Origin: Chitinophagales bacterium | GTDB lineage: Bacteria; Bacteroidota; Bacteroidia; Chitinophagales; UBA10324 | Assembly (NCBI GenBank): GCA_019694975.1 | Contig: JAIBAY010000002.1 | Span: 447,252 to 511,251, forward strand | Length of the DNA stretch: 64,000 bases | Direction: 5' to 3' | Shown here: positions 1 through 64,000 of the stretch, one piece after another | Layout of the letters: every line of letters begins with the position of its first letter | How positions within the stretch are numbered: position 1 is the stretch's first letter | Made by a program: the position numbers and the translations under genes | The notes under the pieces: model-generated | Databases searched by the model: none | Told to the model about the DNA's origin: nothing | What the model saw: only the letters and a program-made list of their open reading frames with translations

Positions 1-360
1 ACCGCTGCCGGCCACAATAATTTTTCCGGACGACTGTAGTGCCATATCACAGAAAAAACCACCGGTGATCGTAGCAATGCCTCCCGTTCCAAAATTGTTG
101 TCGTACCCTCCATTCGGTTTAAGCCTGACTATGCCGATATTGGAATAACCGATTGAATTGAAGCTGTTACCTCCCGTCAGGATTTTACCGTTTGGCTGAA
201 TCAGCACAGAGCGGGCAACATCATCCCTGGAAGGCGCAAGCTTTGTGGTTTTATAACCTGTTCCTGCAAACGACAAATCCAACTCGGGTTGCGCAAATGC
301 CGGAACAATGATCAACAGCAGTAATACCACCGTTGAAAGAATCTTTGTAAAGCTTTTCAT
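1..360 (-). CDS. Secreted delta-60 repeat beta-propeller protein (partial)
   Basis: The first 120 codons read leftward from an ATG at 358-360; the rest lies outside the window. The N-terminus is a signal peptide (MKSFTKILSTVVLLLLII then PAFAQ), so the product is exported. The mature part shows delta-60 repeat signatures: DLSFAGTGYKTT, VLIQPNGKILTGG and VRLKPNGGYDNNFGTGG, the pattern D-x-x-F-G-x-G followed by QPDGKI-like strands. In the family these repeats fold as beta-propellers in large surface or secreted proteins, often with a T9SS sorting domain at the end; that end cannot be seen here. Enzymatic function is unknown. No TAnnTTTG box was found in front of it; a small hairpin lies at 410..427. 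Confidence 0.85.
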   Translation of the reverse strand, partial: MKSFTKILSTVVLLLLIIVPAFAQPELDLSFAGTGYKTTKLAPSRDDVARSVLIQPNGKILTGGNSFNSIGYSNIGIVRLKPNGGYDNNFGTGGIATITGGFFCDMALQSSGKIIVAGSG

Positions 361-806
361 TTGATAGGTTTTAGAAGAACATGAAAGGTCTCAGGTAGGC
401 AACAGAGATCCGGTTTCGCGATACCGGCATTTCACAGATTGACGAACCTTCGACGATTGCTTTCTGCGGTGGAGATAACGGACACTGTCTTACTGTTAGT
501 TATTGAACATTATCCTGCAGACAGCGGGAACAAAATTACGGCATGGCTCAGCGGTCACATGCCAAATGCACCTGAGCGTATGATTATTCATGCTGAGCAG
601 GTAAAAAGCGATACTGTAGATTCATTTGATGATGCATGTTGTAAATAAGTCCATTTGCCTGGCTCCAAATAAGAATTCTCAATGTTTCATGTTAGTGCAA
701 CCAGTGAGGCACACCGAACGAACAGAATAAACAGGTAAGCCAATTGCAAAATATAGCTCAGGAATAATTATCATTGTGGCGTCATTCGTAAACAAAAACA
801 ATCCTT
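361..806. other. Intergenic region without a supported gene
   Basis: This stretch separates the divergent propeller gene (minus) and beta-barrel gene (plus). A TTG-started open frame at 439..648 (+) could encode 69 residues, but it has no recognisable domain, no signal peptide and no promoter-like box, and I do not call it. A short hairpin, CCGGT-N8-ACCGG, lies at 410..427. Otherwise nothing is visible. Confidence 0.6.
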
Positions 807-1451
807 ATGAAAAAAATTGTTTCTACCCTGCTGTTACTGATACTTCTTGGCGGATTCGCCAATTCACAGAATATCAGGCTGAATCTTTACAGCGCCTATG
901 TTTTTGAAGACCGGTTTGATTCATATTATGATCAATATAATTATTACGACGGGCAGATACAGGGTGGTTACCAATGGGGCGGTGGTTTGGAATTTATGGC
1001 AAAACCAGCTTACGGCGTAGAACTGCTTTACTACCGTGAAGACACCCACGCACCTACCGAATACTACAATGGCAAAATTGTTTATAGTGATCTTGATTTA
1101 GGCCTTAACTATATTATGCTGGGCGGCGTTCGATATATACAGAAACCGGGCGGTATGGTAGAAGGATTTGGCGGGCTGATGGCAGGAATGCTTGTTGCCA
1201 GCATCACCAATCCGGATACAAACGGAAACACTACACCCACAAAATTTGCATGGGGCATTCGCGGCGGTGCCAATATATGGGCATCAGAGAAAGTAGCCAT
1301 TAAATTGCAGATTCAACTGTTGTCGGCGGTGCAATCCATGGGCGGAGGTCTGTATTTTGGTACGGGTGGTGTGGGTGCAGGCGTAAGCAGTTACTCTTCC
1401 ATCTACCAGTTTGGATTAGGTGGCGGACTTACTTTCGCACTCGGTAAATAA
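807..1451 (+). CDS. Outer-membrane beta-barrel protein, hypothetical
   Basis: 214 residues starting MKKIVSTLLLLILLGG with a signal peptide probably cleaved after FANS-Q. The mature chain is rich in Gly, Tyr and alternating polar/aromatic residues (YYDQYNYYDGQIQGGYQWGGG; AWGIRGGANIWASEKVAIKL), with a C-terminal strand ending in a hydrophobic pattern, as in the small porin-like outer-membrane barrels common in Bacteroidota. The family is usually described only as outer membrane beta-barrel protein; substrate or role is unknown. It stands alone, converging with the gene at 1489..2622. The ATG at 807 is directly in front of the signal peptide. Confidence 0.75.
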   Translation: MKKIVSTLLLLILLGGFANSQNIRLNLYSAYVFEDRFDSYYDQYNYYDGQIQGGYQWGGGLEFMAKPAYGVELLYYREDTHAPTEYYNGKIVYSDLDLGLNYIMLGGVRYIQKPGGMVEGFGGLMAGMLVASITNPDTNGNTTPTKFAWGIRGGANIWASEKVAIKLQIQLLSAVQSMGGGLYFGTGGVGAGVSSYSSIYQFGLGGGLTFALGK

Positions 1452-1488
1452 GCAATATCGAAACAGTCGTTTTGAGTGGTACGCCTGT

Positions 1489-2622
1489 TTACTGGCTGAT
1501 GGCCCAGGCAATGGGTCCGTCCGGGTTAATCAATGACTTTACCTGTTCCCATTGGAGATAAATATTGATCGGGCCGTCAGCGTATGGGGCGATTTCATAC
1601 GGACTATAAGTAAATCCGATGCCACCGTGATCAATGTAAAATGCTTCATTCAGATCCAGCTTGTTTATCAGCAATCCGTTATCTTTTAACGATGCAGATT
1701 CATCTATGTTCCGGTTTATCCTCAGTTGCTTTTCTGCGATAGCAGCCAGTTCCCTTTTTGACGATTTGAGGAAGAGATCATCCAATGTGAGTGTCTCTCC
1801 GGTTTTAAGATCCAAAACCATGTAACTGTAAACAGTATTTCCATGAGCACCACCGGTGTATGTATAACCGGTTACCCTGACCGACATCAGGTAATGCTCG
1901 TTATAGACAACATCATAGGCCTGCTGGTATTCCCAATTATAGATGTAAGGTGATTCATCCATGAATTGCCTGTTCTCAGCCGCAACAGAATCCGGAAATG
2001 CTTCCTCGTATGATTCACTGAAAGAATCAAATTCATCCTCCATTGATTCCTCTGCAAGATCCCTCACCTCCGCAGGAGTCTCATCGCCTTCCAGTTCAAA
2101 GCTCAGCAACGACTCATTGATGGCCCTTGCAACAGGATTCACTGATGACTCGGGCAGGTAGCAATAGGTATATGTTCCTTTACAACCCAGCGTCTGACCT
2201 TTGCTATTAGAGCGCCAGATATACTTGAAGGTCTTCGTCAGTGACTTTACGTTTACACTCCCTTCGGGCAGAAAGGATGCAAGCGTAAAAGGTAAAGTCT
2301 TCGACCTTGCAGCATCCGTCCAGGTTCCATCGATTTGAGTAAAATCTGCTGCAACAGTTCCATTAAACAAACCGGTGACTGCATTAGCTTCCGACTCCTT
2401 CAGCACCAGAACACCCCGTTTCAATGAACCGTTGAGCAGCAATTCCTTTCCTGCACTGCTGTAATAATAATGTCCTGTTACAACAGTATCGGCAAAATGC
2501 AAATCAACTACAACGCCAGCTTTCTTACCTATGATTCCTTCATAGCGCCTATAGGTACCGTTTATTTCCTGTGCCTGAATTACAGACGAATACAGCAGAA
2601 AAATGATAAGCAGTTTTTTCAT
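1489..2622 (-). CDS. Exported DUF4163/DUF3298 (RsiV-like) domain protein
   Basis: 377 residues from the ATG at 2620-2622, chosen because it begins a clean signal peptide (MKKLLIIFLLYSSVIQAQ) and lies 19 bases after a TAnnTTTG box; a longer frame to 2718 would bury the signal. The N-terminal ~100 mature residues form beta-strand-rich repeats of unknown type (GTYRRYEGIIGKKAGVVVDL). The C-terminal ~200 residues match the DUF4163 plus DUF3298 pair, including YTYTGGAHGNTVYS at about residues 253-266 and the DLKTGETLTLDDLF strand. DUF3298 is the extracellular sensing part of anti-sigma factor RsiV, which binds lysozyme. Here there is no anti-sigma domain or membrane segment after the signal, so a periplasmic or surface binding role is only an inference. 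Confidence 0.8.
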   Translation of the reverse strand: MKKLLIIFLLYSSVIQAQEINGTYRRYEGIIGKKAGVVVDLHFADTVVTGHYYYSSAGKELLLNGSLKRGVLVLKESEANAVTGLFNGTVAADFTQIDGTWTDAARSKTLPFTLASFLPEGSVNVKSLTKTFKYIWRSNSKGQTLGCKGTYTYCYLPESSVNPVARAINESLLSFELEGDETPAEVRDLAEESMEDEFDSFSESYEEAFPDSVAAENRQFMDESPYIYNWEYQQAYDVVYNEHYLMSVRVTGYTYTGGAHGNTVYSYMVLDLKTGETLTLDDLFLKSSKRELAAIAEKQLRINRNIDESASLKDNGLLINKLDLNEAFYIDHGGIGFTYSPYEIAPYADGPINIYLQWEQVKSLINPDGPIAWAISQ

Positions 2623-2641
2623 TGGCAAATTGTTTCCGGAC

Positions 2642-2649
2642 CAAAAATA
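2642..2649 (-). promoter_or_regulatory. -7 box of Bacteroidota promoter, TATTTTTG
   Basis: On the minus strand the sequence TATTTTTG matches TAnnTTTG, the -7 element of the Bacteroidota primary sigma factor. It lies 19 bases upstream of the ATG of the DUF3298 gene and supports that start. A matching -33 TTTG at 19-21 bases is not evident. Confidence 0.4.
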
Positions 2650-2777
2650 ATACACTGCAACGCAATTGAATTGATTCCGCAGCAACAAGATTTTTATGGC
2701 AATACGTTGCTGATTCACAATTTAACTTCTAAATTCAACTCCCCGTTTTTTCAGTACTTCAACCTTAAAAAATAAAA

Positions 2778-3341
2778 ATGCCGAAATCACCAGCGGAAAT
2801 GCATGCAGCGATCATCCGTAACCTGCAGCGGAACACGGGCAAAACACTGGAGCAATGGATGGAACTGGTGAAGAAATCCGGCATCAAAGACAGGAAAGAA
2901 AAAACGAAATGGCTGAAAACAAAACACCTCTTGGGAACCGGGCAAGCCAGTACAATCACGAAAATGATGTATGAAGGCCTTGCGGATTATGATGGAGAAT
3001 ACCTGATGCAATTGCATTTCAGCGGCGATAAAGATTACCAGAAACCGATTTATGATAAGATCACCGCTGCTCTCAAAAAATGGGGCGATCACAAAATAGC
3101 GATCAACAAAACCTACCTCTCACTTACTCACCGGTTACAATTCGCCATCATTAAAACTACCAAAGACGGATTAGTGATTGGCGTGCCGGCAGCTGCCGTG
3201 AAAGCAACCAAAAACAAAGAGTTCAGTATTACCAAAAACCTGGGCAGCGAAAGAATTACACACAAGCTGCTGCTCAATGATACAAGCGATCTCTCCGATA
3301 GTGTGATGCAGGTCTTAAAAGCAGCCTATGATAAATGCTGA
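2778..3341 (+). CDS. DUF4287 / DUF5655 domain protein
   Basis: 187 residues, soluble, no signal peptide. Residues ~5-65 are a DUF4287 domain (HAAIIRNLQRNTGKTLEQW, KTKWLKTKHLLGTGQAS), a helical module. Residues ~75-185 match DUF5655 (YDKITAALKKWGDHKIAINK, FAIIKTTKDGLVIGVPA, LLNDTSDLSDSVMQVLKAAYD). The same two-domain arrangement is widespread in bacteria and has no established biochemical function; a nucleic-acid or small-protein binding role has not been shown. The gene is divergent from the DUF3298 gene with a start-to-start gap of about 155 bases, and is followed in the same direction by a DinB-like gene. Confidence 0.8.
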   Translation: MPKSPAEMHAAIIRNLQRNTGKTLEQWMELVKKSGIKDRKEKTKWLKTKHLLGTGQASTITKMMYEGLADYDGEYLMQLHFSGDKDYQKPIYDKITAALKKWGDHKIAINKTYLSLTHRLQFAIIKTTKDGLVIGVPAAAVKATKNKEFSITKNLGSERITHKLLLNDTSDLSDSVMQVLKAAYDKC

Positions 3342-3455
3342 ACAAACTTGACGGCAGCCAACGGATTGATCCGATGAATTACAGAATAATAATCACGCTT
3401 TGATAAACGGGCACAATTAATATTAAACAATGTACCATTAAACCCTTCTTAATAT

Positions 3456-3998
3456 ATGCGCAATAAACGACCGGAAAAAAGCGATTACCCGGAATACTAT
3501 GAAAGATATATTGCCAAAGCCGGCAATAATCCACTGACTGATCTGAAAAATAACCATAAGAAGTTGCGCCGCAAGTTGCTGCGCCTTGGCCGTAAGGATT
3601 TGCAATACCGTTACGCAGAAGGCAAATGGACCATCAAGGAGATTCTGCTGCACATCATGGATGCAGAAAGAGTATTCTGCTACCGGGCCTTGCGTTTTTC
3701 CAGAAACGATGCTACCGAACTGCCCGGATTCGATGAAAATGCCTGGACTCCCAACAGCAATGCTAACGGGCGCAAACTCAGGTCGATCTTGCGGGAATAT
3801 GATGCAATGCGGAAACATACGATTGAACTCTTCTCCAACATGAATAAAGAGATGCTGAATCGGTCAGGCATAGCTAACGGAAAGCAAATCTCCGTAAGGG
3901 CACTCCTGTTCATCCTCGCAGGACATGAAATTCATCACATGCGGATTATCGTGGAACGTTATATTGAGAAATCTTACGTGGCTCCGCCGGCTGTATAA
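3456..3998 (+). CDS. DinB-family (YfiT-like) putative metal-dependent hydrolase/transferase
   Basis: 180 residues with the DinB/YfiT four-helix-bundle pattern. The first metal-binding histidine is in IKEILLHIMDAE (about residues 62-73) and the second cluster is in LAGHEIHHMRIIVERY near the C-terminus; the spacing matches the three-His metal site of the family. In Bacillota and Actinobacteria related proteins act as thiol-S-transferases, some of them using bacillithiol. This genome carries bshB1 at 42078, so a bacillithiol-dependent role is possible but inferred. No signal peptide; cytoplasmic. It follows the DUF4287 gene by 114 bases on the same strand. Confidence 0.75.
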   Translation: MRNKRPEKSDYPEYYERYIAKAGNNPLTDLKNNHKKLRRKLLRLGRKDLQYRYAEGKWTIKEILLHIMDAERVFCYRALRFSRNDATELPGFDENAWTPNSNANGRKLRSILREYDAMRKHTIELFSNMNKEMLNRSGIANGKQISVRALLFILAGHEIHHMRIIVERYIEKSYVAPPAV

Positions 3999-4113
3999 GC
4001 TATTCACACAATTTTCAGGATCAGTGATTTTTGCAACAGCGCCTTTTGTTTTTCACGAGTAATGAAATCCTACCCTATTTCAAAAAAGCAAAAGATATTT
4101 ACTTCCTCACAGA

Positions 4114-5862
4114 ATGCATTACCTGTGTCATTTTCTTTTGCTGCCCGCATTTTACAAGCCGTTCCGTATGCTTCCTGACTGGCTTCTCTCATTAATCAAA
4201 CCTGCTGATCAGCCCGGCATTGCCGCATCCATTTTACTGATGGCATTGGTTATCGCATCCGGCATTGCACTCGGCAAACTGAGAATCAAGAAAGTTTCAC
4301 TCGGCATTGCAGGTGTTTTATTTTCAGGTATTGTCATGGGTCACCTCGGTTACAGGATGGATGCGACAACAATGGATTTCCTGCGTGATGCCGGTTTGAT
4401 TCTGTTTGTGTATGCCGTAGGCATGCAGGTAGGGCCCTCCTTCTTTTCATCTTTCAGAAAAGACGGCATGCTGTTTAATGCAATGGCCATCGGTACAATT
4501 GCAGGTGGTGCCATCATTACAATTCTACTTTACAAAATCACCACAGCAGGCATGGATAACCTTGTTGGCATTATGTCCGGTGCGGTTACCAATACACCGG
4601 GCCTGGGCGCAGCCAAAGCCGCCTTGTCTGATGTTGCTGCCAAAAACAAAGGGATGATCTTCAATGACCCCGCCAATGCATATGCAGTTACTTATCCATT
4701 TGGCGTGTTGGGTGTAATTCTGGTGATGCTGGCCGGTAAAACCATTTTTCGTATTGATGTAACATCGGAAACTAAAGAATTCGAAAATGGCATCCGCCAA
4801 AAATATCCTTCACCGGCTGTAGTAAAATGCAGGGTTACCAACCCGGAATATATCGGTCATACCATTGGTAATTTTTTGGAAAAAGCCGGAATGAACATCA
4901 TCGTTACCAGACAGAAACACAGTGGTTCAACGATTGTGGAAACTGCTGCGGAAAGCAATCTCCTTTTGGAACGCGATGTACTGATGCTCGTTGGAATGCC
5001 GGATGACGTTAACAAAGCAGCCGGCTTGCTGGGATATGTCTCTTCCGACCGTTTTATAGAGTCGCAGGAAAAGACTGCTACCATAAGCTTGTTTGTCACG
5101 AGCAACAGCGCTGTACAGAAATCCATTGAACAACTCAACTTTGAAGATCAGTTTGGTGCGCGCATCACCCGCGTTTACCGCGCCGGTCTCGAGCTGCTGG
5201 CATCACCAAGCCTTGTATTGCATTATGGCGACAAGATCAGGGTGGTGGCAGATCAGCATTCGATGGAAAAAATTGCAAGGCTCGTAGGCAATTCCGAAAA
5301 ACGATTACAGGAACCACAACTCCTTTCCATCTTTCTGGGCATCATACTCGGTGTTACCATTGGTTCTATTCCAATTTTATTGCCCGGACTTGTTGCTCCT
5401 GTCAAACTTGGTATGGCAGCAGGACCGCTTCTCGTAGCGCTCGTAATCAGCCGCTTCGGCGGCATTGCTACCATACATTCCTACCTGAATCAAAGCGCGA
5501 TGCTCTTTATGAAAGATTTCGGCATCTGCCTTTTCTTTGCTGCCGTCGGTCTGCATGCAGGCGAATCATTTTACCAGACATTTATCACTTACAATGGATG
5601 GATGTGGGTATTGTATGGCGGATGCATTACCGTGATTCCCCTGTCGCTGATGGTCATTGTTGCCAGGCTGTTTTTCAGGATGAACTACCTGCCCTTGCTG
5701 GGACTGATTGCCGGCACCTATACTGATCCTGCAGCATTGGCATTCAGTACTTCCTACTTCAAATCTGATTTGCCCACACAAGCTTATGCTACTGTCTATC
5801 CTTTGGCGACCATCATGCGTATCCTTATCGCGCAATTGCTGATCTTGTACTTTGCCGTATGA
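4114..5862 (+). CDS. AspT/YidE-family transporter with two TrkA-C domains
   Basis: 582 residues; the ATG at 4168 (MLPDWLLSLIK) is an equally reasonable start. The architecture is the duplicated Asp-Al exchanger fold: about five to six membrane segments (residues ~38-200, with FVYAVGMQVGPSFF and AVTNTPGLGAAKAAL), a cytoplasmic middle part with two TrkA-C/RCK-C modules (~230-395, e.g. NPEYIGHTIGNFLEKAG), then a second membrane half (~400-582, with AAVGLHAGESF and GTYTDPAALAF) that echoes the first. The family includes the aspartate:alanine exchanger AspT and uncharacterised YidE/YbjL proteins. The substrate cannot be read from sequence; inner membrane location is secure. Confidence 0.85.
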   Translation: MHYLCHFLLLPAFYKPFRMLPDWLLSLIKPADQPGIAASILLMALVIASGIALGKLRIKKVSLGIAGVLFSGIVMGHLGYRMDATTMDFLRDAGLILFVYAVGMQVGPSFFSSFRKDGMLFNAMAIGTIAGGAIITILLYKITTAGMDNLVGIMSGAVTNTPGLGAAKAALSDVAAKNKGMIFNDPANAYAVTYPFGVLGVILVMLAGKTIFRIDVTSETKEFENGIRQKYPSPAVVKCRVTNPEYIGHTIGNFLEKAGMNIIVTRQKHSGSTIVETAAESNLLLERDVLMLVGMPDDVNKAAGLLGYVSSDRFIESQEKTATISLFVTSNSAVQKSIEQLNFEDQFGARITRVYRAGLELLASPSLVLHYGDKIRVVADQHSMEKIARLVGNSEKRLQEPQLLSIFLGIILGVTIGSIPILLPGLVAPVKLGMAAGPLLVALVISRFGGIATIHSYLNQSAMLFMKDFGICLFFAAVGLHAGESFYQTFITYNGWMWVLYGGCITVIPLSLMVIVARLFFRMNYLPLLGLIAGTYTDPAALAFSTSYFKSDLPTQAYATVYPLATIMRILIAQLLILYFAV

Positions 5863-5874
5863 GCACGTTTAAAT

Positions 5875-6051
5875 TCACGGATCATAAGCAATATGATATT
5901 TGACCAGGTGGTCGTTGAATACAATTTTCTGAGGTCGATCCGGCATGTTGTAATGCAAAACATTTGAGTCAAAGGCGTCCTTATTAACGTCTGATTTTTT
6001 GCTGATTGAATTCCTTTTTAGATCAGCAGCTTCCAACCGATTAAAAGGCAT
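5875..6051 (-). CDS. Possible small protein (58 residues) or gene remnant
   Basis: An ATG at 6049-6051 opens a 58-codon frame on the minus strand ending TGA at 5875. The product starts MPFNRLEAADLK and ends in a hydrophobic/aromatic pattern, VLHYNMPDRPQKIVF then HLVKYHIAYDP. The composition (acidic, Tyr and His rich, no long hydrophobic run) looks more protein-like than other frames in this gap, but no family is recognised. It converges with the AspT-like gene. It could be a real small protein, or the C-terminal remnant of a gene lost upstream; an in-frame TGA lies two codons before the ATG. Confidence 0.3.
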   Translation of the reverse strand: MPFNRLEAADLKRNSISKKSDVNKDAFDSNVLHYNMPDRPQKIVFNDHLVKYHIAYDP

Positions 6052-6322
6052 TCTTCACAAATAGGCAGTTGACACTTTTAAGTTGATAATGGTTCTCCAC
6101 CTCGCTGAAGCAGGCTGATTCTTCTCAAAGCCCTCATACAGCAACAATAGAGTATAGATTTCATAAACAAGACAACATCAGCATTCTAATGCTACTATAA
6201 GGTCATATTGCTGTAGCTCCATCCTGAACCTTCATTCCACAATTTTTTATGGAAGATGTACCCCTGATAAGCAGAACTGCCGTCAGGATTTATCTAATCA
6301 CTTTGTTAGAATTGGAAGTAAA
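6052..6322. other. Intergenic region, nothing recognised
   Basis: AT-rich sequence between the possible small frame at 5875..6051 and the DUF3179 gene. No open frame, terminator with a T tract, or promoter box of the TAnnTTTG type could be supported. Confidence 0.5.
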
Positions 6323-6338
6323 GACATCTTAAGATGTC
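6323..6338. repeat. Perfect 16-base palindrome next to a stop codon
   Basis: GACATCTTAAGATGTC is a perfect palindrome without loop. It abuts the TAG stop of the DUF3179 gene (6339-6341). It lacks a T tract on the minus strand, so it is not a classical intrinsic terminator; it may be a protein-binding site or a weak terminator. Confidence 0.5.
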
Positions 6339-7349
6339 CTATTTATCTGGCCAGACCAGGCCTTCCTTGCCATAATGTGTAAACCAGCTAAACCAAAAAG
6401 AAAAGTATCCCGGTTGCGGCTGTCCGTTTATCGTGGCATAAGGAATATTTTTTTTCACCAAAACGGAAACAATTCCTTCCGGCGATTTAACGGTTGCATT
6501 TCCTTTTTTCAACAAAGAAAGCCAGTCAAAAGCAATAGAACCACTACCGGTTGAAACAACATACATCATTTGTTTGGCGGGAAAGAGTTTGCTGCTATGG
6601 CTAACGGGAAAATAGAGTTCTTCCGAGGTCATATAATCGCCATAAGGATTCTGCATGTAATTGCGGTCGTATCCTGTCTTAGGGCTGAGGATCTTTGCGG
6701 AAGGATAGTCCTCAACCACTTCTTCAAATGAAACCACTTCAGTGTTCAAAAGCTTCAGCTTCATTCCGGTGTATTTGCCTGCCACTGCTTCTCCCATAGC
6801 CTGCGACCAGAGGCTTTCGCTCTTATCGTCAAACATGAGCAGGTTTGATTCATATAACCTCCCGCTGACACCAAACTGCAGGGTGTCTCCGTCTAACAGC
6901 CGCTCATAAACAATAGCTGATCCGCAAAGCGGGCAAAATGTAATCGCAACCGGTAAGGTATCCAGTACATCATTTACAACCTCATGCCAGTTCAAAATAT
7001 TAAACGGATAAAACCGTGTTTCCGATTTGCTATGCAGCAAAATGCCATAATCCGGTTCTGTCAGAAAACCCCTGGCTGCCTCCACACTTATAAACTCAGG
7101 AAAATCAATGGCCGGAATACCATTTTTAGAAACTCCGCCGTCATGGATGGAATCAAGCGGAACTGAATGTTTGGAAAAGTCCGTCCGGAGGCCGCTGAAG
7201 TCATATTCCTTCAGTAATGCGGAATCTGTTGCTTTAATGGCGGTATCTGTTGTAACCTGCCTGCCATCTTGCTGCGACGGCGAACAAGACAGAATAAAGG
7301 TGATACCAATAAACGGAAGGAATAAAGATGCTGCTATTAACTTCTGCAA
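6339..7349 (-). CDS. DUF3179 domain lipoprotein
   Basis: 336 residues from a TTG at 7347-7349; no in-frame ATG precedes it. The N-terminus is a lipoprotein signal with lipobox around Cys22 (FILSCSPSQQ), so the protein is membrane-anchored in the periplasm or surface. Residues ~90-320 are DUF3179, recognisable by FNILNWHEVVND, ITFCPLCGSAIVYER (a CxxC pair), FGVSGRLYESNLLMFD, ESLWSQAMGEAVAG and TGYDRNYMQNPYGDY. DUF3179 proteins are widespread and of unknown function; the conserved CPLC pair suggests redox or metal binding, which is inference. It is read in the same direction as the TPR gene 75 bases upstream. Confidence 0.85.
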   Translation of the reverse strand: MQKLIAASLFLPFIGITFILSCSPSQQDGRQVTTDTAIKATDSALLKEYDFSGLRTDFSKHSVPLDSIHDGGVSKNGIPAIDFPEFISVEAARGFLTEPDYGILLHSKSETRFYPFNILNWHEVVNDVLDTLPVAITFCPLCGSAIVYERLLDGDTLQFGVSGRLYESNLLMFDDKSESLWSQAMGEAVAGKYTGMKLKLLNTEVVSFEEVVEDYPSAKILSPKTGYDRNYMQNPYGDYMTSEELYFPVSHSSKLFPAKQMMYVVSTGSGSIAFDWLSLLKKGNATVKSPEGIVSVLVKKNIPYATINGQPQPGYFSFWFSWFTHYGKEGLVWPDK

Positions 7350-7424
7350 TGCTGAATGCTTGACACGGATGAAATCATAATACTTTCAAAGCCGTTGGAT
7401 TATTACTATAAATAAGTGATCCGG

Positions 7425-8102
7425 CTATGATTTGGCTCCGCCAGCTCTTGCAATATATTTATCCATATCCCTGCCTTCCGCCGTGTTAGGGTATTTTGCC
7501 TTGATCTCCTCGTAAATTTTCTTTGCCTCCGCAGTTTTCTGCTGACTCTCCAGCAACATACCCGCCTTTTTCAAAAACATCGGTGTCGTGAGTTCATTCT
7601 CAAAATTATAGGCAGCCTTTTTATAGTAATCAACGGCCTCATCCATCTTGCCAAGCTCTGAATAGGCGTCTCCCAATGCACCGAGTGACATACTGCTTAC
7701 CATTTTATCTTTACCGCTATAATCCTTGAGATGTTCAATTGCGTCTTCAAACTTACCTTGTTTCAGATAGATAACACCGGCATAATAATGCGCCAGGTTA
7801 GCTGCCGGCGTCCATTTGTAATCCTCCATGATCTGTGTGAAACCAGGATAATTTCCATCACCGTTTAACGCCCGCTCCAATGAATCCTGGCCAAAGTATT
7901 TTTCAGCCATAAACATCTGATTCGTCGCTTCTGTGCTTTTAGGGTCGAGGTATAATTTGGTGAAGCCGAGATAAGCAGCTACGATGGCAAACAAACCGCC
8001 GGCAACGTAGGTCAGCAGGTTCTTATTTTGATTTACCCAATGTTCAAAATTATTTAACCGGTCTTCCAGTTTCAGATTTTGTTCTTTTATTTCTTCTGCC
8101 AT
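7425..8102 (-). CDS. Membrane-anchored tetratricopeptide-repeat protein (YfgM-like)
   Basis: 225 residues: a short cytoplasmic N-terminus, one membrane helix at about residues 29-48 (LLTYVAGGLFAIVAAYLGFT), then TPR units, e.g. HYYAGVIYLKQGKFEDAIEH, ALGDAYSELGKMDEAVDYY and MLLESQQKTAEAKKIYEEI. The topology and size match the YfgM/ancillary SecYEG translocon TPR family, where the TPR domain faces the periplasm; the assignment to that role is by architecture only. Conserved in this position type in many Bacteroidota genomes as a tetratricopeptide repeat protein. It follows pdhA by 67 bases on the same strand and may be co-transcribed. Confidence 0.8.
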   Translation of the reverse strand: MAEEIKEQNLKLEDRLNNFEHWVNQNKNLLTYVAGGLFAIVAAYLGFTKLYLDPKSTEATNQMFMAEKYFGQDSLERALNGDGNYPGFTQIMEDYKWTPAANLAHYYAGVIYLKQGKFEDAIEHLKDYSGKDKMVSSMSLGALGDAYSELGKMDEAVDYYKKAAYNFENELTTPMFLKKAGMLLESQQKTAEAKKIYEEIKAKYPNTAEGRDMDKYIARAGGAKS

Positions 8103-8169
8103 TGCTGATTGTTATGCTTGATTGATGATTTTTGGTTTGTATGCTCTAAGGCACTGTTCATTGCCTGTC

Positions 8170-9252
8170 TTAATCTTTAAGGAAAGGATAGTCAGCTTCC
8201 ATATAGTTATCACTGTATATCTCTGACGGATCAGGGTATGGAGACTCTTCCGCAAATTTTACGCAATCGTCGATCTCTGCCAGTATTCTTTCATGGAGGT
8301 CGGCGATCTGCTCCGCTGTCGCATAATTATATTTCATAATTGTAGCCAGTGTCGTCTCCAGCGGATCCTTTTGCTTGTATTCCTCCACTTCTTCCTTCGA
8401 ACGGTATTTCGCAGGGTCACTCATCGAATGGCCTTTATAGCGGTATGTCTTAATCTCCAGGAAGGTCGGGCCTTCACCACGCCTGCCTCTTGCGGCAGCA
8501 GCGGCCACGGCATCATGCACCGATTCGCATCGCATCCCATCAACCTGCATGGATGGCATATCATAACCAAGTGCCAGCTTGCTGATATCAGAAACATTGC
8601 TGGACCGTTCCACGGAAGTTCCCATCGCGTATTCATTATTCTCACAGATAAAGATCACCGGTAACTTCCACAGCATAGCCATATTAAAAGTTTCATGCAG
8701 CGCCCCCTGTCTTGCGGCGCCATCGCCGAAAAAACAGGCACAGACATTCTGTGTACCGAGGTATTTTTCTGAAAACGCGATGCCTGCACCAAGCGGAATC
8801 TGTGCACCAACAATACCATGTCCGCCAAAGAATTTTTTTTCTTTGGAAAAGAAATGCATCGACCCTCCTTTTCCCTTCGTACATCCGGTGGCTTTGCCAT
8901 ACAATTCAGCCATGCATTCATTGGACGAAATACCCTTTGCAAGGGCTAATCCATGATCACGGTAAGCGGTAATGATGGCATCGTCGGTCTGCAGCGCTGA
9001 AATAGTGCCGGCAGCAACGGCCTCCTGCCCGATATAGAGATGGCAAAATCCGCGTATCTTCTGCATGCCATACAGCTGACCTGATCTTTCTTCAAAACGG
9101 CGGATACGCAGCATGAGCTCATACCAGGAAAGGTAGGTTTCCCCGGAGAATTTTCCGTTGACGGAGTCCAGACTTACCACACCTTCCTTGAGTCCGCCTG
9201 CCGTTTCAGCAGCCGTACCATTGGTTTCTTTTGCTATTTTTGCTTTCGCCAA
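8170..9252 (-). CDS. pdhA: Pyruvate dehydrogenase E1 component, alpha subunit
   Basis: 360 residues; catalyses, with the beta subunit, thiamine-diphosphate-dependent decarboxylation of pyruvate in the PDH complex. The ThDP-binding motif runs from GDG at 176-178 to the Asn at ~204 (FFGDGAARQGALHETFN ... CENNEYAMGTS). Also present are FCHLYIGQEAVAAG, GKGGSMHFF, GIVGAQIPLGAGIAF and the loop KGHSMSDP with the conserved serines. Length agrees with bacterial alpha subunits of the two-subunit E1 type. The frame starts with TTG at 9250-9252, with no ATG available before residue 47; a TAnnTTCG-like box lies at 9271..9278. pdhB and E2 are not in the neighbourhood. Branched-chain 2-oxoacid E1 alpha is the alternative but the sequence is closer to PdhA. 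Confidence 0.9.
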   Translation of the reverse strand: MAKAKIAKETNGTAAETAGGLKEGVVSLDSVNGKFSGETYLSWYELMLRIRRFEERSGQLYGMQKIRGFCHLYIGQEAVAAGTISALQTDDAIITAYRDHGLALAKGISSNECMAELYGKATGCTKGKGGSMHFFSKEKKFFGGHGIVGAQIPLGAGIAFSEKYLGTQNVCACFFGDGAARQGALHETFNMAMLWKLPVIFICENNEYAMGTSVERSSNVSDISKLALGYDMPSMQVDGMRCESVHDAVAAAAARGRRGEGPTFLEIKTYRYKGHSMSDPAKYRSKEEVEEYKQKDPLETTLATIMKYNYATAEQIADLHERILAEIDDCVKFAEESPYPDPSEIYSDNYMEADYPFLKD

Positions 9253-9319
9253 TTTTAACGAATAAGGGTGCGAAAATAATTAAAAAAGTCAATTAGAACG
9301 AAGCGATTTTCTCCGGCCT

Positions 9320-10423
9320 GTGTATCTTAAAACATTGTCACTCACCCAGTTTAAGAATTACAGATCAGCCAGCTTACAATTCAGCCCTTCCCTGAATCAT
9401 TTTGCCGGCCGCAATGGGGCGGGAAAAACCAATCTTCTCGACAGCATTCATTACCTGTGTCTCGGCAAGAGTTATTTTCATGCAAGTGATATGCAATCCA
9501 TCAGGGCGCCGGAATCCTTCTTCAGAATGCAGGGTAAATTCAAACAGGACGCCACAGAAATGGACGTGAGCTGCACCTATTCAGGTGGCCGGAAAGAAGT
9601 TGCAAAAAACGGCATTGCCTATCAGCGGCTGACAGAACATGTCGGAACTATTCCCGTAGTGATGATTGCTCCGGATGATCATTCGCTGATTGATGAAGGA
9701 AGTGATGAACGACGGCGCTTCATCGACAATACCATCTCGCAGATTGATCACCCTTACCTCGATAATCTCGTTGCCTATAATAAAGTGTTGCAACAACGGA
9801 ATGCAGCATTGAAAACATTTGCCATCCGCAGATCATTTGATGCTGCCTTGCTGGATACGCTGAACATACAACTTTCCGGCATCGGCCGGAAAATTTATGC
9901 ATCCCGTACACGCTATCTGCAACAGTTTATACCGCCGGTGAAAAAGTATCATGCCCTTGTCTGCGGCGAAAAGGAAAACATACAGGTGGAATACCAGTCT
10001 GTTTTTCAAAAGGGCGATCTGCTGCCTGCCTTACGCAATTCCATCGAGAAAGACCGGCAACTGGAAAGAACAACGGAAGGCATTCACCGCGACGAATTAG
10101 ATTTTTTTCTTTCAGGTCAACCCGTAAAAAAATTCGGTTCACAGGGACAAAAGAAAACGTTCCTGATATCGCTGAAACTCGCGCAATGGGAATTGATAAG
10201 ATCCGAAATAGGTAAAACGCCCATCCTGTTGCTCGATGACCTGTTTGATAAACTTGATAGCTTTAGGGCTGGGAAAATCCTTAACCTGATAGCTGCCGGA
10301 TTTTTCGGGCAGGTTTTTATCACAGACACCGAAGCCGAAAGATTGCACAACCTGATGCCTGAAAATGACAAGGACTATAAGTATTTCCATATTGAAGACG
10401 GGCAAGTGACAGAAAGCGGATAA
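9320..10423 (+). CDS. recF: DNA replication/repair protein RecF
   Basis: 367 residues, GTG start at 9320 giving MYLKTLSLTQFKNYRS, the typical RecF beginning. Walker A is GRNGAGKT at residues 30-37, the ABC-type signature region is KKFGSQGQKKTFLISLKLAQ, and Walker B is ILLLDDLFDKLD. RecF loads RecA at gapped DNA with RecO and RecR; cytoplasmic, SMC-like ATPase. Full length for the family. It is divergent from pdhA with a 67-base gap and stands upstream of pyk, not in the classic dnaA-dnaN-recF order, which is usual in Bacteroidota. Confidence 0.95.
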   Translation: MYLKTLSLTQFKNYRSASLQFSPSLNHFAGRNGAGKTNLLDSIHYLCLGKSYFHASDMQSIRAPESFFRMQGKFKQDATEMDVSCTYSGGRKEVAKNGIAYQRLTEHVGTIPVVMIAPDDHSLIDEGSDERRRFIDNTISQIDHPYLDNLVAYNKVLQQRNAALKTFAIRRSFDAALLDTLNIQLSGIGRKIYASRTRYLQQFIPPVKKYHALVCGEKENIQVEYQSVFQKGDLLPALRNSIEKDRQLERTTEGIHRDELDFFLSGQPVKKFGSQGQKKTFLISLKLAQWELIRSEIGKTPILLLDDLFDKLDSFRAGKILNLIAAGFFGQVFITDTEAERLHNLMPENDKDYKYFHIEDGQVTESG

Positions 10424-10434
10424 AGCATATTTTT

Positions 10435-10457
10435 GTTTGCTGATGCCGGTAGCAAAC
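10435..10457 (+). terminator. Possible terminator between recF and pyk
   Basis: A 7-base stem GTTTGCT / AGCAAAC with a 9-base loop lies 12 bases after the recF stop. The downstream sequence is T-rich but interrupted, so termination would be partial. Confidence 0.4.
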
Positions 10458-10476
10458 CGCATTTCTTTCTGTTCTC

Positions 10477-10484
10477 TATATTTG
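10477..10484 (+). promoter_or_regulatory. -7 box TATATTTG in front of pyk
   Basis: TATATTTG matches TAnnTTTG and lies 13 bases before the pyk ATG, which predicts a very short leader. No good TTTG at -33 is visible at the usual spacing, so only the -7 element is supported. Confidence 0.4.
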
Positions 10485-10497
10485 CCGCATTATAACT

Positions 10498-11934
10498 ATG
10501 GATAAGGATACTTCAAGAACACGAACAAAGATCATCGCCACCATTGGCCCGGCTTCAAGAAATTATGAAACCATCTGCGCCATGATAGAAGGTGGGCTCG
10601 ATGTGGTGCGCATGAACTTTTCTCACAGCACGCATGATGATCATCAGCATACACTGGATGCGGTGCGACGGTACAATGCAGAATTTAACAGCAACATCTG
10701 CCTGTTAGGTGATCTGCAAGGCCCCAAGCTAAGGGTCGGTATGGTGGAAAATAATGAAGTGATGTTGGAAAACGGCAAAAAAATATTGCTGACATCCACC
10801 GAAACACTCAGCACTGCAGAAAAGCTTTATATCAAATATCCGCAACTGGCACAGGACGTGAAACCGGGCGAACGGATTCTGCTTGATGATGGTAAACTGA
10901 CACTGGAAATTCTTAGCAGTGACAACAATGATACGCTGGAAGCCATGATCATTCATGGCGGGAAACTCAGCTCAAAGAAGGGCGTTAATTTTCCGAACAG
11001 TACACTTTCTGTTCCGGCACTCTCAGAAAAAGATAAAGCTGATCTTGCCTTTTCTATAAAGAATAAAGTTGAATGGATCGCCCTTTCTTTTGTACGAACA
11101 GCCGATGACATTCACCAGGTGAAGACACTGCTGCATGAAGCACGTTCCCGTGCAAAGGTGATTGCCAAAATTGAAAAGCCGGAAGCCATCACCAATATCG
11201 ACGAAATCATCGCTGCATCAGACGGCATCATGGTAGCCCGCGGGGACCTTGGTGTGGAAATGGAACTCGAGCAGGTACCTATTCTCCAGAAGAAGATCGT
11301 AAAAGCCTGTATCCAGTCTGCAAAACCCGTGATCATCGCCACGCAGATGATGGAGAGTATGATCTCGAGCCCGACACCAACGCGAGCGGAAACCAATGAT
11401 GTGACCAATGCCGTGCTTGATGGTGCTGATGCTGTAATGCTGAGTGCCGAAACTTCAACCGGTGCTTTTCCGGTGCAGGTCGTGAAGATCATGGATAAGA
11501 TTGTACGTTTTGCTGAAAAGGAAGCAGAAGTATATAATAAGCGCAAGCTTGTTAACCGCCACTCAAAAACTTTTTTGTCGGATGAAATATGCCACCAGGC
11601 CTGCCTGATATGTGATGTGCTGAATGCCAAAGCTATCGTAAGCATGACACATTCCGGCTACACCGCATTTCAGCTCACCAGCTTCCGGCCCAAGGCGCCT
11701 GTATTTATCTTCACTGATAATAAACAACTGCTGAATACTTTGAATCTTTTATGGGGAGTCAAATGCTTCTACTATAACAAATTCGCCACTACCGATGAGA
11801 CCATTCATGATGTGAATGGCATACTGCGGGATATGGGTTATATTGAAACCGGCGATCTCGTCATCAATACCGCCAGCATGCCCTTGCATACCCGCAGCAG
11901 AACTAATACCATTAAGGTGAGCAGGATTGATTAA
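10498..11934 (+). CDS. pyk: Pyruvate kinase
   Basis: 478 residues, full length for bacterial pyruvate kinase: transfers phosphate from phosphoenolpyruvate to ADP in the last step of glycolysis. Diagnostic parts: KIIATIGPASR at the start, VVRMNFSHSTHDDH (substrate and K+ site), LLGDLQGPKLRVG, the active-site signature AKIEKPEAITNIDEI with the catalytic Lys, then DGIMVARGDLGVEM and IIATQMMESM. The C-terminal ~130 residues are the regulatory PK-C domain (SMTHSGYTAFQLTSFRPKAP). Pyk produces the pyruvate used by the PDH complex whose alpha subunit is encoded 1.2 kb away, though on the other strand and not in an operon. Confidence 0.96.
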   Translation: MDKDTSRTRTKIIATIGPASRNYETICAMIEGGLDVVRMNFSHSTHDDHQHTLDAVRRYNAEFNSNICLLGDLQGPKLRVGMVENNEVMLENGKKILLTSTETLSTAEKLYIKYPQLAQDVKPGERILLDDGKLTLEILSSDNNDTLEAMIIHGGKLSSKKGVNFPNSTLSVPALSEKDKADLAFSIKNKVEWIALSFVRTADDIHQVKTLLHEARSRAKVIAKIEKPEAITNIDEIIAASDGIMVARGDLGVEMELEQVPILQKKIVKACIQSAKPVIIATQMMESMISSPTPTRAETNDVTNAVLDGADAVMLSAETSTGAFPVQVVKIMDKIVRFAEKEAEVYNKRKLVNRHSKTFLSDEICHQACLICDVLNAKAIVSMTHSGYTAFQLTSFRPKAPVFIFTDNKQLLNTLNLLWGVKCFYYNKFATTDETIHDVNGILRDMGYIETGDLVINTASMPLHTRSRTNTIKVSRID

Positions 11935-11996
11935 GCAGTTGCAAGACTAAGGCGTTTGGATTTTTTGTTAGTAAGTAAAAGTCAAGGACTGTCCAA

Positions 11997-13403
11997 ATGT
12001 TGCGTTTACCTGTAACCTTCGCCGTTTTCATTATTGCCGCATCATGTTCTTCAAAACAGGTTAAGCAGCCTCCCGTATTAGACAATAAAACGGTCGTTGT
12101 TGCTCAGCTAAAAGAAAACCTGCCGGTAGATACCGTTATCCGCAGCATTCCTTGCAAGACAGCTCCGGCACAATCATTCAGCCTTTATCTGCCTCCATCC
12201 TACTCTTCCAATGTGCCGTTCCCGGTGCTAATGTTCTTTGATCCGCATGGTGATGGTTCGTTGCCGGTTTCGAAATATCATCTGCTTGCCAGGAAGTTTG
12301 GTTATGTGCTGATTGGTTCCAACAATGCCAGGAACGGACTTACTCCTGATCAGACCAATAACATTGCTGCAACGTTAACGCAGGATCTGCGGACGAGGAT
12401 TGCTGCAGATGAAAAACGCATTACGTTGGCCGGCTTCTCCGGTGGTGCGAAGGTGGCACTTGCCTACACCTACAGTCATCCTGAAGTGCAACATGTAATT
12501 TACGCAGGCGCCGCCATTCCTCTGCCGCTATCCGCACCTCCGCTTGCCATGCTTGGCTTTGCAGGCATTAATGACATGAACTATACCGACCTGCTTGCAT
12601 TCGATCAGTCAATCAAAAAAACAGCGATCTCCCACCTGCTGATTGAATGGAATGGTAAACATGAGTGGCCAGATACGGCTGCCTTCCGGGATGCATTTTA
12701 TTGGCTTTCCTTCGAAGCAATGCGAAGCAGTCAAGAGTTTGATGAATCCCTGCTGCAAACGTTCAGTGAAGCGATAGCAAAAAAGATTGCCGCCACAAGT
12801 GAACCTGTAAGCAAAGCGATGCAGTTGAATAAAGCTATATTCTTTCTGCAGGGTATTACAGCTACAGATCGATATCAAGTGCAGCTTGATGCACTTATGG
12901 CGGATAATGCATTTCAGGCTGCACTGCAACAAAAGCAGCAGGCATTACAGACGGAATCAAGATTAAAACAAAATTATTACGCAGCCTTCCAGGACAAGGA
13001 CCTCCAGTGGTGGAAAAATGAAATAGCAAGGATGAAGCAAATGACCGACCCTTCCACGACAGCCATGTATCAACGGTTACTCGGATTCATCTCACTGGCC
13101 TGTTATTCCATTTCAGGCAATGCCATCGCGCAAAGCCAATGGTCAACGGCGGAGAAGATGCTGGCTATTTATAAATTGGCGGATCCAATGAATGCCGATC
13201 AGCCATTCTTTGAAGCCTGCTACTTCGCCCGGCTGGGAGAAAATAAAAATGCATTAATTTCTTTGAACCGTGCTGTGGATTTGGGTTTAAAAGATCCGGA
13301 TAAAATATTGCATGAACCCGCTTTGCTTTCTTTGCAAAACGAACCTGGCTTTATCAGCTTGGTTGCAAAACTGCAGCAGCAGACCATATCTTCGCACCGA
13401 TGA
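11997..13403 (+). CDS. Lipoprotein with alpha/beta-hydrolase fold
   Basis: 468 residues with a lipoprotein signal; lipobox IIAASC gives Cys17 as the lipid-modified residue. Residues ~50-240 have an alpha/beta-hydrolase pattern: SFSLYLPPSYSSNVPFPVLM, FFDPHGDGSLP, and the nucleophile elbow TLAGFSGGAKVALAY (G-F-S-G-G). A candidate catalytic His follows in EWNGKHEWPDTAAF. This resembles esterase/PHB-depolymerase-like or dienelactone-hydrolase-like proteins. The remaining ~220 residues are helical, with a last part resembling TPR-type ARLGENKNALISLNRAVDLG and LHEPALLSLQNEPGF. Substrate unknown. Same direction as pyk and the OmpA gene, with a 62-base gap after pyk. Confidence 0.7.
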   Translation: MLRLPVTFAVFIIAASCSSKQVKQPPVLDNKTVVVAQLKENLPVDTVIRSIPCKTAPAQSFSLYLPPSYSSNVPFPVLMFFDPHGDGSLPVSKYHLLARKFGYVLIGSNNARNGLTPDQTNNIAATLTQDLRTRIAADEKRITLAGFSGGAKVALAYTYSHPEVQHVIYAGAAIPLPLSAPPLAMLGFAGINDMNYTDLLAFDQSIKKTAISHLLIEWNGKHEWPDTAAFRDAFYWLSFEAMRSSQEFDESLLQTFSEAIAKKIAATSEPVSKAMQLNKAIFFLQGITATDRYQVQLDALMADNAFQAALQQKQQALQTESRLKQNYYAAFQDKDLQWWKNEIARMKQMTDPSTTAMYQRLLGFISLACYSISGNAIAQSQWSTAEKMLAIYKLADPMNADQPFFEACYFARLGENKNALISLNRAVDLGLKDPDKILHEPALLSLQNEPGFISLVAKLQQQTISSHR

Positions 13404-13491
13404 CAGTTAACAAGGCGGCTGAAGAATTCAAAATCATCATTTTAATCAGAAAAAATTCTCACTTTTGAGTAATATCCTAATCTGTCAATCC

Positions 13492-14352
13492 ATGAAACGA
13501 ATGTTACGTTCTTCCAGAAACCTGATGGCAGCTTTTGCCTGCAGCTTTTGCCTCACTTTTGCACTATATGCACAGGACACCAACACACGCAAGAGTTGTT
13601 TCGACGATTATAATTACATGTTCAGCACACGCGGAACATATCCTGTGCCTGATGGCATGCAGAAAGTTACCGTATCGCTGGTAGATGCAAAAGGTAAAGC
13701 CGCTTGCAGGGTCGGACAGATCATGGTGAAAAATAATACCGTTATTCCGCCGCTCTATATTCCGAGAGAAGATGGTTCGATGACGGAATCCCACGGCACC
13801 TTTGACCGCAGCTTTTACCGCGAAACCGATGGCAAAATATCTTTTGCCATCAAGGATGCCATGTCACCGGTCTTCATGCTGGAAGGTAACCGCAAGGTCC
13901 GGCTTTACTTTATCGACTACCTGAAACCGGAACCCGGTCAGATGATAAAGGCGCCGGATATGAATTCACATATTACCATTGATACGATCATTTCAAAGGA
14001 TGATCTTTCCCTCATCAGCAGCAGCGCAAAAAGTATTGAGTTTGAAACCGGCAAGGATAAACTGACACAGGCATCCTATGCCAGGCTCGATGAAATAGCG
14101 GGTATAATGAAGCAACACCCCGACAGCAAATGGATGATCAATGGCTACACCGATAATACCGGCAATGCGAAAAGTAATGATGAGCTTTCTTCAAAACGCG
14201 CCATCAGTGTGCAACGGTATTTCATCAGTAAGGGGATTGCTCCCGATCACCTGTTTGCGGATGGCTATGGTTCCGACAACCCTATTGCCGACAACAATAC
14301 AGAGGAAGGAAGGAAAATGAATCGAAGGGTAGAAATCATACTGATAAAGTAA
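13492..14352 (+). CDS. OmpA-family peptidoglycan-binding protein
   Basis: 286 residues from the ATG at 13492; a TTG 27 bases upstream would only add residues in front of the signal peptide (FACSFCLTFALYAQ). The C-terminal ~110 residues are an OmpA-C domain: KSIEFETGKDKLTQASYARL, INGYTDNTGNAKSNDELSSK, RAISVQRYFISKGI and GRKMNRRVEIILIK, with the Asp and Arg positions that bind diaminopimelate. The N-terminal ~150 mature residues are beta-rich and unassigned. Such proteins tie the outer membrane to the cell wall. The gene ends 28 bases before a strong intrinsic terminator. Confidence 0.88.
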   Translation: MKRMLRSSRNLMAAFACSFCLTFALYAQDTNTRKSCFDDYNYMFSTRGTYPVPDGMQKVTVSLVDAKGKAACRVGQIMVKNNTVIPPLYIPREDGSMTESHGTFDRSFYRETDGKISFAIKDAMSPVFMLEGNRKVRLYFIDYLKPEPGQMIKAPDMNSHITIDTIISKDDLSLISSSAKSIEFETGKDKLTQASYARLDEIAGIMKQHPDSKWMINGYTDNTGNAKSNDELSSKRAISVQRYFISKGIAPDHLFADGYGSDNPIADNNTEEGRKMNRRVEIILIK

Positions 14353-14379
14353 GCGCGTCAATACAACACTTACGGTTCT

Positions 14380-14423
14380 AAAAAACCGATGCTGACGTAT
14401 AAAAATGCAGCATCGGTTTTTTT
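14380..14423 (+). terminator. Strong intrinsic terminator, possibly bidirectional
   Basis: Arms AAAAAACCGATGCTG (14380-14394) and CAGCATCGGTTTTTTT (14408-14423) pair perfectly over 15 bases with a 13-base loop, followed by a T tract. It ends the transcript of the OmpA-family gene; the A tract on the left would give it activity on the minus strand too. Confidence 0.9.
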
Positions 14424-14480
14424 ATGACTTATTATTAAAGTTGCTGAAAGAATGCAGCAGAATTTCCATTTTTTTTGAAG

Positions 14481-14600
14481 CTATCTCAAAACAGGCAAGC
14501 ATTGCGGTCATGCCGAATTTATTTCCGCATCTGTCAATGAATGAAAGAGATCCTGATCCCGGGCAACCGGGACTGGATTACTTCGGGTATTTTGAGATAG
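14481..14600. repeat. 120-bp interspersed repeat with terminal inverted repeats, copy 1
   Basis: The element begins CTATCTCAAAA and ends with the exact complement TTTTGAGATAG; including one more base on each side the inverted ends are 12 bases (GCTATCTCAAAA at 14480, TTTTGAGATAGC to 14601). A second copy of the same length lies at 18957..19076; ungapped comparison by eye gives about 95 of 120 identical positions. Inside are a short imperfect palindrome (TGCCGAATTTATTTCCGCA) and the segment AGAGATCCTGATCCC. It resembles MITE- or REP-like elements dispersed in Bacteroidota chromosomes. No flanking target duplication is evident. Confidence 0.8.
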
Positions 14601-14743
14601 CCTCCAGTCGCTGTAAGAAGTGGCCTTAAAAAACTATTCACTCACAAAGCTGCGAAGAGAAAATTCAACTCTCCAGTTTTTTTCCTTTTCAGTAGTGTTA
14701 GTTGAATGGGAATTCCTACTTTCATCTTCATAAAATCCGATAC

Positions 14744-16180
14744 ATGAAATCAATTTTTCTGGTAATCTCAATGGCCATTGCGTTCTCGATCAACTGTCCG
14801 GGTCAGAATAAAAAGCTTTCGCCCAATAAAGCTGCAGTGCTTGCCTCTGTTGCAGCACATCAGCAGGAACTGACTGATCTGAGCGATAAGATCTGGGGCT
14901 ATGCAGAAGTTGCCTATCATGAAACGCAATCTTCCAAAGTGCTCGCCGACTATGCAGCAGCACAGGGATTCACCGTACAACGGGACGTTGCAGGCATCCC
15001 AACAGCATTTACAGCCACTTATGGATCCGGTAAACCTATCATCGGTATCATGGGGGAATTTGATGCCTTGCCAGGACTTTCGCAAAAGGCCCAACCTACC
15101 AAAGAAGCACTTATGGAAGGTGCGCCAGGACATGGCTGCGGACATAACATGTTTGGTGCCGGCAGTTTAGGTGCAGCACTCGCTATCAAAGAATTGATGG
15201 CAGAAGGCAAACTAAAAGGCACGATCCGATTTTATGGAACACCTGCAGAAGAAGACGGTGCAGGCAAAGTGTACATGGCACGCGCAGGATTGTTTAACGA
15301 TCTTGATATATGTCTTGACTGGCATCCTGACTATGAAAACAAAGCCAATATGCAAAGCTCGCAGGCTGTCACAGACTACCTGGTTGAGTTCAACGGAAAA
15401 AGTTCACATGCAGCCGCTGATCCGTGGAATGGAAGAAGTGCATTAGATGCCGCTGAACTGTTTACCACCGGTGTCAACTTCTACCGCGAACATATGAAAC
15501 CAAGTGCACGGATACATTATGTGTATAAGGAAGCCGGCAATGTCCCGAATGTAATTCCCGATAAAGCATCCGTCTGGATATGGATGCGCGATTCAAAACG
15601 AACCGGTGTAGCTGTTTTGGAAGAGCGTGTCCGCAATATCGCACAGGGTGCGGCGCTTATGGCAGGCGTGCAATATGATATCAAACTCAACAGCGGATTG
15701 TATGAATTGCTGGTGAATGAAACAGGAGCAAAAGCATTACAGAAGAATATGGAACTGGTGGGCCCCATCACCTATACAGAAGAAGAAACAGCCTTTGCTA
15801 AGAAAATTCAGGAAGAATATGGATTACCTGCTAAAGGAATGAAAGGTGATATCAAACCATTGGAACAAACGCGGCCTGATCCTGACGGCGGATCAACTGA
15901 TGTGGGCGACATCAGTTGGATAGTTCCGGAAATTACGCTGCTTGCTGCTACGGCACCTTATGAATCTCCGTGGCATTCATGGGTAGTGGTGGCATGCGGC
16001 GGTATGTCCATCGGCCACAAAGGACTGCTGTTCGCTTCCAGATCACTCGGCCTAACAATGGTTGATTTATTTGAGAATGAAACCTTGCGCAATGAAATCA
16101 AAACTGAATTCATGAAAAGGAAGGGTGATGAAGTATGGAAACCGTTATTGCCTGATGGTCCGCCACCGGTTGGGAATTGA
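14744..16180 (+). CDS. Exported M20-family amidohydrolase (AbgB-like)
   Basis: 478 residues from the ATG at 14744, which opens a signal peptide (MKSIFLVISMAIAFSINCPG); the earlier TTG at 14702 would bury it. The M20 metallopeptidase/amidohydrolase signature residues are present: MGEFDALPGL, GHGCGHNMFGAGSLGAAL (metal-binding His and Cys), FYGTPAEEDGAGK (catalytic Glu pair), CLDWHPD and the C-terminal PYESPWHSWVVVACGG. The dimerisation domain is NGKSSHAAADPWNGRSALDA. Closest in outline to p-aminobenzoyl-glutamate hydrolase subunit B (AbgB) and aminoacylases, but here exported to the periplasm. The exact amide substrate is unknown. With the following gene it is flanked by two copies of a 120-bp repeat. 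Confidence 0.88.
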   Translation: MKSIFLVISMAIAFSINCPGQNKKLSPNKAAVLASVAAHQQELTDLSDKIWGYAEVAYHETQSSKVLADYAAAQGFTVQRDVAGIPTAFTATYGSGKPIIGIMGEFDALPGLSQKAQPTKEALMEGAPGHGCGHNMFGAGSLGAALAIKELMAEGKLKGTIRFYGTPAEEDGAGKVYMARAGLFNDLDICLDWHPDYENKANMQSSQAVTDYLVEFNGKSSHAAADPWNGRSALDAAELFTTGVNFYREHMKPSARIHYVYKEAGNVPNVIPDKASVWIWMRDSKRTGVAVLEERVRNIAQGAALMAGVQYDIKLNSGLYELLVNETGAKALQKNMELVGPITYTEEETAFAKKIQEEYGLPAKGMKGDIKPLEQTRPDPDGGSTDVGDISWIVPEITLLAATAPYESPWHSWVVVACGGMSIGHKGLLFASRSLGLTMVDLFENETLRNEIKTEFMKRKGDEVWKPLLPDGPPPVGN

Positions 16181-16296
16181 TGCTTGTAAAAAACATTTGC
16201 TGATATTCCATAGCATTACCGGACATGATTAATCATTGACTCAACTTCAGCACATTTGCGTAATGATGCATGATCAATAATACATTAATAACTCCC

Positions 16297-18828
16297 ATGA
16301 AACCACTGATGCTGTTGACTGCACTGTTGGTTTGGTGCACCACGAATGCACAACGCATACCCGTTTTGCCGCAGATTGATCTTCCGCACAATTACTACTA
16401 CCGTGAATTATATCTTCCACAACTAACCAGCGGTCCTTCATCGGTAACATGGTCACCGGATGGAACGTTGTTGGTATTTTCCATGAATGGAAGTCTTTGG
16501 CAACAACCGTTATATAGTGACACTGCTATTCAACTTACAGACGGTGATGGCTATGACTATCAACCCGACTTTTCACCCGATGGAAAGCAAATCATCTTTG
16601 TCCGTTACGATGGCAATTCGATAGAACTGCTCCTCTACGACCTTTCACAAAAAACAACTATCAGCTTAACCGCAAACAAAGCAGTGAACCTCGAGCCACG
16701 CTGGTCGCCCGATGGAAAAAAAATAGCATTTGTCTCTACCGCGGGAACCGGGCATTTTCTGTTATACACTGCTACGATTGAAAATAACAAGCTGATTGGG
16801 CTGACCTGCGTAACTCCGGACAGAAAAAGTTCTGTAAAACGATATTATTACAGTGCTTACGATCACGCTATCAATCCTGCATGGTCGAAGGATGGAAAGA
16901 AAATTTATTTCATTTCCAATCATGAAATTATTCATGGTACGGGTGACATGGCAGTAAAAAATATGTATACCGGTGATGCTCCTGCAACGATACTGCACGA
17001 AGAAACATCCTGGCGAATGAAGCCTGATGTTTCACCCGATGGTACGAGGATCGTTTACAGCAGCTATCTTGGCCGCAACTGGCATCAGCTATGGATGATT
17101 CCGGCTGATGGTGGTTATCCAATGCAGCTTACTTACGGAGCTTACGATAACTCTTCACCGCGATGGTCACCCGATGGCAAAACGATTGCCTTCATCTCCA
17201 ACCGCGATGGTAATACTGCGCTCTGGCTGCTTGATGTCTATGACGGCCATCAGCAATTGGTTGCTCAATCGCATCTGCAATACCTGCGGCCCCATGTACC
17301 ATTAATGATGAAAGTGCTGGATGAAAATGGCAATGAGGTTGCAGCGAGAATCAGCATCACCGACAGCCGGGGTAAATTTTATTCGCCACAGGATGCATGG
17401 ATACAAGCTGATGATGCAAGATTTCCTGCTGCACAAAAATTCGAATCACATTATTTCCATTATAAAGGATTGATTAAAGTAGCCGTTCCGGACGACCGGA
17501 CAAACATTACCGTGTCGCACGGTCCAAAATATGCAATAGAAAAATTGCAGTTACAAGGCGTTGCAGCGCTGCTTGATACTGTTGTCATCCGTTTGAAAAG
17601 ACTATCGCTTCCTGCCGGCACCGGCAACTGGTGGAGTGGTGATGTGCATGTGCACATGAACTATGGCGGCAATTATAGAAACACGCCGGAGCAGCTGGTG
17701 AAGCAGGCAGCAGCGGAAGACCTTCAGGTTGTATACAACCTGGTGGTAAACAAAGAGCAGCGTATTCCGGATATTGATTACTTCTCCACCACCGCCGATA
17801 AAGCTTCTGATGATAATGTATTGTTGCTGCATGGCCAGGAATTTCATACAAGTTATTGGGGTCATCTTGGTTTGCTTCATCTCAATGACCACCTCATCCT
17901 GCCCGATTATGCCGGCTATCCGCATACAGGTGTTGCCAGCCTATTCCCCGACAACACTTTTATAGCAAACCGCGCAAAGCAACAACATGCATTGACCGGC
18001 TATGTGCACCCTTTCGAACAATCAGAAATTTTTCCTGATCAGTCTCCGGCACTCACAAATGAACTACCGGTTGATGCCGCACTGGGAAATGTAGATTACT
18101 ATGAACTGCTTGGCTTCTCCGATCATAAAGCATCGGAAACGGTTTGGTATAAATTACTGAATTGCGGTATCCGTATACCTGCAGCAGCCGGCACAGATGC
18201 AATGGCCAATTACGCAAGTTTAAGAGGACCTGTTGGATTGAACCGCGTGTATGTGCAGGCATCCGGACCAATCGAACAGGATACGTTTGAACAGAAATTG
18301 CGCGATGGCAAAAGTTTCGTTACCAATGGCCCGCTCCTATACTTTTCTGCAGCAAACAAATTGCCGGGTGACAGCCTGATAGTATACACCGGAAGCAGCT
18401 TACTCTCCTACCGGGGATTTTTCCGCAGTGCTGTTCCGGTTGATATAGTGGAAGTGGTATGGAACGGTGAAGTGGTGGCAAGCTATCCGCTCACCGGATC
18501 AAAAACCAAACTTGACTTAAACGGCACGCTGAAAGTAAACGGGCCCGGCTGGTTACTGCTGCGGGCAGGCAGTGCAACGGCGCACCCCGATTTGTCTGAC
18601 ATCTATCCTTATGCCAGCACCAATCCCATTTATGTTACCGTACCCGGAATACAACTGCGCTCAAAATCATCCGGAGAATATTTTTTGAAATGGCTCGATC
18701 AACTGGCAAATTCAACTGTGCTGCATGATGCCTATCGCAATGAGGAAGAACGGCAGACGGTACTCCGTCATATCAGCGATGCACGCAAGTACTATACATA
18801 CTGCGTGGAGCATTCCACCATTCGTTAA
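16297..18828 (+). CDS. Secreted TolB-like propeller fused to CehA/McbA-type PHP metallohydrolase
   Basis: 843 residues from the ATG at 16297, which starts the signal peptide (MKPLMLLTALLVWCTTNAQ). Residues ~45-320 hold about six PD40/TolB-like blades, each with an SPDG-type motif: VTWSPDGTLLVFS, FSPDGKQIIFV, RWSPDGKKIAFVS, WSKDGKKIYFIS, VSPDGTRIVYSS and RWSPDGKTIAFIS. From ~445 on the protein turns into a PHP-like metallohydrolase: GDVHVHMNYGGNYRNTPEQL, LLLHGQEFHTSYWGHLGLLH, GYVHPFEQSE and AAAGTDAMANYASLRGPVG supply the His/Asp/Glu metal ligands of the CehA/McbA family. Those relatives hydrolyse carbamates or processed peptides; here the substrate is unknown. It follows the M20 gene by 116 bases. 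Confidence 0.85.
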   Translation: MKPLMLLTALLVWCTTNAQRIPVLPQIDLPHNYYYRELYLPQLTSGPSSVTWSPDGTLLVFSMNGSLWQQPLYSDTAIQLTDGDGYDYQPDFSPDGKQIIFVRYDGNSIELLLYDLSQKTTISLTANKAVNLEPRWSPDGKKIAFVSTAGTGHFLLYTATIENNKLIGLTCVTPDRKSSVKRYYYSAYDHAINPAWSKDGKKIYFISNHEIIHGTGDMAVKNMYTGDAPATILHEETSWRMKPDVSPDGTRIVYSSYLGRNWHQLWMIPADGGYPMQLTYGAYDNSSPRWSPDGKTIAFISNRDGNTALWLLDVYDGHQQLVAQSHLQYLRPHVPLMMKVLDENGNEVAARISITDSRGKFYSPQDAWIQADDARFPAAQKFESHYFHYKGLIKVAVPDDRTNITVSHGPKYAIEKLQLQGVAALLDTVVIRLKRLSLPAGTGNWWSGDVHVHMNYGGNYRNTPEQLVKQAAAEDLQVVYNLVVNKEQRIPDIDYFSTTADKASDDNVLLLHGQEFHTSYWGHLGLLHLNDHLILPDYAGYPHTGVASLFPDNTFIANRAKQQHALTGYVHPFEQSEIFPDQSPALTNELPVDAALGNVDYYELLGFSDHKASETVWYKLLNCGIRIPAAAGTDAMANYASLRGPVGLNRVYVQASGPIEQDTFEQKLRDGKSFVTNGPLLYFSAANKLPGDSLIVYTGSSLLSYRGFFRSAVPVDIVEVVWNGEVVASYPLTGSKTKLDLNGTLKVNGPGWLLLRAGSATAHPDLSDIYPYASTNPIYVTVPGIQLRSKSSGEYFLKWLDQLANSTVLHDAYRNEEERQTVLRHISDARKYYTYCVEHSTIR

Positions 18829-18956
18829 AGAAACCTAACCGGCAACGTAAGAAAACTGATATCAATCTTTGAGAGGATAGAGTTGATTGATGATTACGAA
18901 TAAGCCTGTCAGTGCACCGATGAATGAAGCAGCTGAAATTGATTTGGTACAAGAAA

Positions 18957-19076
18957 CTATCTCAAAAGATGCAATCGAAGCGATCATGCCGGATTTACTT
19001 CGGCAGCTGTCGATGAATGGAAGAGACCCTGATACCTATCAATCGCGACAGGATGACTCCAGGTATTTTGAGATCG
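18957..19076. repeat. 120-bp interspersed repeat, copy 2
   Basis: Same length and same orientation as the copy at 14481..14600. The left end CTATCTCAAAA is identical; the right end reads TTTTGAGATCG, one base off a perfect inverted repeat. The internal hairpin GCCGGATTTACTTCGGC is better conserved than in copy 1. It sits between the PHP metallohydrolase gene and the convergent efflux operon, so copies 1 and 2 flank the two hydrolase genes as direct repeats. Short open frames running through both copies are by-products of the shared sequence. Confidence 0.8.
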
Positions 19077-19128
19077 CGACTATTAATTTTATTGCCGGCT
19101 TTTATCAGCCATTGCAACTGAAACAATA

Positions 19129-20727
19129 CTACCACCCTCCGCCCAAACTCCGGTACAAACTAACAGTTGAATTCAATTTGCTTTGCAGCAGAAAAGATTC
19201 ATTCAATTCGGCGCTGAAGAGATTATCCTGCTGAATGATTACTTCGGTGTAGTCGGTGTATCCGAAATTATAGCGGGCTTCGGAAAGTATCAGTGCCTTT
19301 CTTGCTGCTTCTACCTGCCGGTGAACAATGTCGTATTGACGCGTGTAGCTTTCATAGTTTTTCAGCGAGTTATCTACATCTGAAAAGGCTTCCAGTATTG
19401 TTTCCTGGTATTGATAAGCTGACTGTTGCAGGCGGAACTCTTCGGCTTTCGTCGCATGCTTAAGCTTCCCGAAGTTAAACAAAGGGGCAAACAGCCCTGC
19501 ACCGCCGCCTGCCGCAAAACCACCTGAAGTTAAAAACGTGTTGAGCTCAGGGCTGGCAAAACCAAGCAATCCTGTAAGACTTATCACCGGCAACCGGTTC
19601 GCTTTGGCAACGCCTACCCTGTCGAACTGTGCCTGCATCTGCAGGCTGGCCGACCTGATATCCGGGCGGCGGTCGAGCAATTCAGCCGGTATGCCGGATG
19701 GAATGGTGGGAACAATGACCTGATCAACATTCGGCTTCCCGCGGATCACTGTTCCCGGATTCATACCCATCAGCACACGCAACGCATTTTCAATCTGCGT
19801 GATCTGCCTTTCGAATTCAGGTATTGCGCCTTCCGCAACATATTCCTGCTGCTCTGCTTGTAATTTATCAAGTTCTGAAACATATCCTGTATCAAAACGT
19901 GCCGTAATGATCATGGTATTTTCATGCCGTGAGATCAGTGTGCGTTTGGCGATGTCGAGCCTGTTGTCGAGGTCGCGCAGAATAAAATAATTACTGGCAA
20001 CTTCCGCAATGAGGCTCACCTGCAAAGCATTCCTGTTTTCTATTTCTGCCAGGAAATCGCTTTGTGCGGCGCGCTTTGCATGGCGCAGCTTTCCCCAGAT
20101 ATCAATTTCCCAGCTGAGTGTACCGAATGCGGATAATGAACCACCATCGAGTTGTCCGAGTTTTTGTGCATCCGTTCCAGCTGTTCCATAGGCTGCTCCT
20201 GCAGAAAGCCCAATGGCAGGATACAGATTTGCTTTTACCACACCGGCTATTTCTCTTGCTTCCTCCACGCGCGCCGCTGCAGTGAGTAAATTTCGGTTAC
20301 TGTCAAGGGTTGTCTTGATGAAACGCGCCAACACGGTGTCCTGGTATAGTGCCACCCACGTCAGATTGGTAATGGAATCAGCTGATACCTGGTTAGGATA
20401 GATAGAATCCGTGGCAACCTGCGGCTGCGTAAATTTCCCACCCACCACACAACCGCTGAATAATGAGCCGCAGCAAACTATCAAGAGCAGGTAACTGCTC
20501 CGGTTGACTACAACCTGGCTTGTGTTTTTGTTCCGCGAAAAATTTACCGCAGTTAATAGTTTATGTATTGCAGTAGTTGGCAGCTGTTTTTGCTGCATGC
20601 CTGATGCACGATCACTGCGTTGTTTAATGGAATGTATTATGTTCATGCTTTGCAGCAACCATTTTACCCATTGACCAATTTGCCTGTTTTCCGCTACAGG
20701 TTTATAAGACTGACCTTGCTTTCTCAT
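19129..20727 (-). CDS. RND efflux outer-membrane channel lipoprotein (NodT/OprM family)
   Basis: 532 residues as read from the ATG at 20725-20727, which overlaps the RND pump stop as ATGA and suggests translational coupling. The lipobox LLIVCCGSLFSGC puts the lipidated Cys at residue 93, so a 70-residue leader precedes the signal; an ATG at 20598 would shorten it to ~49 residues. The mature part has the two OEP repeats of TolC-like channels, with WVALYQDTVLARFIKTTLDS, LNTFLTSGGFAAGGGAGLFA and SEARYNFGYTDYTEVIIQQD. It forms the outer-membrane duct of the tripartite pump encoded upstream by the next two genes of the operon. Confidence 0.9.
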   Translation of the reverse strand: MRKQGQSYKPVAENRQIGQWVKWLLQSMNIIHSIKQRSDRASGMQQKQLPTTAIHKLLTAVNFSRNKNTSQVVVNRSSYLLLIVCCGSLFSGCVVGGKFTQPQVATDSIYPNQVSADSITNLTWVALYQDTVLARFIKTTLDSNRNLLTAAARVEEAREIAGVVKANLYPAIGLSAGAAYGTAGTDAQKLGQLDGGSLSAFGTLSWEIDIWGKLRHAKRAAQSDFLAEIENRNALQVSLIAEVASNYFILRDLDNRLDIAKRTLISRHENTMIITARFDTGYVSELDKLQAEQQEYVAEGAIPEFERQITQIENALRVLMGMNPGTVIRGKPNVDQVIVPTIPSGIPAELLDRRPDIRSASLQMQAQFDRVGVAKANRLPVISLTGLLGFASPELNTFLTSGGFAAGGGAGLFAPLFNFGKLKHATKAEEFRLQQSAYQYQETILEAFSDVDNSLKNYESYTRQYDIVHRQVEAARKALILSEARYNFGYTDYTEVIIQQDNLFSAELNESFLLQSKLNSTVSLYRSLGGGW

Positions 20728-23700
20728 TTCTCCTGCGCCTCCGACGCTGCCAGTTGCTTTTTCTTTTTGCCTTCTATCATCACGTAAAAAGAGGGAATCA
20801 GCATTACGCCGATAATCGTTGCCGCCAGCATACCGGCAAAGACCGCCATGCCCATCACTTTCCTGCCTTCAGCACCGGCACCGGAGGCGGTAAGCAATGG
20901 AATAACACCCAGTATAAAGGCAAACGAAGTCATGAGGATGGGCCGGAACCGGAGGCGTGCGCCATCAATGGCGGCCTTGATGGTTTCTTCTCCCGCATCA
21001 TACTTCATCTTCGCAAATTCCACTATCAGGATAGCATTCTTTGCGTTGAGGCCAATCAGCATCACCAGTCCGATCTGCGCGAAAATATTGTTTACGTAGC
21101 TCAGTGAAAAAATACCTGCAACAGCCAACCCGATGAAGGCACCCATCACCGCCCATGGTGTTCCGAGCAGAACACTGAATGGAAGTTTCCAGCTTTCATA
21201 TTGCGCTGCGAGGATCAGGAATACAAACATAAGCGCCATAAGAAACGCAGTGCCACCGCTTCCTGCCGCTGCTTCTTCCTGGAAAGACATATTGCTCCAC
21301 TGATATCCCATGTCGGCGGGCAATGTTTCCGCGGCTACTTCTTTCAGCGCCTGCAAAGCCTGCGATGAGCTGTAACCGGTTGCAGGAATGCCGTTTATTT
21401 CAGCGGCACGGTAAATATTAAAGTGATTGGTGTACTGCGGACCGCTCGTATCTCTAACCTGTGCCACTGTTCCAAGCGGCACCATGTCGCCATCCTTGTT
21501 ACGCGCATAAAACTGCTGCAAGTCATCCGGCCTCATCCTGTAACCTGCATCAGCCATCACGTAGGTTTTATATTGCCTTCCGAATTGATTGAAATTATTG
21601 ACGAATGAACCGCCCAGCAAAACGGAGATGGAACTGTTTACATTATCGAGATTCAACCCGAGCTTGTCAACTTTCTCCTTATCAACCACAATACTTTTCT
21701 GCGGAACGTTTGCACGGTATAGTGTGTAGACCTTTCCGATCTCAGGCCTTTTGCTCGCTGCAGCAATAAAGCGCTGCGCCTGTTCCGCAAGATATTGCGG
21801 CGAATTACCGCCACGGTCCTGTAACATCATGGTAAAACCCGCACCGTTTCCAAGTCCAATAATCGGCGGTGGTCCGATTGCAATCACGGTTGCTTCCGAA
21901 ATGCTTTTCATGGCAAGGCCATTGATTTCCTTTGCTATGTCATTTGCCGTCTTGCTTCGCTCTTCCCATGGTTTAAGTGTTATAAAAAACGTAGCCGCAT
22001 TAGGTGCGACTGTATTATTCAGCAGGTTGTTACCATTCACCGTGGTATACAAAGCTATTTCAGGAATCTTACTGAGGATGGCTTCAATCTTCCTGGTAAC
22101 GCCATCGGTTCGTTCGAGCGACGCCGCATCGGGCAATAAAGTGCTGATGATAAAATAACCCTGATCTTCTTCGGGCACAAACCCTGAAGGAATCTTCATA
22201 CCAAGCAACACCGCGACGGCAATGATTACACCGAGAATAGATGTTGAAACAATCAGTTTACGGGCAAAGAATCCGGCAACCTTCACATAGCCGTTCGTAA
22301 ACCTGTCGAACATGCGGTTGAATGCGGCAAAGAAACGCGCAAGCCAGCCTTTCGATTCTTTTTTAGGCTTTAGCAGTAAGGCAGCCAATGCGGGACTCAG
22401 GGTAAGCGCATTGAATGCTGAAAAGCAAACCGAGATGGCAATCGTTATAGCAAACTGCTGATAAAGCCTTCCTGTAATACCGCCGGTGAAAGCCACAGGA
22501 ACAAACACAGCCGAGAGAATGACGGCAATCGCCACCACAGGCCCTCCTACTTCCTTCATGGCTTTGCTGGTTGCTTCTTTCGGCGACAACCCGTGTTCAA
22601 TATTATGCATTACAGCCTCTACCACTACGATGGCATCATCTACCACCAGACCAATTGCCAATACCAGCCCGAGCAATGAAAGAACATTGACGGAAAATCC
22701 GAGCAATGGAAACACCATAAATGTTCCGATAAGTGATACCGGAACGGTCAGCAACGGAATAAGTGTCGCCCTCCAATCCTGCAGGAATATGAATACCACG
22801 AGGATAACAAGGAATACAGCTTCCAGCAGCGTATGGAGAATCTCATCAATACCGGCGGTTACCGCTAACGTGGTATCCAGCGACAAGTCTTTCTTCATGT
22901 CGGGGGGAAAGCGTTGTTCCAATTCATCCATTTTTGCCTTCACTGCATCGGCCACCGCAAGTGCATTCGATCCTGGAATCTGGTAAATGGCAATGGTAGA
23001 GGCCGCTGAACCGTTGATACGGCTGGTCATGGTATAGTTTTCAGTGCCAAGGTCAATACGAGCCACGTCGCTCATACGAACCAGTGCCCCGTTGGCATTT
23101 GACTTCAGGATAATATCACTGAATTGCTGCTCGCTGATGAGGCGTGACTGCAACAAGGCCGTATAGGTGTTCTGCGTTCCGGGAACAGCAGGCTCACCGC
23201 CAAAACTTCCGCCGGGTTTGATTACATTTTGTTGTTTGAGCGCGCTGATCACATCCTGTACAGTCAGATCATATTGCGATAACCGGTCGGGCTTCACCCA
23301 CACCCGCATGGCATATTCCGAACCTCCGAATACAAACACATCACCGACACCATTGATACGTTTCAATTCATCCACCACATTGATGAAACCGTAATTGTTC
23401 AGAAACTTTGAATCGTAGGTATTGTTGGGCGACGACAGCGAAACAAGCATCAGCGGAAACGTGAGTGATTTTTTCGTGGTAACACCAAGTGCTGTAACTT
23501 CCGGAGGAAGAAATGGTGATGCCTGCGACACACGGTTCTGCGTAAGCATGTTGGCATTATCGAGATTGGTGCCCACATCGAAAGACACTTCCAGCCGCAT
23601 GGTTCCGTCATTCGCATTTACCGAACGCATGTAGAGCATTTTCTCTACGCCGTTTACCTGCTGTTCAATAGGTGTGGCCACCGTTTGTTCCATGTTGACG

Positions 23701-23861
23701 GAATTTGCGCCGGTATAAGAGGCATTAATCTGCACCATCGGCGGTGTTATTTCCGGATACTGGGAAATGGGAATACCTCTTAAAACAATCAGCCCGAGAA
23801 TAACCATCAGGATGGCAATCACCATGGCGAAGATGGGTCGGCGTATGAAGAATTCAGACAT
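20724..23861 (-). CDS. RND efflux pump inner-membrane transporter (HAE1/AcrB family)
   Basis: 1045 residues, the usual size of AcrB/MexB homologues, starting MSEFFIRRPIFAMVIAILMV. Motifs of the proton-driven RND multidrug family are visible: GIPISQYPEITPPMVQ, TPIEQQVNGVEKMLYM, the TM4 relay motif LGLVLAIGLVVDDAIVVVEA with paired Asp, and SKAMKEVGGPVVAIAVILSA; the C-terminal half repeats the fold (LLGTPWAVMGAFIGLAVAGI, LVMLIGLNAKNAILIVEFAK, IDGARLRFRPILMTSFAF). Hydrophobic or amphiphilic drug export is the expected role; actual substrates unknown. It is flanked by adaptor (27 bases upstream) and channel (overlapping by 4 bases downstream). Confidence 0.95.
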   Translation of the reverse strand: MSEFFIRRPIFAMVIAILMVILGLIVLRGIPISQYPEITPPMVQINASYTGANSVNMEQTVATPIEQQVNGVEKMLYMRSVNANDGTMRLEVSFDVGTNLDNANMLTQNRVSQASPFLPPEVTALGVTTKKSLTFPLMLVSLSSPNNTYDSKFLNNYGFINVVDELKRINGVGDVFVFGGSEYAMRVWVKPDRLSQYDLTVQDVISALKQQNVIKPGGSFGGEPAVPGTQNTYTALLQSRLISEQQFSDIILKSNANGALVRMSDVARIDLGTENYTMTSRINGSAASTIAIYQIPGSNALAVADAVKAKMDELEQRFPPDMKKDLSLDTTLAVTAGIDEILHTLLEAVFLVILVVFIFLQDWRATLIPLLTVPVSLIGTFMVFPLLGFSVNVLSLLGLVLAIGLVVDDAIVVVEAVMHNIEHGLSPKEATSKAMKEVGGPVVAIAVILSAVFVPVAFTGGITGRLYQQFAITIAISVCFSAFNALTLSPALAALLLKPKKESKGWLARFFAAFNRMFDRFTNGYVKVAGFFARKLIVSTSILGVIIAVAVLLGMKIPSGFVPEEDQGYFIISTLLPDAASLERTDGVTRKIEAILSKIPEIALYTTVNGNNLLNNTVAPNAATFFITLKPWEERSKTANDIAKEINGLAMKSISEATVIAIGPPPIIGLGNGAGFTMMLQDRGGNSPQYLAEQAQRFIAAASKRPEIGKVYTLYRANVPQKSIVVDKEKVDKLGLNLDNVNSSISVLLGGSFVNNFNQFGRQYKTYVMADAGYRMRPDDLQQFYARNKDGDMVPLGTVAQVRDTSGPQYTNHFNIYRAAEINGIPATGYSSSQALQALKEVAAETLPADMGYQWSNMSFQEEAAAGSGGTAFLMALMFVFLILAAQYESWKLPFSVLLGTPWAVMGAFIGLAVAGIFSLSYVNNIFAQIGLVMLIGLNAKNAILIVEFAKMKYDAGEETIKAAIDGARLRFRPILMTSFAFILGVIPLLTASGAGAEGRKVMGMAVFAGMLAATIIGVMLIPSFYVMIEGKKKKQLAASEAQEK

Positions 23862-23888
23862 GTATAGAGCAGGAGGTTAACATGAAAA

Positions 23889-25031
23889 TTAATTACCGAC
23901 AGAAGTGGAATCATAAGCATAAGCATTCATAACAGGCTTGATTTCCATATCCGGTTTAATGATTGCATTGCCGATTACCGCCACTTTATCTCCGGCTTTA
24001 ATACCGTTGGAAATAACCCAATTGCTGCCGACACGCTGACCGACGGTTACCGGTTTTGGCTTAATCCTGTTACTGTCATTGACGAGGTAAGCCATATAGA
24101 TACTCTGCATCTGATTGATGGCTTGTTGCGGAAGAAGCACTGCGTTTTGTAATTCACCGGCCTTGATTCTTACCTTAACATACTGGCCGGGTTTCAGGAG
24201 ATGGGTCTTATTTTCGACCAAAGCCTGCACAAGGAGTGAGCCGGTAGCGGGATCCACCTCCCGGTTGGCGAAATCAAGTTTGCCTCTTTCAGAAAACAAA
24301 GAGCCGTCACTCAGAATAAACTGTACGTCGAGATTGCGCAGCTGCTCAACCGTCAGCGTTTCCTTGAATTTAAGATAATCGTTTTCAGAAATGGAAAATC
24401 GCACACGCATCGCACCAACAGCCGATATGGTATTGATGGAGGATTGACCAAGCGACTTGTTGACATAATCTCCAACCTGTACTTTGGATACTCCGATAAA
24501 TCCAGTAATGGGAGCAATAATCCTGGAATAACTCAGCTGCGTATTAGCATTGTTTAACCCTGCTTTTGCGGCAAGGACGGACTGTTGCTGTGCTTCGTAG
24601 TTTGCCTGTGCAGCATCAAGCTCACGCTGACTTAATGCATTCATTTCCACCAGCGGCCTCACGCGGTCGAGGTCAGCTTTTGCTTTAACCAACATTACTT
24701 CTGCTGCAGCAACCTGTGCCTGCGCTGCCTGAACCTGATCACGCAACTGATCATCCTGAATTATATAGAGTGTCTGTCCCTTGTTAACCAGGCTTCCTTC
24801 CTTAAAATTGATTGACTCTATCCATCCTTCCACGCGGGGTTTCAGCTCAACATCAGATTGGCCATAGGTCTGACCTACGTATTCAGAAAAAAGCGGCACT
24901 GTTTGCTGACCTGCAAGCACCACATTTACTTCAGGCACTATTTCTTTTTTTTCTTCTTTCTTTGAACATGAAAAGAGCGTACTGCTGCACAGCACGGCGA
25001 TAATAAAATAATCAGCTTTGAATAATCTCAT
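23889..25031 (-). CDS. RND efflux periplasmic adaptor (AcrA/MexA family)
   Basis: 380 residues, first gene of the efflux operon. The lipoprotein signal ends at Cys22 (LCSSTLFSCSKKEEKK). The domain order is that of membrane fusion proteins: a barrel-sandwich/lipoyl part split by a coiled-coil hairpin (RDQVQAAQAQVAAAEVMLVK to NYEAQQQSVLAAKAGL), APITGFIGVSKVQVGDYVNK, a beta-barrel and a C-terminal membrane-proximal domain (VGQRVGSNWVISNGIKAGDK). It bridges the inner-membrane pump and the channel. No local TetR, MarR or AraC regulator is adjacent; the 304-base upstream region holds the likely promoter but no clear TAnnTTTG box. Confidence 0.93.
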   Translation of the reverse strand: MRLFKADYFIIAVLCSSTLFSCSKKEEKKEIVPEVNVVLAGQQTVPLFSEYVGQTYGQSDVELKPRVEGWIESINFKEGSLVNKGQTLYIIQDDQLRDQVQAAQAQVAAAEVMLVKAKADLDRVRPLVEMNALSQRELDAAQANYEAQQQSVLAAKAGLNNANTQLSYSRIIAPITGFIGVSKVQVGDYVNKSLGQSSINTISAVGAMRVRFSISENDYLKFKETLTVEQLRNLDVQFILSDGSLFSERGKLDFANREVDPATGSLLVQALVENKTHLLKPGQYVKVRIKAGELQNAVLLPQQAINQMQSIYMAYLVNDSNRIKPKPVTVGQRVGSNWVISNGIKAGDKVAVIGNAIIKPDMEIKPVMNAYAYDSTSVGN

Positions 25032-25335
25032 AGGCTTAATGCGCTTTAATAAGCGTGAAAATTAGCAAAAGTCTGATGACTTCCGCATTCAGTTCTTGTC
25101 GTTTTGTAAAATCATGAACCCGTATGCTTTTTCAGGATGCCCTGTCAACCTTTGAATAAGAAGCGGCCGCTCAACAACAGATTCCATTTACAGGTGTCAA
25201 AATTAGCCAATGCCCGCTTATCTATAAACGCCCCTGTAAAATAAACTGGCCGGCCGCTGAATTGCTTGTGCCATCATTGATCACGATAGCTGCAGCAGAT
25301 GAGCAGTACTTGTAACATGAATGCGAGTAATTGAT
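25032..25335. other. Intergenic region upstream of the efflux operon
   Basis: No gene is visible. A small hairpin, CGCTT-N4-AAGCG, lies near 25041 just before the adaptor start, and an interrupted inverted repeat TTTACAGG ... CCTGTAAA lies at about 25187-25240. Either could be an operator for the pump operon, but this is not supported beyond symmetry. Confidence 0.4.
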
Positions 25336-26463
25336 CTATGAAAGAGGTTTTTGATGCTGCTTCACCCAGTCAATAAAAAGATTATAACCCAGCGTCAGGA
25401 TAATAGCTCCGGTAAACAAGCCTATAAATCCGGATTGAATGAATCCTCCTATAGCTCCGAGAAAAACAATGAGCATGGGCACCGGTGCTCCTTTCCCGAG
25501 CAGGATAGGCTTCAAAATATTATCTACTGTACCTACAAGCACCATCCATACTGTAAGCATAATAGCTGTTGATGTGGGCGCTGCTGTCCAGATATAAATA
25601 ATAACTCCGGCCGAAACCGGCAACATACCCAACTGCATTACAGACAACAGAAAACAGATCATCGTCCATAGTCCGGCAAGCGGCACTCCGGCGATGTAGA
25701 TGCCGATACCCGCTAACATGGCCTGAATAAACGCCACACCCAGAATGCCGCGTGTTACATTACGGATCGTAACTGCAGCAACATTAGTCATTTCTGATCC
25801 GCTGTCTCCGGCAACGCGTTTGAAAAACATACCGGTGAAAGCGGCTGCAGCATCTGCATACGCCAGCAATACACCACTCACCACTATAGAGACTGCCAGA
25901 ATCAGCAAGCCTTTGCCGGTTGATGCTATCAGCCCGAACAACCTGATCAGAATTGCTTTTATCTGTTCCTGGTACTCGATGGCAAATCCCTGCAGGTTAT
26001 TGACAGCATTGTTCCAGATATCATACAGATACGGACCAATCAGCGGAAATCCTTTCAACTCATCACCGGGCAACGGCAACTTGAAGGTGCCTGCTTTCAA
26101 CTGATCAGCTAATCCTTTGAGCTCTGATCCCGAAGCAATCAGCATCCATATTGCCGGTGCAATCAGGAGCATGAGCAGAATAGCAGTAATTACACCGGCC
26201 GCAAGTTTCTTCTTGTTCCAGAGTCTTTTTCGCAGCGAATTGTAAACAGGATATAATGATACAGCAAGGATCACCGACCAAATTGCAATGGTGATGAATG
26301 GTTGCAGGATGCTATAAGACCAGTAAACCAGTAACCCAAGCGCAAAAAGCCTGATCAATAAATCAACTATTTCATCAATCGTTCGGTTTGCGGTAATACC
26401 TTTATTCACTGTATTCCAGATATTCGTGCCGTCTTCCGGCTTTTTTTCCATTTTATCTTCCAT
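25336..26463 (-). CDS. AI-2E family (PerM/UPF0118) membrane transporter
   Basis: 375 residues with about eight membrane segments. The pattern of the family is seen: two helices after a short cytoplasmic N-terminus (LLIRLFALGLLVYWSYSILQ, ITIAIWSVILAVSLYP), a helical periplasmic insertion (~100-190), and the C-terminal block with GVAFIQAMLAGIGIYIAGVP, GTVDNILKPILLGKGAPVP, LIVFLGAIGGFIQSGFIGLF and TGAIILTLGYNLF. Some relatives export autoinducer-2 or exchange Na+/H+; most have unknown substrates. The gene stands alone. The ATG at 26461-26463 gives a 30-residue cytoplasmic lead. Confidence 0.88.
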   Translation of the reverse strand: MEDKMEKKPEDGTNIWNTVNKGITANRTIDEIVDLLIRLFALGLLVYWSYSILQPFITIAIWSVILAVSLYPVYNSLRKRLWNKKKLAAGVITAILLMLLIAPAIWMLIASGSELKGLADQLKAGTFKLPLPGDELKGFPLIGPYLYDIWNNAVNNLQGFAIEYQEQIKAILIRLFGLIASTGKGLLILAVSIVVSGVLLAYADAAAAFTGMFFKRVAGDSGSEMTNVAAVTIRNVTRGILGVAFIQAMLAGIGIYIAGVPLAGLWTMICFLLSVMQLGMLPVSAGVIIYIWTAAPTSTAIMLTVWMVLVGTVDNILKPILLGKGAPVPMLIVFLGAIGGFIQSGFIGLFTGAIILTLGYNLFIDWVKQHQKPLS

Positions 26464-26755
26464 GATAGATATGATTTATTGTATCCATTGAGTGGTACGG
26501 GAAAGTTAAGCATCTTTATTTGAGAAAAGGCAGGATATCAATCAATAGGCCTATAGTTGCTCTGAGGCATTCAGTCATCAAATGTTATTTCCAAAGTCAT
26601 TATTGCATTACCCGTATAATGCTGCAGGAGATTAAGTTCATCTTGCAGATTTTGGTTTCGTGATTTCATTAATTCGAAAAAAAGCCATTCAGGTAAAAAA
26701 ACTATTCATAAGATTTCAACTTCGCCTGAAGACACCAATTATAATGTGTAATATG
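26464..26755. other. Intergenic region between divergent genes
   Basis: AT-rich spacer separating the AI-2E transporter (minus) from the secreted protein (plus). Apart from the -7 box at its right end (26756..26763) I see no gene, repeat or terminator. Confidence 0.5.
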
Positions 26756-26763
26756 TATGTTTG
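26756..26763 (+). promoter_or_regulatory. -7 box TATGTTTG
   Basis: TATGTTTG matches TAnnTTTG 23 bases before the ATG at 26787. It overlaps an earlier in-frame ATG (26757), which therefore is unlikely to be the start. No clear -33 element was found. Confidence 0.4.
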
Positions 26764-26786
26764 ATCCGGAAAAACATCAGCCGTCA

Positions 26787-27725
26787 ATGAAAAAAATATT
26801 TTGGTCTCTTTTCCTTCTCTGCCTTTCTGCATACAATTACCAGGCAGCAGCACAACTTGTCAGCAAAAGTTATTCGACTGCAATCATGAAAGCCTTCCAG
26901 AACGGACAAACCTATGCTGTGCTGACTGCTGATGCTTCATTCAATACCTGGTTTCAGACCACATTGGAAAAACAGTGGACCGTGAGTCCAATACAATATA
27001 TTACCGCCGCACAACTTGATACCGCTGTCATCAACGACAGAAATTTTTTCCTTTATCCCGTCGCCAAGGATGAAAAAACCGCCGCGATCCGGTTGCTTAC
27101 TACGGATGATCTTACGAAGAAAAGAGAATTCTTCTTTGTGCTTTCACAAGGTGGTTATAAGCAGGCAAAGCTGCTTTTTGCAGCGGGTACAGGTGGCTCA
27201 AAGGTGCTGGGCTCATTCCGCTACGGGCCCGACCGTGCCGAACTTACTGCGGGTATGATTGATAATGAGATTATGCTGTCATTGCTTAACCAATCGCTTA
27301 AGACGGTCATTGATTATAAGATCAAAAGCATGGTTAAAGATTCAGTTAAATGGACCCTAAGTGATGAGAATGACAGGCAGATCAGTGAAAAGATTTTATT
27401 GATCAGCCGTGCCTGCACCGATGGAACGATTGCCCTGGATGACAAGCCTCTGATCAGTGACAAAGTGCTGTCAGATTATGTTTATGAGTACCTGGTGGTG
27501 TCAAAAGATTCCATTCAAACATTGTTTGATGAATCTTCAGGTGAATATTGCTACCTCATGCTCTACTACCCCACCGCACATTTTAAAACACTGGAAGACT
27601 GCGGAGATATCATTGTGTATGATCCGTTCCTGAAGAAAGTGCTTTACTATGAAGATAACCTTGATGGGCCCTGGATGGAAAAGTGGAAACTTAAACAATT
27701 GATGAGCGCGGTGAAATCAAAATGA
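26787..27725 (+). CDS. Secreted protein of unknown family
   Basis: 312 residues from the ATG at 26787, chosen because the signal peptide begins there (MKKIFWSLFLLCLSAYNYQA then AAQL). No domain is recognised. The chain is mixed alpha/beta: a hydrophilic N-terminal part (KAFQNGQTYAVLTADASFN), a central beta part (TKKREFFFVLSQGGYKQAKL) and an acidic C-terminus (DGPWMEKWKLKQLM). There are only three cysteines, near residues 200-280. It lacks a T9SS C-terminal domain and a lipobox, so it is probably periplasmic. It converges with the HI0933-like flavoprotein gene, with stop codons five bases apart. Confidence 0.65.
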   Translation: MKKIFWSLFLLCLSAYNYQAAAQLVSKSYSTAIMKAFQNGQTYAVLTADASFNTWFQTTLEKQWTVSPIQYITAAQLDTAVINDRNFFLYPVAKDEKTAAIRLLTTDDLTKKREFFFVLSQGGYKQAKLLFAAGTGGSKVLGSFRYGPDRAELTAGMIDNEIMLSLLNQSLKTVIDYKIKSMVKDSVKWTLSDENDRQISEKILLISRACTDGTIALDDKPLISDKVLSDYVYEYLVVSKDSIQTLFDESSGEYCYLMLYYPTAHFKTLEDCGDIIVYDPFLKKVLYYEDNLDGPWMEKWKLKQLMSAVKSK

Positions 27726-27729
27726 TTGA

Positions 27730-28959
27730 TTAGCCGTTGGCCGCAATATGTGCTGCAGCTATGAATCCTGAAGTCCATGCATGCTGAAAATTATATCCGC
27801 CTGTAATACCATCCACATCCATAATCTCTCCTCCGAAATACAGCCCTTTGTATCGCCTGCTCATCATTGAGTTTACATCTATCTCCTCCAGTGCAATGCC
27901 GCCTGCACTTACAAACTCTTCCTTAAAAGTGGTTTTGCCATTGGCTGTCATCTCATAGGCCGTGCAATTTACGGCAAGCCGGTTCATCATTACGGTTGAC
28001 ACATCCGCCCAGCGGCAGTTGTCATCAATGCCTGATTCATGCAGCAGGAATTCCCATAACCTTGCGGCCATGCCGGTAAAGTTTCCATTGCTGACTTTTT
28101 TGGCGGGGGCAATGAACCGTTGCTCCCTTATTTTTTCAGCCAGGCTTTGTGCGTTATAGGTTGCAGACCAGTTCACAATGAGCTTAAGCCGGTAACCGGC
28201 ATCTGCCAGTTCCCTGGCAAAGAAAGAAGACAACCTCAAAACAGCCGGACCACTTAACCCCCAGTGTGTAATAAGAATGGGACCCGATGAATTTTTTTTG
28301 CAGCCAGCAATTTTAATGCTGGCATTGGTCGCCGTGATACCCATGAGTTTATTTAAAGCATGTCCTGAAAAATTTAAGGTAAATAGCGCGGGTACCGGGT
28401 CTTCCAGTTTGAGTTTCAGGTTGCTGAGCCATTCAAAATGCGCTGCCTGCGAAAAACCGCCGCACGCTATCATTACAAAATCAGCAAACTGCCGGTTGCC
28501 CGAGCTTTGATACACATGAAATCCTTGTTCAAGCGGTTCAATTTTTACCACCGCAAAATGCAGATGAAGTTCTATATTATACCGGTGCATTTCCTGCAAC
28601 AGGCAATCAATTATCGCTTGCGAGGTATTCGCTTCCGGAAACATTCTTCCATCAGCTTCCGTTTTCAGCGGAACACCCCGGCTTTGAAACCAGTCAATGG
28701 TATCAGTTGTAAAAAACCTGTGAAAAGCCTTTCTCAGGAAACGCCCGCCTCTCGGATAACAATTTGCCATTTCCTGCCGGTCGAAACAGGCATGCGTTAC
28801 ATTGCACCTGCTACCACCGCTTATCTTCACCTTACGCAGCACCTGCCCAGCCTTCTCTACCAGCATGACCTTGAGCACAGGATTCAGCCGTGCTGCATTC
28901 ACAGCACAAAAGAAACCGGCTGCACCGGCACCAATGACCAACAAGGTTTTTTTAGACAT
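27730..28959 (-). CDS. HI0933/BaiN-type FAD-dependent oxidoreductase
   Basis: 409 residues, a flavoprotein of the HI0933 family (aminoacetone oxidase-like, BaiN-like). The N-terminal dinucleotide-binding motif is VIGAGAAGFFCAVNAARL; further family marks are GGSRCNVTHACF, the C-terminal AGGIALEEIDVNSMMSR, and GLYFGGEIMDVDGITGGYNFQ followed by HAWTSGFIAA, which closes the FAD site. Reaction partners are not known for most members; BaiN of gut Clostridia acts in bile-acid 7-dehydroxylation, and that function should not be transferred here. Cytoplasmic, single gene, ATG at 28957-28959. Confidence 0.9.
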   Translation of the reverse strand: MSKKTLLVIGAGAAGFFCAVNAARLNPVLKVMLVEKAGQVLRKVKISGGSRCNVTHACFDRQEMANCYPRGGRFLRKAFHRFFTTDTIDWFQSRGVPLKTEADGRMFPEANTSQAIIDCLLQEMHRYNIELHLHFAVVKIEPLEQGFHVYQSSGNRQFADFVMIACGGFSQAAHFEWLSNLKLKLEDPVPALFTLNFSGHALNKLMGITATNASIKIAGCKKNSSGPILITHWGLSGPAVLRLSSFFARELADAGYRLKLIVNWSATYNAQSLAEKIREQRFIAPAKKVSNGNFTGMAARLWEFLLHESGIDDNCRWADVSTVMMNRLAVNCTAYEMTANGKTTFKEEFVSAGGIALEEIDVNSMMSRRYKGLYFGGEIMDVDGITGGYNFQHAWTSGFIAAAHIAANG

Positions 28960-29228
28960 GAATAACGCACATCGATTTTGTCAGTTAGTGTGGTACGGAT
29001 GCAGCATAATAAAAGGATGATTTGGTGATCAAGCTACAGACGATAAAATTCCATACAACAGTCACAGGAAATATGATGGGCAAGGCTCCTGTTTTGCTCA
29101 TAGTGGTTTTCGCTTAATAGTTTCTCATGAAAAACCAGGCATGTACATCAATTAACCTCATTCCCCTGTCTGCGTTTAAACTTCAAAGGAAGCATATTTT
29201 GTGCAGTTCAAAGGGCTCCCAATAAAAA
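28960..29228. other. Intergenic region, nothing recognised
   Basis: Upstream of the flavoprotein gene and downstream of the terminator at 29229..29270. No open frame with protein-like composition and no TAnnTTTG box was found. Confidence 0.5.
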
Positions 29229-29270
29229 ACACTTTGATTCACCGATTGAAGTATCTGTGAATCAAAGTGT
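29221..29270 (-). terminator. Intrinsic terminator, minus strand
   Basis: Perfect 14-base arms ACACTTTGATTCAC (29229-29242) and GTGAATCAAAGTGT (29257-29270) with a 14-base loop. On the minus strand the hairpin is followed by TTTTTTATT. It lies 121 bases after the stop of the 70-residue protein gene and is its likely terminator. Confidence 0.85.
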
Positions 29271-29390
29271 ATTGAATAAAGTAACCCTGCTATACGGAGG
29301 AAAAATGATCCGGCAATTAACTTGTCAGATGGAATGATTGATCACGCCCGCAGATCTTGCCCTTCCGCTGAAATTATACGATTAGCGGTG

Positions 29391-29603
29391 TTATTTGCCG
29401 TTGACCCAGGTTTCATTCTTGTACTCACCCAGAATAGTCACTTCCTTATTCTTTGCATACTCCCGGGCCGAATTTTCCATTGCCTCCCTGCTTTCATTCC
29501 TGATCTTCACGCCTTTAATTTTGGATCCCTTATTCGCTACTTCAATATAGAATCCATCCATCATTTTTGCCGGTCTGGTGGCCGGACGTCCGAAGTTTCC
29601 CAT
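29391..29603 (-). CDS. Small conserved-looking basic protein, 70 residues
   Basis: The ATG at 29601-29603 starts MGNFGRPATRPAKMMDGFYI; the frame extends further upstream without a plausible start. The chain is hydrophilic with many Lys/Arg and Glu residues: EVANKGSKIKGVKIRNESRE, NSAREYAKNKEVTILGEYKN, ending WVNGK. No family is recalled, no membrane segment, no Cys or His metal pattern. It resembles small cytoplasmic proteins annotated only as hypothetical in Bacteroidota. A dedicated terminator at 29221..29270 and isolation from other genes argue that it is expressed as a single unit. Confidence 0.7.
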   Translation of the reverse strand: MGNFGRPATRPAKMMDGFYIEVANKGSKIKGVKIRNESREAMENSAREYAKNKEVTILGEYKNETWVNGK

Positions 29604-29871
29604 TATGATTTGTTTTAAAGAATTAAAAAAATTTCGCGCAAGATATAAAATCTGCGGCAACGAAGCTGAATTTTTCGATAAACCATTGATTTTAAATGAC
29701 ATAACCGGTACCAACGCATATGTTTCTATACGTTGAAGCAACTTTAATATGACTGCTAAGCGGATATAAGCCACAGTTGCAGAACAGCATTCAAATAAAA
29801 TGTCAGGAGGAAACGGTTGGGATATCACAACGACTCCTTAAAAAAATGAACACTCAGTTTCATCCAAATAA
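29604..29871. other. Intergenic region upstream of the 70-residue gene
   Basis: Spacer between the small gene and the gdhA terminator. The AT-rich stretch before 29603 must hold the promoter, but no exact TAnnTTTG box is visible on the minus strand. Confidence 0.4.
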
Positions 29872-29898
29872 AAAGCCGGCCATTGTTTGACCGGCTTT
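29872..29898 (-). terminator. Intrinsic terminator of gdhA
   Basis: AAAGCCGG (29872-29879) pairs with CCGGCTTT (29891-29898). Read on the minus strand the hairpin comes 20 bases after the gdhA stop and is followed by TTTATTT. A typical GC-rich stem with T tract. Confidence 0.85.
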
Positions 29899-29918
29899 CA
29901 TGCTTATCACCAAATAGT

Positions 29919-31361
29919 TTAAGGCCAGATACCGAGTGTGGTATATGAAGATGCCACCCTGTCAATTGCATACACAAATGCTGCAGTGCGCATATCCTTT
30001 ATCCGCTTATCCTGCTTCCAGGTTTTACGGATATTCTGGTATGAACTGATCATGGTATCTTCCAAACCGCTGTTAACCAGGTCTACTTCTTCTGCGCCGT
30101 GTTCGAGTAATTGTTTGGCGCCTGCATTTAATTTTTGCCCGGTTACGGTTTCAATCTGATCCATAAAGACCTTATTGGTGTTTTCACTGAAACGTTTATC
30201 CATACGGCCAAAATGTACGTGCGAGAGGTTCTTCAGCCATTCGAAATAAGACACAGTAACACCGCCGGCATTTAAAAACATATCAGGAACGATCAATGCA
30301 CCTTTCTTAAGCAGAATCTCTTCCCCGCCGGGCGTACACGGTCCATTCGCGCCTTCAGCAATAATCTTTGCCTTAATGCGAGGTGCATTTTCATCGGTTA
30401 TAACACTCTCCAGTGCAGCGGGAATCAGAATATCGCAATCTACTTCAAGTGCCACTCCCGGATTCTTCACAATTTTTGCTTTGGGATAGGCAAGCAGGTT
30501 TCCTTTTTCAGCTTTCCACTTCATGATATCATCAAGATCCATACCCTTAGGGTTAAGAAGGGCGCAATCTATTTCCGACACCGCTACAAGTATGGCGCCT
30601 GCTTCCACAAAAAATTTAGCGGAGTGGTAACCAACATTTCCTAATCCCTGCACCGAGATTCTCTTTCCTTCAATGCCGGTAGTGAGACCAAGCTTCTTCA
30701 TGTCTTCCGCCACGGCACAAGCTTCCCGAATGCCAAAATAAACTCCGCGGCCTGTAGCTTCTTTCCTGCCGTGAACCCCGCCATTCATAATGGGCTTGCC
30801 GGTAACACAGCCATATGCATTAATCTCGCCAGGATGAAAGGCGACATAGGTATCGACAATCCATGACATTTCGCGTTCGCCTGTACCATAGTCCGGAGCG
30901 GGAACATCAATGCCGGGGCCAATAAAGTTCTTCTTGATCAATTCAGTGGTGTAGCGCCTTGTGATACGTTCAATTGTATCATCGCTGTATTTCTTTTTGT
31001 CAATGCGGATACCACCTTTGGCTCCTCCAAATGGCACATCCACGATAGAACATTTATACGTCATGAGTGCTGCCAATGCCATCACCTCATCCTGGTTCAC
31101 ATCAGGACTGTAGCGTATGCCTCCTTTGCAGGGCACCCTGTGCTGTGAGTGCTGCACGCGGTAGGCCTCGATCACCTCCACGCTTTTCTTCCCGGTTTTT
31201 TTATCTTCTACAACTACGGGAAAACGCATCTGGTAAACGCTGTTACAGGCTTTTATCTGTGCCAGCAACCCTGGCTCGTAGTTTAAAAAGTTTGCCGCTT
31301 TGTCGAAGTAACGCTCTACATTCTGAAAAAAGCTGTGGCCATTTTGTGTTTCTTTCTTCAT
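29919..31361 (-). CDS. gdhA: Glutamate dehydrogenase (Glu/Leu/Phe/Val family)
   Basis: 480 residues; interconverts glutamate and 2-oxoglutarate plus ammonium. Signature parts: [20 protein letters not shown] with the substrate Lys at 79, [20 protein letters not shown] with Lys 103 and the catalytic Lys 115, and [19 protein letters not shown]; the dinucleotide fold shows [16 protein letters not shown]. The length is somewhat greater than the ~420 residues of many bacterial enzymes because of N- and C-terminal additions. Coenzyme preference is not clear from the sequence. Its ATG overlaps the TGA of the CcmD-like gene (ATGA at 31358..31361), so it is probably the last gene of the ccm transcript. 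Confidence 0.93.
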
Positions 31362-31591
31362 GGTTTGTTGTTGTCTTTAATTTTTTTTTCGAGTTGTGAA
31401 ATTTTTCTTTCCTGGAAAATCAAAAAAATTACGATGCCGGCAAATATAGTAACGAGGATGGTAATCACTACATATAATTTTCCTGACTCACGCAGGAAAT
31501 TGCCTGCATGCTCATCGAGGCTGTTGCCCTGTGCCTTCAGCAGGAAAATATTCAGAAATAGCAGGGTAAAAAAAATCAGCGCTCTTTTCAT
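31358..31591 (-). CDS. CcmD-like small membrane protein
   Basis: 77 residues. A signal-like N-terminus ([22 protein letters not shown]) is followed by a second hydrophobic helix ([20 protein letters not shown]) and a charged tail ([18 protein letters not shown]), the shape of the CcmD family of Bacteroidota that accompanies CcmB and CcmC in heme delivery for cytochrome c maturation. Identification rests on size, topology and position directly after the ccmC-like gene (12 bases). The stop codon overlaps the gdhA start. Confidence 0.8.
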
Positions 31592-31603
31592 TGCCTATTT
31601 ATT

Positions 31604-32323
31604 TTAGGAACCGGGTGAATCTAAAACTTCTGCAGCAGTTGCCGTGGTGTTAAATATTTCCTTTCCGGCTGTCAGACTCATCTCCATCAGGCGTATGCGT
31701 GCAACAAGTGTCATGATCCATATGCCAAGCAAACTCCAGCCAAGCACTGCAGGATAAAACACCAGCCGCATACCTCCGTCAAGGTCATAAGCGGAAAATC
31801 CGGGGTTACCTCCGTTTCCGGGGTGGAGCGAGTCCGTCAGGCGCGGAACGATGAAGATGGCAGGAATAAAAATAGCATAGGCCATGATATTAAAAACTGC
31901 CGAAACTTTGGCACGGCGGTCAATATCATCAATTGAATTGCGTAATACAAAATAGGCCAGGTAAATGAGTAACCCCACGGCAGCACCCATGAGTTTGGGA
32001 TCATTCGTCCACCAGGCGCCCCAGGTAGTGCGGGCCCATTGCATGCCGGTCAGGATTCCAAGCACGCCCATCAGCAGGCCGATACGTGCCGCAGCGGTGG
32101 CATAAATGTCAAACACCAGGTTATTCCGTGAAAGAAACCGGATACTGTATATCATTGAAATCAACAACAAGATCGTCATGCCAAACCACATCGGCACATG
32201 GAAATAAAGATTACGGATCGATTCATGCAGAATCGGTAAAGCAGGTGAAGGCATCAGAAATCCCGCGATGATCGTATAGGTGATCAGCAATACACACAGC
32301 ACTTTCCACCAATATTGCTTCAT
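31604..32323 (-). CDS. ccmC: Cytochrome c biogenesis heme protein CcmC/CcsA
   Basis: 239 residues from the ATG at 32321-32323 (MKQYWWKVLCVLLITY); a TTG 36 bases earlier is possible. Six membrane segments and the tryptophan-rich heme motif TTWGAWWTNDPKLMGAAV (compare WGxWWxWDxRLT of CcmC) identify the heme-handling family; conserved histidines in IRNLYFHVPMWFGM and near SLHPGNGG are the candidate axial ligands. CcmC passes heme to CcmE for covalent insertion in periplasmic cytochromes c. Neighbouring ccmB (upstream) and ccmD (downstream) support the system I assignment; ccmA, ccmE and ccmF are not in this window. Confidence 0.88.
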   Translation of the reverse strand: MKQYWWKVLCVLLITYTIIAGFLMPSPALPILHESIRNLYFHVPMWFGMTILLLISMIYSIRFLSRNNLVFDIYATAAARIGLLMGVLGILTGMQWARTTWGAWWTNDPKLMGAAVGLLIYLAYFVLRNSIDDIDRRAKVSAVFNIMAYAIFIPAIFIVPRLTDSLHPGNGGNPGFSAYDLDGGMRLVFYPAVLGWSLLGIWIMTLVARIRLMEMSLTAGKEIFNTTATAAEVLDSPGS

Positions 32324-32462
32324 AAAAGCTGCTATTAAGACCGACTGTTTACAGGACAATAGTATAACCTTCTGACTGGTAAATTGCTGCCTGCAAAGAT
32401 GAACAGGAATGGGATATCGTTAAGCAAGGCAAACTGCTGCGTGAATGGAAGAGCGTTAATTT

Positions 32463-33116
32463 TCATTCGCGCCAAAGATAAGGAAATAATAAAACCGCCA
32501 TTGAAACCATTATCACGTTGAGGGAGAACAGCAAGGCAAAATCACGTACAGGGTAGTTTTCAATGTGATTCAGTAAAGCGGTTTGGGTGAGTTTAATCAG
32601 CAGCAATAGCACAGGAATAATAAACGGCAAGCTCAAGATTGCCATCAGTGCCACATTTTGATTGGCTTTTGCTGCAATGGCAGACATCATCGTAAAAGCG
32701 AGCCCGAAACTGACGCTTCCCAGCATCACCACAATGATGAAATACGGCAACTGTTCAACGGGACTTTTATTCACCAGCATATAAAGCGACATTCCCACAA
32801 TGGCAAGCAATAACATCATGCCGCTGTTATAAATAAGTTTCGACAGAATAACAGCCCGAGGATGAGCGATGGAATAATAATACAGCATACGCCCTTTGTT
32901 TTCCTGCATAAAACTCTTGGCCACCGCATTCACTGCCGTGAACAGTAAGATGATCCAGAATAAGGTAACCCATACAACGGGATCCATTTCAATAAAACTG
33001 ATATACACCAGGAAAATCGTTGCAGCGAGGTAAAGCATTATTCCGCTGAATGCGTAGCGCTGCCGCCATTCCAGCTGAATGTCCTTTCGGATAAGTGCTT
33101 TTGTTTCCTGCCACAT
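32463..33116 (-). CDS. ccmB: Heme exporter protein CcmB
   Basis: 217 residues, six hydrophobic segments, membrane subunit of the CcmAB ABC transporter of cytochrome c maturation, which powers release of holo-CcmE. Features: ALIRKDIQLEWRQRYAFSGI at the start as in CcmB, FWIILLFTAVNAVAKSFMQE, MLGSVSFGLAFTMMSAIAAK and ILSLPFIIPVLLLLIKLTQT. First gene of the probable ccmB-ccmC-ccmD-gdhA transcript, with a 139-base gap before ccmC. A TAnnTTCG-type box (one base off consensus) lies at 33122..33129, practically at the start codon. Confidence 0.88.
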   Translation of the reverse strand: MWQETKALIRKDIQLEWRQRYAFSGIMLYLAATIFLVYISFIEMDPVVWVTLFWIILLFTAVNAVAKSFMQENKGRMLYYYSIAHPRAVILSKLIYNSGMMLLLAIVGMSLYMLVNKSPVEQLPYFIIVVMLGSVSFGLAFTMMSAIAAKANQNVALMAILSLPFIIPVLLLLIKLTQTALLNHIENYPVRDFALLFSLNVIMVSMAVLLFPYLWRE

Positions 33117-33330
33117 TGCTGCGAAATTAAGCAGAAGTTTTTATGCAGATTCATACTTACCTGCATTCTGCTGCTGGCGGCCTTCGTCTATTCATTGATT
33201 GTTTTGTGAAGGTCATTCTTTTTCACAACGTGTTCAACCTGTTATCCTAAACAAACAGTAATCCATCACATCCTCATAAAAACCAACGATTATCATTCAT
33301 TTTCAACTTTTCATTCTTTATTTTTCCCCC

Positions 33331-34830
33331 ATGAAGAAAATCCTAATTGCCAACAGGGGCGAGATTGCTATGCGTGTCATGCGATCTGCAAAGGAGATGG
33401 GTATCAGCACGGTGGCTGTTTATTCAGAAGCCGACCGCAATGCCATGCATGTGCGTTATGCGGATGAAGCAGTTTGCATCGGCCCGCCGCCTTCCAATCA
33501 ATCATATTTGTTAGGTGATAAGATTATTGAGGTCTGCCATCGTTTGAAGGTGGATGCCATTCATCCCGGCTACGGATTTCTGAGTGAGAATGCGGCCTTT
33601 GCCCGCAAAGTGCGGGAAGAAGGACTCATCTTTATCGGGCCTTCACCGGAAGCCATGGAACTGATGGGCAGCAAACTTGCGGCAAAAGAAACAGCGAAGA
33701 AACATAAAGTGCCGCTTGTGCCCGGTACTGAACAGCCGATCAGCGATATTGATACAGCCAAAAAAATCGCCACCGGCATCGGTTATCCTGTTTTGATAAA
33801 AGCATCGGCGGGTGGCGGTGGCAAAGGAATGCGTGTGGTTCAAAATGAAGCAGAATTTGAAGAACAGGTAACGCGCGCCATCAGCGAGGCCAAAGCCGCA
33901 TTTGGTGATGGTTCAGTCTTTATTGAAAAATATGTAACAGCACCCCGGCATATTGAAATCCAGATTCTCGGCGATCAGCATGGAAACCTTGTTTACCTGT
34001 TTGAACGCGAATGTTCCATTCAACGCAGGCATCAGAAACTGATTGAAGAAGCACCTTCCTCCATATTGACACCTGAAATGAGGAAGGCCATGGGAAACAG
34101 CGCGATTGCATTAGCAAAAGCATGTGGTTATTATAATGCGGGCACTGTTGAATTCCTGGTGGATGACAAGCTCAATTATTATTTCCTGGAAATGAATACA
34201 AGGTTGCAGGTGGAACATCCTGTGACAGAATTTATTACGGGCCTTGATCTTGTGAAGGAGCAAATCAGGATTGCCCGCGGAGAAAAACTGACTTTCAGGC
34301 AGGAAGACCTTACTATTCATGGCCATGCCATGGAACTCAGGGTGTGCGCCGAGGATCCGCTCAATAATTTCTTACCTGATATCGGCCGGCTCAATACATA
34401 CCGTCGTCCGCAAGGGCCCGGAGTGCGCGTGGACGACGGATTTGAAGAAGGGATGGACATACCCATCCACTATGATCCTTTACTGGCAAAGCTGATTGCC
34501 TATGGTAAAAACCGGAGTGAAGCCATTGAGCGGCTCATCCGCGCCATTGAAGAATATGAGATCGCCGGCGTTCAAACCACCCTGACATTCGGAAAATGGG
34601 TGCTACAACATCCGGCTTTTGTAAGCGGAAATTTTGATACCGGATTCATTCCAAAATATTTTGTTCCGGGAAGTATTTCATTGGAAGAACAGGATACTGA
34701 AGAAAAAGAAATCGCCGCCTTGCTTAGTATTGCATTGTCCGGGGCTGCTGATAAAGTACCATCAAAAGTGAATTCTGCAATGGCAAGTCCGGTGCAACAT
34801 TCTAACTGGAGAAAAAACAGGCTGGCATAA
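33331..34830 (+). CDS. accC: Biotin carboxylase subunit of an acyl-CoA carboxylase
   Basis: 499 residues. ATP-dependent carboxylation of biotin on a carrier protein, first half of acetyl- or propionyl-CoA carboxylase. Motifs: KILIANRGEIAMRVMRSAKE, the ATP-grasp loop ASAGGGGKGMRVV, FERECSIQRRHQKLIEEAPS, FLEMNTRLQVEHPVTE with the catalytic Arg/Glu, and AMELRVCAEDP. About 50 residues longer than E. coli AccC, with a non-conserved tail after PKYFVPGS; this length is typical for Bacteroidota enzymes of the propionyl/acetyl-CoA carboxylase type. Carboxyltransferase and carrier genes are not adjacent, so which acyl-CoA it serves is open. Confidence 0.92.
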   Translation: MKKILIANRGEIAMRVMRSAKEMGISTVAVYSEADRNAMHVRYADEAVCIGPPPSNQSYLLGDKIIEVCHRLKVDAIHPGYGFLSENAAFARKVREEGLIFIGPSPEAMELMGSKLAAKETAKKHKVPLVPGTEQPISDIDTAKKIATGIGYPVLIKASAGGGGKGMRVVQNEAEFEEQVTRAISEAKAAFGDGSVFIEKYVTAPRHIEIQILGDQHGNLVYLFERECSIQRRHQKLIEEAPSSILTPEMRKAMGNSAIALAKACGYYNAGTVEFLVDDKLNYYFLEMNTRLQVEHPVTEFITGLDLVKEQIRIARGEKLTFRQEDLTIHGHAMELRVCAEDPLNNFLPDIGRLNTYRRPQGPGVRVDDGFEEGMDIPIHYDPLLAKLIAYGKNRSEAIERLIRAIEEYEIAGVQTTLTFGKWVLQHPAFVSGNFDTGFIPKYFVPGSISLEEQDTEEKEIAALLSIALSGAADKVPSKVNSAMASPVQHSNWRKNRLA

Positions 34831-34831
34831 C

Positions 34832-34847
34832 CGGCCGCAGGTGGCCG
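34832..34847 (+). terminator. Possible terminator after accC
   Basis: CGGCC-N6-GGCCG immediately follows the accC stop and is trailed by TTCGTTT. The stem is short but GC-only; the T tract is weak. Confidence 0.4.
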
Positions 34848-34867
34848 TTCGTTTCACTTAGATGCCA

Positions 34868-35317
34868 TCAACGGCAATCACAGATGATCAATGGTGTGGT
34901 AACCTCATTGCTCATGTGCCCTGCCCTGTCATTGATAAAAATCGTATAGAAGAAGGTATCTACCGGTATGCCCGGGCGGCAGTTAAACGGGGAAAACACA
35001 TAGCTGATCGTTCCGGAGATATCTTTCACGTTGCCTTCCGGCGTAATGTTTGGAAACTGAAAGGTATTAATGAAGCCGGTACGGCTGTCTTTGAAAAACA
35101 AATTGGGGACGGTATCGCTGCTGGATGCTCCAAGATCACCATCACCGTCTGTAAATGAAAGAACAAACGTTATGGAATCGAAAGCAGGTTGCCCTTTCAC
35201 ATAGGTTTTTGAAATGGAATCAAAAACGATAACGGGCTCTATAGGATACTCAGGCGGATTGAGACATGAAGCCAACAGGGTTAATAGCAACGCAGTGACA
35301 AGCAACTGATATTTCAT
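34868..35317 (-). CDS. Small lipoprotein, unknown function
   Basis: 149 residues with a lipoprotein signal (MKYQLLVTALLLTLLASC), lipidated Cys18. The mature part is beta-rich with an acidic, possibly Ca-binding run (LSFTDGDGDLGASSSD) and a pair of terminal cysteines (IICDC). It resembles the short DGDGDLG-containing lipoproteins seen singly in Bacteroidota genomes; no function is known. It converges with accC and is divergent from the LuxE-like gene. A TAnnTTCG-type box, one base off consensus, lies 8 bases before its ATG (35325..35332). Confidence 0.75.
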   Translation of the reverse strand: MKYQLLVTALLLTLLASCLNPPEYPIEPVIVFDSISKTYVKGQPAFDSITFVLSFTDGDGDLGASSSDTVPNLFFKDSRTGFINTFQFPNITPEGNVKDISGTISYVFSPFNCRPGIPVDTFFYTIFINDRAGHMSNEVTTPLIICDCR

Positions 35318-35363
35318 GATTCACCGAAATTATAAAATCTTTTCTTTGCAATGAAAGGGATGC

Positions 35364-36383
35364 ATGCTAATGAAATGCTCCGGAAGCAAGATGACCGACA
35401 GAACCCACCTCCGTTCATGCGTTTTTGATACTGACAAAAGCACGTTCACAAAAGTTGCTGTAGATCTTTTCCATTACCAGTACCAGCATAATCCTGTCTA
35501 TCGGGAATATTGCTCCTTATTAAAAACTGATACCTCCGCTGTAACAAGTATTGAACAGATCCCCTTTTTACCGATTGATTTCTTCAAGACACACAGGGTA
35601 GTAACCGGAACGCTGCCGGTACAAAAAATCTTCAGCAGCAGCGGCACAACCGGGCAGCAAATCAGCCGTCACCATGTATGTGATCTGCCACTTTATAACG
35701 AAAGTTTCAGCAAATGCTTTAATATGTTCCTGGGGCCGCCTGAAGATAGTTGCCTGCTGGCCCTGCTGCCCTCTTATTTGGAAAGAGAAGGATCATCGCT
35801 GGTGTATATGGTCAGGCAATTGATAGAAAAAAGCGGTGCGCCGGAGAGTGGCTTCTACCGATATAATCTCAATGATCTGTACCGGCAACTGCTGCAACTG
35901 GAAGAAAACCAAAAGCAGACGATATTGCTTGGTGTGACTTTCGGGCTCCTTGAATTTATTGCTGCATACCATATCACCCTGCGCCATACGCGCGTGATTG
36001 AAACCGGCGGGATGAAAGGACGAGGCGAAGAATTGACGCGTGAATCGCTGCACCATAAGTTAAGTACGGCACTCGGTACCGAAAGGATTTACAGCGAATA
36101 TGGGATGACGGAATTATTGTCTCAGGCTTATATGCTGGATGACAGGAAATTTCACACTCCGCCATGGATGAAAGTAGTGATCAGGGATGTGAATGATCCA
36201 TTGCAACTGATTGGCCATGGCAAAACCGGTGCGATCAATATCATCGACCTGGCCAACATTGATTCCTGCTGTTTCATTGCAACTGCCGACCTGGGCAAAT
36301 CATTTCCGGATAATACCTTCGAAACACTCGGAAGGATGGATGACAGTGATGTGAGAGGATGTAACCTAATGTGGGAAGCTTAA
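35364..36383 (+). CDS. LuxE-like acyl-protein synthetase / PaaK-type ligase
   Basis: 339 residues from the ATG at 35364; the ATGs at 35370 and 35391 are alternatives. It belongs to the LuxE branch of adenylate-forming enzymes: FLPIDFFKTHRVVTG near residue 70, the phosphate-binding loop IFSSSGTTGQQ near 90-100, SEYGMTELLSQAY near 240, and a C-terminal GRMDDSDVRGCN. LuxE activates a fatty acid as acyl-AMP and transfers it to its own Cys; luminescence genes are absent here, and the usual partner LuxC (acyl-CoA reductase) is not adjacent. A role in activating a fatty acid or a precursor for lipid or pigment synthesis is possible, not shown. Confidence 0.82.
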   Translation: MLMKCSGSKMTDRTHLRSCVFDTDKSTFTKVAVDLFHYQYQHNPVYREYCSLLKTDTSAVTSIEQIPFLPIDFFKTHRVVTGTLPVQKIFSSSGTTGQQISRHHVCDLPLYNESFSKCFNMFLGPPEDSCLLALLPSYLEREGSSLVYMVRQLIEKSGAPESGFYRYNLNDLYRQLLQLEENQKQTILLGVTFGLLEFIAAYHITLRHTRVIETGGMKGRGEELTRESLHHKLSTALGTERIYSEYGMTELLSQAYMLDDRKFHTPPWMKVVIRDVNDPLQLIGHGKTGAINIIDLANIDSCCFIATADLGKSFPDNTFETLGRMDDSDVRGCNLMWEA

Positions 36384-36506
36384 CTGTTTTTCAAAGTTAC
36401 CGGCAGTAGCGCAGTATGCAGATCGGGCAACAAACAATTTTAATGTATCATATGATACAGTCAGTCGCTTAATTGATTCAAGATGATTTTATACTTTTAG
36501 AAAAAA

Positions 36507-37091
36507 ATGACTATGAAAGCATCAGTAACCCTTTTGGCAGTTTTCATTTCAACACTGATAGTTCAGCAAAGCAAAGCGCAAAACGCCGACATGGATGCAC
36601 AAATGAAAGCCTGGTCAGCGTACATGACACCCGGCTCCGAACATAAAAAAATGGCAGCAGGCGCCGGTGACTGGAGAGCCAGCACACTCATGTGGATGGA
36701 TCCTGCACAACCACCCATGACACTGGATGCCAAGGTCAACAGTGAAATGATCCTGGGCGACCGCTATATGGTATCACATTATTACGGTGAAATGTCGGGA
36801 ATGCCATTTGAAGGTATTTCAACCATGGGTTTTGACAATGCATCCAAAAAGTATGTGAGTTCATGGATTGATAATATGAGTACGGGCATTATGTATATGG
36901 ATGGCATATGGCGTGATGATATAAACGGTATTGAATTCAAAGGGAATGGCATTGATCCTGCAACCGGCAAATCAATTCCAATGCGCCAGGTTTTCATATT
37001 TAAGGATGAAAAAACGCAGGTGATGCAAATGTATGAAGTAAGGAAAGGCAAGGAAATGAAAACCATGGAGATGACACTGACAAAAATGTAA
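36507..37091 (+). CDS. Exported DUF1579 domain protein
   Basis: 194 residues; signal peptide MKASVTLLAVFISTLIVQQS then KAQN (start at 36507 or at the ATG two codons later). The rest is a DUF1579 domain: YMTPGSEHKKMAAGAGDWRA, MILGDRYMVSHYYGEMSGMP, EGISTMGFDNASKKYVSSWI and MQMYEVRKGKEMKTMEM. The domain is a lipocalin-like beta structure of unknown ligand, frequent in Bacteroidota and Planctomycetes. Periplasmic. It precedes the cupin gene by 228 bases on the same strand, but that gene has its own promoter. Confidence 0.85.
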   Translation: MTMKASVTLLAVFISTLIVQQSKAQNADMDAQMKAWSAYMTPGSEHKKMAAGAGDWRASTLMWMDPAQPPMTLDAKVNSEMILGDRYMVSHYYGEMSGMPFEGISTMGFDNASKKYVSSWIDNMSTGIMYMDGIWRDDINGIEFKGNGIDPATGKSIPMRQVFIFKDEKTQVMQMYEVRKGKEMKTMEMTLTKM

Positions 37092-37236
37092 ATCAACTAT
37101 CATCACATCATCCGGGTGTTGCAATAAATCAAGTCTGGCTGCAGCAAGAAAAGCCTTGACACAGCTTGAAAGACTGCAAACAACTTCAAATACCCTCAAA
37201 ATTACACAGATCACAATAAAGCCTTTAGGACGTCCA

Positions 37237-37268
37237 TTTGAGCGATCGCCTGAAAAAATTTATTTTTG
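37237..37268 (+). promoter_or_regulatory. Bacteroidota promoter, TTTG-N20-TATTTTTG
   Basis: TTTG at 37237-37240 and TATTTTTG at 37261-37268 with 20 bases between them: both elements of the Bacteroidota -33/-7 consensus match exactly. Transcription would start near 37275, some 45 bases before the cupin gene. Best promoter match of the window. Confidence 0.65.
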
Positions 37269-37319
37269 CCTTACGCACTGCCTGCAAAACTGGTGTGATA
37301 AAAGGGAATCTTTCGACAG

Positions 37320-37928
37320 ATGTCTGTAGCAGATTTGATCGAATCCGGTATTGTTGAGTTATACTGCCTTGGCATTGCCAGTGAAGAAGAAAATTTGCTG
37401 GTAGAACAGCTTGCCGTTGACAGTCCGGAACTGAAGGCGGAGATTAGTGCTATCAATGAAGTGTTGGCGCTATATGCCGTGGAGGGTTCCAAACTGAAGC
37501 CATCACAAAAGATGAAAGAAAAGATTATTGCATCCCTTCAAACTTCAGACACCCCTTTACCATCCAGCCTTCCGCCTGTATTAACAATTCAATCAACTGT
37601 AGATTCCTGGCTGGCCTATCTCGACAGTCATAACATTGAAATGCCGCGTACTGATTTTGATCTCATCATGAAAGAGCTTCCGGGAACAGCAGATTATTTC
37701 ACCTATGTTGTGTTTGCCAATCCAGGCGCTGTTGTATCGGAGGAGATGCATGAAGGACACGAGGAATACCTCCTGATTTGCAAAGGAGAATGTGAGATGA
37801 ACATTGCAGGTCAGACAAGACAATATAAGGAAGGTGATTTTCTCCACATTGCGCCCGGAACAAGGCATACTGCCGTTGTTACCGGTACAGCATCGATGAT
37901 CGTAATCGGTCAAAGACGCGCTGCGTGA
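37320..37928 (+). CDS. Anti-sigma-like N-terminal domain fused to cupin (ChrR-like)
   Basis: 202 residues, no membrane segment. Residues ~5-72 read like the cytoplasmic sigma-binding part of RskA-type anti-sigma factors of Bacteroidota: ESGIVELYCLGIASEEENL, VDSPELKAEISAINEVLALY, LKPSQKMKEKIIASL. Residues ~125-200 are a cupin: HEGHEEYLLICKGECEMNI (H144, H147 and E148/E149 as metal ligands), KEGDFLHIAPGTRHTAVV (H183). The order equals that of ChrR, a zinc anti-sigma factor that releases its sigma factor upon singlet oxygen, but the N-terminal sequence is RskA-like and no ECF sigma gene is adjacent. Anti-sigma activity is inferred; a simple cupin sensor is the alternative. Confidence 0.75.
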   Translation: MSVADLIESGIVELYCLGIASEEENLLVEQLAVDSPELKAEISAINEVLALYAVEGSKLKPSQKMKEKIIASLQTSDTPLPSSLPPVLTIQSTVDSWLAYLDSHNIEMPRTDFDLIMKELPGTADYFTYVVFANPGAVVSEEMHEGHEEYLLICKGECEMNIAGQTRQYKEGDFLHIAPGTRHTAVVTGTASMIVIGQRRAA

Positions 37929-38078
37929 AGCGAGTATGGCAATGCATTAAAATACTCCGGTAACATTTCGATAGCATGCTGCTTCGTTTAGATATGGTTA
38001 TCTATTAATTTTTTGAAGCGACAAACATCCGGAAATCAATCAGAGAATACACGTCTTCAATAATTCCGGAAGATTGAA

Positions 38079-38711
38079 CTATCCTCCTTCCAGCTCCGTC
38101 TCCACCCTGCCGATTTCAGCACCAAGCAGATGAAGCAATTCAAATTTAAGTGCATTCAAGAGGAAAACATTTCCCTTGACCTGATTGATATATTCACCGG
38201 CTTTCTCCTTTTGCTCTTTCATCATTACGGGCAGTTCCTTATCCAGGAAGTTAAGATGTCTGATGATAGCTTGTTGTTGCATTTTCCCTTCTTCCGTTAG
38301 CGAGAATGAACCAAAAATCCGTTGCCAGAAGCCGATATGGATGAGTGGTTTTAATTCGCCTGCCAGTAAATATTTTCTTTTGAAATTTTCCTCTCCTTTC
38401 GACGCTTTAATGGCGATCTGTATAAAATGCGTGAATAAAATCTTTGATGCAGGCTTCTTATAAAACGGGTAGAGAAAAATCATTTCATGCAATAGTGGTT
38501 CTTCCTTTTTAAAATTTCGTCCGGCCACTACGTATGCTAACGACAATGTTGCATTTCCCTGAACGGGCTGCATATCATAGTTCAGCAGGTGCAATGCCTG
38601 CCGTGTGAGTAAATCCATCATGGTGAACTGCATGAAATCGCGCAGCCTCGATTCATAAGGACGGAGCAGCATCAGTGTTTCAGCCGGCGAAAGTTTTGAA
38701 AGTAATTCCAT
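38079..38711 (-). CDS. Hypothetical cytoplasmic helical protein
   Basis: 210 residues, almost entirely helical by composition, no signal peptide and no membrane helix. Segments: LSPAETLMLLRPYESRLRDF, LLTRQALHLLNYDMQPVQGN, ILFTHFIQIAIKASKGEENF, IFGSFSLTEEGKMQQQAIIR and LLNALKFELLHLLGAEIGR. Nothing is recognised as a known family; the middle (TRQALHLLNY ... SLAYVVAGRN) hints at a winged-helix-like start but this is not firm. A TAnnTTTG box lies only five bases before the ATG, so the mRNA would be leaderless or nearly so. Confidence 0.65.
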   Translation of the reverse strand: MELLSKLSPAETLMLLRPYESRLRDFMQFTMMDLLTRQALHLLNYDMQPVQGNATLSLAYVVAGRNFKKEEPLLHEMIFLYPFYKKPASKILFTHFIQIAIKASKGEENFKRKYLLAGELKPLIHIGFWQRIFGSFSLTEEGKMQQQAIIRHLNFLDKELPVMMKEQKEKAGEYINQVKGNVFLLNALKFELLHLLGAEIGRVETELEGG

Positions 38712-38716
38712 CTTCG

Positions 38717-38724
38717 CAAAGTTA
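38717..38724 (-). promoter_or_regulatory. -7 box TAACTTTG at the start of the helical-protein gene
   Basis: On the minus strand TAACTTTG matches TAnnTTTG; a TTTA, one base off TTTG, lies 21 bases further upstream (38746-38749). The distance to the ATG is five bases, which implies a leaderless transcript if used. Confidence 0.4.
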
Positions 38725-38753
38725 ATTCAACTATGCCGGCCTGTCTAAAGGAA

Positions 38754-39629
38754 TTAATACCACGGCACCAGCATCGCTATATAACGCTGATACTGGACGT
38801 ACTGCGGGTTTTTAGCAAGCATATGTTCCTCCATCATGGGAATGCTGATGAAAATAAACATCATAGTCATTAGTATCGGGCCAATAATCGTCCACCAGAA
38901 AGATATGCTTGCCGCCAGTGCAAAGAGGTAAATGCCCCACCAGAAAAGAACCTCGCCGAAATAGTTGGGATGACGTGAATACCGCCACAAACCAATGGTG
39001 CAGAAGTCGCGTTCGTCCTTCCGGTCTTCACGGAAACTACGCTGCTGATCATCCGCAATCAGTTCAATCAATGTGGCACACAAGCAGATCAGGAATGCCA
39101 GCACATCGAGAATGCCCGATTCATACGCCTGCTGTCTCACGGCATAGTATGCCGGTAACATGGCGCAGAAAACGATGGCAGTTGGAAAAAGATGAATACC
39201 GAAAAAGTTAACCAGAGGAAAATAAGCGCCGGTTTTCTTGCGTAACAATCCATATCGCCAGTCTTCCTGCTTCACACTTTTCCATCCCCGTGCCCAGTTG
39301 AAAGTCAGACGGCTGCCCCACACGGCTAAAGCCAGCATCAGGTATTCGAACCGCATGGTGTAATTGATCTGGCTCATAAATGTCCAGTAAAAACAGAGTG
39401 CAAATGGTGCAAGGCTCCAGTAAGGGTCATAAAAGCTGGCATTCCGGAACAGCAAACCTATCACGAATATCACCACCGTTGCTATCACATCAGCATAAAA
39501 TGAGGTGGCCAGAATGGATTGCTGATCCTGAAAAAAAAAGATAAACAGGAATCCGGCGCCAAAAGACAAGATATAAGCGAAGAAAATGACAGAGTACCTG
39601 ATGATCTCTTTACGATAGCGTTTCAGCAT
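38754..39629 (-). CDS. DUF1295 / steroid 5-alpha-reductase-like membrane protein
   Basis: 291 residues from the ATG at 39627-39629 (MLKRYRKEIIRYSVIFF). About seven hydrophobic segments. The C-terminal family mark is FCTIGLWRYSRHPNYFGEVL followed by FWWGIYLFALAA, the NADPH-binding part of DUF1295 and the 5-alpha-reductase/ICMT superfamily; NFFGIHLFPTAIVF and IELIADDQQRSFREDR also fit. Members reduce steroid or isoprenoid-like double bonds, or methylate prenylated groups; the substrate here is unknown. Cytoplasmic membrane. It reads in the same direction as the helical protein 42 bases downstream. Confidence 0.85.
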   Translation of the reverse strand: MLKRYRKEIIRYSVIFFAYILSFGAGFLFIFFFQDQQSILATSFYADVIATVVIFVIGLLFRNASFYDPYWSLAPFALCFYWTFMSQINYTMRFEYLMLALAVWGSRLTFNWARGWKSVKQEDWRYGLLRKKTGAYFPLVNFFGIHLFPTAIVFCAMLPAYYAVRQQAYESGILDVLAFLICLCATLIELIADDQQRSFREDRKDERDFCTIGLWRYSRHPNYFGEVLFWWGIYLFALAASISFWWTIIGPILMTMMFIFISIPMMEEHMLAKNPQYVQYQRYIAMLVPWY

Positions 39630-39966
39630 GCATACAATATACAAATATTGGCCTGATCAGGAAGTGTATACAAATCCGTGCACAGGAAAAACCTGATGGT
39701 GAAGAATTACTTAATACGGGCTGTAAAACAGTTGGATGTTGAGACTAAAAAAATCTCATGCTGCGGAGAATACAACTTTCCTGCAGATTGGCGTTGCAAC
39801 AATGCCTTAAACCGGTATTGTTGAAGGTTGCAGACCATAACTAACGATTCAATAAACCGGGCGCAGGCTAAATGAACAATCAATACTCATTTGCTTTTTT
39901 CTTATTAATACTTGTTTTATATTTTATTTTTTGTTATCATTACATGTACAATCAAAACCTCCCAAC
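39630..39966. other. Intergenic region before a T9SS cargo gene
   Basis: No gene seen. Around 39905-39935 the plus strand is strongly T-rich; TATTTTTTG at 39925-39933 is one base too long for a TAnnTTTG box, so a promoter there is only possible. Confidence 0.4.
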
Positions 39967-40974
39967 ATGAAAATACTCTACTTCTCCAGGCTGGTAGCAA
40001 TGATAGTGTTAGGAATCATTAACATGACAGTGTTATCACCGTACGCGATGGGTCAGACATGTGCTGCTCCCTCCGTCATCTTCACCGGTTCCGCTGCACC
40101 GGATGTGGCCTCCTTCCAATGGTTGCAGGTTCCGGGTGCGACAAAATATAAACTGCGGATCAAACCCTTTAAAACTCAAACGTGGTCCAATTATTCAGCC
40201 ACGGTGCCCTTCCTGCAGGTAAGTCCATATGTTGGCTTCTTCACATTTCAGATGAGGAGTATCTGTTCAGTACTAAAAAGCGACTGGTCGCCACAACAGG
40301 AAGCCTGCTTCAACTGCAAACTCGAGGTGGAACCTAATAATAAACTGGGCCAGGCTTTGATGACAGAAGGTGCGGAAGAATACTGGGTATATGGCACGGT
40401 TTCCGTTGCCGGCGACACCGATTTTTTCTGCATTAAACCATTCCCGGGCGATGGTTTTTTGACTGTTTCCCTGAATTATGGTGGATCTGAAAAATACAGG
40501 ATTGCAGCATACACAAAAAGCGGAAGCTATATCGGAGCTTCATCAAGTCAATTGAAAAATCTCAATGGAAATGATACCATATGCTTCATGGTGTATGGCA
40601 AAGATGCTTCACAATACAACAGTGAAAAGCCATACTCCGTTTTGGTGAAAAGAAGCAGTATGCCACAAAAGTATGGAGCTACCGACCTGTCGGACAATGT
40701 AACAACATCCATGCAGCGATTTGATCTATCTGTTTTTCCCAATCCTGCTACGGATGCCATCACCATTATGAGCAACATTTTTACCGCTGATAATCCTGCA
40801 TCCAGGCAAATCACGATCTATAATTCAATGGGTGAGCGAATCATCCACAAGACACTTGATTTTTACCCAACAGAAGACTACCATATAAACATCAGCGGAC
40901 TATCACCCGGCATTTACTACCTGCAACTTTCAAGCGCCAATGCGATGGTGACAACAAGTTTTGTTAAGGATTAA
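39967..40974 (+). CDS. T9SS type A sorting-domain protein
   Basis: 335 residues from the ATG at 39967, ahead of a signal peptide (LVAMIVLGIINMTVLSPYAM-GQ). Residues ~30-105 resemble a fibronectin-III-like strand set (CAAPSVIFTGSAAPDVASFQ, ATKYKLRIKPFKTQTW). Residues ~110-210 resemble a pre-peptidase C-terminal (PPC) domain: EVEPNNKLGQALMTEGAEEY, VAGDTDFFCIKPFPGDGFLT. The last ~75 residues are the type A sorting signal: LSVFPNPATDAITIMS, ITIYNSMGERIIHKTL and ISGLSPGIYYLQLSS. It is therefore exported by Sec and the type IX system and anchored or released at the surface; no catalytic domain is visible. Confidence 0.88.
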   Translation: MKILYFSRLVAMIVLGIINMTVLSPYAMGQTCAAPSVIFTGSAAPDVASFQWLQVPGATKYKLRIKPFKTQTWSNYSATVPFLQVSPYVGFFTFQMRSICSVLKSDWSPQQEACFNCKLEVEPNNKLGQALMTEGAEEYWVYGTVSVAGDTDFFCIKPFPGDGFLTVSLNYGGSEKYRIAAYTKSGSYIGASSSQLKNLNGNDTICFMVYGKDASQYNSEKPYSVLVKRSSMPQKYGATDLSDNVTTSMQRFDLSVFPNPATDAITIMSNIFTADNPASRQITIYNSMGERIIHKTLDFYPTEDYHINISGLSPGIYYLQLSSANAMVTTSFVKD

Positions 40975-40980
40975 TCATTT

Positions 40981-41000
40981 AACCTTCCCTGAAAAAGGTT
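40981..41000 (+). terminator. Weak hairpin after the T9SS cargo gene
   Basis: AACCTT-N8-AAGGTT lies six bases after the stop; no proper T tract follows, so it is a weak terminator candidate at best. Confidence 0.3.
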
Positions 41001-41188
41001 GCGTGCCGGGCAGCCCTTTTCACGGATGTAAATAAGCTGCTCAGGCCTGTTCACTTGCTTGACTTATCAATTAGCTTATTTATCATGAGCGTCCTTTCGT
41101 ACCGACTGCAGCAGCAGTAATGCAATGATACTTAATAGGGCCAAAGTTCTATCTTCGCCGCCGCAAATACTTCCTTTGCCCTTCTGCC

Positions 41189-42055
41189 ATGTTAATTATA
41201 CAGTATAGCCGGCGCCTTGTACCGCTATTTTTCTTTTTGAACCTATATCAGCATTTGTTTGCCGTAACCATGGAAACAGCCGACAGCAGTTCAGGTTCGG
41301 ATCACAAAGGCAAATTCTATTTTTATTGGGGATACAACGGCTCTGCCTTCACGAACAGCAACATTCATTTTGGCGGCCCTGATTATGATTTCACGGTACA
41401 GGATGTAGTTGCCCATGATCGCCCTTCGCCTTTTTCGCTGTCATTATACTTCAACCCGGCCACGGTTTCCATTCCACAGTATAATTACCGGATTGGTTAC
41501 TTCCTGACTGACCGCTGGAGCATTTCAATCGGCCTGGATCACATGAAGTATGTAATGGACCAAAATCAGACTGCCCTTGTTACCGGAACAATTGATGATG
41601 AAGCGGGTGGTATCTATGCAGGAATTTATGATCACACACCGGTGGTGCTGACGGAAGACTTTCTGAAATTTGAACATACAGACGGACTCAACCTGTTAAG
41701 TGCGGATGCAGAATACACGGCATCACTGTTCACCTTCCTGCATGATAAAATAAGTTTGTCCGTTTCCTCTGGCATAGGATTCGCTGCAACGATTCCAAGA
41801 ACTGACGTGCGTGTATTTGGAGACGGCATTAATAATAAATTTCACCTCGCAGGTTATGGTATTTCAGCGAAATCCGGCGCCCGGCTGGAGTTCTTTAAGA
41901 ACTTTTTCCTGCTTCTGCAATTACGGTCAGGATATATTAACCTTCCGGATATATTGCTAAATGATAACGTGCCGCAACGGGCGAATCAGCACTTCTTCTT
42001 CTTAGAATATGCGCTTACTGCAGGCATTACCTTCCCTTTTCACAAGCATTCATAA
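41189..42055 (+). CDS. Outer-membrane beta-barrel protein, hypothetical
   Basis: 288 residues with a probable signal peptide (SRRLVPLFFFLNLYQHLFA). The mature part shows barrel-like alternation and aromatic girdle residues: KGKFYFYWGYNGSAFTNSNI, FGGPDYDFTVQDVVA, IGYFLTDRWSISIGLDHMKY and ending YALTAGITFPFHKHS. The start (WGYNGSxF ... F.G..YDF.V..V.A.DR) is a pattern I associate with a conserved uncharacterised Bacteroidota outer-membrane family. Substrate unknown. It converges with bshB1. A TATCTTCG sequence (one base off the -7 consensus) lies upstream near 41150. Confidence 0.75.
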   Translation: MLIIQYSRRLVPLFFFLNLYQHLFAVTMETADSSSGSDHKGKFYFYWGYNGSAFTNSNIHFGGPDYDFTVQDVVAHDRPSPFSLSLYFNPATVSIPQYNYRIGYFLTDRWSISIGLDHMKYVMDQNQTALVTGTIDDEAGGIYAGIYDHTPVVLTEDFLKFEHTDGLNLLSADAEYTASLFTFLHDKISLSVSSGIGFAATIPRTDVRVFGDGINNKFHLAGYGISAKSGARLEFFKNFFLLLQLRSGYINLPDILLNDNVPQRANQHFFFLEYALTAGITFPFHKHS

Positions 42056-42077
42056 ATGTTGCATACAATGCCTGGAA

Positions 42078-42794
42078 TCACTTCAGGTGAAACAAATTTT
42101 CAACACCCGTCATCCTGCGCGTGGTAAATCCTTCCCCATATTGCACGCCGATCATCTTTCCGAGTTCCAGTGCCCTGAAACGCAGGCTCTCGAGGAAATC
42201 CGGACGCGAAATATAGGTTTCAGGTTCGCTGGAAGACGGATCAAAAAACTGTGACTGAAAAGCGCGTATCGCTTCCATCTTTTTCTCGAAAAAAGCACTG
42301 ATGTCCACCACCAGGTCTGGATTAATCCACTCATCCTGTATGTAATGATACACCACCCTTGGCCGCCAGGGATCCTGCTCCATCTCTTCTTCCACCGTAA
42401 TTACTTTCCTTAATCCCGACAGGAATGCAGCATCTTCCAACAGTTGTGCGCCCCGCCCGTGATCAGAATGCCTGTCACGGATAGCATTCGCAATTACAAT
42501 TTCAGGTTGATACTTTCTGATCATGCTGATTACCTTCAGTTGATGCGCTTCATCATTCATGAAGAAACCATCACGCATTCCAAGGTTCTCGCGGATATGA
42601 ACGCCCATAATCTGCGCTGCGGCCTGTGCTTCCTGCAACCGGATCGCAGGTGTACCACGCGTGCCCAACTCGCCATGGGTGAGATCTACAATCCCGGCCT
42701 TCAGTCCTTCAGCGATATGTTTCAGCAAGGTGCCGCTGCAGGATAGCTCTACGTCATCGGCATGTGCGCCAAAAGCAAGTATATCAAGTTTCAT
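42078..42794 (-). CDS. bshB1: Bacillithiol biosynthesis deacetylase BshB1
   Basis: 238 residues. Zinc-dependent LmbE/PIG-L deacetylase that removes acetyl from GlcNAc-malate, the second step of bacillithiol synthesis. Zinc motif FGAHADDVELSCSGTL (His11, Asp13, Asp14) and the BshB1-specific runs DLTHGELGTRGTPAIRLQEA, LGMRDGFF and DRHSDHGRGAQLLEDAAFLS separate it from general LmbE enzymes. bshA and bshC are not in the window. Cytoplasmic. The presence of bacillithiol would fit DinB-like thiol transferases such as the product at 3456..3998. Confidence 0.9.
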   Translation of the reverse strand: MKLDILAFGAHADDVELSCSGTLLKHIAEGLKAGIVDLTHGELGTRGTPAIRLQEAQAAAQIMGVHIRENLGMRDGFFMNDEAHQLKVISMIRKYQPEIVIANAIRDRHSDHGRGAQLLEDAAFLSGLRKVITVEEEMEQDPWRPRVVYHYIQDEWINPDLVVDISAFFEKKMEAIRAFQSQFFDPSSSEPETYISRPDFLESLRFRALELGKMIGVQYGEGFTTRRMTGVENLFHLK

Positions 42795-42965
42795 AAGAGA
42801 AAAAGTGTTAACACACGAAATAAAGGAAATTATCGCTGTTGCATTTTTCAGTCAATGGCATGCTGTCTCGAAATTTTATGCTTACAACTAAAAAGATGGT
42901 AAAGCTGTTGTAACAGGATTCCGGCAAAACAGCATGAAGATAAAACAAGTTGCACTGAATGCTGT

Positions 42966-42973
42966 TAAATTTG
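42966..42973 (+). promoter_or_regulatory. -7 box TAAATTTG in front of idi
   Basis: TAAATTTG matches TAnnTTTG 16 bases before the idi ATG. No TTTG is present at 19-21 bases upstream, so support is limited to the -7 element. Confidence 0.35.
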
Positions 42974-42989
42974 TAATAAGTGAGCAGCT

Positions 42990-43541
42990 ATGAAGAACAA
43001 AGCAAAAGATTATGTCGTACTGGTTAATGAAGCAGGGAGACGGACAGGTATCGCTGAAAAAATGAATGCGCATGAAAAGGGGTTACTCCACCGGGCTTTC
43101 AGTGTTTTTATCTTTAATGAAAAAGGTGAAATGCTTTTGCAGCAACGGGCAAAAACCAAGTATCACTTTGGCGGATTATGGACCAATGCCTGCTGCAGCC
43201 ATCCGAGGCCGGGCGAACGGGTGATGCAAGCTGCAAGAAGAAGACTGCAGGAAGAACTGGGATTTAAAACGCCCTTACTGTTGATTGATACTGTTCAATA
43301 TTCCTTCTATGATAAAGTAAGCGGACTCACTGAGAAGGAATTTGACTACCTGTTGTTTGGAAAATATAACGGTTCCATTGCAGCGGAGCAGGAGGAAGTG
43401 ATGGCTGTGCAATGGGTGAATTTTACTGATTTACGCTTCCAGGTCAGGAAATTTCCGGAAAAGTTTACACCCTGGTTTACCCTGATCCTGCAGCAAAAAA
43501 AGGTAGTGCAGGAAATTGCGGACTGGATGCAGGATCCATAG
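42990..43541 (+). CDS. idi: Isopentenyl-diphosphate delta-isomerase, type I
   Basis: 183 residues, full length for type I Idi. Interconverts isopentenyl and dimethylallyl diphosphate for isoprenoid synthesis. NUDIX-like fold with GLLHRAFSVFIFNEKGEMLL, the active-site Cys segment GLWTNACCSHPRPGE (conserved TNxCCSHP) and AARRRLQEELGF carrying the metal-binding Glu residues; the later catalytic Glu lies in FDYLLFGKYNGSIAAEQEEV. Cytoplasmic, single gene between bshB1 (divergent) and the T9SS adhesin gene. Confidence 0.93.
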   Translation: MKNKAKDYVVLVNEAGRRTGIAEKMNAHEKGLLHRAFSVFIFNEKGEMLLQQRAKTKYHFGGLWTNACCSHPRPGERVMQAARRRLQEELGFKTPLLLIDTVQYSFYDKVSGLTEKEFDYLLFGKYNGSIAAEQEEVMAVQWVNFTDLRFQVRKFPEKFTPWFTLILQQKKVVQEIADWMQDP

Positions 43542-43628
43542 AATTTGACGGTGTTAACAGTTAAACAGCAGCATTCAGCCTGTCTGAACAATCATTGTAA
43601 CTTTATGGCACCAAATTTTCTATAAAGC

Positions 43629-46600
43629 GTGCTTTTCCAGGCAGGAAAAAATAATCTTCAAAAAGAGCGGAAAAGATGGCATCATACGTGCTTTCTCATC
43701 ACATTCCGGCTTTTTGATGCTGCCGGGAAAGTCACGAAACACCAAGCATTGAAGTATTTTCCAGCAAGATTGTTAGCCTTTGCCGCAGTATTGCTTTTAG
43801 TGTTGGGAACAGGCTGGCATCAGGCGCTGGCGCAATGTGATACCACACGATGGAAAGCATCTATCGATCCCGGTGCCGGCGGAGCCATAACAGAAGTGCT
43901 TCCGGCATCTGTGGTTTTTCAAAACGGTGTCCTTTCCGCTTCACCTTCAGTTTCATTTCCCAATCCTTATTATGTCAGCTTTTCCCTTAAGGATACCTTT
44001 TGTATAACCAATAATTTTTCGGTGGAAGTAAGATTGAAAAATGATCCGTCGGAAGGTGGCGCTGCAGCAGGCGATACGTGGCTATCACTAAATGGCAGCG
44101 GTATCACGGCCGGATGCCTGCTGGAAGGACTACCGTCTTCACAAATTTATACAGGCATCTATGCCGGCAGCAGCTGGATGGGAAATATCCCCGAGCTTGT
44201 AATGGATCTTACTTCCTGGCGAACTATAAGACTTGACTTCATCAACAATGTGGTCAATTGGTCTTATGACGGATCTAATTTTTTCTCCATGGGCTATACC
44301 GGCAGCATCTGCAATATCAATAACCTGGTGATTGGTTTTCGCGAAGCCGGTAAAGTGGACTATGTGAAAATCCTTGATGTCACCAATACAGCCGTTTATT
44401 ATGAGGAGTTTAATGATTGCAACAACCTTGCACTTGCTCCAGACTGCGTGCCGCCTGAGGTAAGCGCTTCGGCAGCCAACATTTACTATTGCGAGGGCGA
44501 TACAATTAAACTTGCAGGATCATCCAACGTATCTGTTCAATATACATGGAGCGGACCGAATGGTTTCTCTTCTGCACTTGCCAATCCTGTAATACCGCAT
44601 GCGCTGCCTGTGAATGCCGGATGGTATAAACTGACAGGCTATGTTAACCCATGCACACCGGTTAATAAAGATTCAGTTTTTATTACTGTTCATCCTGTAG
44701 TTTACACGAGTGCATATCCATTCATCTGCCAGGGTGACTTTTATTTTGCAGGTGGCAACAATCAAACTTCAGGCGGATTGTATTACGACACGCTTGTTTC
44801 CTCAGCCGGTTGCGACAGCATTATTCTTACCTATCTGTCTCTGCTGCCAACCTCTTCTTCATCTCTTTCAGTGTCTATTTGCAGCGGCGATTCTTTTTTG
44901 GCTGGTGGAAGTTACCGGCATGTGGCCGGCGTTTATCATGATACCCTTATCAATCACTTCGGCTGTGACAGCATTATCACTACCGTATTATCTGTGATTT
45001 CACCTGTTTATCACAATGTCAATATTGCCATTTGCGCAGGCGATTCTGTTTTTGCGGGTGGCGACTTCCAGAAGATTGCCGGCATCTACCAGGATACCAC
45101 ACAAGCGTTTACAGGATGTGACAGCATAATTATTACAACGCTTTCAGTGATCGCACCGGTTGTTACTACAATGGATGTTTCCATTTGCGAAGGTCAAAGT
45201 TACCAGGCAGGAGGAACACTACAGACGCAGGCCGGTATTTATTTCGACACGCTCACAGCTGCATCAGGATGTGATAGTGTAGTGGCGACTCACCTGCAGG
45301 TAATTGCACCGGTAACCGGTTATCGTTCGGTCGCCATTTGTGAACATGATTCATTGCTGACGGGCGGTGCTTATCAGACCGCAGCCGGTTTATATACTGA
45401 TACGCTCATCAGTGCTGCCGGTTGTGACAGCATACTCACTACGGATCTCCAGATTATTTCACCGGTCATTCACAATGTAAGTGTCTCCATATGCCTGGGA
45501 GATTCCATTTTTGCGGGTGGCAGTTTTCAAAGCATGGCCGGCTATTATTATGATACATTGATTGCAACAAGCACGGGTTGCGACAGCATTCTTGTTACGC
45601 AATTGCAACTGATTCAGCCTTTGTACACAACCGTGCATGCAAAAATCTGTGCAGGAGATTCATTGTTTGCCGGAGGCAGCTATCAAAATTCTGCCGGCAC
45701 GTATGCCGACACCCTGCAAAGTGCGCAAGCCTGCGACAGCATCGTTACAACCATTCTTGAAATCATACCACCGGTTTACCAAACGGTTGCAGTGTCCATC
45801 TGCAATGGCGACAGTTATTTTGCGGGAGGAAATTTTCAAACTTCTTCCGGGCTTTACATTGATACCCTTCAAAGTGCCACGGGTTGTGATAGCATTCTGA
45901 CAACCTCTTTGCAGGTTCTTTTCCCGGTATTCGGCAATCAGTCTGCTTCCATTTGTGATGGCGAATCATTTTTCGCAGGTGGTGACTATCAGTACTTAAC
46001 AGGAAACTATGCTGATACTCTCAATGCCTCCAACGGATGTGACAGCATAGTCATCACACATCTAACCGTTTTATCCAATCCGTTCGTCTACCTTGGCCAG
46101 GATACGTCTGTATGCGAAGGAACCGCTGCAATCTTTGATGCAGGCACCGGCTTTGCAACCTATGCATGGAACGATGGCAGCTATCAATCAACACTCAAGG
46201 CAACCACAGCCGGATTATATTGGGTACATGTTACTGACCAATCCGGATGCCATGCAGGTGATACCATACTGATTGCCGGCATGCTGAAAAATCCTGCCGG
46301 TTTTTTACCGGCTGACAGCAACGTATGTGGTAAATTTTCGAGGATAATTACCGTTCCGGGATATGCTACCTATCAGTGGAGCAATGGCTACACAGCCGAA
46401 ACATCAATCATTACAGAGGCTGGAACTTATACTTTAACGGTTACGGACACAAACGGATGCCATGGCGATGATGCCATTACTTTTGAATCAGTCTGCCGGA
46501 AGGCTGTGATCATGCCGAATGCATTTACACCCAACGGAGATGGATTGAATGATTTCCTGAAACCGGTTTTGCTTGATGAGATTTCAGGCTTTGAACTGCG

Positions 46601-46775
46601 GATATTCAACCGATGGGGGAAGATGATTTATTATTCAAAAGATCCGGGCGCCGGATGGGACGGTCGGGAAAATAGCGTTCTGTTGCCTGTAGAGGAATAT
46701 ATCTGGACAATACAATATACCAACAGCAATGGTGACGAGCAGTTTGAAAAAGGAAATGTGGCGTTACTCAAGTAG
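43629..46775 (+). CDS. Large T9SS type B surface protein with nine Cys-paired repeats
   Basis: 1048 residues as read from a GTG at 43629; a TTG at 43749 would place the start directly before the signal peptide (LLAFAAVLLLVLGTGWHQAL-AQ). The first ~220 mature residues are a lectin/laminin-G-like beta region (ITNNFSVEVRLKNDPSEGG, YVKILDVTNTAVYYEEF), followed by an Ig-like segment. Residues 363-817 are nine tandem ~51-residue repeats of the type C-x-G-D-S-x-x-A-G-G ... GxYxDTL ... GCDSI. Two more beta domains follow, then the gliding-motility-associated C-terminus: VIMPNAFTPNGDGLNDFLKP, ELRIFNRWGKMIYYSKDPGA. It is probably a surface adhesin or structural protein secreted by the type IX system. 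Confidence 0.88.
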   Translation: MLFQAGKNNLQKERKRWHHTCFLITFRLFDAAGKVTKHQALKYFPARLLAFAAVLLLVLGTGWHQALAQCDTTRWKASIDPGAGGAITEVLPASVVFQNGVLSASPSVSFPNPYYVSFSLKDTFCITNNFSVEVRLKNDPSEGGAAAGDTWLSLNGSGITAGCLLEGLPSSQIYTGIYAGSSWMGNIPELVMDLTSWRTIRLDFINNVVNWSYDGSNFFSMGYTGSICNINNLVIGFREAGKVDYVKILDVTNTAVYYEEFNDCNNLALAPDCVPPEVSASAANIYYCEGDTIKLAGSSNVSVQYTWSGPNGFSSALANPVIPHALPVNAGWYKLTGYVNPCTPVNKDSVFITVHPVVYTSAYPFICQGDFYFAGGNNQTSGGLYYDTLVSSAGCDSIILTYLSLLPTSSSSLSVSICSGDSFLAGGSYRHVAGVYHDTLINHFGCDSIITTVLSVISPVYHNVNIAICAGDSVFAGGDFQKIAGIYQDTTQAFTGCDSIIITTLSVIAPVVTTMDVSICEGQSYQAGGTLQTQAGIYFDTLTAASGCDSVVATHLQVIAPVTGYRSVAICEHDSLLTGGAYQTAAGLYTDTLISAAGCDSILTTDLQIISPVIHNVSVSICLGDSIFAGGSFQSMAGYYYDTLIATSTGCDSILVTQLQLIQPLYTTVHAKICAGDSLFAGGSYQNSAGTYADTLQSAQACDSIVTTILEIIPPVYQTVAVSICNGDSYFAGGNFQTSSGLYIDTLQSATGCDSILTTSLQVLFPVFGNQSASICDGESFFAGGDYQYLTGNYADTLNASNGCDSIVITHLTVLSNPFVYLGQDTSVCEGTAAIFDAGTGFATYAWNDGSYQSTLKATTAGLYWVHVTDQSGCHAGDTILIAGMLKNPAGFLPADSNVCGKFSRIITVPGYATYQWSNGYTAETSIITEAGTYTLTVTDTNGCHGDDAITFESVCRKAVIMPNAFTPNGDGLNDFLKPVLLDEISGFELRIFNRWGKMIYYSKDPGAGWDGRENSVLLPVEEYIWTIQYTNSNGDEQFEKGNVALLK
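44715..46080 (+). repeat. Nine tandem ~153-base repeats inside the T9SS protein gene
   Basis: Each unit encodes about 51 residues with two cysteines: one in the opening (S/A)IC-x-G(D/E)S strand and one in the closing GCDSI strand. Examples are VSICSGDSFLAGGSYRH, VSICEGQSYQAGGTLQT, VSICNGDSYFAGGNFQT and ASICDGESFFAGGDYQY. Only protein-level similarity is strong; DNA copies have diverged, so the array is old rather than recently expanded. Confidence 0.85.
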
Positions 46776-46821
46776 CTGATATTACCAAACTGTTTCTTTC
46801 GAATCAGCATCATCTCTTCCA

Positions 46822-48396
46822 CTAATAAATTGATGCAAGCGTAGTCAGGTGAGCTGCGGCAATGATCTGCATCAGCGATTCAAAGTAATCGCAGGTATTA
46901 GCACTGGCATCGTAGTTACTTACACAGTCGATACCTTTCTGATAGGCGGTATTGATGTCGTTACGACTGGTGGGAACATAACAAATGGCGAGTGAATAGA
47001 ATACCACCTTCTCATTTGAAATAACATTGAGATAGAAGCTCGTGGTAACCGGCCCCAGATCTTCATCATTATATTCCTGGTTGCCATTCAGCAATAAATA
47101 ATCAATTCTCCATTCATCATTCAGCTGATATGCCTTCGTATACCTTGAATCAATTGTCAATCCATGTACATCGGCGCCAAAATTTTCATTGATATTATCA
47201 ACCACTTCACCCACCGGATTACCTTCATGTTGCACCATGTAATAATACAGGTCGAAATATTCACCATCAGGAAAATTCCGGAGATCTACACTGAATAAAT
47301 CATAGTCAGCGTCATAGCTCAGCATGGTACCGGATGGTAATGCCAGCATGAACCCATTCCTGATATCCTGGTAAATATCAAATTCAAGCACATCATAGTC
47401 AATATGCAGGTTATTCTCTTCAAAATCAGCAGCAAAACTCTCCATATTCTGAGGGTCAATGGCTGTCTGCTGCATCTCTTTTAATGAGCGTGTCTTTGTC
47501 TGAAAAAAATCAAAGTTCCCGTAAGAGAATGAATTATAATCATCCACTGGTGCGGCAGCGTAAAGGTTGTTGTTCGTGGCCGGGTCATCATTGCCGGCTG
47601 AATTATTGGGTGATACAGGGGTGACATCGCTTTGCTTTACATCAATTAATACTTCAGCAGTATACAGTTGTGATGCATTGCCAAGATTTGCGGGCAACTG
47701 CGAAACGGCGGAGGCTTCCAGCGCATCAAGATTTGCAGCCGGAATGCACCAGCTTACATTCATCAGTCCGCGTTCAAGGCCACCGTCACCAATGCCAATC
47801 AATTCATTTTTCATATTGAAGACCGGAGCACCGGAAAACCCGGGCAACAAACTTCCGCTTAAGAAATAAATCGGCAATTTCATGGACGGAAAACCCAATG
47901 TACTTAACTGCGTTTTATCTTCCGGTCTCACGAGAAATTCCAGCGTCTCCGGATTAGCATGGCCCTTCTCCAATGCCTGCGTCTGATCGCCTTTCGATCC
48001 GCCATTAAACCCTATGGCATAAATCTTCTCCGCAAAGGCCACTTCGCCCTGGTGATACGATGTCAACGGAATCAGTTCATCACTTACAGGATCAGCAGTG
48101 ATGTTGGTCTCCAGCAATACAAGATCGCCCGGCTGATATACTTTTATCACTGATGCCTCCCTGATATTGTTTCCCGGGTAAACCACCTGCACCTTCCCTC
48201 CAACTTTCATAGCATGCAGGGAAGTTACCACCCATGATTTTTTCTTCCACATAAATCCGCTGCAGACACCCATTTTTGAGCCGCCGGTCACCATCACTTT
48301 CACCAATGACTTTTCTGCCAATGCCGGCTTGAATTGCGCAAAAGCGGGCAGCATCAGCGCCTGCATCCAAATCAGAACAACTATGTACTTAGTCAT
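46822..48396 (-). CDS. Exported trypsin-like serine protease with C-terminal partner domain
   Basis: 524 residues; signal peptide MTKYIVVLIWMQALMLPAFA-Q. Residues ~25-230 are an S1-type protease: the catalytic His61 in SWVVTSLHAMKVGG, Asp91 in YQPGDLVLLETN, and Ser188 in LLPGFSGAPVFNMKNELIG, so the triad is complete. The remaining ~290 residues are unassigned: a low-complexity linker (SPNNSAGNDDPATNNN), then an acidic beta-rich region (YDVLEFDIYQDIRNGFMLAL, YFDLYYYMVQHEGNPVG) and CDYFESLMQIIAAAHLTTLA at the end. Degradosome-like DegP PDZ domains are absent. Its ATG overlaps the end of the upstream gene by 8 bases, so the two are co-translated. Confidence 0.82.
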   Translation of the reverse strand: MTKYIVVLIWMQALMLPAFAQFKPALAEKSLVKVMVTGGSKMGVCSGFMWKKKSWVVTSLHAMKVGGKVQVVYPGNNIREASVIKVYQPGDLVLLETNITADPVSDELIPLTSYHQGEVAFAEKIYAIGFNGGSKGDQTQALEKGHANPETLEFLVRPEDKTQLSTLGFPSMKLPIYFLSGSLLPGFSGAPVFNMKNELIGIGDGGLERGLMNVSWCIPAANLDALEASAVSQLPANLGNASQLYTAEVLIDVKQSDVTPVSPNNSAGNDDPATNNNLYAAAPVDDYNSFSYGNFDFFQTKTRSLKEMQQTAIDPQNMESFAADFEENNLHIDYDVLEFDIYQDIRNGFMLALPSGTMLSYDADYDLFSVDLRNFPDGEYFDLYYYMVQHEGNPVGEVVDNINENFGADVHGLTIDSRYTKAYQLNDEWRIDYLLLNGNQEYNDEDLGPVTTSFYLNVISNEKVVFYSLAICYVPTSRNDINTAYQKGIDCVSNYDASANTCDYFESLMQIIAAAHLTTLASIY

Positions 48397-49528
48397 GGTT
48401 TAAAATTTTTGCAAGTGATAAGAACAATGTCTTCTGATACGAGGTTGAAATATCTCCGCTTAATTTGTCAACAATGGTTTTCCATGTTTTGCCGGCAGCA
48501 TTCAGTGTTTTTTTTATTTCATTCAGTGACTGCGTGCTGTTCAGCTTTGCTACCGCATCATTTTTAGGAATTTTCACTACACCACCGGCACCATTACTGC
48601 AGAATATATCGCGCAAGCTGAACAATGCTTCAATATAAACGCCATCAGGCAATCCCTTGCCCAACTCATCTGCCAGCTCCTTCCAGGTTCCGCCAGCCTG
48701 TTCAAATGTGTTTTTGATTTGTGACAAAGGCTTGTCCTTGTCAGTCATATCGAGGATATAACATTGACTTGCATCAATCTCAGAAGAGTAGAGCACGTTT
48801 CTTCTTGCTGCACCGGATTCATTAGGATCGGCAAACTGATATCCTGCGCTCTGCTGTTTTGTAACAGGTGCAGCAGACGCAACAGATTCGGTTTCGCCCG
48901 ACGATGCCGTGCTTTCATCTGCTTCCGATTCAACTGACTCCCCGGGACTTTCGCTTGATGCCGCCGCGCCGCCGCTTTTCCATGCTGCCGGCACCAGGTT
49001 GAATTCGCGATAGGCAATAAAATCAAGTGCCTGCTGCCTGCTGAACCCAACTTTCACATACTCCTGCAACATTTTTTCGCGCGATGGCATCAGACCATTG
49101 TTGGTTCTGATATACATGCCGGCAACAATTCCCCCGACACAGAAAAATCCGAATGTGCCGATACGTATACTTTTTAACGGACTCAGAAATTTATCATCAA
49201 GCCCGAGCAACACCGCAAGCATCCCGGATAACACACCAATAATGCCGCTTACAACAGGTGATACGGCAAGGCCTAACAACATGCCAAGCAGGAGACCGAT
49301 TCCTGCACCATTTAAGACTGCGGTGACCACTTCCGGAACGGAAGTCCTCGTTGTCACAACTTCCTCAGTCGCCGGTTGATTCGTTACAGCACTGTCTTCT
49401 GTTGTCTCCTGGATATTTGCAGTGTCAGTTGTTTCGGGTTTATCATCTGCCGGTTCATTGGCCTCGCTCATAAGCAATGGTTTTAATTTTTGAAAAACAG
49501 CTTGCAACATTGATGACAGTCTATTCAT
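48389..49528 (-). CDS. Membrane protein with duplicated C-terminal helical module, protease partner
   Basis: 379 residues, upstream gene of a two-gene operon with the protease. Order: acidic, Thr/Glu-rich cytoplasmic stretch (~20-60), a hydrophobic region with about three membrane helices (AVLNGAGIGLLLGMLLGLAV, GIIGVLSGMLAVLLGL, FGFFCVGGIVAGMYI), a helical part (YVKVGFSRQQALDFIAYREF), a Ser/Glu-rich linker (~188-235), and two similar modules: SQIKNTFEQAGGTWKELADE at ~269 and NEIKKTLNAAGKTWKTIVDK at ~336. No known domain is recognised. The duplicated module and coupling to a protease suggest substrate presentation or regulation; this is inference. Confidence 0.7.
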   Translation of the reverse strand: MNRLSSMLQAVFQKLKPLLMSEANEPADDKPETTDTANIQETTEDSAVTNQPATEEVVTTRTSVPEVVTAVLNGAGIGLLLGMLLGLAVSPVVSGIIGVLSGMLAVLLGLDDKFLSPLKSIRIGTFGFFCVGGIVAGMYIRTNNGLMPSREKMLQEYVKVGFSRQQALDFIAYREFNLVPAAWKSGGAAASSESPGESVESEADESTASSGETESVASAAPVTKQQSAGYQFADPNESGAARRNVLYSSEIDASQCYILDMTDKDKPLSQIKNTFEQAGGTWKELADELGKGLPDGVYIEALFSLRDIFCSNGAGGVVKIPKNDAVAKLNSTQSLNEIKKTLNAAGKTWKTIVDKLSGDISTSYQKTLFLSLAKILNHD

Positions 49529-49811
49529 GGCTTACTCAATCATTTGTTACCGTGAACTCATCATTTCAAGTGTGTCTAAGGACATTGACATCGTAATGTC
49601 TTAACAATTTACTTTCCCATACGCTGCATCAACACTCAAGATATATAAAAAGAAGGATTGCGAAAGAATCAAAGTCTGCTGTTATTCAAACTCAGCGCAA
49701 TTTGTGATAGCAATTATTGCTTTTGCAATCAGCCATCTGATTAAAATGACTGTCAAATATTAAGGTGGGAAGACTGATTGTTGTGATAAGCAACCATTGA
49801 AGATATAAGTG
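49529..49811. other. Intergenic region upstream of the protease operon
   Basis: Contains an imperfect palindrome (GACATT-N8-AATGTC, 49581-49600) close to the promoter area of the membrane-protein gene and a short hairpin ATTGC-N4-GCAAT near 49720. No gene seen. Confidence 0.45.
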
Positions 49812-49896
49812 CGGAGAGAAAGGGATTCGAACCCCTGGTCCCGTGAAGGACAACGGTTTTCAAGACCGCCGCATTAGACCGCTCTGCCATCTCTCC
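49812..49896 (-). tRNA. tRNA-Ser(UGA)
   Basis: On the minus strand the sequence begins GGAGAGATGGCAGAGCGG and folds with a 7-bp acceptor stem (GGAGAGA with TCTCTCC), a D arm, an anticodon loop CTTGAAA giving anticodon UGA, a long variable arm as in class II serine tRNAs, and the T arm with GGTTCGAATCC. Length is 85 bases with discriminator G. The 3' CCA is not encoded. Confidence 0.95.
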
Positions 49897-50016
49897 GGGG
49901 TCAAAGATATGTGCTGATTCCCGGAAATCAAATTATCGCGTTACTTCATTGTGATATGCTGTACCGGATAAGCCAAAACAGCCAATCATAATTGCACTAT
50001 CTTTAATCCTTATGCT

Positions 50017-50760
50017 ATGGCACTGAAAGATAATTTCTCACGCCAGTCAGAACATTATGCGAAGTTCCGGCCACACTACCCGGAAAAAATGTTCGACTTC
50101 ATCTTACGTAATGTACCGGGCCGGCAATGTGCCTGGGATGTAGCGACCGGTAATGGTCAGGTGGCCGGTATGCTGGCGAAACATTTTGAGCTGGTGATGG
50201 CATCTGATATCAGTGAAAATCAGTTACGTCATGCTGTTCAGCGCCGGAATATTCTGTATAAGCTGGAAAATGCTGAACATTCATCCTTTGCAGATAATAC
50301 GTTTGATCTGATTACGGTAGCACAGGCAGTTCACTGGTTTAAGTTTGATGCTTTTTTCAGTGAAGTAAAACGAACCCTGAAGCAGGGCGGCATCATCGCC
50401 GTCATTGGTTACCCTTTATTCCGGTTAGATGATGAGGTTGACGCACTGATATGGAAATTTTATAGCGAAACGCTGCACGGTTATTGGGATCCGGAGCGGA
50501 AGTATCTCGACGAAATGTATAATACCATTCCATTTCCTTTCACCGAAATTGCTTCACCGTCATTTGAAATGGAGTATGAATGGACCATGGATCAGCTTAC
50601 CGGATTTTTACGCACCTGGTCGGCGGTAAATCATTATTTATTGAAGCATGGAACTAATCCGGTTGACATTTTTGAATTGTCATTGAAGCAGATCTGGGAA
50701 GAAGGGGCAAAGAAAACAATTCATTTTCCACTCTTATTGAAATTGGGCCGCATTGAATGA
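50017..50760 (+). CDS. Class I SAM-dependent methyltransferase
   Basis: 247 residues. The SAM-binding motif I is CAWDVATGNGQVAGMLAKHF; motif post-I is MASDISENQL with the ribose-binding Asp; motif II/III are LITVAQAVHWFKFDAFFSE and LKQGGIIAVIGYPLF. The N-terminus KDNFSRQSEHYAKFRPHYPE and the AQAVHWF segment match the Methyltransf_11-type group related to yeast Tmt1/trans-aconitate methyltransferase-like proteins. Substrate unknown; cytoplasmic. A box TATCTTTA, one base off the -7 consensus, lies at about 49996-50003. Confidence 0.85.
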   Translation: MALKDNFSRQSEHYAKFRPHYPEKMFDFILRNVPGRQCAWDVATGNGQVAGMLAKHFELVMASDISENQLRHAVQRRNILYKLENAEHSSFADNTFDLITVAQAVHWFKFDAFFSEVKRTLKQGGIIAVIGYPLFRLDDEVDALIWKFYSETLHGYWDPERKYLDEMYNTIPFPFTEIASPSFEMEYEWTMDQLTGFLRTWSAVNHYLLKHGTNPVDIFELSLKQIWEEGAKKTIHFPLLLKLGRIE

Positions 50761-50837
50761 CATCCTCCTGTCAGTATATTGCCCCAGATCTTATGAAATC
50801 AAACATTGCATCAACCGTTGACACTGTTTAATGATAT

Positions 50838-51584
50838 TCAGATGCCAATCAACTGTTTCAGTTTATTATAACCTGTTCTGCTTACAGGGATTTTCTGCCC
50901 ACCCTTAAGTATTGCCAGGTGGCTTTCCTTTTCATAAGGTTCAATACGCGTGATAAAGTGAATGTTTACTATGTACGATCGGTGCGTGCGCACAAACTGC
51001 TGCGCATCCATCACCTGCTCGAAGAAACTCATCGTTTTGTTTTTCAGAAAATATCCTTCAGCGGTGATGATCTTCACATAATCATCTGCCGCCTCCAGGT
51101 ATTGAATATCATGCACAGGAACAATCTTGATCTTACCACCATCTTTTACTATGATACGCTGATGCATTGCCTGCGATTGTGCCAGTGCATCTATGGTTAC
51201 CGCCGCCGCTTCTGTCCCGCGCAATCCCGTCTTATGCTGTTCCATCCATTTTTGTATCGCTTTGTCAAATCTTTCCTTGCTGAATGGTTTGAGAAGGTAA
51301 TCCACGGCATGCGCATCAAAGGCGCGGACAGCGTAAGCTTCAAAAGCTGTGGTGAAAATGACGGCCGGAGGATCCTCGATCAGCTCCAGCATTTCAAACC
51401 CTGTGATTTTGGGCATCTGAATGTCCAGGAATATCAGCTCCGGCTGATGCTGCTGAATGGCTTTCAAACCTTCAAAACCATCTCCGCATTCCTGCACTAC
51501 CGCAATGTCAGCATAGGATTGAAGGAATTCCAGCAACATGGTTCTTGCCAGGGGTTCATCATCTATTACAATTGCCTTAATCAT
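50838..51584 (-). CDS. LytTR-family response regulator
   Basis: 248 residues: receiver domain 1-~120 with acidic pocket D8-D9, phosphoacceptor Asp54 (ELIFLDIQMPKITGFEML) and the conserved Lys in AVDYLLKPFSKERF; then a LytTR DNA-binding domain (~140-248) with DIQYLEAADDYVKIITAEGY and FVRTHRSYIVNIHFITRIEP. It is the partner of the sensor kinase encoded directly upstream, with which it overlaps by 8 bases. Together they make a LytS/LytR-type system, usually controlling envelope or surface genes in Bacteroidota; targets are unknown. Confidence 0.92.
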   Translation of the reverse strand: MIKAIVIDDEPLARTMLLEFLQSYADIAVVQECGDGFEGLKAIQQHQPELIFLDIQMPKITGFEMLELIEDPPAVIFTTAFEAYAVRAFDAHAVDYLLKPFSKERFDKAIQKWMEQHKTGLRGTEAAAVTIDALAQSQAMHQRIIVKDGGKIKIVPVHDIQYLEAADDYVKIITAEGYFLKNKTMSFFEQVMDAQQFVRTHRSYIVNIHFITRIEPYEKESHLAILKGGQKIPVSRTGYNKLKQLIGI

Positions 51585-52620
51585 GGTGCTGAGGAATTTT
51601 TATGATGGTTGTGTATAGATGATCTTCCATCGTTGTGGTAAGTAAGTCGTTGCGTGCAAACAATAAATATAACCGGCGTTCCACCGATTTTAGTCCGAAA
51701 CCGGTTCCGGCAATGGCCGGTGAAGTAGCAGGATCAAACGGGTTCTGAATGGTGATTACCAACTGACTTCCCTCTTTATGCGCAAATAGCCGTATCACCA
51801 CTGTTGCCGTGGTATCATACAATCCGAATTTGATTGCATTTTCCACCACAGGCTGCAGCAGTAATACAGGCAACACCAGTTGTTCCGTTTCCGCATCACA
51901 TACAATTTCCGTGGCAAGCCTGTGTCCAAAACGCACCTTCTCAATAGATAAATACAACTGCAGGTGTTTCAGTTCTTCGGCCAAAACCGCCCATTGCTGA
52001 TCGTCATTTTTTAAAGTGCCTCTCAGGAAATCGGCGAGCTGTTGTATCATCCTGCGTGCTTCTTCCGGTCGTGTTCCAATCAGGGCATTTACAGAGTTCA
52101 GGCTGTTGAACAGGAAATGCGGTTGCAGCTGCTGCCTCAGATTGAACAACTCCGCCTCCCTCGATAATCGGATCGCATCAGCCTTGCGTTGTTCATTTTC
52201 CTTTTGTTCCTGGATGGTATACCACAACACACTCAACATGGCCATGCATCCGATTGAAAGAAATGCTATGCAGGCCCGTATCAACATTGATTTATCCATG
52301 AAGTCCCGGTAATGATCATCCACCGGATGAATATACAAAAGCACCCAACGGCATAAAACCAGGCTCGCCGCACTTAATCCAACACTCCAAAGCAGCAGAT
52401 ACCAGTAACGGTTCTGCTGCGGCAGGTAATACCGGAAATTGTTTATGACGAGTAAGCAGGCCGAAGCCAGCATTAGTATCGTGATGGCCGCATCAGTTAA
52501 AGAAATTATCCAGCTGAAACTGAGGTCATGCACTACGATTACATGTAGTGTTCCCCAGAGGAGCCAAAACAAGACAAATGCAAGGCGAAACTTATTGGCG
52601 GAGAGTGGCGAGGTCGACAA
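51577..52620 (-). CDS. LytS-type sensor histidine kinase
   Basis: 347 residues from a TTG at 52618-52620 (no upstream ATG). Four membrane segments (~12-30, 35-60, 72-98, 110-134) form the input region, with no large periplasmic domain; then a short coiled coil (TIQEQKENEQRKADAIRLSR) and the His_kinase domain: phosphoacceptor His168 in QLQPHFLFNSLNSVNAL, followed by an HATPase part with VVENAIKFGLYD and GTGFGLKSVERRLYL. Same operon as the LytTR regulator downstream, with an 8-base overlap of coding regions. Confidence 0.9.
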   Translation of the reverse strand: MSTSPLSANKFRLAFVLFWLLWGTLHVIVVHDLSFSWIISLTDAAITILMLASACLLVINNFRYYLPQQNRYWYLLLWSVGLSAASLVLCRWVLLYIHPVDDHYRDFMDKSMLIRACIAFLSIGCMAMLSVLWYTIQEQKENEQRKADAIRLSREAELFNLRQQLQPHFLFNSLNSVNALIGTRPEEARRMIQQLADFLRGTLKNDDQQWAVLAEELKHLQLYLSIEKVRFGHRLATEIVCDAETEQLVLPVLLLQPVVENAIKFGLYDTTATVVIRLFAHKEGSQLVITIQNPFDPATSPAIAGTGFGLKSVERRLYLLFARNDLLTTTMEDHLYTTIIKIPQHHD

Positions 52621-52808
52621 GCAGTATGATCTAAGTGGCTTTGAAGTTAGTGATTGAAGCGACAGGGATTCATATTAAAGACTTTTTCTGAGAACATGCA
52701 ACATGTCCTTTTCTTTAAGAATAAAGGATTCAGGTCCTGATGAAAAATTGCGGATGTGACATGCATGAACATGTTGCCCTTTTTTTCGGAAGAAATAAGC
52801 CCGGTATT
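52621..52808. promoter_or_regulatory. Upstream region of the LytS/LytTR pair with inverted 9-mers
   Basis: GCAACATGT at 52698-52706 and its complement ACATGTTGC at 52769-52777 are inverted relative to each other, with 62 bases between them. Each is part of a wider symmetric stretch rich in ACATG/CATGT. They may be operator half-sites for the downstream regulator. No TAnnTTTG box is visible. Confidence 0.35.
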
Positions 52809-53192
52809 TTAAGACAAGCTATCAGCAGTCACAAAACTATTATCTGATACGGCCTTTGCCTTTACCGTATTGAACCGCAGCGCTCTTTGATGTATCAGGC
52901 TGATATATCCTTCCGCATCTTCAGGTTCATGAATGGATGAAAGCAATTCAGCACCATCAGCAATTGATACCAATGGATTCAATTCGGGCACACCGATAAA
53001 CTTCCATTGCACCCGTTTACCATCTGTACTGATGAATTCATCCTGTTCAAAAATTCCGATGCTGTGCGCCTTTTTACAGGCAGCTGCTTCGTCCACAGCT
53101 TTAATCAGCCTTAACTGTTCATCAAATTGCGGCTGATGCAATCCGTCACCACAGATAATACGGAAAACAATTTTTGCGATGTACCAATGCAT
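52809..53192 (-). CDS. DUF4288 domain protein
   Basis: 127 residues, soluble. The N-terminus MHWYIAKIVFRIICGDG and the following QFDEQLRLIKAVDEAAACKK, IGIFEQDEFISTDGKRVQWK and FIGVPELNPL fit the DUF4288 family (Trp-Tyr start, strand-helix pattern, QVWKF-like strand). The last ~35 residues are extra. Function is unknown. Cytoplasmic; it lies between the LytS kinase gene and the LiaF-like gene, all on the minus strand, so it may be part of the same regulatory neighbourhood. Confidence 0.75.
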   Translation of the reverse strand: MHWYIAKIVFRIICGDGLHQPQFDEQLRLIKAVDEAAACKKAHSIGIFEQDEFISTDGKRVQWKFIGVPELNPLVSIADGAELLSSIHEPEDAEGYISLIHQRALRFNTVKAKAVSDNSFVTADSLS

Positions 53193-53270
53193 GGTTTACG
53201 GTTAGTGCTTTCTTGGGTTAAAATGTTTATGATTGTTTACACGGCCTTCAATCTGTTCAGGAGCAAGCCC

Positions 53271-54038
53271 TTATTTTGTATAACTGTGGATTTCCAGTCC
53301 TCCCAGGATACACACTCCTTTCAGCACTACAACCTTATCGTGGTCAGCATTGGATGCAAGTACCATCCGTTTATCTTCAATGCCGCCTAATACCGAAACA
53401 AGCTCCGACTTTACAACCCAGTTAGATGGCAGAATAAGTTTTGTTCCGCCCAGCACTACGGTGACCTCCATCACCACCCTGCCATTGATGTCGGCCTGCG
53501 ACAGATCAATTTCACTGCCACCGAAAATGCTTACCACATCGCCACCTTTGAAATTCTTCGACAGGATCACTTTCTTGATGCCGCCCAGCACAGAGGTTGT
53601 ATCAATAAAATCATCTTCCGAATAGGCACTATGGCTGAAAGTTGATGAAGCTACTCCCGGCGAAGAAAAGTCGCTTTCATTGCCCCGTTCTGCAGTATAA
53701 CGCCGTCCCCTTGGCTTAATCATCAGCCACATGCCCAGTATGATAATAAATACGGGCCAGAGATAGTGACGCAGGGCCATGTCAGGATAGACGTCCTCCA
53801 GCATGAAGGCACCTCCGGCTAAAATCAGGATCAACCATCCGCTGCCTTTAAACTGGCTCTGTACGCCAATGCCAATACCCAGCACAATTAAGAAAGTTTT
53901 CCAGGTGAATAGCCAATAGGGAAACACTGCACCCAGCGACTGTAATAACCAGCCAAGACCAATCATCAGCAACAGCAAGCCTAACCAAACATTGTTGTTA
54001 GTGCCTCTTTTTGAATCATTATTTTCCACGAGTTTCAT
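53271..54038 (-). CDS. LiaF-like membrane protein (DUF5668 plus cell-wall-stress C-terminus)
   Basis: 255 residues. Residues ~15-105 contain four membrane segments of the LiaI/LiaF-like DUF5668 region (VWLGLLLLMIGLGWLLQSLG, WPVFIIILGMWLMIKPRGRR). Residues ~140-255 are a beta-solenoid-like C-terminus with repeated turns: TTSVLGGIKKVILS, VVSIFGGSEIDLSQ, VTVVLGGTKLILPS, LVSVLGGIEDKRMV and GVCILGGLEIHSYT, as in the DUF2154 part of LiaF/VraT. In Bacillota LiaF inhibits a sensor kinase; here it lies between two LytS/LytTR systems, which makes a role in one of them plausible. Confidence 0.85.
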   Translation of the reverse strand: MKLVENNDSKRGTNNNVWLGLLLLMIGLGWLLQSLGAVFPYWLFTWKTFLIVLGIGIGVQSQFKGSGWLILILAGGAFMLEDVYPDMALRHYLWPVFIIILGMWLMIKPRGRRYTAERGNESDFSSPGVASSTFSHSAYSEDDFIDTTSVLGGIKKVILSKNFKGGDVVSIFGGSEIDLSQADINGRVVMEVTVVLGGTKLILPSNWVVKSELVSVLGGIEDKRMVLASNADHDKVVVLKGVCILGGLEIHSYTK

Positions 54039-54048
54039 TTTTTTGAAT

Positions 54049-54080
54049 CAAAAGTATAGATGGTGCCATCGCTGCGCAAG
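54049..54080 (-). promoter_or_regulatory. Promoter of the LiaF-like gene, CTTG-N20-TACTTTTG
   Basis: On the minus strand the -7 element TACTTTTG (54049-54056) matches TAnnTTTG and a CTTG (54077-54080), one base off TTTG, lies 20 bases upstream. The -7 box is ten bases from the ATG, so the leader would be only a few bases long. Confidence 0.45.
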
Positions 54081-54262
54081 CAGAATTGGGCTAATCACCT
54101 CTACCAATCGGCGAAAGCCCGGATTTATCCGGTGAATACTATTGCTGCCATCAGCTGTTTTCATACGCTTTGTCGTGCTTAAACTACGCTTCATCAGCAA
54201 CAGCATGGCCGCCCGGCTGCCTCCATTGATATTTGCTTCGTAAAAAATAACCATCCCGCAAA

Positions 54263-56686
54263 ATGAAAAAAACAGACTCCCTGGCCTGTCAAGCAGCTTC
54301 AAAAGGTAATAGTAAACCTGCCGGCCGCATGTTCCTTTTCCTGCAGATTATAATCAGCCTCACCGTTGCTGTTGCCAACGGACAATCATTGAAACAAACC
54401 GTTCGTGGTACTGTTGCTGATGTTGACTCGAAGGAACCACTGATTGGCGCAGTATTGTTCTTCCCTGCTTTAAAGATGGGAAGCACCACCGACGAAAACG
54501 GCACATTCAAAATAAGTGATGTACCCGTAGGACGATATACAATGCAATGCACCTACCTTGGATATGAAGATCAGACTGTGGCTGATGTCATCATCACATC
54601 CGGAAAAGAAGTGGTACTCAACATTTACCTGGCAGAAAAAGTAAATGAACTGAATGAAGTAGTCGTGACTTACGACCGCAAAAAGGACAATAGCGTTACC
54701 AACAATGATATGACTGTGGTGAGCTCAAGATCTTTCAATATTGAAGATACAAAACGCTATGCCGGCAGTTTGGGTGACCCTTCCCGCATGGCGGCTAATT
54801 TTGCCGGTGTCAGTGGCGCGAACGATGCACGCAACGATATTATCATCCGCGGCAATGCACCATCCGGCCTGCTTTGGCAACTGGAAGGTCTGAACATTCC
54901 CAACCCGAATCACTTTGGCGCACTGGGCTCTACCGGAGGGCCGGTAAGCATGCTGAATAACAATGTGCTCGACAAGTCTGATTTTATGACGAGTGCATTT
55001 CCTGCACAATATGGCAATGCACTCAGTGGTGTGTTTGATCTGAAGATGCGTAATGGTAATAATGAACGCCTTGAGGTTCTCGGGCAAATCGGATTCAATG
55101 GATTCGAACTGGGACTGGAAGGACCATTTTCCAAAAACACGAAATCGTCGTACCTCATCAACTATCGCTATTCCACATTAGGCGTATTTCAACAGATAGG
55201 AATTGATTTCGGAACCGGCGCAGCAACGCCCAATTACCAGGATCTGAATCTTAAACTGAATTTCAAGGTACGCAATGGAAACCTCTCCATTTTCGGATTG
55301 GGTGGCACCAGTGATGTGAGTTTTCTGGGTAATGAGACTGATACCTCCAAGCTTGACTTCTATGGCAGCCGCTACACCAATACAATCGTCAGGTATAAAT
55401 CAGGTGTAGCCGGTATAAATTATGAAGTGAATCTTTCACCGAAAAGTATCAGCAGCATCACCCTTGGTTTGTCAGGCACGGATGAATATTTCCATGGTGA
55501 TTCCATCAGCTATACCACCCTCGAAGAAATTCCTGCAGGAAACGCATCCTTCAAAACACAGAAGTATTCGCTTAACTACACTTTTACCCATAAGCTGAAT
55601 GCAAAAAACACCTGGTCAGCCGGTATAACATCAGACCTCATTAATGCTGACTTATTCAACGAAGAAATTCACAACGGCACGGAGTACATAACCAATGTAG
55701 AGACGAACACCTTTACAATGCTCGGCCAGGCATTCGCTCAATGGAAACACCGGTTCAATGACAGATTGACTTTTAAAGGTGGTATGAATCTATTGCTGCT
55801 CACCTTAAACAATTCGCTGGCGCTCGATCCGCGCATTGGCTTCACCTACCGGCTTACAGGCAATAAGAGCATCAGCCTTGGCTACGCTGTTGTTAGCAGG
55901 ATGCAGGCTTACTCGTTGTATACCATCCGGACACCACAAGAAAACGGTTACACGCTGACAAATGAAAATCTTGGATTCACCAGGGCACACCATCTTGTAC
56001 TTGGCTATGACTGGTTGATTACCGAACAACTGAACCTGAAAGCGGAAGCTTACGTGCAACACCTGTTTAATGTGCCGGTAGAACAACACAGCAGCTCGTA
56101 TTCCGCACTAAATACCGGCGACGGTTTCGCGCCTGATTTCACCGACAGCCTTGTTAATAACGGAACCGGCAATAACTATGGATTGGAAATCACGCTGGAA
56201 AAATACTTCAGCAAAGGATACTATCTGTTGTCCACCGTTTCTCTCTTTAATTCAAAATATAAAGGAAGTGATGACATCGTACGCAATACTGCTTTCAATC
56301 AACACTATGTAATCAACCTGCTTGGAGGGAAAGAAATCGTGGTTGGGAAAAAAGGCAATGCACTCGGGCTGGACGTGAAATTTACGACTGCCGGTGGCAA
56401 ATATCTCACACCGATTGACGAAGAGGCGTCTGCCATCAGCGGCAGTGAGATACGCAATGAGGATCTTGCATATTCCGAACAACAAAGTGCTTACCTGCGG
56501 CTTGATACTAAGATTTACTTCCGCGAAAATTACAAGGGATTGTCTATGGAGTTTTCGCTCGACCTGCAAAACCTGACCAATCATCAGAATGTGTTTACGC
56601 AGCACTATGATCCGTACAATAATAAAATCGTTACCGAATATCAGCAGGGATTCTTTCCTGTGCCAACATTCAAAATGACCTTTTAG
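54263..56686 (+). CDS. TonB-dependent outer-membrane receptor with carboxypeptidase-like domain
   Basis: 807 residues with an extended N-terminus before the signal helix (RMFLFLQIIISLTVAVANGQ). Residues ~45-135 are a CarboxypepD_reg-like domain (VRGTVADVDSKEPLIGAVLF, GSTTDENGTFKISDVPVGRY), followed by a plug-like region (RNDIIIRGNAPSGLLWQLEG, NIPNPNHFGALGSTGG) and a beta barrel ending KIVTEYQQGFFPVPTFKMTF. It imports or binds a large substrate through the outer membrane with TonB energy; no SusD gene follows, so it is not a classic glycan SusCD pair. It is divergent from the LiaF-like gene and is followed by membrane and sensor genes on the same strand. Confidence 0.87.
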   Translation: MKKTDSLACQAASKGNSKPAGRMFLFLQIIISLTVAVANGQSLKQTVRGTVADVDSKEPLIGAVLFFPALKMGSTTDENGTFKISDVPVGRYTMQCTYLGYEDQTVADVIITSGKEVVLNIYLAEKVNELNEVVVTYDRKKDNSVTNNDMTVVSSRSFNIEDTKRYAGSLGDPSRMAANFAGVSGANDARNDIIIRGNAPSGLLWQLEGLNIPNPNHFGALGSTGGPVSMLNNNVLDKSDFMTSAFPAQYGNALSGVFDLKMRNGNNERLEVLGQIGFNGFELGLEGPFSKNTKSSYLINYRYSTLGVFQQIGIDFGTGAATPNYQDLNLKLNFKVRNGNLSIFGLGGTSDVSFLGNETDTSKLDFYGSRYTNTIVRYKSGVAGINYEVNLSPKSISSITLGLSGTDEYFHGDSISYTTLEEIPAGNASFKTQKYSLNYTFTHKLNAKNTWSAGITSDLINADLFNEEIHNGTEYITNVETNTFTMLGQAFAQWKHRFNDRLTFKGGMNLLLLTLNNSLALDPRIGFTYRLTGNKSISLGYAVVSRMQAYSLYTIRTPQENGYTLTNENLGFTRAHHLVLGYDWLITEQLNLKAEAYVQHLFNVPVEQHSSSYSALNTGDGFAPDFTDSLVNNGTGNNYGLEITLEKYFSKGYYLLSTVSLFNSKYKGSDDIVRNTAFNQHYVINLLGGKEIVVGKKGNALGLDVKFTTAGGKYLTPIDEEASAISGSEIRNEDLAYSEQQSAYLRLDTKIYFRENYKGLSMEFSLDLQNLTNHQNVFTQHYDPYNNKIVTEYQQGFFPVPTFKMTF

Positions 56687-56826
56687 AAAAATCAAAAGCA
56701 GCATCATCCTGTTTGATGCATTAATAAATCAGATCATCTCATTACGAAAATGCGAATACATTTGTCCACAGATAACCGGTACATGCCTGCCGGACTACAT
56801 CTAACCGCTGACCATCAGCACAGCCT

Positions 56827-57480
56827 ATGACTGACCTACTGAAACCCGTTCTGATAATGCACATTGTAGCCGGCACCGCAGCATTATTTTCAGGATCCAT
56901 TTCCATTGTTGCAGAGAAGGGACTTATCGTACACCGTACAAGTGGCAAGGTGTATTTCTGGTCAATGCTGATTGTCGCCTGCACTGCCGCAATCATGTCG
57001 CTCGCAAAAGACCTTGATTTTTTCCTGATGCTGTCAATGTTTGCCTGTTACGCCGCATATGCGGGCTATCGCAGCATTCGCAACAAGAGGAGAAGAGCAA
57101 GCATATTGGATTGGCTGATGCTGTGCGCTGCACTGATCACCTGTGCAAGCATGCTGCTGTCCGGAAACCTGGTGCTGACGATATTCGGAGCTATCTTTGC
57201 CATGCTGTCGGTGAATGATGCACGCGACTTTTTAAAAAGAGAACCGTTAACTGTCCGGAGCAAAAGATGGCTGGTTGTGCACATCGCAAGAATGATGACT
57301 GCATACATTGCCACTACAACAGCTTTTGTGGTCGTAAACGTGAGTGATGCAATGCCACAGCAACTTAATGCATTAATCTGGCTGGCGCCTACCATAGTAT
57401 TCACACCACTGATCTTTTTCTTCATCAGAAAATACACCGGCAGCAAGCAGGCATTACTTACTGCAGCAATTAACGAATAA
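56827..57480 (+). CDS. DUF2306-like multi-pass membrane protein
   Basis: 217 residues, about seven membrane segments: VLIMHIVAGTAALFSGSISI, VYFWSMLIVACTAAIMSLAK, FLMLSMFACYAAYAGYRSI, LMLCAALITCASMLLSGNLV, and so on to IWLAPTIVFTPLIFFFI. The start HIVAGTAALFSG, the HRTSGKVYFW segment (charged loop after TM2) and the later His (VVHIARMMTAYIATTTA) are features of DUF2306, a predicted membrane family of unknown function. It precedes the second LytS-type kinase by 42 bases and could be in one transcript with it. Confidence 0.75.
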   Translation: MTDLLKPVLIMHIVAGTAALFSGSISIVAEKGLIVHRTSGKVYFWSMLIVACTAAIMSLAKDLDFFLMLSMFACYAAYAGYRSIRNKRRRASILDWLMLCAALITCASMLLSGNLVLTIFGAIFAMLSVNDARDFLKREPLTVRSKRWLVVHIARMMTAYIATTTAFVVVNVSDAMPQQLNALIWLAPTIVFTPLIFFFIRKYTGSKQALLTAAINE

Positions 57481-57522
57481 TGCGTATCCTGCAGTGAACC
57501 GAAACAAAAAGAACGTAGTGGA

Positions 57523-58539
57523 ATGAGAACCTGGACCTACTCGCTGATCGGATTTATCCTGATTGTTTCCCTCGCTTTACTGATCAATATCTACACGCTC
57601 GATTGCTCGAAAGAAGAGTTAGTGATTGAGGTTTTTTTCACGTCATTCATTTGCATTGCAACATGGAGCGGAAGCTATTTTATTGACCGTTACATCTGTG
57701 AAAGAATATCCGATTGGCATAAGGCACCTGTAAGAAGGTTGCTGCTCTCCTACTTCCTCAGCGGATCCTATGCCATTTTGCTCATCATCACAGCATTCCG
57801 GGTCCGCGAATGGCTTGATCCTGCAGTTGTAATCGAAACCCAGAAATATATTTTCTATTCGGTTTTTTCATTGCTCATCACCTTGCTGGTTATTTCCAAC
57901 TACGCCATCTCTGATTTTATGAAACAATGGCAGGCATCTGAATTGAAAGCAGAGCACATGAAGCAACAAATGCTGCAGAGTGAATATGAGTCGCTGAAGA
58001 ACCAGGTGAATCCCCATTTTCTTTTCAACTCGCTGAATACATTAACAGCACTTATCGGCGAAGACCCTGAAAAAGCGACAGACTTCGTGCAAAAACTATC
58101 CAGGGTTTTCCGCTATGCATTGCAAAACCAAGAAAAAACCACGATCACGCTTGGCAGCGAGTTAGAGATCGTGCGTGCATATCTTTTTATTCAGAAGATG
58201 CGGTTCGGTGATAATCTTCAATTTGAGATTGCCATTCCGGAATCCGGCATGCATACGGAAGTAATCACCCAAGGCTTACTCACCCTGGTGGAGAATGCGA
58301 TTAAACACAATGAAGCATCAGACGAAAATCCGCTGACCATCCGGATTGCACTGGAAGACAATAAATACATTGTTGTCAGCAATAACCTGCAGCGAAAGAA
58401 TATGACACAGCCATCCACCGGCATTGGTTTGCCAAATATCATCAGCCGGTGCGAGAGCCTGACGGATGTGCCGGTTGTCATCCTGGAAGAACAAAATCAA
58501 TTCATTGTCAAACTGCCTGCCATCGTTTCCAAACGGTAG
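57523..58539 (+). CDS. LytS-type sensor histidine kinase (second system)
   Basis: 338 residues with four membrane segments (~5-25, 35-55, 72-93, 110-128) and no periplasmic domain. A coiled stretch (KAEHMKQQMLQSEYESLKNQ) leads to the phosphoacceptor His165 in NQVNPHFLFNSLNTLTAL, then the HATPase region with LTLVENAIKHNEASDENP and STGIGLPNIISRC. Same family as the kinase at 51577 but the two input regions are not similar, so they likely sense different things. The response regulator follows 53 bases downstream in the same direction. Confidence 0.9.
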   Translation: MRTWTYSLIGFILIVSLALLINIYTLDCSKEELVIEVFFTSFICIATWSGSYFIDRYICERISDWHKAPVRRLLLSYFLSGSYAILLIITAFRVREWLDPAVVIETQKYIFYSVFSLLITLLVISNYAISDFMKQWQASELKAEHMKQQMLQSEYESLKNQVNPHFLFNSLNTLTALIGEDPEKATDFVQKLSRVFRYALQNQEKTTITLGSELEIVRAYLFIQKMRFGDNLQFEIAIPESGMHTEVITQGLLTLVENAIKHNEASDENPLTIRIALEDNKYIVVSNNLQRKNMTQPSTGIGLPNIISRCESLTDVPVVILEEQNQFIVKLPAIVSKR

Positions 58540-58592
58540 TACTGTGTAACAGCGGCCGCTTTGTGAAGCCGGCAAAAGCAACTGAAAAGAAA

Positions 58593-59360
58593 ATGAACAT
58601 CATCATCGTTGAAGACGAACCTTTGGCAGCCAGGCGATTAAAAAAGCTTGTGCTGGAACTGGAAAAAGATGCCCACGTCGCGGCACAGTTAGACAGCGTA
58701 AAACGCACCGTGTTATGGCTGAGTGAAAATGAAGCGCCTGATCTGATCCTGATGGACATACAATTGAGTGACGGACTTTGCTTTGATATTTTCTCTGCGA
58801 TTTCCATACAGATACCTGTTATTTTCACTACTGCATATGATGAATTTGCATTGAAAGCATTTAAGGTTAACAGTGTTGATTACCTGTTGAAACCCATAGA
58901 TAAAAATGAACTGCAAAATGCGCTTCAGAAGTTCAGGGCACAGAACTACAAAGGCAAGACGGTCTTATCAGGTGATCAGCTGAATAATGTAATAAGTTTG
59001 CTCGCCCGTCAGCAACAAAATTATAAAACAAGGTTTCTGATCAAACTCGGCGACAGGCTGGAACCCGTTTCAGTGAACGACATACTTTATTTTACTGCTG
59101 AGCAGAAAATCACGCTGTTGTTAACCGCGCAAGGGAAAAAACATATCATTGAACCTTCACTGGACGATCTCGAGTCTCAACTCGACCCGGCACAGTTCTT
59201 CCGCCTCAACAGACAGTATATCGCATCGCTGCAAGCTATAGGCAATATTTTTACGCACCTTAACGGTAAGTTAAAAGTGCAGTTGAAAGGCATGCAGCAG
59301 GATGATATCTATGTAAGCCGTGAAAGGGCTCCGGCATTCCGTGCATGGCTTGACCGGTAA
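58593..59360 (+). CDS. LytTR-family response regulator (second system)
   Basis: 255 residues from the ATG at 58593; the frame is open further upstream but the receiver starts here (MNIIIVEDEPLAARRLKKLV). Phosphoacceptor Asp55 is in APDLILMDIQLSDGLCFDIF, the switch Thr/Tyr in IPVIFTTAYDEF, and the Lys in SVDYLLKPIDKNEL. Residues ~150-255 form the LytTR DNA-binding domain (RLEPVSVNDILYFTAEQKIT, FFRLNRQYIASLQAIGNIFT). Partner of the upstream kinase. Target genes unknown; the near presence of the TonB receptor and a DUF2306 gene on the same strand suggests them as candidates. Confidence 0.92.
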   Translation: MNIIIVEDEPLAARRLKKLVLELEKDAHVAAQLDSVKRTVLWLSENEAPDLILMDIQLSDGLCFDIFSAISIQIPVIFTTAYDEFALKAFKVNSVDYLLKPIDKNELQNALQKFRAQNYKGKTVLSGDQLNNVISLLARQQQNYKTRFLIKLGDRLEPVSVNDILYFTAEQKITLLLTAQGKKHIIEPSLDDLESQLDPAQFFRLNRQYIASLQAIGNIFTHLNGKLKVQLKGMQQDDIYVSRERAPAFRAWLDR

Positions 59361-59400
59361 ATAAGCACCGTTAATATTCTTCCGGAACTAAAGGTTTGCG

Positions 59401-60651
59401 TTAGTGGCCAACCACGCGCTTCAAAATTTCATGACCCATCTTATCACGCTTAGTCTGCAGATACTTCTCGTTAAATGGATTGGATATCTGCTCAATGGCT
59501 ACATTTTCCACAATCTCCAATCCGTAACCCTTAAGGCCTGCACGTTTCTTAGGGTTATTGGTCATCAGCCGGATTTTACTCACGCCAAGGTCCCGCAGTA
59601 TCTGAGCACCTACACCATAATCGCGATCATCCATTCCAAATCCCAACTTGATATTTGCCTCAACGGTATCGAGTCCCTGCTCCTGTAAGGCATATGCTTT
59701 TAGCTTATTCAGCAAGCCAATGCCTCTTCCTTCCTGATTCATATAGAGCACTATTCCCTTACCTTCCTTTTCCACCATATACATCGCATCATGTAACTGA
59801 CCGCCACAATCACAGCGTTTCGAACCGAATACATCACCCGTCAGGCAGCAGGAATGTACACGCACCAAAACAGGCTCTGCGGCATCCCATTTTCCTTTTA
59901 CCAAGGCCAGGTGAACATCGCCGGTGCTAAGCTGTGTATAGGCATGGAGTTTAAATACTCCCCAGTCTGTCGGCATATCCACTACCACTTCCTGTTGTAT
60001 GAGTGACTCCATCTTCAGTCGGTACTCAATCAGGTCTTTGATTGAAATAATTTTCAGATCGAATTTCTTTGCTACTTCAAACAATTGCGGCAACCTGGCC
60101 ATCGTACCGTCATCCTGCATAATTTCCACCAGCACGCCGGCGGGTTCAAAGCCGGCAAGGCGCGCAAGGTCGACGGTTGCCTCCGTATGTCCTGCTCTCC
60201 GCAACACACCACCTGCAACAGCTTTCAATGGAAAGATATGTCCGGGCCTTCCCAATTCCTCCGGTTTTGTTGCCGGATCAATCAGCGCGGCAATTGTTTT
60301 CGAACGGTCGAAGGCAGAAATACCGGTCGTTACACCTTTACCAAGCAGATCCACTGATACCGTAAAAGGTGTCTGATGCAGTGCGGTATTATCACCCACC
60401 ATGAGATTCAGTTTTAATGCCTCACAACGCTCTTCCGTGAGCGGTGCACAAACGAGCCCTCTGCCTTCTTTAGACATGAAGTTGATAACCTCAGGCGTTG
60501 CATTACGCGCTGCGGTAACAAAGTCACCTTCATTCTCGCGATCTTCATCATCCACCACAATAATCATCTTACCGAGGCGAATATCTTCAATGGCCTCTTC
60601 TATGCCATTTAGGTGAATATCATTGGTTCCTTTCAGTCGGTTTCCAGACAT
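59401..60651 (-). CDS. ribBA: Bifunctional DHBP synthase / GTP cyclohydrolase II
   Basis: 416 residues, two riboflavin-pathway enzymes in one chain. N-terminal RibB (1-~205): [19 protein letters not shown] with the acidic metal site, [12 protein letters not shown]-like region [20 protein letters not shown] and [15 protein letters not shown]-terminal RibA (~210-416): [20 protein letters not shown] with the three zinc cysteines, [20 protein letters not shown], and the catalytic [32 protein letters not shown]. Produces the two starting materials of riboflavin. The ATG overlaps the upstream glycosyltransferase gene by 32 bases. No FMN riboswitch is visible in front, since coding sequence continues upstream. 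Confidence 0.95.
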
Positions 60652-61798
60652 TGTTTCTTATTCCGGTTAAATAGTTAATAAATCCATTAAGCAACGCTGC
60701 ATTCATCAGGTAAAAGTGGCTGATGTAGCGCAAGGCTGCAAGGTGAATGTTCATGCGGCGCAACAGCGCATCAATCAATGGAACTGCCATAAACAATGTT
60801 TGCATCCAAAAACAAATGCGAAAAAAAAGGCTTCCGGCAGACAAAGCAAAACTACTAAAATAGGCGATGATCATCAGGAATGGTCCAATCCAGCGCAATA
60901 CTTTATGCGACCAAAAAGTAAATGCCAATGCGCCATGCCTGATAGACAGGAAGCCGGCAAAACGTGCAAGGTTCTGAAAATTTCCAGTCGCGATCCTTGT
61001 CTTCCGCCTGAATTCTTCCTGTACTTTGTTACTTACATCTTCATTGCAGGTAGCGTTCAGTTCGCAAATTGCCTTTCCCTTCTTTTCAATCACACACATT
61101 GTAACATAGAAGTCATCCACCATAAAATGCGGTGGTGTGGGTGAAAAATAATTTTTCCGGATAGAATAACACCCGCCAAAGGCGCCCATCATGGTGCCCC
61201 AGCAAATTCCTTCCTGGTATTTCATCCTGTTTTCATTAAACAGGTAATCCCGCTCTTGCCTCGAAATGCCGCTTGCTTTGATGACCGGATTCTGAATATT
61301 GCCGGCAACTAAGGCAATCTCCGGGTTGCGGTAATGTTTAACCAATTCAAATATTGTGTGTTTATTGAAAAACACATTGGCATCTGTCAGAATAAGTATT
61401 CCCGCTGAAGCTTCACCGGCCAGGGTATTGATGATTCCTATTTTACCGGTACGTTCCGAAAAACGGATTAACCTTATCTGCGGAAATTGCAACGCATAGT
61501 CACGGATGACTGCTTCGGTTCGGTCTGTTGACTGATCTGAACCTATAAGCCATTCTATTTTCGACACCGGATAATCCGTTGCAAAAGTCGTTTCAATCTT
61601 CTGTGCGATCACGCGTTCTTCATTATACACGGCCAGCAGGATGGAAACCGGCGGCAAATCCTCCTGCTGCTCCTGATTGTAAACGTGTGTTTGTTGTTTT
61701 TTACCAGCTGACAGCAAAGCAAGGATAAACGGATACAGCAGATAAGTATGCAGCAGCAGCAATGCAGCAGTCCAGAAAATAATCTGCAATGAAATCAC
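60620..61798 (-). CDS. Family 2 glycosyltransferase, membrane-bound
   Basis: 392 residues, GTG start at 61796-61798 overlapping the stop of the preceding gene (GTGA). An N-terminal membrane helix, then a GT-A domain: [60 protein letters not shown] (acidic DxN metal motif), [20 protein letters not shown] (acceptor Asp), [20 protein letters not shown] (Q/RxxRW-like). Two to three further helices close the C-terminus ([20 protein letters not shown]). It resembles processive or polysaccharide-type GT2 enzymes. Sugar and acceptor are unknown; likely cell-surface polysaccharide. Confidence 0.88.
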
Positions 61799-62997
61799 GT
61801 AAGCAGAGATTTGTAGAAATCCAGCAGTTCTTTCACGATTACCTTATTGTCGAATTTATTCCTGATAAAGGTACGGCCACCATGTGCTATCCTGTTACAG
61901 AATGCCGGATCTTTTAAACAGCGCTTTATCTGCCGGGCAAAAGCATCCGCATCATCCGCCAGTAAGATATGCTCATCATCTACCGCATCAATTCCCTCAG
62001 CACCAATAGTAGTAGAGATAACCGTTCGCCCCTCTGCCATCGCCTCCAGGATTTTTACCCTGATGCCACTTCCGGAAAATAATGGCACTACCATGATGCT
62101 TTTTGACTGGATAAAGGCACGCGAGTTTTCCACTTCTCCTACCATTTCTACGTTCTGATAACTCTTTTCAGGAAAATCGGGCGGAAAATTTCTGCCGGCA
62201 ATAAAGAACCTTAGATCGGTAAACTGGCTCTGTACTTTGGGCCAGACCTTATCCAAAAACCATTCGATCCCTTCGCGGTTCGGCAGCCAATCCATAGAAC
62301 CGATATAGCAAACAGAAGGTGCCAGATCCACATCTGATGATTCAGGAACATCACCATTCAGATTCATGCCTACCTGACTCGTGTGTATCGGTAACTTGCA
62401 TCCTAACTCCACAAACCTGGCTGCATCCACATCAGAAATCGGCACCAGTGCATCACAGGAATTGAGGTGATATATTTCAAACTCTTTCATCCTTGCTGCA
62501 AGTGACTGCAGGTACCATTTCTTCGCGCCCGGCTTGGCGATTTTTGAATTACGCTCCCAGATGAGATGCTCAATATTGTGCGCACGCAAGACAATTTTCG
62601 CTTTGGAGAATTTGCGTACCGACAGCAGGTAGGGAAGCAGGTAGAGGCCCTCCAGCTGTACGATGTCAAAATCATTTTCCCGAAGTATAGCGGAAAGCAA
62701 CCGCTCAAAGTCGGGAGACACAAACCGCTGAATATTGTATGAATCGCCAGTAAAAAGCGTGCGGAGTGCATCCCACCAGTTCACATCAGTGTCCAGTAAT
62801 ACCGAATGAAAGTCTGCTAATTCCTGATTTTCAACAGGCAATTCATCAGGAGGGAAAAAATGCTTTTTCGTATTGATCGCCGCTACGGTTACCTTCTGAC
62901 CGGCCTCGTAGAAGCCGCGTGTCAGCTGATGTATGGCAATCACTTCTCCGTCTCTCAGCGGATATGGAAATTTTTTACAAACCTGTAGAATGCGCAA
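61795..62997 (-). CDS. Family 4-type glycosyltransferase
   Basis: 400 residues from a TTG at 62995-62997 (MRILQVCKKFPYPLRDGEVI), typical for the glycogen-phosphorylase/GT-B fold of GT4. N-terminal half: TRGFYEAGQKVTVAAINTKK, FDIVQLEGLYLLPYLLSV, VLRAHNIEHLIWERNSKIAK. C-terminal donor-binding half: VCYIGSMDWLPNREGIEWFL, FFIAGRNFPPDF, VPLFSGSGIRVKILEAMAEG and RTVISTTIGAEGIDAVDDEH with the conserved Glu. Retaining enzyme, donor sugar unknown. The TTG start is preceded by a TAnnTTTG box at 63020..63027. First gene of a GT4-GT2-ribBA transcript. Confidence 0.88.
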   Translation of the reverse strand: MRILQVCKKFPYPLRDGEVIAIHQLTRGFYEAGQKVTVAAINTKKHFFPPDELPVENQELADFHSVLLDTDVNWWDALRTLFTGDSYNIQRFVSPDFERLLSAILRENDFDIVQLEGLYLLPYLLSVRKFSKAKIVLRAHNIEHLIWERNSKIAKPGAKKWYLQSLAARMKEFEIYHLNSCDALVPISDVDAARFVELGCKLPIHTSQVGMNLNGDVPESSDVDLAPSVCYIGSMDWLPNREGIEWFLDKVWPKVQSQFTDLRFFIAGRNFPPDFPEKSYQNVEMVGEVENSRAFIQSKSIMVVPLFSGSGIRVKILEAMAEGRTVISTTIGAEGIDAVDDEHILLADDADAFARQIKRCLKDPAFCNRIAHGGRTFIRNKFDNKVIVKELLDFYKSLLT

Positions 62998-63019
62998 GCA
63001 GGAAAATTTTTTGAAGGTG

Positions 63020-63027
63020 CAAAGTTA
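63020..63027 (-). promoter_or_regulatory. -7 box TAACTTTG of the glycosyltransferase operon
   Basis: On the minus strand TAACTTTG matches TAnnTTTG, 22 bases before the TTG start of the GT4 gene, and supports that start. No matching -33 TTTG lies at the usual distance. Confidence 0.4.
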
Positions 63028-63558
63028 AATTTTGCCGCCATCATTTCTATTGTGATTTGCCAAAGATGATTGATAATGATAATTGCTTCGTCAATATCAC
63101 CTGATAAATAAATGTCGCCGGATCAGACGTATTGATAACAGCCGCGAACTATCCGTTGATGGTGACTGAAAGGTTCTTGAGAATCTATAGCAGCATGCTA
63201 CTTGACAACCTTCTGCATAAAGCCGGTGAATTAAAAAGTGATTCCCCTGTTTATGGATCCGGCATAACAGATCTTTGTGAAAAAGCTTGTTTCAGCAGTA
63301 CATCTAAGCAAATTTTATCCACATTTCATCACCGTCAAATAGGCACCTGATAACGTGCAGCGCAAGGCATCCAAACTTGCCGGATACTCACATTTTTAAT
63401 AATGCTAAGCTATTATTCCCTATGTAAATGGCATTTAGCAAAAACATATAGCATGCCCCATTTCTCCGGATCATAATTTACAAATGCTCCTTGGCATCTC
63501 AGGCTAATCCGTTGGGACAACAATAATGTGGATAACCCAATTATCCATTGATTTGGCA

Positions 63559-63590
63559 TTGGCGGCAAAGGCCTGAATCCGTTATATTTG
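63559..63590 (+). promoter_or_regulatory. Promoter, TTGG-N20-TATATTTG
   Basis: TATATTTG at 63583-63590 matches TAnnTTTG, and a TTGG at 63559-63562, close to the TTTG consensus, lies 20 bases upstream. The ATG of the SBBP-repeat gene is 24 bases downstream. Confidence 0.45.
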
Positions 63591-63614
63591 AAAGAGAAAA
63601 ACACCCCATTTTCA

Positions 63615-64000
63615 ATGATAAAATCTACAAACTTATTCATGCTGCGGATCCTCGTATTATTTACCGTGTGTCTTTTCCATTTTGAGCAGTCCGCCTCTGC
63701 ACAGGCTTTTGTATGGGTTAAGTCTTTTGGGGGAGCCGAGAAAGACAAAGGAAAGGATTTGGGAATCGATCAATATGGTAACCAGTTCATTACCGGTTTC
63801 TTTCAGAACCATATGAGCATGGGCAACATTGATCTTTATTCAGTGGGTGGCGAAACCGATGAAGATATTTTTGTTTCAAAAATGGATGTAGACGGCAATC
63901 CGCTCTGGGGTCACAGTTTCGGCAGCGGAGTAGATCTGAGCAATGACCTGCCATTCGGCCTGAATGTGAATGAAAATGGTTTCTGTGCATTAACCGGCAA
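63615..64000 (+). CDS. Secreted SBBP-repeat beta-propeller protein (partial)
   Basis: The first 128 codons; the gene continues past the window. A signal peptide (LFMLRILVLFTVCLFHFEQS-ASAQ) precedes AFVWVKSFGGAEKDKGKDLG, IDQYGNQFITGFFQNHM, FVSKMDVDGNPLWGHSFGSG and LNVNENGFCALTG: the W-x-x-x-x-G-G-x-x-x-D and D-x-x-G-N-x-x-x-T-G-x-F pattern of SBBP repeats, which form propellers in extracellular Bacteroidota proteins, commonly with a T9SS sorting domain at the end (not visible here). It is divergent from the glycosyltransferase operon. Confidence 0.88.
   Translation, partial: MIKSTNLFMLRILVLFTVCLFHFEQSASAQAFVWVKSFGGAEKDKGKDLGIDQYGNQFITGFFQNHMSMGNIDLYSVGGETDEDIFVSKMDVDGNPLWGHSFGSGVDLSNDLPFGLNVNENGFCALTG

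Follow-up and report, generated by a model that had tools for sequence, protein, structure and literature searches.

Two direct repeats around a hydrolase gene pair are probably dispersed copies of a MITE carrying a REP doublet within IS5-type ends

Two same-strand repeats in the genome of a Chitinophagales bacterium lie on either side of two hydrolase genes, raising the question of whether they delimit a mobile gene cassette or stand around these genes by chance. An earlier note, made on the 64,000-nucleotide stretch of DNA that we analysed (hereafter referred to as the window), had described the repeats at positions 14481–14600 and 18957–19076, with inverted ends and an agreement of ~95 of 120 bases. 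Ungapped alignment confirmed this description, with 95 of 120 bases identical, and confirmed that exactly two genes lie between the copies, an M20 amidohydrolase and a propeller metallohydrolase. Chance would not produce a direct repeat of 125 nt at 79% identity, and the genome-wide family described below settles that the repeat is real. The full unit of both repeats is 130 bp, slightly longer than 120 bp (14476–14605 and 18952–19081), and is bounded by a 16-bp terminal inverted repeat with the consensus AGAAGCTATCTCAAAA ... TTTTGAGATAGCTTCT. The features of the locus, in window positions, are as follows.

14476..14605, + strand: MITE copy 1, 130 bp (covariance-model match of 147.6 bits, and alignment), with an OmpA-family gene on one side and the M20 gene on the other
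14476..14491, + strand: left terminal inverted repeat of copy 1, TGAAGCTATCTCAAAA
14507..14532, + strand: REP 1 of copy 1, GTCATGCCGAATTTATTTCCGCATCT, identical to a unit in the contig 7 arrays
14548..14581, − strand: REP 2 of copy 1, in opposite orientation, tag outward
14590..14605, − strand: right terminal inverted repeat of copy 1 (TTTTGAGATAGCCTCC on the + strand)
14744..16180, + strand: exported M20-type amidohydrolase gene, a bystander (PF01546; TIGR01891, 1.2e-69; inferred start codon)
16297..18828, + strand: PD40 propeller and CehA/McbA metallohydrolase gene, a bystander (PF07676; NF038032, 2e-59; inferred start codon)
18952..19081, + strand: MITE copy 2, 130 bp (covariance-model match of 140.3 bits), with the metallohydrolase gene on one side and a convergent outer-membrane efflux gene on the other
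18952..18967, + strand: left terminal inverted repeat of copy 2, AGAAACTATCTCAAAA
18983..19008, + strand: REP 1 of copy 2, tag mutated to ATC
19024..19057, − strand: REP 2 of copy 2
19066..19081, − strand: right terminal inverted repeat of copy 2, outer end decayed (TTTTGAGATCGCGACT on the + strand)

The two repeats belong to a large family. A BLAST search of the 4.3-Mb genome returned 42 matches at ~40 places, and a covariance model built from 31 copies (threshold >70 bits) identified ~81 full-length copies plus a few shortened ones. The earlier note had proposed a genome search to see whether further copies share the inverted ends, and they do: the 16-bp inverted repeat is conserved across 75 copies, the flanks of which are non-homologous. 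Identity to the consensus across these 75 copies ranges from 73 to 96%, with a mean of 88.5%. Nearly all copies are 122–136 bp long and contain no transposase open reading frame; with the 16-bp inverted ends and the ~81 copies, this bears out the classification as a non-autonomous inverted-repeat element. The flanks of the copies are symmetric (AYYA...TRRT), and a search for target-site duplications returned nothing longer than 2 bp, at most a possible TA, leaving a symmetric target preference only. The element was not detected in DNA searches of 40 relatives, two of them congeneric (draft genomes 74% and 86% complete), and it was unmatched among plasmid and phage records. On contig C2 (793 kb), copies are about twice as dense as on the other large contigs (3.4 versus 1.2–2.5 per 100 kb).

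What had seemed special in the earlier note was the flanking arrangement, which would permit excision or duplication of the gene pair, and it had named copies scattered without relation to gene pairs as the observation that would speak against this. We found ~81 scattered copies, and a special relation of the repeats to gene pairs does not hold. Neighbouring copies within 5 kb of each other form ten pairs, compared with 7.1 expected under random placement of 81 copies (p = 0.18). In the family alignment, identity between the two bracketing copies is 76.9%, lower than the 80.3% of an average pair, and they rank only 61st and 46th closest of 74 to each other. The longest identical run that they have in common is 13 bases, shorter than the length needed for efficient bacterial homologous recombination.

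The neighbourhoods of the genes in other genomes point the same way. Three genomes of the family and one further genome of the order encode relatives of the M20 protein (56–69% identity), with neither a metallohydrolase neighbour nor a repeat copy in the stretches seen around them. Relatives of the metallohydrolase, at 30–36% identity, were found only in other families of the phylum, never with an M20 gene adjoining. The presence or absence of the pair as one block, which the earlier note had raised, is therefore not borne out, each gene having relatives without the other next to it; nor is there a relative that has both genes in place without the repeats, because no relative has the pair at all. 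Since the metallohydrolase has no close match among the other 248 searched genomes of the order, its gene may have been acquired or often lost, and nothing ties this patchy occurrence to the repeats.

A composite transposon or gene cassette, with the copies as ends of a 4.6-kb mobile or duplicable M20–metallohydrolase unit moved by transposition or excised by recombination, would account for two direct copies enclosing exactly two genes and for the lack of the metallohydrolase in the other 248 searched genomes of the order. The low pairwise identity with its short common run nevertheless gives the copies no common recent origin, the number of close pairs genome-wide and the separate gene neighbourhoods also speak against a cassette, and we rejected this reading as extremely improbable. 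With ~81 scattered copies at random-like spacing, the position of two of them around the M20 and metallohydrolase genes is a coincidence, and as a bracketed cassette the repeat pair carries no significance.

Inside the terminal repeats, which form a shell, the element holds two inverted palindromes, GTCATGCCG[A/G]ATTTATTTCGGCATCT and, on the other strand, GTCATCCTG...CAGGATCT, with GTC tags pointing outward. This layout matches the head–head (HH) dimers of CGTC-type REPs, which have a CGTC tag, an 8–9-bp stem starting with AT, a 4–5-base loop and tags outside in the dimer (Di Nocera et al. 2013, PMC3733652). The element has in common with these dimers the GTC tag, an 8-bp stem starting with AT, a 5-base loop and two units with tags outward, and in both cases the units flank no RAYT. 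It differs in that an IS5-type shell surrounds the doublet, the tag inside the shell is mostly GGTC rather than CGTC, and the second unit is often longer. Three subtypes were distinguished: the common 130-bp form, a 122-bp form with a short ACAAGTT loop in the second REP, and an ~82-bp form with a single REP.

On contig 7, tandem arrays with units of 175 and 193 bp contain the REP doublet without the inverted-repeat shell.

Contig 7, local stretch positions 2343–2964, 3497–4092 and 12195–12901: REP arrays

These arrays agree exactly with the CGTC-type description in tag, stem, loop and outside position of the tags, and their first REP unit has the same sequence as a form common in the MITE. 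Shell and cargo can thus be separated. The covariance model gave the dispersed copies as full-length with a shell, and shell-less matches fell only in the contig 7 arrays, although the model could miss weak, diverged or short shell-less REPs. The arrays lie at ~108.3–110.1 and 118.2–118.9 kb of the contig, on either side of a large oxidoreductase gene region.

The earlier note had also assigned an internal hairpin to each copy. Copy 1 folds much better than shuffled sequences (z = −4.1) and copy 2 barely does (z = −1.2), so that the claim holds unevenly. RNAalifold gave no covariation support across the family, and there is thus no sign of selection on a folded RNA; hairpin 2 is the least conserved part of the element. 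A structured RNA was rejected on this lack of covariation and of any Rfam match in the region, and an in-frame protein-coding repeat on the reading frame, which is open in some copies and interrupted by TGA in many others.

Placement raises the prospect of a function at gene ends. By the same simple gene caller that makes ~83% of the window coding, 79 of the 81 copies extend at most 30 bp into any called gene, and the remaining two run 36 bp into a gene end. Convergent genes have somewhat more copies between them than expected (22 of 68, whereas such spacers make up ~18% of the intergenic bases of the window). In nine cases, the element starts two bases within the stop codon of a gene, its first bases, AG, completing a TAG stop. 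If copies were retained because they terminate transcription or govern RNA stability at gene ends, such placement would follow, but selection against insertions in promoters and genes explains it equally well. Given also the lack of covariation, the poor conservation of hairpin 2 and the folding of copy 2, no better than that of shuffles, we regard retention for such a function as unlikely.

Other genomes pointed to the probable origin of the shell. We searched the end pattern CTATCTCAAAA-N82..110-TTTTGAGATAG in one genome per GTDB species and found at least 118 matching stretches in other species, against ~0.4 expected by chance (simple arithmetic with equal base frequencies). Among the matches listed are short elements of ~114–140 bp in at least nine phyla: Pseudomonadota, Desulfobacterota, Chloroflexota, Acidobacteriota, Bacteroidota, Actinomycetota, Nitrospirota, Planctomycetota and Verrucomicrobiota. 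Most cross-phylum elements listed have a longer end in common, TA-GAAN-CTATCTCAAAA, the variable base N of which pairs between both ends in 100 of 117 listed elements, compared with 35 expected, in a sample that is non-independent, several genomes supplying many copies.

A single-end scan of 15 genomes bearing these cross-phylum elements yielded elements that carry transposases. A Dehalococcoidia genome contains a 919-bp element with TAGAAACTATCTCAAAA ends, near-identical to those of the MITE, and an IS5-family transposase in two frames (PF13340, 6.5e-23; PF01609, 6e-16). Pontibacter mucosus has a multi-copy element, visible only at the ends of several contigs that stop inside it, with both ends TAGAAGCTATCTCAAAA identical to the MITE consensus and adjoining the apparent start and end of an IS5-type transposase; the 44-residue C-terminal stretch of this transposase scored 20.6 bits against PF01609, slightly short of the curated cut-off of 23. 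On a Leptospira weilii plasmid, an annotated IS5 element carries variant ends, TAGAACCCATCTCAAAA, that are perfectly inverted. Beyond the 16-bp ends, similarity between the MITE and IS5 elements was not significant against shuffles, including a subterminal TACCT that looked suggestive.

No PF13340 (DUF4096) gene was found in the genome analysed here or in 15 genomes of the family, and the MITE family therefore looks stranded. An end scan of the genome returned 146 matches, mostly known copies; among the 100 of these 146 that were listed, few ends were unpaired, and the unpaired ends examined had no transposase nearby. The transposase with the same ends that the earlier note suggested looking for thus exists in other genomes (Pontibacter and Dehalococcoidia, with a variant in Leptospira) and not, as judged by PF13340 matches, in this one. 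Among the other 46 end matches, the genome might still hold an autonomous copy with two-mismatch ends and a non-PF13340 transposase. We take the missing parent IS as a loss, because a stranded MITE need not keep its parent. On contig 12, two solitary end-like sequences (AGAAGCAATCTCAAAA, minus strand) at local positions 2557 and 7139, 4.6 kb apart, have identical local context upstream of similar large genes, which looks like a gene duplication.

A doublet of inverted REPs can also be mobilized by a RAYT (REP-associated tyrosine transposase), in which case the element would be a REPIN and the outer inverted repeat merely part of it. The REPINs of Pseudomonas are ~100–130 bp long, contain two inverted REPs and are non-autonomous with many copies (PMC3116915), all of which applies to the ~130-bp multi-copy element described here, and the genome encodes three Y1_Tnp family proteins.

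C4:456082, C4:460854 and C3:551830: Y1_Tnp (PF01797) RAYT-like genes, two of which read as identical proteins

Each of these PF01797 genes has long inverted repeats of its own on both sides, with no relation to the MITE or its REPs, whereas a REPIN has a RAYT with the same flanking REPs. Moreover, IS5-type inverted repeats lie outside the REPs here, these outer ends match IS5 elements in other phyla, and the shell-less REP doublet was detected only in tandem arrays. With no REPs common to the RAYT flanks and the element, we rejected a RAYT-driven REPIN; its probability is low.

We conclude, with a probability of roughly 85%, that both repeats belong to a family of ~81 copies of a 130-bp MITE composed of an IS5-family-type shell and a CGTC-type REP doublet, inserted by an IS5 transposase since lost, and that their bracketing of the gene pair is coincidental. 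An IS5-family element with these ends would once have resided in the lineage, its transposase (DUF4096 plus DDE) recognizing the 16-bp inverted repeat as a shell. A local REP doublet may then have become enclosed between a pair of IS5 ends, giving a 130-bp unit that the enzyme would have spread to symmetric, TA- and pyrimidine-rich intergenic sites. With the enzyme subsequently lost, the copies, now at ~88% of consensus, would be decaying and presumably immobile. Because shell and cargo are separable and the detected dispersed copies carry the shell, the sequences suggest that IS5-type transposition spread CGTC REP doublets in this genome.

Parts of this picture are already known, namely IS5-derived MITEs in Bacteroidota (PMC4596501) and a MITE holding a GTAG-type REP in Coxiella (PMC5896051). 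The BrickBuilt, MITE293 and MITE700 elements of Porphyromonas gingivalis are IS5-family MITEs with the parent IS still in the genome (PMC4596501), and the same paper cites ATR of Neisseria as another IS5-family MITE. Like the element described here, those of P. gingivalis are non-coding, intergenic and multi-copy in a member of the Bacteroidota, with inverted repeats matching IS5-family elements. Their ends read GAGACCTTTGCA, compared with AGAAGCTATCTCAAAA here, and they have a parent IS and no REP doublet as cargo, whereas here we found a doublet and no parent. QMITE2 of Coxiella burnetii, a MITE with a GTAG-type REP, is 150–190 bp long with 7–11-bp direct repeats and ends of unknown origin (PMC5896051). 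Both QMITE2 and the present element contain a REP and tend toward gene 3′ ends; QMITE2 differs in its GTAG-type REP, its greater length and its direct repeats from this 130-bp, CGTC-type element. For IS5, MITE and REP together, the literature searched yielded only the P. gingivalis, Coxiella, CGTC-REP and REPIN precedents. The end sequence (among the 20 of 36 literature matches listed), its cross-phylum spread and CGTC-type REP doublets in an IS5 shell were not found in the open literature searched, mostly without subscription journals; ISfinder may well already list the IS5 end type.

CGTC-type REPs were described in 2013 as having no dedicated transposase (PMC3733652), and the shell-plus-REP element offers a concrete, testable answer to how they spread: inside IS5-type ends. 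One MITE end sequence also extends across at least nine phyla with unrelated interiors, a form of sharing that surveys based on whole-element similarity would be expected to miss. A broader reading, which we advance tentatively and consider rather doubtful, is that IS5-family transposases serve generally as vehicles for palindromic repeats, the shell TAGAANCTATCTCAAAA having repeatedly taken up local palindromes in at least nine phyla, CGTC-type REP doublets among them. If true, this vehicle would supply the transposase that CGTC-type REPs are said to lack.

The interiors of the cross-phylum elements differ from lineage to lineage. Within the listed set, a loose count of GTCAT..ATGAC pairs gave a weak excess (8 versus 1.8), and for this reason we adopted a strict stem-loop definition. 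Strict CGTC-type REPs were present in 8 of 118 listed interiors, compared with 0.02 in shuffled interiors, and in the listed set their density was 12 in 12 kb of shell interior versus 19 in 865 kb of surrounding DNA. Bifidobacterium jacchi has short elements with the same 11-base end and much longer inverted repeats, which probably belong to a different IS.
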